In this document: piece after piece, positions 1 through 21,302 of the stretch
How positions within the stretch are numbered: the first letter of the stretch is position 1
Layout of the letters: each line of letters starts with the position of its first letter
DNA from: a virus
IMG/VR virus record: IMGVR_UViG_3300007960_000246
Span: 1 to 21,302 of that record
Direction: 5' to 3' (one strand)
Length of the DNA stretch: 21,302 nucleotides
Translations under genes and position numbers: made by a program
The notes under the pieces: generated by a model
Told to the model about the DNA's origin: nothing
Seen by the model: the letters and a program-made list of their open reading frames with translations, nothing else
The model's database searches: none

Positions 1-126
1 AACGGCTACGGCGACGGCAACGGCAACGGCAACGGCGACGGCGACGGCAACGGCGACGGCTACGGCGACGGCGACGGCGACGGCAACGGCTACGGCTACG
101 GCTACGGCTATGACAACGGCGACGGC
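1..126 (+). repeat. NACGGC hexanucleotide tandem repeat, 21 units
   Basis: There are twenty-one consecutive 6-base units. Twenty fit NACGGC exactly and only the first base varies (A, G or T, never C). Unit 19 is the variant TATGAC. In the coding frame this gives 8 Asp-Gly, 7 Asn-Gly and 5 Tyr-Gly units plus one Tyr-Asp. The array is cut by the left window edge, so its true length is unknown. It is in-frame coding repetition, not a CRISPR array, since there are no spacers. Confidence 0.9.
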
Positions 127-216
127 GAGAGTCGTACGCATGAAACGACGCCAGTAGACATACTGACGCGGCTCGCCGCTAAAGAGCTAATGGTTGTTAG
201 TGGTAGTGATGTTTAA
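1..216 (+). CDS. C-terminal part of a glycine-rich (N/D/Y)-G repeat protein (5' truncated)
   Basis: The reading frame is open from the first base and stops with TAA at 214-216. The first 42 residues are almost entirely Asn-Gly, Asp-Gly and Tyr-Gly dipeptides. They are followed by about 29 ordinary residues (starting ESRTHETTPVDIL) that end the protein. The next gene has its SD site five bases after this stop, which supports this as the real frame. Low-complexity Gly/Asp/Asn/Tyr tracts are usually disordered or surface exposed, but no specific role can be assigned. The N-terminus lies outside the window. The exact protein family is not recognised. Confidence 0.6.
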   Translation, partial: NGYGDGNGNGNGDGDGNGDGYGDGDGDGNGYGYGYGYDNGDGESRTHETTPVDILTRLAAKELMVVSGSDV

Positions 217-232
217 CCAAAAGGAGAAGCAA

Positions 233-1303
233 ATGAGTGATATCAAACCGACCCATGTAGTATCTTTGAACGAAGCAGTAGACCTAATCCAACACACCGG
301 TACGGATGTCTCGTACTTGTTTTTAGGCGAAATGGGTATCGGCAAGTCGGCGATGCTCTACGAGCTTGCCAAGCGGGAGCCGGACTCTATCTGCGTATAC
401 GCGGATGCACCAACATTTGACACCGCAGACGTGACGGGCGTCCCGTTTGTGGAAGAGATCAATGGTATCAAAATCACACGGTTCGCACCGAACGCGCTGC
501 TTAATATCCACCACGGCAAGCCAGTGAACTTCATGATCGACGAGATCGCCAAGGCCCCGCGCACGGTGCAGAACTCGTTCATGCGGCTCTTCCATGAGAA
601 GAAGATAGGGGAGTTCACCCTGCCCAAGGGAAGCCGGGTATTCGCTACATCTAATCTCGCTGCGGAAGGCTTAGGGGACCACGTACAGGCGCAGTTCCGC
701 AATCGTGGTTCCGTGTGCGAGATCCGAAAGCCGACCGCCGATGAGTGGGTTATCTGGGCTATGGATAACAATATCCACCCTGTTATCGTTGCTTGGGTGA
801 AGCGGTTCCCCCGGTGCATGGCGTCGTTCCGCGACGGTGACGGCAATCCATACATCAACTACCCGAATAAGCCCAGTAACGCGTTCGTGTCGGGGCGTAG
901 TTTGCACCGCGCGAGTGACATAATGTGGCGCAAAACAGATCTGTCGCCAAACGCCCTACGTGTTGCAATCGCGGGTTGCGTGGGATTGTCCGCAGGTAAT
1001 GACATCATGTCATTCGCCGATACGTTCGACCGGCTCCCGTCATGGGATGCAATCATTGCTGCCCCCGGGTCCGCGCAGGTTCCTGACTACAAAGACTTCG
1101 CAGCGAACTTCGTGTCGGTGTTCAGCGCAATCCAATCGGTGACTGCGAAAACCATGGTCCCGTGGATGACATACTGCAACCGTCTACCAAAGGAATATCA
1201 AGGGTTGTTTGCCATGAATGTTCTATCATCTCCCGCCCGCGCTGCCGCGCTTAGTTGCCGCCCGTTTGTGAAGTGGGCAACCGACAATCAATGGCTTTTC
1301 TAG
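233..1303 (+). CDS. MoxR-type AAA+ ATPase
   Basis: This 356-residue AAA+ ATPase has a Walker A motif at about residues 32-39 (GEMGIGKS), a Walker B at 100-104 (FMIDE) and a sensor 1 motif ATSN at 138-141, followed by an Arg-rich QAQFRNRG segment that could supply the arginine finger. This order and the compact domain match the MoxR branch, whose members couple ATP hydrolysis to remodelling or activation of partner proteins, typically with VWA proteins. The next gene is such a VWA protein, nine bases downstream. ATG 233 was chosen because AAGGAG at 221-226 sits six bases upstream; the in-frame ATG at 194 overlaps the previous gene and has no comparable site. The substrate is unknown. Confidence 0.9.
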   Translation: MSDIKPTHVVSLNEAVDLIQHTGTDVSYLFLGEMGIGKSAMLYELAKREPDSICVYADAPTFDTADVTGVPFVEEINGIKITRFAPNALLNIHHGKPVNFMIDEIAKAPRTVQNSFMRLFHEKKIGEFTLPKGSRVFATSNLAAEGLGDHVQAQFRNRGSVCEIRKPTADEWVIWAMDNNIHPVIVAWVKRFPRCMASFRDGDGNPYINYPNKPSNAFVSGRSLHRASDIMWRKTDLSPNALRVAIAGCVGLSAGNDIMSFADTFDRLPSWDAIIAAPGSAQVPDYKDFAANFVSVFSAIQSVTAKTMVPWMTYCNRLPKEYQGLFAMNVLSSPARAAALSCRPFVKWATDNQWLF

Positions 1304-1312
1304 GAGGCAGTT

Positions 1313-2470
1313 ATGTTAACGACAGAAGAACGGATGCAGAAGTTAACGCTGTCGCTTCTTACCCATCAAAAGTACCGCAGCTTAGGTGGTGTCATCATGA
1401 TGGGGGAAGCATCACTATTCGACGAAGGCCCAGTATCAACAGCCTATACCGACGGGTTCAACGTGCGGTATTGCAAGAAGTTCATCGACGGGCTATCTGA
1501 TCCGGAGGCCCGATTCGTCATCCTGCATGAGACGATGCACAAGGCGCTGCTACATCTAACTACGTGGCAGTGGATGTGGAAAGAGGATCCGAAACTGGCG
1601 AACCTTGCCTGCGACTACGTCATCAACCTCCTTCTATACAAGTCCGACGCAGATGATGGGTTCATCGAGATGCCCGCGCAGGGTGCGTTGGATGAGCAGT
1701 ATGAGGGGATGGACGCAGGGGAGGTATTCCGTAAGCTCAAACAAGAAGGGAAGGGGGGAGGTGAGCCCCCCGGTGGGTTCGACGAGCATGGATGGGAACA
1801 AGCGCAGCAGCGTAGCACGGAGGAACAGAAGGAACTATCCGAGCAGGTACAAAGCGCGCTGCAATCGGGGACTATCTTGGCGGGCAGCAAAGCGGGAGAA
1901 CTTGACCGGGCGGTGCGAGAGATACTTACCCCAAAGGTCGACTGGTCCGAGGCGCTGCGGGACTTCATCACTTCCCACTGCGCAGGCAAAGACCTCGCCG
2001 TGTGGCGCAGACCTAACCGGCGGTTGCTACATAACAACATCTACCTGCCATCGTATGTCAGCGAGCGTACTGGGCGTATCGGCATAGGGGTGGATACATC
2101 TGGGTCGGTGAGCGGGAAAATTCTGACCCGCTTCCTGTCTGAAGTTGCAGCGATTGCTACCCTGCTCAAGCCTGAAGTTACCGACTTGATGTATTGGGAT
2201 ACGCGGGTTGCAGCACACGAGAAGTACTCGGATGGGATGTACGAGATGTTGACGCAATCCACTAAACCAAAAGGAGGAGGTGGTACGCGCCCATCATGTG
2301 TCACGCAGTATCTATCAGAGAAAGCCCTGAGATTTGAGTGCATGGTGATGTTGTCGGATGGTGAGGTCGGCAACGATTGGGGAGGAGCGTGGCCCTGCCC
2401 GGTGTTGTGGTGCCTCACAAACAAACAGATTAACGCAGGGGTTGGACGTACGATCTACATAGGAGACTAA
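1313..2470 (+). CDS. VWA-like protein with N-terminal metallopeptidase-like domain (DUF2201 type)
   Basis: This 385-residue protein has two parts. The N-terminal part carries HETMH (residues 72-76) followed by ACDYVIN near 99-105, the HExxH plus downstream Asp arrangement of putative metallopeptidase domains found with VWA proteins. A Gly/Glu/Gln-rich linker spans about 140-185. The C-terminal part has a MIDAS-type DTSGS motif (261-265), GGGGT (321-325) and LSDG (347-350), together a VWA-like metal-dependent binding fold. AGGAGG at 1302-1307 overlaps the upstream stop and sits five bases before ATG. Known MoxR plus VWA pairs act as chaperone or metal-insertion machines; whether this one cleaves protein is not known. 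All HExxH and MIDAS residues look intact. Confidence 0.87.
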   Translation: MLTTEERMQKLTLSLLTHQKYRSLGGVIMMGEASLFDEGPVSTAYTDGFNVRYCKKFIDGLSDPEARFVILHETMHKALLHLTTWQWMWKEDPKLANLACDYVINLLLYKSDADDGFIEMPAQGALDEQYEGMDAGEVFRKLKQEGKGGGEPPGGFDEHGWEQAQQRSTEEQKELSEQVQSALQSGTILAGSKAGELDRAVREILTPKVDWSEALRDFITSHCAGKDLAVWRRPNRRLLHNNIYLPSYVSERTGRIGIGVDTSGSVSGKILTRFLSEVAAIATLLKPEVTDLMYWDTRVAAHEKYSDGMYEMLTQSTKPKGGGGTRPSCVTQYLSEKALRFECMVMLSDGEVGNDWGGAWPCPVLWCLTNKQINAGVGRTIYIGD

Positions 2471-2471
2471 C

Positions 2472-2756
2472 ATGACGAGTACGACGAATAAGGCAGGTAA
2501 CAAAGTGATTCTTCATCTCGGGTATTACCGGTATGTGCTAGATCCCAAGGTGGCTACCGAGTTGTTCCTGGCCCTTACGAAGGAGACGGTCGAGCGGTTC
2601 GATGACAAGTGGAACTCCGAGATGCGCAAACAAGAGCCACGGGTACTCCCGACAGACTCTACAGAAATTAAGATAACGCTTCTTCCGGAAGCAGATTACG
2701 CAATGGGGAAGTTGTTGTACGCAGCAGAGCAATCTAACAAAAGCGAAGGAGAGTAG
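2472..2756 (+). CDS. Small hypothetical protein in the MoxR/VWA cluster
   Basis: A 94-residue soluble protein not recognised as a named family. It begins one base after the VWA gene stop, with AGGAG at 2461-2465 six bases upstream of ATG. The first 45 residues look like a strand followed by a helix (KVILHLGYYRYVLDP, then a Lys/Glu-rich helix), and the C-terminal 30 residues are again helical. No cysteines or membrane segments are present. Its tight position between the VWA gene and the next large gene suggests it is translated with, and may work with, the MoxR/VWA system, but that is inference from position only. Confidence 0.75.
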   Translation: MTSTTNKAGNKVILHLGYYRYVLDPKVATELFLALTKETVERFDDKWNSEMRKQEPRVLPTDSTEIKITLLPEADYAMGKLLYAAEQSNKSEGE

Positions 2757-2758
2757 TC

Positions 2759-3610
2759 ATGGGTGTTGTCGATAACAGCATGTTGGTAAACCTTTCTATG
2801 TCGGTGTGGTCCGGTCGTAAGCTCGACCGGCAGGTATCCGAAGAGGTAGACGCCGCCAAGAGCACCCGCACCCGGGCGGGGAACTACAACAAGAATCTGT
2901 TTGCGGGGGTCGTTGAGTTGGAGGCAGTGATCTCGGTATCGAAGGCGATTCGATTCTGGCATACCCGGCACACATTGCCTTGGTCGGATGGCGGCGAACG
3001 GTTGTTGCCGTTGCCAAACTTCTTAGCCTACAAGAAGGAGCTTGCTGAATGGGAACAGAAGTTCAAGGAGGTGGTTGACTTGTTCTGCGCCAAGTATTCG
3101 ACGTTGATCGCAGCGCAAGCTTTCCAGTTGGGGGCCTTGTTCAACCGAGATGAGTATCCGGACCCCAACCTCATCACGAACAAGTTTGCCTTACACTGCA
3201 CATTCTCCCCTGTGCCAGGAGTAGGGGACTGGCGGATTCAGACAGACGATACGTTGCGTCAAGAGTTGGAGGCCCAGTATGAGAAGGCGTATGCGAATCG
3301 TCTCAGCAACGTGACGAATGACTTGTGGCAGCGGTTGCATACATGCCTTACTCACATGAGTGAGAAGCTGGTCGAGCGTGGCGAAGGCAAGCGTAAAGTC
3401 ATCCGCGACTCCTTGCTTGGCAACGCTGTGGAGCTTTGCGGGTTGTTGTCTCGGCTCAATGTATTGAACGACCCGGCGTTGGAAATTGCCCGCAAGCAAT
3501 TGGAATCGGTATTGTCTGGGTTGGACGTGCAAGACTTGCGCAAGAGTGACGGGGCGCGTAAGGAGATTAAGACGCAAGTGGACGATATATTGAAGCGGTT
3601 CAATTTCTAA
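2759..3610 (+). CDS. Hypothetical helical protein, MoxR/VWA-associated (DUF3150-like?)
   Basis: A 283-residue, mostly helical, charged protein with no signal peptide or membrane span. It starts two bases after the previous stop, with AAGGAG at 2746-2751 seven bases before ATG. The N-terminal 20 residues (NLSMSVWSGRKLDRQ region) are followed by a middle section with many Lys/Glu and aromatic residues, and a C-terminal Leu-rich helical part. In phages and plasmids, MoxR and VWA genes are often followed by a protein of about this size annotated DUF3150. The position and character fit, but I cannot confirm that family by eye. No enzymatic motif is visible. It may be a substrate or scaffold of the upstream ATPase pair. 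Confidence 0.75.
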   Translation: MGVVDNSMLVNLSMSVWSGRKLDRQVSEEVDAAKSTRTRAGNYNKNLFAGVVELEAVISVSKAIRFWHTRHTLPWSDGGERLLPLPNFLAYKKELAEWEQKFKEVVDLFCAKYSTLIAAQAFQLGALFNRDEYPDPNLITNKFALHCTFSPVPGVGDWRIQTDDTLRQELEAQYEKAYANRLSNVTNDLWQRLHTCLTHMSEKLVERGEGKRKVIRDSLLGNAVELCGLLSRLNVLNDPALEIARKQLESVLSGLDVQDLRKSDGARKEIKTQVDDILKRFNF

Positions 3611-3612
3611 CT

Positions 3613-3903
3613 ATGGCATCAACCCCGGAAAGTAAAGTCAAGGCGCGGGTCAAGGCGCTACTAGACGAGTACGGGGCGTACCATTTCCCTCCGAACATGG
3701 GGGGTTACGGGCGCTCCGGCATTCCAGACATCATTGCCTGCCTTAAGGGAAGATTCATTGCCATCGAATGCAAGGCGGGGGGTAGTAAGCCTACCGCACT
3801 GCAACTAAGAGAGCTTGACAGGATTAGAGCGAGAGGAGGAGTGGCCCTTGTGGTTAACGAAGAAGGTGTCGAAGCGCTACGGTCGGTATTGTCTTCGTTG
3901 TAA
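3613..3903 (+). CDS. VRR-NUC domain nuclease
   Basis: A 96-residue single-domain protein of the PD-(D/E)XK superfamily. The motif GIPDIIAC (about residues 36-43) supplies the catalytic Asp, and FIAIECKAG (about 48-56) supplies the Glu-x-Lys pair. TALQLRELDRIRARGG and ALVV complete the usual VRR-NUC order, where a Gln follows the core. Stand-alone phage VRR-NUC proteins are thought to act as structure-specific nucleases in replication or recombination. The gene begins two bases after the upstream stop with no good SD site, so translation is probably coupled. The length is normal for the stand-alone domain. Confidence 0.88.
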   Translation: MASTPESKVKARVKALLDEYGAYHFPPNMGGYGRSGIPDIIACLKGRFIAIECKAGGSKPTALQLRELDRIRARGGVALVVNEEGVEALRSVLSSL

Positions 3904-3945
3904 TTGATCGTTAACATTATGAAGGTGTAGATTAAACGGTGGACT

Positions 3946-4086
3946 ATGACATACGAGAGAATACGAGATTGGGTTGAAATAGTAATTGTTGGGGCTTCAT
4001 TCATTGGGCTGATATTTTTTCTTATAGCTCCGTTGGAAGACATAAAAGAGGACTGCGCAAAGTGGATGCAAACAACAAGCAAATAG
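3946..4086 (+). CDS. 46-residue single-pass membrane peptide
   Basis: A short frame with ATG at 3946 and TAG at 4084-4086. The first nine residues are charged (MTYERIRDW). A hydrophobic stretch of about 19 residues follows at 10-28 (VEIVIVGASFIGLIFFLIA), long enough for one membrane span, then an acidic and lysine-containing tail. Upstream is only a weak purine patch (GGTGGA at 3938-3943). Its last 25 bases overlap the DUF3310 gene in another frame. The base composition is more AT-rich than its neighbours. The hydrophobic pattern makes a real peptide likely, but the weak ribosome site leaves doubt. Function unknown. Confidence 0.55.
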   Translation: MTYERIRDWVEIVIVGASFIGLIFFLIAPLEDIKEDCAKWMQTTSK

Positions 4087-4295
4087 GTGGGGACCACTAT
4101 ATCGAAATGGCAGTGGAGCCCTGGGATGTCGTTGCGACTTGGCCTACTGAACAGCAGATCGGGTTCTATAGGGGCAACGCGTTAAAGTACCTGATGCGTA
4201 TGGGTGCCAAGGATAATGTAGGGATCGAGGTAGGTAAGGCGATGCATTACCTGGAAAAATTGCTTGAAGTACTAGGAGAAGATGATGGAGAGTGA
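4062..4295 (+). CDS. DUF3310 family protein
   Basis: A 77-residue protein with the DUF3310 signature: IGGDHY near residues 8-13, then EPWDVV, a central YRGNALKYLMR helix and AMHYLEKLLE at the end. The family is common in tailed phages and small; a link to nucleotide metabolism has been suggested in annotations, but the role is not settled. The start must be GTG at 4062, since no in-frame ATG precedes the GGDHY motif. AAAGAGG at about 4045-4051 is the likely ribosome site. It overlaps the membrane peptide gene upstream and the 55-residue gene downstream. Confidence 0.85.
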   Translation: MDANNKQIGGDHYIEMAVEPWDVVATWPTEQQIGFYRGNALKYLMRMGAKDNVGIEVGKAMHYLEKLLEVLGEDDGE

Positions 4296-4452
4296 TTTAC
4301 AAGAGAAGGTCGCGGCGGCAGTTGCGTATTTGCGTAGCCGGAATATCTACAAAATTGATCAAGGGAATAGGCATGTATATACGCCGTCGGCGGCGACGGA
4401 CATCAAGGCTACATTCAAACGGGTAGCGAACGAACAACGACGAGCAAAATAA
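4285..4452 (+). CDS. 55-residue hypothetical protein
   Basis: A short frame starting at ATG 4285 (an in-frame ATG also lies at 4282) and ending TAA 4450-4452. AGGAG at 4274-4278 is six bases before 4285, a good SD placement, and the start overlaps the end of the DUF3310 gene by eleven bases. The peptide is helical at first (LQEKVAAAVAYLRSRN) and basic at the end (QRRAK), with a YTPSAATDIKATFKRV middle that could be a compact nucleic-acid-binding helix pair. No named family is recognised. Confidence 0.65.
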   Translation: MESDLQEKVAAAVAYLRSRNIYKIDQGNRHVYTPSAATDIKATFKRVANEQRRAK

Positions 4453-4477
4453 ACCCAAGGATAGGAGCGAGCCGATT

Positions 4478-4729
4478 ATGAAGCGTGAAGAGTTCGAACG
4501 CGTATTCAAGTGTGGTGGTAAGTCAGACCTCGTCGCCGTTACGACGTGTGATGATGCAGAGGTACGGCGAGAGCACCTGTATTCGTTCAACCCCAAGGCG
4601 CTTGAAAAGTTCGTACGCGAGACACGCAACGCCGCGATTGAAGAAGCGGCGCTGTACATTGAGTACAGTGGCAGTAAGTCACGCACATGGTTATCAGAAG
4701 GAATTCGACACTTGAAGGAGCAGGAATGA
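4478..4729 (+). CDS. 83-residue hypothetical protein
   Basis: An 83-residue charged soluble protein of unknown family. An AGGAG at about 4463-4467 lies ten bases before ATG, a little far but usable. There are two cysteines in the first third (positions 12 and 24) without a zinc-ribbon spacing. The C-terminal half is helical (ALEKFVRETRNAAIEEAAL). Its TGA stop overlaps the next ATG (ATGA), suggesting coupled translation. No function can be proposed. Confidence 0.65.
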   Translation: MKREEFERVFKCGGKSDLVAVTTCDDAEVRREHLYSFNPKALEKFVRETRNAAIEEAALYIEYSGSKSRTWLSEGIRHLKEQE

Positions 4730-4914
4730 TTTACAGTTCGACTTACAGGGCGCGGCTGAATGTTGACGACGTGGAGTGGATCTGCATGGAGTGTGCGCAC
4801 CTATATGGTGGCAAGCAACCAATGGACCATCTAGCAACTTATCATGAGGGAGTGTGTAATGTTTGCGACAAGATTAAAGCGGTTACTGAGCCGAGAGACT
4901 TCGTTTGGCGTTGA
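4726..4914 (+). CDS. Small zinc-ribbon protein
   Basis: A 62-residue protein with two CxxC pairs, CMEC near residues 21-24 and CNVC near 45-48, separated by about 20 residues including a His. The tail (KAVTEPRDFVW) is typical of small phage zinc-binding proteins. ATG 4726 was chosen over upstream ATG 4687 because AAGGAG at 4715-4720 sits five bases before it and the start overlaps the upstream TGA. Four-cysteine zinc binding is inferred from spacing; the partner (DNA, RNA or protein) is unknown. Confidence 0.75.
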   Translation: MIYSSTYRARLNVDDVEWICMECAHLYGGKQPMDHLATYHEGVCNVCDKIKAVTEPRDFVWR

Positions 4915-4972
4915 GGCAGTAATCTACGCCGTCTCAATCCTGGGGATTCTTATACTGCTATTAGGGGCATGA
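4859..4972 (+). CDS. 37-residue single-pass membrane peptide, overlapping start
   Basis: ATG at 4859 is preceded by GAGGGAG at 4846-4852 (six-base spacing), a strong ribosome site located inside the zinc-ribbon gene. The first 56 bases overlap that gene in the +1 frame. The peptide has a basic N-terminus (about four Arg/Lys in the first 12 residues) followed at 21-36 by a purely hydrophobic helix (VIYAVSILGILILLLG), a pattern of a small inner-membrane peptide with its N-terminus inside. Its TGA overlaps the next start (ATGATG). No family is recognised; small phage membrane peptides may act in lysis or superinfection control, but nothing here decides it. Confidence 0.6.
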   Translation: MFATRLKRLLSRETSFGVEAVIYAVSILGILILLLGA

Positions 4973-5394
4973 TGGACGCTGATGAATATATCTGGATGAC
5001 ATGCGTTTTATCTGTTTGGAGGAAGCAGGGGAAAATGGCCCACGCCGTTAGGACGTATCAAAAATACAACGGGAAAGACCTTAAAGAGACCTTACAGGAA
5101 CTTCATAAACTGAAAAGCGGTGGGAATGTGTTCTTAAAAAATCATGCACAGGCGTGGCTTGCTTTGCATTTCCAACCGGTATCTGAGGCGTTATGGAATG
5201 GTGCGGATGATGCACAAGCGATGAAAATATGGAAAAAAACTAAGCGCGCCGTCAACAGGGCAATGCAAAATGACATTGTTAAAAGGCATCGTGAACAGCG
5301 AAAGGTATGGTTAGAAAACCAAGTGTCAGCGGCAGCTAGCAAAGCATTTGCGGATGGGTGGCTCAAAAAACATGACTGGAGGACTGTGAAATAA
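4972..5394 (+). CDS. 140-residue hypothetical protein, Lys-rich
   Basis: A soluble, strongly basic helical protein of unknown family. ATG at 4969 and at 4972 are both in frame; 4972 has slightly better spacing from AGGGG (4963-4967). A Lys/Tyr/Trp-rich first half (VRTYQKYNGKDLKETLQELHK) is followed by a long charged helix (KRHREQRKVWLENQ) and AAASKAFADGWLKKHDW. Codon use is more AT-rich than in the MoxR or polymerase genes, suggesting a different history. It overlaps the downstream gene by one base (TAATG). Confidence 0.65.
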   Translation: MDADEYIWMTCVLSVWRKQGKMAHAVRTYQKYNGKDLKETLQELHKLKSGGNVFLKNHAQAWLALHFQPVSEALWNGADDAQAMKIWKKTKRAVNRAMQNDIVKRHREQRKVWLENQVSAAASKAFADGWLKKHDWRTVK

Positions 5395-5711
5395 TGAGTG
5401 GAAGAGTATCGTACGATCAACTTGCGGCAGTTTTGAAAGAGTTAATTAAACGTCCGCTTACGGTGCGGGAAATGTCGCGCATAGGCGGAGTTAGCTACCA
5501 AAGCGCAAGGTATTGGGCGTATGTATTACACACAGCGCGATTGGTTCGTATCACGGGTTACGTCAAAACCCCAAGGACGAAGCATGGATCTCGCTTGTTC
5601 GCGTGGGGCGAAGGTTCGGATGCCCCGAATCCTAAACTGACCACCGCAGAACGGTCTCGTAGGTATCGCGAAAATAAACGTAACCTAAGTAATGTATGGA
5701 GAGGGGTGTAA
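5394..5711 (+). CDS. Putative helix-turn-helix DNA-binding protein
   Basis: A 105-residue basic protein. Residues about 22-45 (LTVREMSRIGGVSYQSARYW) fit a winged-helix or HTH pattern, with SYQSARYW as the recognition helix, followed by VLHTARLVRITGYV as a wing-like strand pair. The C-terminal tail is rich in Arg and Asn (ERSRRYRENKRN). It starts one base before the end of the previous gene (TAATG) with GGAGG at 5378-5382 eleven bases upstream. It may regulate phage transcription or bind replication intermediates. The exact family is not recognised. Confidence 0.65.
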   Translation: MSGRVSYDQLAAVLKELIKRPLTVREMSRIGGVSYQSARYWAYVLHTARLVRITGYVKTPRTKHGSRLFAWGEGSDAPNPKLTTAERSRRYRENKRNLSNVWRGV

Positions 5712-6544
5712 TGGAGCCGCTTTGTATTTACCATGGGAATTGCGCAGACGGCTTCGCCGCTGCGTGGGTCTTTAGCAGGCACGGGTGTTTTCCCCAAATC
5801 AAGTTTCACGCCGGGGTGTACAACGAGCCGCCTCCCGACACAGTCGGGAAAGACGTCTTCTTACTTGATTTTAGTTATAAGCGGGACGTTGTTGAAAAGA
5901 TAGTGAACACGTCGAACCAAGTCTATCTGATTGACCACCATAAAACGGCACTGGGGGATCTTGACCCACTCATTACATGCGGGGCGGTGCGGTCATATTC
6001 CAGCCTTGATCATTCAGGTGCTACGCTGGCTTGGCTATATATGTATGGCACGCTTGACAATGCGCCCCCGTTGTTGAACCACATTGAGGATTACGACTTG
6101 TGGCGTTTCGCATTACCCTACACCCGGGAGATCCAGAGCAATCTATTCAGTCACCCCTATGATTTCGCCGTGTGGGATGAGCTTATGAAGACGGACGTGG
6201 ATGTGTTGATAGCCGAGGGGCGGGCGATTGCGCGCAAGCACCGGAAGGATCTGTTGGAGCTTCTCAAGCAGACCAAACACCGCCGAATAATCGGCGGGTA
6301 TAACGTACCGGTGGCGAATCTGCCGTATACCTTTGCGTCCGACGCAGGAAACACCATGGCAAGTTCAGGGGAGTTCTTCGCCGCATCCTACTACGATACC
6401 CCCGCCCATCGGGTGTACTCTCTTAGGTCTAACGGCGCGGTCGATGTAAGCGAAGTTGCCAAACAGTATGGTGGGGGAGGGCACAAGAACTCGGCCGGGT
6501 TCCGGGTGCCGTTTGATCATGAGCTAGGGGGTGCACCGAGATGA
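5711..6544 (+). CDS. DHH family phosphoesterase
   Basis: A 277-residue protein with the DHH order of motifs: NCADGFAAAW (residues 10-19, first Asp), LLDFSYK (51-57), IDHHKT (74-79) and, after a linker, a DHHA1-type GGGGHKNSAGF (254-264). DHH/DHHA1 proteins hydrolyse phosphodiester bonds in short RNA, cyclic dinucleotides or single-stranded DNA using two manganese ions. In a phage, candidate roles are nanoRNA turnover or removal of a nucleotide second messenger used in host defence; the sequence does not choose between them. Start 5711 was chosen since the DGF motif must be near the N-terminus and GAGGGG lies at 5701-5706; an in-frame ATG at 5696 is also possible. Confidence 0.88.
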   Translation: MEPLCIYHGNCADGFAAAWVFSRHGCFPQIKFHAGVYNEPPPDTVGKDVFLLDFSYKRDVVEKIVNTSNQVYLIDHHKTALGDLDPLITCGAVRSYSSLDHSGATLAWLYMYGTLDNAPPLLNHIEDYDLWRFALPYTREIQSNLFSHPYDFAVWDELMKTDVDVLIAEGRAIARKHRKDLLELLKQTKHRRIIGGYNVPVANLPYTFASDAGNTMASSGEFFAASYYDTPAHRVYSLRSNGAVDVSEVAKQYGGGGHKNSAGFRVPFDHELGGAPR

Positions 6545-6792
6545 ACGAGTGTGATCATTTGAGCAGTAAGGTTATTGACTCCCGGCCCGCAGAGTCCGAT
6601 CAAGATAACCAAGCTGTGTGGAGGCGACGAGAATGTCTGGAGTGCAAGCAGAGGTACAACACATGGGAGATCCCGGAGACGGAATATCGGGACTACCTGG
6701 ATTCGAAAAGGACGCTGGCCTCGATGCTAAATGGACTCACCGCGATCCTTACCCAAGCTGGCCGTTTGGAAGAGTCCGACCAAGAGAGCTAG
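6541..6792 (+). CDS. NrdR-like zinc-ribbon protein lacking an ATP-cone
   Basis: An 83-residue protein whose first 50 residues resemble the zinc ribbon of the ribonucleotide reductase repressor NrdR: VIDSRPAES, then RRRECLECKQRY and a TWEIPE strand. NrdR itself continues with an ATP-cone, which is absent here; instead there is a short helical tail. The first metal-ligand pair is unusual: C4-D-H6 instead of CxxC. The start overlaps the DHH gene (ATGA). It could act as a small DNA-binding protein or a decoy of the host regulator; both are speculation. Confidence 0.72.
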   Translation: MNECDHLSSKVIDSRPAESDQDNQAVWRRRECLECKQRYNTWEIPETEYRDYLDSKRTLASMLNGLTAILTQAGRLEESDQES

Positions 6793-6839
6793 CGAAGTGG
6801 ATCAAAGCAAATAACCCGGTAGAGGAAGCGTTGCTATGA
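6633..6839 (+). CDS. Possible overlapping gene, 68 residues
   Basis: This frame starts with ATG 6633 inside the NrdR-like gene, in a different frame, and ends TGA 6837-6839. Support for it being real: GGAGG at 6620-6624 with eight-base spacing, its stop overlapping the next ATG (ATGA at 6836), and it filling the otherwise empty 6793-6835 gap. The C-terminal third is protein-like (DPYPSWPFGRVRP, then ELAKWIKANNP), while the first half is Gly-rich and could be just a shadow. No family is recognised. It could be chance. Confidence 0.4.
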   Translation: MSGVQAEVQHMGDPGDGISGLPGFEKDAGLDAKWTHRDPYPSWPFGRVRPRELAKWIKANNPVEEALL

Positions 6840-7060
6840 CGACTCGTCGCCCGACGAATCGAATGTTTGAGTTTCAAGCCGTCGTACTGCATTACGAGCT
6901 ATCCCCACAATCAAAGGAAGTTGCGTATAGCAGTGCGGTTCGATCCGATCGGGCGATGAATTTTTACCGAGCGATCTTTAAGTCTTTCGACAAGGACGTG
7001 CAGATTCGACTCGCGAAAAGGTTAGGTGTAAAGTTGAAAGACTATGATTACGACGAATAA
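6836..7060 (+). CDS. 74-residue hypothetical protein
   Basis: A 74-residue soluble protein with a basic start (TTRRPTNRMFEFQ), a central strand-like part and a helix-turn-helix-like C-terminal half (FYRAIFKSFDKDVQIRLAKRLGVKLKDYDYDE). GAGGA at 6822-6826 is nine bases before ATG. Its end overlaps the next gene by 17 bases. No named family is recognised. Confidence 0.65.
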   Translation: MTTRRPTNRMFEFQAVVLHYELSPQSKEVAYSSAVRSDRAMNFYRAIFKSFDKDVQIRLAKRLGVKLKDYDYDE

Positions 7061-7334
7061 GGATTTACGGAGGTTGCTGGAAGACGCTGAGAAAGAAGGG
7101 TGGAAATTTAAGGCTAACCGCAACCACATCAAAGGCAAACACATCGGTGGAGCGACAATCACCATGAGCCGTACTCCGAGCGACTATAGAGCGGTGCGAA
7201 ACATAAAGCGGGACTTCAAGTACGCGTTAAGCAAAGGGCGAAGCAGTGGACATCATCACGCTGGACATGGAGACGTACTACGACCAACAGTACTCACTAA
7301 GCAAACTGACGACAGAAGAGTACATCCGAAGTGA
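7044..7334 (+). CDS. HicA-like dsRBD-fold protein
   Basis: A 96-residue frame whose first 60 residues have the HicA pattern: LRRLLEDAEKEGWKF helix and strand, NHIKGKHIGGATITMS with the potential catalytic His near residue 28, then TPSDYRAVRNIKRDF. Classical HicA toxins are small mRNA-cleaving or RNA-binding proteins paired with HicB; no HicB is seen nearby, so a stand-alone phage RNA-binding role is possible. The last 89 bases overlap the polymerase gene in another frame, and the C-terminal 30 residues (His/Gly/Arg-rich) are outside the HicA domain. Start ATG 7044 overlaps the previous gene and has only a weak ribosome site. Confidence 0.68.
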   Translation: MITTNKDLRRLLEDAEKEGWKFKANRNHIKGKHIGGATITMSRTPSDYRAVRNIKRDFKYALSKGRSSGHHHAGHGDVLRPTVLTKQTDDRRVHPK

Positions 7335-9975
7335 TCTATTCGAGGTCATCGGTGTAGCCGCGCAGGTTAACGACGGAAAGCCGGAATGGTTCTCCGGCAC
7401 GCACGAAGAAGTAGGGAACTGGTGCCGACAATTTGACTGGGCAAACGCGATGCTTGTGGCGCATAACGCCATGTTCGACGCCGCGATCCTAAGTTGGCGG
7501 TTCGATACCCGCCCGAAAGTTATTGCTGACACCTTGAGCATGTCGCGGGCGGTGCATGGGGTGGAGGTCGGGTTAAGCCTGGAGAAGCTCGCGGGGTACT
7601 ACGGGTTAGGAATCAAAGGCACTGAAGTCATCAACGCGCGAAGCAAACGCAGGTTAGATTTTTCCCCCGACGAGCTTGCCCGGTACGCAGAGTATTGCCG
7701 CAATGACGTGGCTTTGACGTATGGCTTGTTCCAGATCCTCATCGACATCTACCCTCGGGACGAGTTGCGGCTTATCGACCAGACCCTCAAGATGTTCACC
7801 GAGCCGGTGCTGGAGTTGGATGCGTTTCTGTTGGAAAAACACCTAAGCGACGTGCAGGCACGCAAAGAAGAGTTGCTAGCGAATCTGGGGGGTGATCCGG
7901 AAAGTGTCCGCAAGCGGATTATGAGTAACCCGCAGTTCGCTGAACTCCTGCAAGAGCATGGGGTTATCCCGCCGACTAAGATCAGTCCGACAACCGGCAA
8001 GACGACGTACGCCTTTGCCAAGACCGATGAAGGGATGAAGGAGCTTCTTGCGCACCCTAACCCGGAAGTACAAGCCCTCGTCTCCGCGCGGCTTGGAGTG
8101 AAGTCGACATTGGAAGAGACGCGCACGCAGCGGTTTCTGGGTATCGCGCAGCGGGGCAATCTACCTGTGCCACTGAAGTACTACGGTGCGCCGACGGCTC
8201 GTTGGGCAGGGTTGGATAAGGTAAACCTCCAAAATCTTCCGTCCCGGGGCGCAGATGCGGGCGCACTGAAGCACGCGATTAAACCCCCGCCCGGGTACGT
8301 CATCGTAGACGCGGATTCCTCCCAGATCGAAGCACGGATACTGGCTTGGTTGTCAGAGCAGGAGGATTTGGTTGAAGCGTTTCGCACAGGGCAAGACGTT
8401 TACAAAATCATGGCGTCCGCAATCTACAGGAAGCCCGCCGAGGAGATCAGTTCGTCTGAACGCTTCATAGGAAAGTCGACGCTACTCGGTAGCGGCTACG
8501 GCATGGGGGCTAAGAAGTTTCAGCTTTTCATGCAGATGGCTAACGTCGAGATGTCGTTTGATGAGGCCAAGCACATTATCGACACTTACCGGGAAACCTA
8601 CCCTCGCGTCCCTGCCCTGTGGGCACAGGGGGATGCAGCGCTACGTGCCATGGTCGATAGCCGGTCGGCACCATATGGGCGGGAGGGGGTGATGCAGATC
8701 AACGGTCTTCTCGGAGTGCTAGGCCCCAATGGCATCCCGCGCAGGTACCACGAGTTGCGACGAACACGAGACGCCAAAGGCAACGAGGCAATCGTATATA
8801 CTTCCCGCACAGGAGTGACCGGTATATGGGGAGGGAAATTCACGGAAAACTGTCTGGCCGCAGGCACCGAGGTACTTACTTCTAGGGGATGGGTCCCCAT
8901 TGAGGCTGTCCGCCTTGAAGATAAAGTCCACGACGGGGTAGAGTGGGTTTCTCATGGCGGTAGTGTATTCAAATCTGTCCAGTATTGTGTTATTGTCGAC
9001 GGTGTGTATATGACCCCCGACCACGAGGTGTTAACCGATGACGGATGGAAAAAAGCGGAAGCTCTCCCTGAACCTTACCGGCCAGACCTTTGGGGCATTG
9101 ACTGCTATCAATCGGGAGAAAAGCGACGGGAAGCATTGGCTGTGGAAGTTTCGTTGCCAATGCGGGACATTTGTCATACGCAAGGGGAAGGAAGTAGCAC
9201 GGTACGCTCGGAGGGGATGGACGCCGAATTGCGGATGCCTGACCAAATCTCTACAAGCGAAGCCCCACATTACTCACGGCATGAGTCGGCACCCCGCGTT
9301 CGCGGTATGGAGGTCTATGGTGGACCGGTGTCGGCTACCCTCACATCGGGCGTGGAAGAATTACGGGGGGCGGGGAATAAAGGTATGCGAGCGTTGGGAG
9401 AAGTCGTTTCAGAATTTTTGGGACGACATGGGGCCGACGTATCAAAACGGGTTGGATCTGGATCGGCGCGACAACAACAAAGGGTATTCTCCGGAGAACT
9501 GTCGCTGGGTATCTCGTCGGGTGAATTCGCGCAACAAACGCAATTCTCTGAGAGTGGACATCATGGAACTAAGCAAGACAACGGGGATCGCTCGGTCCAC
9601 TCTATACTACCGTCTCGCCCGCGACCTACTGCTAACTGCACCGGTCAGGAAGCGCAAGTCTATCCCGTCTTCGACATCATTAACTCCGGCCCCCGGCATC
9701 GGTTTGTAGTGCGTGGTAAACTTGGCCCCTTCGTTGTCCATAACTGTTGCCAGTATTTGGCCCGCGTCGTCATCGGACAGCAGATGTTGAGGATCGCTAA
9801 ACGCTACCGTGTGGTGTTAACTGTGCACGATGCAATTGCGTGTATCGCCCCCGAAGAGGAAGCACAAGAAGCCCAAGCCTACGTCGAATCTTGCATGCGG
9901 TGGGTGCCGGAGTGGGCACCGGGGTTGCCGTTGAATTGCGAATCGGGTATGGGGCGAAGCTACGGAGAATGTTAA
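7246..9975 (+). CDS. Family A DNA polymerase, intein-containing precursor
   Basis: A 909-residue precursor that would leave 611 residues after removal of a 298-residue intein. The N-terminal 3'-5' exonuclease shows D7-M-E9, HNAMFD (N74, D78) and YCRND (Y150, D154). The polymerase domain has motif A around D357 (DADSSQIEARI), the O-helix R406-x3-K410-x7-Y418-G and motif C VHDA (H861, D862). No 5' nuclease is present, as usual for phage enzymes. GTG 7246 is the start because the exonuclease Asp is residue 7 and AAAGGG at 7233-7238 is seven bases upstream; a start at the next in-frame ATG would lose that Asp. Leu414 occupies the position of E. coli Phe762, and Ala863 replaces the Glu of HDE. It is the replicative polymerase, probably with the downstream PrimPol-helicase. 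Confidence 0.93.
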   Translation: MDIITLDMETYYDQQYSLSKLTTEEYIRSDLFEVIGVAAQVNDGKPEWFSGTHEEVGNWCRQFDWANAMLVAHNAMFDAAILSWRFDTRPKVIADTLSMSRAVHGVEVGLSLEKLAGYYGLGIKGTEVINARSKRRLDFSPDELARYAEYCRNDVALTYGLFQILIDIYPRDELRLIDQTLKMFTEPVLELDAFLLEKHLSDVQARKEELLANLGGDPESVRKRIMSNPQFAELLQEHGVIPPTKISPTTGKTTYAFAKTDEGMKELLAHPNPEVQALVSARLGVKSTLEETRTQRFLGIAQRGNLPVPLKYYGAPTARWAGLDKVNLQNLPSRGADAGALKHAIKPPPGYVIVDADSSQIEARILAWLSEQEDLVEAFRTGQDVYKIMASAIYRKPAEEISSSERFIGKSTLLGSGYGMGAKKFQLFMQMANVEMSFDEAKHIIDTYRETYPRVPALWAQGDAALRAMVDSRSAPYGREGVMQINGLLGVLGPNGIPRRYHELRRTRDAKGNEAIVYTSRTGVTGIWGGKFTENCLAAGTEVLTSRGWVPIEAVRLEDKVHDGVEWVSHGGSVFKSVQYCVIVDGVYMTPDHEVLTDDGWKKAEALPEPYRPDLWGIDCYQSGEKRREALAVEVSLPMRDICHTQGEGSSTVRSEGMDAELRMPDQISTSEAPHYSRHESAPRVRGMEVYGGPVSATLTSGVEELRGAGNKGMRALGEVVSEFLGRHGADVSKRVGSGSARQQQRVFSGELSLGISSGEFAQQTQFSESGHHGTKQDNGDRSVHSILPSRPRPTANCTGQEAQVYPVFDIINSGPRHRFVVRGKLGPFVVHNCCQYLARVVIGQQMLRIAKRYRVVLTVHDAIACIAPEEEAQEAQAYVESCMRWVPEWAPGLPLNCESGMGRSYGEC
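9025..9030 (+). promoter_or_regulatory. Shine-Dalgarno site (GAGGTG) for the nested endonuclease gene
   Basis: GAGGTG lies seven bases before ATG 9038. In the polymerase frame these six bases are the codons for E594 and V595, the two residues after the conserved block B His593. The ribosome site therefore sits inside the most conserved part of the intein. It decides the start of the nested gene. Confidence 0.65.
9038..9709 (+). CDS. HNH-type homing endonuclease-like protein nested in the intein (+1 frame)
   Basis: A 223-residue protein read in the +1 frame relative to the polymerase and lying wholly inside the intein. Residues about 12-68 (LNLTGQTFGALT, then CQC at 40-42 and CGC at 65-67) form the N-terminal zinc-finger module common in phage HNH/AP2 endonucleases. 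Residues 79-163 carry THGM, YGGRGIKVC (109-117) and LDRRDNNKGYSPENCRW (141-157), the catalytic-core signature of this family. Residues 171-195 (DIMELSKTTGIARSTLYYRL) look like a NUMOD-type helix-turn-helix for DNA recognition. Expected role: cut intein-less polymerase alleles to spread the intein. GAGGTG gives an independent translation start, and the stop falls 35 bases before the intein end. Confidence 0.88.
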   Translation: MTDGKKRKLSLNLTGQTFGALTAINREKSDGKHWLWKFRCQCGTFVIRKGKEVARYARRGWTPNCGCLTKSLQAKPHITHGMSRHPAFAVWRSMVDRCRLPSHRAWKNYGGRGIKVCERWEKSFQNFWDDMGPTYQNGLDLDRRDNNKGYSPENCRWVSRRVNSRNKRNSLRVDIMELSKTTGIARSTLYYRLARDLLLTAPVRKRKSIPSSTSLTPAPGIGL

Positions 9976-10634
9976 TGATTAAGTGGTCGTACAGTAGCCT
10001 GAATCTATTCCAGCAATGCCCGAAGAAGTATTACCATCTTCGTATTGCCAGGGATGCCTTTGACCCCCCTTCCCCGCAGATTCGGTACGGGTTGGAAGTG
10101 CATAAAGCTGCTGAAGACTACGTCCGGGACGGAGTGCCGCTCTCTCCGGCGTTGGGCTATATGCAGGAGGCGCTTGACCGGTTGCGGGTGCTGCCGGGGG
10201 AGATAATGTGCGAGCAGAAGTTGGGGCTTACCAAGGAGCTTGAGCCGTGCAAGTTTTACGACAAAAACGTATGGTGGCGGGGCATCGCCGACTTGCTCGT
10301 TGTTGACGGGGATACAGCAAAAGTCCTAGACTACAAGAGTGGGAAGAGCCGATACGCTGACACCAAGCAGCTTGAAATTCTCTCGCTTGCCGTGTTCAAG
10401 CACCATCCCGAAGTGCAGACGATCAAAGCTGCCTTGTTGTTTGTTGTCGATACTGGCTTGGTTAAGGCGCAGTACAAGCGCGAAGAATCCGAAACGCTGT
10501 GGAAGCGGTGGCTGGAGGAAGCTACGCGACTTGAAGCAGCACATGCGGAGAATGTGTGGAACCCCCGGCAGAACTTTACCTGCCGTCGGTGGTGCCCCGT
10601 CACGAACTGTAAGTTTAATGGGAGGGAAGTGTGA
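9975..10634 (+). CDS. PD-(D/E)XK nuclease, RecB/Cas4-like with probable iron-sulfur cluster
   Basis: A 219-residue protein of the RecB/Cas4/AddB nuclease type. Seen in order: SYSSLNLFQQCPKKYY (C15), GLEVHKAAEDY (39-49, His43), GIADLLVV (D106), VLDYKSGK (D119, K121) and KQLEILSLAV (Q132). C203, C207 and C212 near the end, with C15, match the four-cysteine 4Fe-4S arrangement of Cas4 and AddB. It likely trims DNA ends in recombination or replication. ATG 9975 is the start: GGAG at 9964-9967 is seven bases before it, and the start overlaps the polymerase TAA. The longer in-frame extension to 9840 only shadows the polymerase. No CRISPR array or other cas gene is present. Confidence 0.85.
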   Translation: MIKWSYSSLNLFQQCPKKYYHLRIARDAFDPPSPQIRYGLEVHKAAEDYVRDGVPLSPALGYMQEALDRLRVLPGEIMCEQKLGLTKELEPCKFYDKNVWWRGIADLLVVDGDTAKVLDYKSGKSRYADTKQLEILSLAVFKHHPEVQTIKAALLFVVDTGLVKAQYKREESETLWKRWLEEATRLEAAHAENVWNPRQNFTCRRWCPVTNCKFNGREV

Positions 10635-10909
10635 TGCCATACGTTAACAAGCCACGCCCGTACAAAAAAGAATACGCCCAGCAGCAAGAGCGCAACGAGA
10701 ATCCAACACGCGCGAAGCGAGCCGCTGCCCGTCGGATGATGGATGCTAAAGGCATTGCCCGCAAGGGCAAGGACATTGACCATAGCGTACCTTTGTCTAA
10801 GGGGGGATCGAACTCTGCGGGTAATTTGCGCCTGCGCAGTCCAAGCAGCAACCGATCCTTCAGCCGTAACTCGGATCATTCCGTAAAGCGGAACGCGCCG
10901 AAAAAATAG
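10634..10909 (+). CDS. Small HNH endonuclease-like protein
   Basis: A 91-residue basic protein. Residues 47-65 (DIDHSVPLSKGGSN, then NLR) contain the Asp-His and Asn pattern of HNH enzymes, with a second Asn-Arg (NRSFSR) at 73-78. The N-terminal 40 residues are rich in Lys, Arg and Gln (PRPYKKEYAQQQ), likely DNA binding. ATG 10634 overlaps the previous TGA and has GGAGGG at 10621-10626 seven bases upstream, better than GTG 10631. Small stand-alone phage HNH proteins act in recombination, packaging or as free-standing mobile endonucleases; the position between polymerase and helicase genes suggests replication-linked or mobile function. Confidence 0.8.
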   Translation: MPYVNKPRPYKKEYAQQQERNENPTRAKRAAARRMMDAKGIARKGKDIDHSVPLSKGGSNSAGNLRLRSPSSNRSFSRNSDHSVKRNAPKK

Positions 10910-10912
10910 TTG

Positions 10913-10941
10913 TTGACGCCCGCATATTGTGGGTGGAGAAT
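10913..10941 (+). promoter_or_regulatory. Possible sigma-70-type promoter
   Basis: TTGACG at 10913-10918 and GAGAAT at 10936-10941 are separated by 17 bases. The -35 box is a good match and the -10 box is weak. It lies in the longest gap (139 bases) of the + strand cluster, before the SNF2 gene, where a promoter is plausible. No experimental support. Confidence 0.35.
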
Positions 10942-10976
10942 TATTCGTCGTTCGCAGCAAGCAGTAAAGAACAGCA

Positions 10977-11024
10977 GTAAAATTTTTTACAAACATGAAG
11001 CGAGTGCAAAGCAGCACTTCGCTT
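10977..11024 (+). promoter_or_regulatory. Structured leader before the SNF2 gene: inverted repeats
   Basis: Two inverted repeats occupy the 10910-11048 gap. A perfect AT-rich repeat GTAAAA-TT-TTTTAC is at 10977-10990. A stem of 11 base pairs with a one-base bulge forms between 10997-11007 and 11013-11024 (loop AAAGCA). The second stem is not followed by a clear T run, so it is a weak terminator; it could be an mRNA leader structure or an operator. The SNF2 start 24 bases further on has no SD site. Confidence 0.4.
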
Positions 11025-11048
11025 CGTAGGCGTCTTTAACCCTATACC

Positions 11049-12632
11049 ATGCAAATCATCGAAAACAAGGCATTACGCCTGCGTGTTCGCGACCCCCATA
11101 AGATCACGCAGATCATTCCTACCAGTGCGCAAGTGGGCGACCATGATGTTGTGGTCCGATGGGGGCTTGAGGAAGCACAGATCCTCAAGAACATGAAGAT
11201 CAAGAACGTCCCCTCCCCAATCCGCAAGTCCTACGATTGGCCGGGGCTGTACCAACCGTTTGCGCACCAAGTCACAACGGCTGAGTTTCTTACCTTGCAC
11301 CGCCGGGCATTTTGCTTCAACGCCCAAGGGACAGGGAAGACGGCAAGCTGCATCTGGGCCGCAGACTACCTCATGAAGCAGAACCAGATTCGGCGCGTGC
11401 TGGTAGTGTGCCCGGTATCCATCATGGGGTCGGCGTGGCAAGCGGATGTGTTTAAGTTTGCGATGCACCGTACCTGTGAGGTAGCGCATAGCACAAGAGC
11501 CGAGAACCGTCGGCGAGTGGTGCGAAGCGACGTTGAGTTCGTCATTACAAACTACGAGGGAGTGGCGCTGATTGGTGATGCAGTACTAGAGGATGGCAGG
11601 TTCGATTTAATCATCGTAGATGAGGCGAACTACTACAAGAACATCCACACGACTCGGTGGAAAAGCCTCAACAGAATTATTCGCCCGCATACATGGATCT
11701 GGATGTTGACAGGGACACCGGCCTCGCAAGAACCGAGTGACGCTTATGGGCTGGCGCGGATTATCAATCCGTCCGGGGTGCCGAAGTTTTACGGGTCGTT
11801 CCGAAGTCAAGTCATGACGCAGCTTACCCGGTTCAAGTGGGTGCCACGCCCAGAAGCAACGGATATTGTGTTTGACGCGCTGCAACCCGCGATTAGGTTC
11901 TCCAAGGAAGAATGCCTGGATCTCCCAGACATGATGTACGTTACTCGCGATGTTCCGTTGACGAAGCAGCAAGAGAAGTATTACTACGCTCTCCTGCAAG
12001 AGCAACTTGTACGCACCGCAGGGGAAGAGATATCTGCACCAACGGCTGCGACTGTACTGACAAAACTCCTGCAAATCTCTAGCGGCGCAGCGTATTCGGA
12101 TAACAAAGAAATCATTGACTTCGATTGCAGCAACCGCTTGCAGGCACTTATGGAGGTCATCGACGAGGCGAGTCACAAAGTTCTAGTATTCGCCCCCTTT
12201 ACGCATAGCCTCAATATCGTCGCGGAGTGGCTTAAGTCCAAAGGCATTACCACCGAGATCATCAATGGGAAAGTACCCGCCGGAGCGAGAACCGAGATAT
12301 TCAACCGCTTCCAGACTCAGCCGGACCCTCGGGTGTTGGTCATCCAACCGCAGGCTGCATCGCACGGAGTCACGCTCCACGCTGCTAACGTCGTGGTGTA
12401 TTGGTCCCCAGTCATGAGTGTTGAGACGTATCTGCAAGCCAATGCTCGCGTACATCGCGCAGGGCAAGTCAATAAGGTCACGATAGTCCATTTGCAAGGA
12501 AGTAAAGTAGAGAAGAAAATGTATCGGATGTTGCAAGGCAAAATAGATGTTCACCAACGGTTGATTGAATTGTACCGAGAGGAAATAGACGAGCTAGGAG
12601 ATGATGATGGAAGAACAAGAATCAGTGGATAA
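11049..12632 (+). CDS. SNF2/DEAD-like superfamily 2 helicase
   Basis: A 527-residue SF2 ATPase. Seen in order: YQPFAHQ (68-74), Walker A AQGTGKT (92-98), VVCPVSIMGSAW (motif Ia region, 119-130), DEAN as motif II (191-194), LTGTPAS (motif III, 220-226), and motif VI NARVHRAGQ (465-473). The arrangement is that of SNF2-like DNA translocases and helicases common in phages, acting in replication fork remodelling, recombination or removal of bound proteins. The start ATG has no SD site, so expression may depend on leader context. It ends overlapping the following gene. Confidence 0.88.
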   Translation: MQIIENKALRLRVRDPHKITQIIPTSAQVGDHDVVVRWGLEEAQILKNMKIKNVPSPIRKSYDWPGLYQPFAHQVTTAEFLTLHRRAFCFNAQGTGKTASCIWAADYLMKQNQIRRVLVVCPVSIMGSAWQADVFKFAMHRTCEVAHSTRAENRRRVVRSDVEFVITNYEGVALIGDAVLEDGRFDLIIVDEANYYKNIHTTRWKSLNRIIRPHTWIWMLTGTPASQEPSDAYGLARIINPSGVPKFYGSFRSQVMTQLTRFKWVPRPEATDIVFDALQPAIRFSKEECLDLPDMMYVTRDVPLTKQQEKYYYALLQEQLVRTAGEEISAPTAATVLTKLLQISSGAAYSDNKEIIDFDCSNRLQALMEVIDEASHKVLVFAPFTHSLNIVAEWLKSKGITTEIINGKVPAGARTEIFNRFQTQPDPRVLVIQPQAASHGVTLHAANVVVYWSPVMSVETYLQANARVHRAGQVNKVTIVHLQGSKVEKKMYRMLQGKIDVHQRLIELYREEIDELGDDDGRTRISG

Positions 12633-13002
12633 ATTAGTCCGTATCTATCTCAAGATGCGGGAAAAGAAGGACGCATTGCGGAAGGCGTATGAAACTGCAG
12701 AGGCAGAACTTGATGGGGATATCAACACCGTTAAAAAGCAGTTGCTTATCCTCTGCGATACGCTAGGTACGACGGGCCTTAAGACGGCACACGGTACGGT
12801 AACCCGGACGGTGAAGACCCGCTACTGGACATCGGATTGGACGTCCATGCATAAGTTCTGTGTAGAATACGGCGCTCTTGACTTGCTAGAACGTCGGCTG
12901 CACCAAACGAATATGAAAACTTTCTTAGAGGAGCACCCAGACGCGATACCCCCCGGACTTAACGCTGATAGCAAGTACGACATTACCGTTCGACGTAAAT
13001 AA
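12607..13002 (+). CDS. Coiled-coil phage protein (Gp157-like region possible)
   Basis: A 131-residue protein whose first 50 residues form a charged helix likely to coil (LVRIYLKMREKKDALRKAYE). A more globular part follows (LKTAHGTVTRTVKTRYWTSD region, then LLERRLHQTNMKTFLEEHP). The pattern, a helical N-terminus then a Thr/Arg strand and a Leu-rich helix, is frequent in phage replication clusters and resembles Gp157-type proteins, though I cannot assign the family firmly. Three ATG codons stand in a row at 12601, 12604 and 12607; AGGAG at 12596-12600 gives a six-base spacing only for 12607. It overlaps the SNF2 gene end. Confidence 0.75.
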   Translation: MEEQESVDKLVRIYLKMREKKDALRKAYETAEAELDGDINTVKKQLLILCDTLGTTGLKTAHGTVTRTVKTRYWTSDWTSMHKFCVEYGALDLLERRLHQTNMKTFLEEHPDAIPPGLNADSKYDITVRRK

Positions 13003-13012
13003 GGAGACTTAA

Positions 13013-13912
13013 ATGAGCACCGACGTTACTTTGTTTAAGAATGGCATCCCTGATTACCTGCGCAACGAAGGGCTGGACGAAACGACGAAATCCCTTTTGT
13101 CTGGGGGTGGAGGTGGAGGTGGTAAGCGCATCTCGATCCGTGGCGGAGTATTCCGCATGGTAGTGGACGGTAAGGAGATTGCGGCGAACGAAGACCGGTC
13201 GATGAACATGGTCATCATAAACGCGGCACCGAAAACGTCCAGGGCGTATTACGCCAATACATATGACCCCAGCGTCACGAACGTAACCCCGGCGTGCTGG
13301 TCCCCGGACGGCGAGCGCCCGGATAAAAGTATTGCTAAGCCCCAGGGTATGACTTGCGCGCAATGCCCCCAGAACATCAAGGGGTCGGGGCAAGGCGAGA
13401 GCCGTGCATGTCGCTACTCGCGTCGGTTGGCGGTTGTGCTGGAGAACGATCTGGAAGGAGATATTTTCCAACTTACGCTACCTGCTACATCGCTATTCGG
13501 CAAAGGCGGCAACGGCAAGCTGCCGCTCAACGCCTACGTGCAGTTCCTCGCGGGCTTCAACGTCAACGTCACGGCAGTGGTGACCGAGATGCGGTTCGAC
13601 GTGAATAGCGCAACCCCTAAGCTCACGTTCAAGGCAGTGCGCCCGCTGACGGAGTCTGAGTATCGTGCTTGCGTAGATAAGGGACAAAGCCCGGAAGCCA
13701 AGTCCGCAGTGACTGTCTCGTATAGCGGGGGAGGAGTCACCGCCCCGCCTCTCGAACAGCTTTTTGATAAGCCGGTAGCGCAGGAGAGTGAGGACGAGCC
13801 CGCTGCAGAGGCAGTGGAAGAGCCAAAAAAGCGGGAGTCAAAAAAGCCGCAAGAGGAAGCGGCTCCCAAGAAAAACCTCAAGGACATCCTTGACCAATGG
13901 GATGACGAGTAA
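13013..13912 (+). CDS. Candidate ssDNA-binding protein
   Basis: A 299-residue protein with a Gly-rich stretch (SGGGGGGGK, 30-38), a core of about 40-230 with strand-like runs (MVVDGKEI, MVIINAAP, LAVVLEND), and a Glu/Lys-rich linker (240-285) ending in a short acidic tail LDQWDDE. Acidic tails of this type recruit partners in phage and bacterial SSBs. Four cysteines, C95, C115, C118 and C133, could bind zinc. The position between helicase, polymerase and primase genes suits an SSB. No direct proof of an OB fold is visible by eye. AAGGAG at 13001-13006 is six bases before ATG. Confidence 0.6.
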   Translation: MSTDVTLFKNGIPDYLRNEGLDETTKSLLSGGGGGGGKRISIRGGVFRMVVDGKEIAANEDRSMNMVIINAAPKTSRAYYANTYDPSVTNVTPACWSPDGERPDKSIAKPQGMTCAQCPQNIKGSGQGESRACRYSRRLAVVLENDLEGDIFQLTLPATSLFGKGGNGKLPLNAYVQFLAGFNVNVTAVVTEMRFDVNSATPKLTFKAVRPLTESEYRACVDKGQSPEAKSAVTVSYSGGGVTAPPLEQLFDKPVAQESEDEPAAEAVEEPKKRESKKPQEEAAPKKNLKDILDQWDDE

Positions 13913-13921
13913 TTGAGAGGT

Positions 13922-13950
13922 CTAGGCGCGGCGTATGCCGCGCCTAGTTT
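13922..13950 (+). terminator. Hairpin with short T tract: terminator or attenuator
   Basis: CTAGGCGCGGC (13922-13932) pairs perfectly with GCCGCGCCTAG (13937-13947), an 11-base-pair GC-rich stem with loop GTAT, followed by only TTT. It lies nine bases after the candidate SSB stop and eleven bases before the next start. The short T run suggests partial rather than full termination, giving lower expression of the downstream HTH and primase genes. Confidence 0.6.
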
Positions 13951-13961
13951 GGGAGATGAAT

Positions 13962-14240
13962 ATGGACCACGCAAATACGTCGTTCTCCGGTCAGATGCGC
14001 GCACGACGCTCCAACCCCGACAATGACGGTTTGGGCATAGAGCTAGGACACCTGTGTATTACGCACAACTATTCTGTCAAGGAGGTTGCAGAGCGTTTTG
14101 AAGTCACGCCCGCAACGATCTATAACTGGATGGCGGGCCGGTCACTTCCTAGCGGAGCGAGGCTGGCTAGGTTAAAGGAACTTGTTCAGCGGTTGAAGGA
14201 GTTATCCCAACCACATCTTGCTGATGACCAACTAGAGTAG
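13962..14240 (+). CDS. Helix-turn-helix DNA-binding protein
   Basis: A 92-residue protein with an HTH at about residues 38-60: SVKEVAERFEVTPATIYNWM, where the last helix would be the recognition helix. The C-terminal 25 residues are a Lys/Arg/Leu helix. ATG 13962 is chosen since GGGAG at 13951-13955 is six bases upstream; the ATG at 13935 lies in the hairpin loop and 13956 is too close. It ends two bases before the primase gene. It may regulate phage transcription or load replication proteins; Cro-like or transposase-type HTH cannot be told apart here. Confidence 0.75.
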   Translation: MDHANTSFSGQMRARRSNPDNDGLGIELGHLCITHNYSVKEVAERFEVTPATIYNWMAGRSLPSGARLARLKELVQRLKELSQPHLADDQLE

Positions 14241-14242
14241 CC

Positions 14243-17092
14243 ATGCTAACGCGAGAAGAGTTTATGGAGGTAGTACTACCTCCAAAGGGGCATTATTGCG
14301 TATTCGCGCTACAAGGTAAGCGGGTACATAGCCAGACATTTCACACCACCAAGCAGGAGGTTGATCTAGCAGTCGACGCCTTGGAAGAGAAAGGGCTGAA
14401 CTCCTTCATCGCTGTTGCCAGCTACCAGCGGACGGACAACCGTACCGTAGCGAATGTTGCCGAGATCAGATCTTTTTTTCTCGATCTGGATTGTGATGAT
14501 TCCGTCGATGACGACAAGCACTACCCAACTCAGGGCGAAGCAGTTGTCGCGCTGAAGCAGTTGGTGAAAGAGCTTAAGCTCCCTCGTCCGATAGTCGTGA
14601 ACTCAGGGCGCGGCATACACGCCTATTGGCCGTTAGTTTCAGCAGTACCCCGCGATCAGTGGAAGCCTGTCGCGGAAAAATTTAAGTCGGTTTGCCTTCT
14701 CAAGGGCATGAAGATCGACCCCGCCGTACCGGCAGATGCCGCGCGGGTATTGCGGGCCGTAGGCTCGTCGAACTTCAAAAACCCTCTTAACCCGCTGAAA
14801 GTCGAAGTTCTAAACAGTGCGGCGGCAACGGAATTCGATGTCTTCAAGGGACTTTTGGGCGTTACTGAGTCTATTGCAGACCAGACCTTTCGAGCACCCT
14901 TAGACGATACAACAAAGAGTCTTCTGGCTAACAAGCCTTCTAACTTCCGGGACATACTAAAAAAGAGCTTGGCGGGGGATGGGTGCAATCAACTTCTGTT
15001 GGCAGTAACGGATCAGGAGAATACCAGCGAACCGCTGTGGCGGGCGGCGTTATCGATTGCACAGCACTGCAAGGACCGGGACAAGGCGATCCACGCTATC
15101 TCCAATAAGCACCCGCAGTACTCCGCATCTGAGACAGAGGAAAAAGCATCCCGCATCCAAGGCCCGTACAGGTGCGACACGTTCTGGAAAAACAACCCGA
15201 GCGGGTGTGATGGGTGCAAGCACCGGGGTGTGATTGTATCGCCCATTGTTTTAGGCAAGGGACTCGCGGAAGCCGCAGCGCCAGAAGACAACATCGTCCA
15301 AGACGCCGTAGAGCCGACCAAGACGTATGAGATCCCTGAGTATCCTTGGCCTTACTTTCGCGGCAAAAACGGAGGGATCTATTGCCGTAGTAAAAACAAG
15401 GAAGGCGAGGCGGAAGATGTGTTGGTGTATGAGAACGATTTCTACCTCGTCAACACGGTCGACGACCCAGTGTGCGGCATGTCCGCGCTATTCAGGGTTC
15501 ACTTACCACAGGACGGTATGCGGGAGTTCATGGTGCCCATGCAGGACATGGTAGGACAGGACACCTTCGCTAAACGACTTGCTAAAGAAGGTATCAGTGC
15601 GCTTAAGAAACAGATGGAGGCTTTAACTGTGTACTCTAGTCGGGCAATCAAAACCTTTCAGAACCGATCAAAAGCGAGAAAATCGCGGCTACAGTTTGGT
15701 TGGGCGGACAACTACTCGGCATTCATCATAGGTGATCGCTGCATCACGGCAACCGAAATCAGTTACAGCCCGCCGTCTTCCGTGACGATTGAACTTGTGA
15801 AGTTTTTTCGGCAAGAAGGTACGTTGGAGAAGTGGAAAGAAGCGGTGTCGCACTACAACCGCCCCGGTATGGAACTGCATCTGTTCACGTTATTCGGTGG
15901 GTTTGCTTCACCGCTTTCCCCCTTCGCCAAAAAGAAGGGGAGCGTTCTGAGTCTCGTAAGCGAACAGGCTGGCACGGGTAAGACTACGATGCTCAAGGCA
16001 ATCAACAGTGTTTTTGGGCACCCGGAAGAATTGATCCTGATCCGAAACGATACGCCAAAGTCCCGTATAAACCGTATCGGCACGATGCAGAACATCTCGC
16101 CCACGATTGACGAAATCACAAACGAGACCCCGGAGCATATGTCGGAGTTTCTCTATCAATATCTGCATGGGCGAGGTGGCAACCGTCTGCAAGGCAGCAA
16201 CAACATCGAGCGGTTGAATACGACGACATGGAGGTCTAATTGCTACGTGACGGCTAATTCCTTCATCGAAGAAAAGCTATACACCAAGAAGCGTACCCCA
16301 GATGGAGAGATGTCGCGGTTCCTAGAGTTTGAGTGGTGCCAAGGTAACGATTACACAAAGACCGAGTCCGATGCGATTTTCGGGCTGCTGGATTCCAATT
16401 ACGGGTGGGCGGGGGATATCTACATACAGTACATCATCCGGAACCTACGCACCGTGCAGGATACGCTGGACCGTATGGGGCTCATCATTGACACCAAAGC
16501 AAACCTCGGGAATCGGGAGCGATTCTGGTCTTCGCTAGTCGCCACTCATCTTACCGGGGGGCTCATGGCGCGGCAGGCGGGGGTATTGGATTTTACGGAC
16601 GACGATTTCACTCGTGTCGTGGACTGGATCGTTAAGGAGTTGATCGACCGGTGTGCTACTGCTGCGAAGGCGGTTAAAAACAGCCACACGACGATCTTGG
16701 GCGCGTTCATCAATGACCACGTCAACGATACGCTTATCATTAACAGCACGACAACCCGCAAGGTACCGGGCCTTGAGGCTCCGATCCGTGAACCGCGCCA
16801 GAAACTACACATTCGGTTTGAGCCGGATACGCGGATGATTTATGTACGGCGCAGTGTATTCAGGAAGTATTGTTCTGAGAGCCAGACAAGCTACGCACAA
16901 ACCCTGAAACATTTGAAGGCGGAGAAAAAATTCATCGGGGAGCGTAAGATGCGGCTAGGCAAAGGGATGGCTTTTTCTCAACCAGAAGATGTGCTAGTAT
17001 TCGATGACTCAGACGCGCAACTCTTCAAGGACACCCCCGTCGGCGCTGCACACGCACGGGATACCGATCACGATTCTTTGGGGGAAGCTTAA
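14243..17092 (+). CDS. Primase-polymerase/helicase fusion (AEP plus DUF927-like ATPase)
   Basis: A 949-residue protein. The N-terminal part shows the archaeo-eukaryotic primase motifs: FFLDLDCD (D81, D83), NSGRGIH (120-126, His126) and RVLRAVGSSNFKN (motif III). A Cys cluster (YRCDTFW, then CDGCKHRG, about residues 309-328) may bind metal. The C-terminal half carries a P-loop EQAGTGKTTM (574-583, K580) and a Walker B-like TIDEIT (D623, E624), the DUF927-like helicase type found in phage and plasmid primase-helicases. It would synthesise primers and unwind DNA ahead of the family A polymerase. No SD is evident; it starts two bases after the HTH gene, so translation is probably coupled. Confidence 0.9.
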   Translation: MLTREEFMEVVLPPKGHYCVFALQGKRVHSQTFHTTKQEVDLAVDALEEKGLNSFIAVASYQRTDNRTVANVAEIRSFFLDLDCDDSVDDDKHYPTQGEAVVALKQLVKELKLPRPIVVNSGRGIHAYWPLVSAVPRDQWKPVAEKFKSVCLLKGMKIDPAVPADAARVLRAVGSSNFKNPLNPLKVEVLNSAAATEFDVFKGLLGVTESIADQTFRAPLDDTTKSLLANKPSNFRDILKKSLAGDGCNQLLLAVTDQENTSEPLWRAALSIAQHCKDRDKAIHAISNKHPQYSASETEEKASRIQGPYRCDTFWKNNPSGCDGCKHRGVIVSPIVLGKGLAEAAAPEDNIVQDAVEPTKTYEIPEYPWPYFRGKNGGIYCRSKNKEGEAEDVLVYENDFYLVNTVDDPVCGMSALFRVHLPQDGMREFMVPMQDMVGQDTFAKRLAKEGISALKKQMEALTVYSSRAIKTFQNRSKARKSRLQFGWADNYSAFIIGDRCITATEISYSPPSSVTIELVKFFRQEGTLEKWKEAVSHYNRPGMELHLFTLFGGFASPLSPFAKKKGSVLSLVSEQAGTGKTTMLKAINSVFGHPEELILIRNDTPKSRINRIGTMQNISPTIDEITNETPEHMSEFLYQYLHGRGGNRLQGSNNIERLNTTTWRSNCYVTANSFIEEKLYTKKRTPDGEMSRFLEFEWCQGNDYTKTESDAIFGLLDSNYGWAGDIYIQYIIRNLRTVQDTLDRMGLIIDTKANLGNRERFWSSLVATHLTGGLMARQAGVLDFTDDDFTRVVDWIVKELIDRCATAAKAVKNSHTTILGAFINDHVNDTLIINSTTTRKVPGLEAPIREPRQKLHIRFEPDTRMIYVRRSVFRKYCSESQTSYAQTLKHLKAEKKFIGERKMRLGKGMAFSQPEDVLVFDDSDAQLFKDTPVGAAHARDTDHDSLGEA

Positions 17093-17099
17093 GGTCGGA

Positions 17100-17243
17100 A
17101 TGACCTTTTTCGTCCCCGGTGTTGACCAAGCGTGGCTGTCTAGCGAGCTTCGCAAAGAAGCTTCCCGTCTCGGTTTGGGAGTGATCGTCCGAGCCGTTGC
17201 AGAGCGAGGGATTCTTGGTGTGCGTGTATGGAGAACCCATTAA
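17100..17243 (+). CDS. 47-residue hypothetical protein
   Basis: A short peptide starting at ATG 17100, eight bases after the primase stop, with AAGG at 17091-17094 five bases upstream. The sequence is regular and protein-like: FFVPGVDQAWLSSELRKEA helix, then VIVRAVAERGILGVRVW with a strand-turn-strand feel and a final HTH- or dsRBD-like character. It is the last + strand gene before the terminator. No family is recognised. Confidence 0.65.
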   Translation: MTFFVPGVDQAWLSSELRKEASRLGLGVIVRAVAERGILGVRVWRTH

Positions 17244-17266
17244 GCGTCGACCCCTCGCCCTTCTAC

Positions 17267-17290
17267 CCCCGGCGCAATGCCGGGGTTTTT
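17267..17290 (+). terminator. Rho-independent terminator
   Basis: CCCCGGC (17267-17273) and GCCGGGG (17279-17285) form a perfect seven-base-pair stem with loop GCAAT, followed by TTTTT (17286-17290). It ends the + strand replication transcript. On the opposite strand the stem has no T tract, so it should not terminate the converging gene efficiently. Confidence 0.9.
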
Positions 17291-17294
17291 ACGT

Positions 17295-20200
17295 CTACAT
17301 CCCCGCGAACTTGCGAAGCTGTGGCAGGCTAGCCCGGGCAAACATTTCTACTTCCTGTTTTTCCAATTCCGCAATCTGCGCTCGCTTTTCCTCAGCAGAT
17401 ACACCGGAGGAAAGCACCGCTTGCCGTGCCTTGCGGAACATCGCGATCCATTTATCCATCTTGCCAGTGAACCCCAACTCCGCCAGCGCGTAGAGTTCTT
17501 TGTTCTCTTCCAAGTAGTCCTGCAGCTTGTCGGGAGTTTTCCGCATTATGTCGTTGACCGTGCGGTTCACCGTATCGATTTTATCCCGCAGATCGTAATA
17601 GTCTTGACGCAGCCCCGACCCCTCACGACCGCTGAAGAAAGCACGCAGTTGGGGGTTGTCGCTCAGGCGAGACTCCGGTACTTCGACCTTGGAAGCAGAT
17701 CCGTACAAGGCGCTACCGTAGTGCAGCAACGTACCGCCGAACATCCCGAGCGTACCTCGGATGAAGTAGTCGAGCTTGATGGGGGAAATATTCGTCGCCG
17801 CTCCGATTGCCTTAGCCAACTCCGACGTCGTTTCCGTGTACTGCCGGAACGATTCTAGGCTTTCCTGCCCTTTACCAACGATGGGGCGACCCGAGAAGAA
17901 CGAGTAGTTGACGAACAGTTCAAGAATCGGCTTCGCCGCTTGAGGGATTGGTGCGGAAGGAGCCACGGCGTTTACAACCCCATCCCGCATTGCACGAAGC
18001 AGTTTGCGGTTGTCCATCTCGGTCGCCGTGCCTTCGGTCGCGAGGTAGTTGTAGAAAAGTTCAGGCAACCCCTTAGCCAGCAACCCGGCAGCATCCATAG
18101 GCACCGGGATCTTGAGGTTCTGTCCGATATCTACCCCCGTCAACTCCTTCATCTTTTCCCGACTACCGGGCAGCAACCAGCCCCGCATCTGCTCATTAGG
18201 CGACATCCGTTGGTATTCTTCGTCATCGGAAACGAACATCGCATACAGAAGGGAGAAGGCTCCTACCTTAGCAGCGAGAGAATAGAACTGCCGTAGCGCC
18301 GTTTGCCGATCTTTCGCAGTGATACCTTCCTTCGTCATGGCGCGATACGTGACGTTCATACCTTGCACATAGGCGTTAAAGAAGGGGATGCTTTGCCGCA
18401 GGATAAACGAAAGTTTGCTCGCCCCTCGGTTCTGAAAGTTGATGATCTCAATGGCGCGGAACAACGCAAGGGCCTCGTCGCCGTTCGTCTCTTTCATCGT
18501 TTGCTCATACACGGCTTTCCGTTGCGCCATATCTGACGCATGGGAAAGCTGGTCCAACTTCCCTACAAGGTAGTTAATTCCTTTGCGAACCCCGGGGTTC
18601 ATCGGCGCAAGCTGCGCGGCGGCGCGGCTCTTCTCCCCAAACTTCCCGGAGAAGATGTAATCAACCTGACCCTGCAGTCCGTATTTGTTCAGTTCTTGGG
18701 TAACAGGGTCTTCGCGTAGGGCACCGACAAAGTTCCCAAGTACCGACGCCCCTACACGATAGGGGTTGTTGACCCCGCTATACAACAGCACACGTTGGGA
18801 GTCTTGGAAAAGCTGGTTAACAGTAAACCCCGGCATCAGTGTCGTGCCTTTGCGCACGAGTTGGGTTGCTTTGCTGAGAGCTTCTAGTATGGGGGTGGTC
18901 TCTTCAATGATCGGCATAAACGCGGTCGCTGCGAGCGGGTCGTCCAGTTCGTAGAACGTCTCCTTCCCGTTCTTGTAGACCTTAATGACTTTGTTCTTGT
19001 CCACCCCCGGGGCTGTCGCGGAACCGACTTGTTTGCCGTTGAACGCAGCAGAGCCCAGTACATCCGCAACCTTGACGGCTGCATGGTTCTTGATCGCGCT
19101 CGTGGAGAGCCAGAAGGCGAGGCTCTGCATATTCTGAAACACCGATCCAATCGGACGCTGATCTATATCTCCACCCAGAAGCTCCTTTACCCGCCCCGTG
19201 GCTTGCAGGGTGGAGGAGAAGAACGCTTTCGCGGAGGACTTCGTTTCGTACCCGTGGTTTGCGTCGTCCAATATCCGGTGCCATGGCACGTAGTCAGCAG
19301 CTTGCTTCCACTCCGCAACATCCTGTGCACTGAACCTACCCGCCGCGAGGTTTGCGTCAAGCAGCGCGTTCTTGTATTCCGTCCAAGCGTCGAGAGCAGC
19401 GCGCAACTGCGGGCCGTACAGGCGTTTTGCTTCCCGAGCGGCGTCGAAGGTGGTCCTCGGAATTTTGTACATCGCTTTTTGTGCCGCAGATAGACTGTTA
19501 AACCGCTCCACGATAGTGTAGTTGTCGAACATTGCATTGGCTGCGGCGAACCGTTGCTCAATGGTTCCGGATTGAAGGGAGTTTGCAATCCCCATAAGAG
19601 AGTCAAGTACCTCTTTCATGGACGTGCCTTGCGTGACCTTGAACGTCTGAATGCCGCGCCCCCCGCCAAGCGTCTGAAGCCGTATCGGCCCAGCCATGAG
19701 AGACGTGGCTGCGATATCCCCCGCACGAGAGGCAAATGCCATATGAAAGACAGACTCCCATTGCCCCGCTTCAGAAAGAATTCGCTTCGCTACATACATG
19801 TTGTCGACAACGCTGACCGCGAACTTCTTGGCGAAGTTCTTAAACGCGTTAAGGTCAGTGAAGGTTTTAAGCAGCCGTTCCATGAACGGGCGGTCGCCAT
19901 CGCGGGTAACCTGCTCAATACGTTGCTGGTTAAGCCGGTCAAGATTGGGATCGCCGGTGGAGGCAACTTGCGCCCGAACCTCTTGAACCTGTAGTGCAGT
20001 ACCGGCACGCCCAGCGAGTGTTGCAAGTTCTTTCGGAGAGACATCAAGGAGCTTATCCCCAACCCGCAACACTTCAGCAAGAGCGGTATCCGCACGGGCA
20101 GGCAAACCAAGAAAGTTACGAATAGCCTCAACAAACCGCGTCCACAGGGACTTACCCTTGTACGGTATCGTCTCCAACCACTGCTGCATATCCCGGTTTG

Positions 20201-21302
20201 TTAGCGCCCAAGTCAATACCTCGTCCACGTCTTCTAGTGCGTTTACCCTTCTCTCAAAAACCCGCCGTTCAAAGGGGGTAAGGCTCGACTTGTCGGCGTC
20301 AACACGAGCATTGTAATGGCGTATGATAGCCTTAGTAACCGCGTAAAGATCCCGCACGTCTTGTGCTAGAGGGCTATTTTCGGACACCCTCCAACTCCCC
20401 AGCCGAGTTGCCGACAGCGTGGCAACATGGACCAACTCATGAAGAAGGGTTTCATACGAAGTCCCAACTCTTCCAGTGCGATCCGCTCCGTTGAGCCAAA
20501 TAGTCTTGGTTCCGACGCCCTTGGTGTAATTGGACGCTACAATCCCTCGCGCTCGGTTAAGCTCTAGGGGCTCTAGAGGCCCCCAATCCCCCCCGTGCGC
20601 GATCTTCAAATCGAACTTCAGCCCCGCCTCTTGCAGCCCCTCAAGCTGCGCAGCTACACGCGACGCAATTAGACGGTAGTCAGCATCGGGGGCGTTTTTT
20701 GCAAGCCATCGCGCAGCTTGAATCGGATCCTTGCCTTCTATCGCGGATTGAACGGTGCGAGCCTCCGTCGGGGAGGGATCCCCAAACTTTTTAGCCACAT
20801 CCTCTTCGGCTTTTTTATCCTTCTGGTACTTGGCTACTCTGGCCCTGAATATCTTTTCAGCTTCCCGAACAAGCTCGGGCTCACGAATACCGTAGTCAGT
20901 CAGCGTGTCCTGAACATTGACGAAATAATCTTCTACATCCGCATTCTGGTCGACCGCCGCATCTGCGTTTGATACAGCAATATTTTTGGTTTGTACGGCT
21001 TTTTCAACATACTGGTCATAAAGACGTTCCGCTTCCCGTATCGCGGAGTCGGGTATTTCAATAGTCCGCAGAAGGTTAGCTACGTCTTTCCGGTACGCTT
21101 GAATTGGGTCTGGGTCGAGTCGCGCAACTTCGGGGCGGCCGTCTGGGCCGAAGACTGCGTCGTAAGCATTGCTATGCGCTAAAGCCCGCAGTTCAGCTTG
21201 TACTTCTAGTGCAACGGGCTGCAGTTCCTCTCTTGCAGGGCGCCCCTCAGTAACTCCGCGAGATACATCCACGTCGGGCCGTCCAGTTGCTGCAGGACGG
21301 GG
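17295..21302 (-). CDS. Giant polyvalent phage protein with zincin-like HELVH motif (N-terminus cut)
   Basis: On the - strand the frame is open to the window edge, so the true start is outside; the first in-window start candidate is GTG at 21270-21272, giving 1,325 residues. Numbered from there, residues 276-286 (LLHELVHVATL) hold an HExxH zincin motif after a TIWLNG strand. LTWALTNRDMQQWLET, then SLWTRFVEAIRNFLGLP follow at about 355-395. The C-terminal half (TLMPGFTVNQLFQDSQRVLL; RQSIPFFNAYVQGMNVTYRA; AFSLLYAMFV) resembles the large polyvalent protein-associated LPD38-type region. Such proteins are packaged or injected with phage DNA. Opposite orientation to replication genes suggests a late or virion gene. 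Whether HELVH is active is unknown. Confidence 0.8.
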   Translation of the reverse strand, partial: PRPAATGRPDVDVSRGVTEGRPAREELQPVALEVQAELRALAHSNAYDAVFGPDGRPEVARLDPDPIQAYRKDVANLLRTIEIPDSAIREAERLYDQYVEKAVQTKNIAVSNADAAVDQNADVEDYFVNVQDTLTDYGIREPELVREAEKIFRARVAKYQKDKKAEEDVAKKFGDPSPTEARTVQSAIEGKDPIQAARWLAKNAPDADYRLIASRVAAQLEGLQEAGLKFDLKIAHGGDWGPLEPLELNRARGIVASNYTKGVGTKTIWLNGADRTGRVGTSYETLLHELVHVATLSATRLGSWRVSENSPLAQDVRDLYAVTKAIIRHYNARVDADKSSLTPFERRVFERRVNALEDVDEVLTWALTNRDMQQWLETIPYKGKSLWTRFVEAIRNFLGLPARADTALAEVLRVGDKLLDVSPKELATLAGRAGTALQVQEVRAQVASTGDPNLDRLNQQRIEQVTRDGDRPFMERLLKTFTDLNAFKNFAKKFAVSVVDNMYVAKRILSEAGQWESVFHMAFASRAGDIAATSLMAGPIRLQTLGGGRGIQTFKVTQGTSMKEVLDSLMGIANSLQSGTIEQRFAAANAMFDNYTIVERFNSLSAAQKAMYKIPRTTFDAAREAKRLYGPQLRAALDAWTEYKNALLDANLAAGRFSAQDVAEWKQAADYVPWHRILDDANHGYETKSSAKAFFSSTLQATGRVKELLGGDIDQRPIGSVFQNMQSLAFWLSTSAIKNHAAVKVADVLGSAAFNGKQVGSATAPGVDKNKVIKVYKNGKETFYELDDPLAATAFMPIIEETTPILEALSKATQLVRKGTTLMPGFTVNQLFQDSQRVLLYSGVNNPYRVGASVLGNFVGALREDPVTQELNKYGLQGQVDYIFSGKFGEKSRAAAQLAPMNPGVRKGINYLVGKLDQLSHASDMAQRKAVYEQTMKETNGDEALALFRAIEIINFQNRGASKLSFILRQSIPFFNAYVQGMNVTYRAMTKEGITAKDRQTALRQFYSLAAKVGAFSLLYAMFVSDDEEYQRMSPNEQMRGWLLPGSREKMKELTGVDIGQNLKIPVPMDAAGLLAKGLPELFYNYLATEGTATEMDNRKLLRAMRDGVVNAVAPSAPIPQAAKPILELFVNYSFFSGRPIVGKGQESLESFRQYTETTSELAKAIGAATNISPIKLDYFIRGTLGMFGGTLLHYGSALYGSASKVEVPESRLSDNPQLRAFFSGREGSGLRQDYYDLRDKIDTVNRTVNDIMRKTPDKLQDYLEENKELYALAELGFTGKMDKWIAMFRKARQAVLSSGVSAEEKRAQIAELEKQEVEMFARASLPQLRKFAGM

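Follow-up and report, generated by a model that had tools for sequence, protein, structure and literature searches.

The locus described here raises the question of whether a MoxR-type AAA+ ATPase and a VWA protein carried by a phage form, together with the genes packed beside them, a single unit, and what such a unit would act on. The window (the whole analysed stretch of 21,302 nucleotides, from IMG/VR virus record IMGVR_UViG_3300007960_000246) contains the following relevant genes.

233..1303, + strand: MoxR-like AAA+ ATPase, 356 aa (phrog_1297; counterpart of N4 gp24)
1313..2470, + strand: HExxH metallopeptidase-like and VWA protein, 385 aa (DUF2201_N and DUF2201; phrog_1314; counterpart of N4 gp25)
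2472..2756, + strand: 94-aa accessory protein (AF2 model; family of 18 sequences)
2759..3610, + strand: 283-aa DUF3150-related, mostly helical protein (hhalign, AF2)
3613..3903, + strand: VRR-NUC/Hjc-like nuclease, the gene that follows in the run (a frequent neighbour, for which no subunit status is claimed)
7246..9975, + strand: family A DNA polymerase with an intein, a neighbour that places the cassette in the replication arm
9840..10634, + strand: PD-(D/E)XK exonuclease, a replication/recombination neighbour (the start of its ORF is uncertain, and it overlaps the polymerase gene)

The first-pass annotation had described four closely packed genes with Shine-Dalgarno (SD) sites at 233-3610. 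This is confirmed by the open reading frames, by SD sites read by eye (AGGAG with 6 nt before the AAA gene, AGGAGG with 5 nt before the VWA gene, and AGGAG with 6 and 7 nt before the 94-aa and 283-aa genes, respectively) and by intergenic gaps of 9, 1 and 2 bases. The start of the AAA gene was taken as the ATG at 233; the mechanical ORF opens at TTG 194. The operon-like packing runs on past 3610 into the VRR-NUC gene at 3613. The replication-side location is likewise upheld by the VRR-NUC nuclease, the family A polymerase and the exonuclease (phrog_69, 1.5e-21; PDDEXK_1, 61.6 bits) alongside. Relatives with the same genes occur in viral contigs, and synonymous substitutions predominate (pN 0.16-0.51 vs pS 0.68-0.86 in 16 gene comparisons, with dS often saturated); the cassette genes are therefore not a product of chance. 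A pattern scan of genome contigs (A5) matched 57 stretches, none of which was a relative.

The pairing of a MoxR-type AAA+ protein with a VWA protein bearing both HExxH and MIDAS motifs is borne out by Pfam, PHROG and alignments. The ATPase matches phrog_1297 (‘ATPase’, E 1.7e-45) and reaches 21.3 bits with Pfam AAA_5 (cut-off 22), and its closest solved relative in PDB sequence comparison is the AAA of midasin (E 1.9e-21). Walker A (G32/G35/G37/K38), Walker B (D103/E104), N141, R158 and R222 are invariant in 72 of 72 relatives, the residues beyond the Walker motifs being those which we take, from general AAA+ anatomy, to represent an intact sensor 1, arginine finger and sensor 2. The VWA protein contains DUF2201_N (PF13203; 92.7 bits, cut-off 23.2) and DUF2201 (PF09967; 39.7 bits, cut-off 26.4), with no additional domain in the Pfam scan. 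The HExxH motif lies at residue 72, and H72, E73, H76, H81 and D101, as well as the MIDAS residues D261, S263, S265, T325 and D349, are invariant in all 80 aligned phage proteins. Loss of Walker or MIDAS residues in relatives, which the first-pass annotation had named as grounds for abandoning its proposal, was thus found in neither family.

In PDB sequence comparison, the metallopeptidase region matches MJ1213 only weakly (residues 53-84, E 0.044-0.047). One plasmid VWA protein lacks the HE of HExxH, and peptidase action is therefore not universal. The PHROG label ‘HNH endonuclease’ attached to phrog_1314, which is used in many records, is wrong for the VWA family. An HNH endonuclease was also considered as a part of the cassette and rejected: the HNH-like gene situated between the AAA and VWA genes in one locus (L003) was interpreted on visual inspection as a homing insertion. 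A gene of about 180 aa present in the loci revealed no endonuclease by sequence or PHROG scan.

The remaining two products had been regarded as unknown partners, a view that does not hold for the 283-aa protein. Its score with DUF3150 (PF11348) is 13 bits, below the curated cut-off of 24.9, and it is therefore filed as DUF3150-related and not as a PF11348 member. In hhalign comparisons, its family matched a bona fide DUF3150 protein of Manganitrophus (itself 35.3 bits) with E 9.6e-30, and a pCAR1-type DUF3150 set with E 2.6e-5 and a probability of 75% (0.5% for an unrelated control). By hmmsearch, the environmental DUF3150 profile recognized four classic DUF3150 proteins weakly (best E 0.012 at Z 20000). 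Twelve of 15 counted positions are invariant in 77 of 77 relatives, D23 and D238 are invariant acidic residues, and the AF2 model (pLDDT 92.1, pTM 0.85) is mostly helical. A PDB fold search with this model gave no match at E 0.001, the best VIA-align result (ClyA, Z 10.3, rmsd 4.3, 119 aligned) fell under the tool's noise level for helical bundles, and a PDB sequence search with the profile returned one ‘stem_mimetic_01’ chain (E 6.5e-5) and nothing informative.

The conserved unit is real, but its core consists of three genes, encoding the AAA, VWA and 283-aa proteins. Their co-conservation, whose absence the first-pass annotation had also named as a ground for refutation, was borne out by a neighbourhood search, in which AAA and VWA were present in all 34 environmental phage loci anchored on DUF3150 (4 kb flank on both sides); all 38 VWA-anchored loci that had flank contained AAA as well. 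The gene order in phage loci is mostly AAA-VWA-DUF3150, and in the rV5-like phage MaxTheCat the AAA and VWA genes lie apart on opposite strands. DUF3150 was not detectable in 7 of the 38 environmental loci having AAA and VWA, nor was it found in six of seven named phages with this pair (whole records searched). Since many phages carry AAA and VWA without detectable DUF3150, the latter is not always required. Correlations of tree distances, computed on 31 loci thinned from 56, were 0.84 for AAA-VWA, 0.79 for AAA-DUF3150 and 0.74 for VWA-DUF3150, compared with 0.41 for DUF3150-Pol and 0.36 for DUF3150-VRR-NUC. This test is not clean, because the VWA-Pol correlation is strong too (0.74, partial 0.65).

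The 94-aa gene is accessory and stands outside the conserved core. Its presence in only 20 of 129 loci holding all three core genes rules out a core subunit and contradicts the fixed four-gene unit initially envisaged. The model (pLDDT 88.1, pTM 0.66) has a predicted beta-beta-alpha-beta-beta-beta-alpha arrangement. A ubiquitin-like fold, of the kind used by midasin partners, was considered but found no support (no Foldseek match at E 0.001; best VIA-align result only Z 4.0, to PstA, among PII/CutA-like rows). A distant relative of this protein adjoins a DNA helicase gene in some Schitoviridae.

The AAA/VWA pair itself is already known. Phage N4 gp24 (AAA) and gp25 (vWFA, pfam13203) belong to the same families, in the same order and the same replication-side setting, and the window proteins and those of the Schitoviridae phage XC38 alike match phrog_1297 and phrog_1314. 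According to PMC4193335 and PMC2784036, gp24 and gp25 are core genes with function listed as unknown; in the former, both figure in the set of 14 core genes that N4-like phages share, core across 25 phages. Unlike the window, two whole Schitoviridae genomes (L006 and L179) yielded no DUF3150 when searched, and the distant 94-aa relative lies elsewhere, beside the helicase gene. A pair of AAA+ and metallopeptidase-VWA proteins is also described in PMC7824862 for group 2.2 jumbo phages; in contrast to the window, the whole genome of pEa_SNUABM_12 (group 2.2 membership assumed) lacks detectable DUF3150. Midasin, RavA-ViaA and CbbQ-CbbO share an AAA ring of the MoxR/midasin clade with a MIDAS-bearing partner, but have other targets. 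We know of no DUF3150 subunit in these systems.

The MoxR-vWA ternary conflict systems have VMAP or iSTAND as third component and variable effectors on the vWA protein, as outlined in PMC7159879. None of the four cassette proteins matched PADLOC (2023 models) at E 1, and the Pfam scan detected no VMAP, iSTAND or effector domain in them. With a DUF3150-related third component, a VMAP-type conflict system is ruled out. What remains of the phage-borne unit as first proposed is therefore its co-conserved AAA/VWA/283-aa core, and not the fixed four-gene make-up, the partners without relatives or the conflict role.

The same three-gene set is present on plasmids. All six loci inspected on Burkholderiales or Rhodovastum plasmids, which were recovered with profiles built on environmental phages only, hold AAA, DUF3150 and VWA (hhalign E 4.7e-60 for DUF3150 and 4.1e-61 for VWA; AAA by profile). 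Five are contiguous, in the order AAA-DUF3150-VWA, which differs from that of most phage loci; the 94-aa gene was not detected in these sets by profile search. Two of the six have T4SS genes no more than about 3 kb away. All four of the other conjugative plasmids inspected (pCAR1, IncC, a Citrobacter MOBH plasmid and pMAQU02) also carry AAA, DUF3150 (307.6, 305.2 and 154.4 bits in Pfam for the three scanned) and HExxH-VWA genes, about 1-16 kb from ssb, recT/bet and lambda-type exonuclease genes. The pCAR1 operon (ORF101-103), reported to be conserved in R478, Rts1, SXT and R391, resembles the phage set in its MoxR-type AAA+ protein, DUF3150, VWA with an N-terminal HExxH and surroundings that include DNA recombination genes. 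It differs in that the pCAR1-type forms match the CbbQ_C (AAA) and CobT (VWA) models, with a VWA hhalign E of 0.089 and the remote DUF3150 relationship given above. The AAA and VWA proteins encoded near ssb/recT on plasmids each fall into a branch other than that of the phage forms.

In phages, the neighbours of the cassette are nuclease, polymerase (PolA) and exonuclease genes, with a VRR-NUC homologue downstream in 93 of 129 loci and polymerase relatives downstream in 61 of 129 (6 kb examined). This neighbourhood favours replication or recombination as the setting of the target; neighbourhood by itself does not amount to function. Because phages and conjugative plasmids share this DNA-handling gene setting, an aid to mobile-DNA replication or recombination is suggested. 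Our main reading, to which we assign a probability of roughly 0.45, is that AAA, VWA and DUF3150 constitute one ATP-driven VWA/MIDAS remodelling machine serving these processes. The AAA+ subunit would form a ring of the MoxR/midasin kind, on which the VWA protein would dock and grip its target via the metal-binding MIDAS, and ATP hydrolysis would pull or remodel this target, which the HExxH domain may nick or hold. DUF3150 would complete the machine as its dedicated third subunit and, most probably, deliver the target as an adaptor or scaffold. The target itself would most likely be a replication/recombination nucleoprotein complex of the element's own DNA, and not the virion, with the polymerase, exonuclease, annealing or SSB proteins as candidate components.

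Alternatively, the set might be a chaperone of virion assembly that also processes structural proteins by peptidolysis. Such a role was proposed for the MoxR-vWA pairs of group 2.2 jumbo phages in PMC7824862, which also cites an archaeal virus whose tail assembly depends on a MoxR-vWA system, and four genes called structural are located just upstream of the pair in pEa_SNUABM_12. We consider it unlikely here, given that plasmids carry the set too and form no virion (although their counterpart could be a secretion apparatus, in view of the T4SS genes noted above), that the set's phage neighbours are DNA-metabolism genes, and that TerL, where seen (15 of 47 loci with more than 5 kb upstream), is upstream on the other strand.

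An anti-host or anti-defence machine, dismantling or cleaving a host defence or replication complex in the early stage of infection or once a plasmid has entered, would suit a set common to two kinds of element that arrive as foreign DNA, phages and conjugative plasmids, as well as the location among early-type genes and the invariant HExxH of the phage proteins. Strong conservation over distant phages with no rapid turnover, the core status in N4-like phages (PMC4193335), the lack of a PADLOC match and a neighbourhood of replication genes instead of a defence-island mix render this improbable. It is very improbable that the set is a helper of the CobS/CobT, CbbQ/CbbO or NorQ/NorD type, assisting a metal chelatase or an enzyme with a cofactor, despite the CbbQ_C and CobT matches of plasmid forms and weak phrog_249 (‘porphyrin biosynthesis’) matches of two named phage AAA proteins, as DUF3150 occupies the third position and nothing encoding a chelatase or metabolic enzyme adjoins the set among annotated or scanned genes of the loci read. 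The ORFs scanned in the window, a 21-kb fragment, include no CobN.

Returning to the remodelling machine, a broader and rather doubtful possibility is that an ancient AAA+/zincin-VWA/DUF3150 apparatus is a backbone function shared by phages and conjugative elements, remodelling recombination and replication complexes on incoming DNA, perhaps as a site-specific metalloprotease. If true, this backbone remodeller would be a function for which no counterpart has been described in either phages or plasmids. The analysis ties N4 gp24/gp25 to a third partner and to the backbone operon of SXT/IncC-type elements, and thereby points to a shared setting in the replication and recombination of mobile DNA. 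The question of gp24 and gp25 may thus be open to direct genetic tests in laboratory strains.

Within the window, an IMG/VR virus record of 21,302 bases, the four consecutive plus-strand genes at 233-3610, read as one cassette in the first-pass annotation, are separated by gaps of only 9, 1 and 2 bases, and each carries AGGAG or AGGAGG 5 to 7 bases before its ATG. Other plus-strand genes of the wider region code for a DUF3310 protein, an intein-bearing family A DNA polymerase, a PD-(D/E)XK exonuclease, an SNF2 helicase and a DUF927 primase/helicase-like protein.

233-1303, plus strand: AAA ATPase gene
1313-2470, plus strand: VWA gene
2472-2756, plus strand: gene of the 94-aa protein
2759-3610, plus strand: gene of the 283-aa DUF3150-related protein
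3613-3903, plus strand: VRR-NUC-like gene, starting 2 bases past the 283-aa gene
8851-9744, plus strand: intein of ~298 aa, inside the DNA polymerase gene
9038-9709, plus strand: HNH endonuclease ORF of 223 aa, in another frame over the intein (phrog_374, 1.1e-55)
17295-21272, minus strand: protein of 1325 aa, whose matches include a Planktothrix phage protein (related across 58% of the length)

The polymerase/HNH overlap is already on record, since phage APSE-1 is annotated with the same arrangement (P45 polymerase, P46 HNH). The Planktothrix phage relative of the 1325-aa protein is named "large polyvalent protein" in one record, and Planktothrix phage Pra-JY27 carries such a relative plus AAA, DUF3150 and VWA genes. 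The window begins within a low-complexity repeat (1-125) encoding an Asn/Gly/Asp/Tyr-rich tail, at which the contig may have been broken.

Scans with the 283-aa (hereafter DUF3150-like) and VWA families revealed 308 and at least 591 relatives, respectively. AAA was present in 63 and VWA in 72 of the best 80 of the 308 DUF3150-like loci, and the best 80 of the VWA loci contained AAA in 75 cases and DUF3150-like in 67; the two sets have some contigs in common and their counts are not independent. Where DUF3150-like loci retained 4 kb on either side, both partners were always found (34/34 each). Flanked VWA loci encoded AAA in 38/38 cases and DUF3150-like in 31/38; none of the other seven (0/7) encodes the latter anywhere in its contig, which may be a fragment. 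The order in 129 three-gene loci was AAA-VWA-DUF3150 (109), DUF3150-AAA-VWA (18) or AAA-DUF3150-VWA (2). Tree distances were compared by distance-matrix correlation in 31 loci thinned from 56, with permutation figures that ignore shared ancestry. Correlations within the trio were 0.84 (AAA-VWA), 0.79 (AAA-DUF3150) and 0.74 (VWA-DUF3150). Those with the polymerase were 0.41 (DUF3150), 0.47 (AAA) and 0.52 (VRR-NUC), and those with VRR-NUC 0.36 (DUF3150), 0.40 (AAA) and 0.58 (VWA). The trio coheres more than its members do with their neighbours, except for VWA and the polymerase (0.74, partial 0.65).

A member of the 94-aa family was identified in 20 of the 129 loci; elsewhere its slot is empty or holds other small genes. 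In 38 loci a protein of ~180 aa is encoded within the unit, mainly between VWA and DUF3150 (e.g. 7148-7693 of relative locus L083), i.e. in the same slot. AF2 models the 94-aa protein with confidence as a small alpha/beta fold (pLDDT 88.1, pTM 0.66), for which the PDB gave no match at E 0.001. Run against the ORFs of 17 loci, the profile of this protein matched one gene, of Schitoviridae phage FSL SP-058 (E 6.4e-8; hhalign probability 95.9%), which immediately precedes the DNA helicase gene and is present in 19 phage records.

Neighbours of the 129 loci were counted over 5 kb upstream and 6 kb downstream where present, with labels assigned partly by eye: VRR-NUC (93), DUF3310 (77), PolA (61), RecB-like exonuclease (42) and SNF2 helicase (13). 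Of the 47 loci whose upstream flank exceeds 5 kb, 15 encode TerL there, on the opposite strand. Together, these neighbours and the position of TerL place the unit in the replication arm, not the structural arm. Two further families, of ~304 aa (89/129 loci, mainly immediately upstream of AAA) and ~286 aa (62/129, immediately downstream of DUF3150), are possibly additional parts of the unit; both are absent from the window and have no confident match in Pfam or PHROG. Examples lie at 4252-5226 and 9570-10472 of relative locus L003.

The window AAA protein matches phrog_1297 (E 1.7e-45) and scores slightly below the Pfam cut-off for AAA_5; its best matches among solved structures are AAA modules of midasin (profile A4; E 1.9e-21). 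The VWA protein exceeds the Pfam cut-offs for both DUF2201_N, a putative metallopeptidase domain, and the VWA-like DUF2201. Residues were compared among the window protein and representatives below 90% identity (80/101 VWA, 72/82 AAA and 77/83 DUF3150-like used), excluding named records, plasmids, fragments and some sequences removed by hand. VWA residues H72, E73, H76, H81 and D101 and the MIDAS residues D261, S263, S265, T325 and D349 were unchanged in 80/80 aligned phage relatives, as were the AAA Walker residues, N141, R158 and R222 in 72/72; we infer that D101 is the third metal ligand. The label "HNH endonuclease", carried by phrog_1314 and copied in many phage records, was rejected for 1313-2470, the family being a metallopeptidase-VWA protein.

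The 283-aa protein is filed as DUF3150-related on sequence comparison. Its Pfam DUF3150 score is low, at 13 bits (16.6 and 15.9 in relatives L002 and L003). Profile comparison connects it firmly with plasmid proteins (E 4.7e-60) and with a Manganitrophus plasmid protein (E 9.6e-30) that clears the Pfam cut-off (35.3 bits). The match of the family to four classic DUF3150 proteins is collinear and weaker (E 2.6e-5, probability 75%; 0.5% for an unrelated control). The AF2 model is confident and mainly helical (pLDDT 92.1, pTM 0.85), with no PDB match at E 0.001. On the Manganitrophus plasmid (L173, 3860-7133) DUF3150 lies alongside a classic AAA ATPase, DUF1257 and DUF2997, with no VWA gene within the stretch read.

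Of 50,697 phage records, 300 had AAA relatives, 708 VWA relatives and 4 (tblastn) DUF3150-like relatives. The DUF3150-like profile matched two of nine whole phage records, namely a Planktothrix phage with AAA and VWA, and Tunturi_3, with neither in the stretch read. There was no match in the other seven, six of which carry AAA and VWA; Rollin has neither in the stretch read. Cultured Rhizobium phage RHph_TM27A encodes AAA, VWA, PolA, exonuclease, VRR-NUC and SNF2 in a single run, with no DUF3150-like match in the whole record. The Schitoviridae pair corresponds to N4 gp24/gp25, described as an AAA ATPase and a vWFA protein of unknown function (PMC2784036). Other papers count both among the 14 genes that form the core of 25 N4-like phages (PMC4193335) and report pfam13203 in the gp25 homologue of P_ort11 (PMC6992544). 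Small Vibrio N4-like phages are reported to lack gp24/gp25, there called rIIA/rIIB-like (PMC9525291), whereas PMC6992544 puts rIIA/rIIB at gp33/gp34; the two numberings conflict.

Among 72,556 plasmid records, VWA relatives are encoded by 58 and relatives of the DUF3150-like protein from Simplicispira by 44. Profiles made from environmental phages only detected all three genes in 6/6 beta-/alphaproteobacterial plasmid loci read (L170, L171, L174-L177), contiguous in five; the AAA gene of L170 is set apart, several genes upstream. A Variovorax plasmid VWA (L174, 6965-8251) has lost the HE of HExxH and retained the MIDAS. Synechocystis pSYSA has AAA-VWA, with no DUF3150-like gene within the stretch. 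Plasmid pCAR1 encodes AAA (with CbbQ_C), DUF3150 (307.6 bits) and VWA with HECSH; matching the published transcriptome study to the annotated record assigns these to ORF101-103. That study reports that ORF100-109 are transcribed as a single unit and that R478, Rts1, SXT and R391 conserve genes from ORF100-103, and it suggests a tie to conjugative transfer (PMC2642839). A search with pCAR1 DUF3150 matched 1139 plasmid records, 983 of them typed conjugative. On the IncC, Citrobacter and Marinobacter plasmids examined the trio lies amid or adjoining ssb, bet/recT and lambda-type exonuclease genes; on pCAR1 ssb and recT are ~10 kb and the exonuclease ~16 kb downstream. HExxH and the first MIDAS motif occur in 4/4 VWA proteins of these plasmids.

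In midasin and RavA-ViaA, an AAA ring and a MIDAS-bearing partner pull on target complexes. Such cooperation is described for MoxR-type rings (PMC7159879). The invariant catalytic and MIDAS residues suggest that the phage AAA and VWA proteins would likewise pull on a target complex. DUF3150 would be a third subunit, most simply an adaptor or scaffold, because it accompanies two otherwise divergent AAA/HExxH-VWA branches. The genes commonly found nearby, for annealing proteins, SSB, exonucleases, the polymerase and VRR-NUC, suggest a target among recombination or replication complexes. We hold this mechanism tentatively, at a probability of roughly 0.45. Peptidase activity is plausible in phages, and appears dispensable for some members, as one plasmid VWA lacks the HE.

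The AAA/VWA pair and the pCAR1 operon are already in print. The listings from a literature search of CC-licensed PMC papers showed no report of the phage three-gene set or its link to plasmids, which suggests that this set and its plasmid tie are an apparently undescribed variant beside the published pair and operon.
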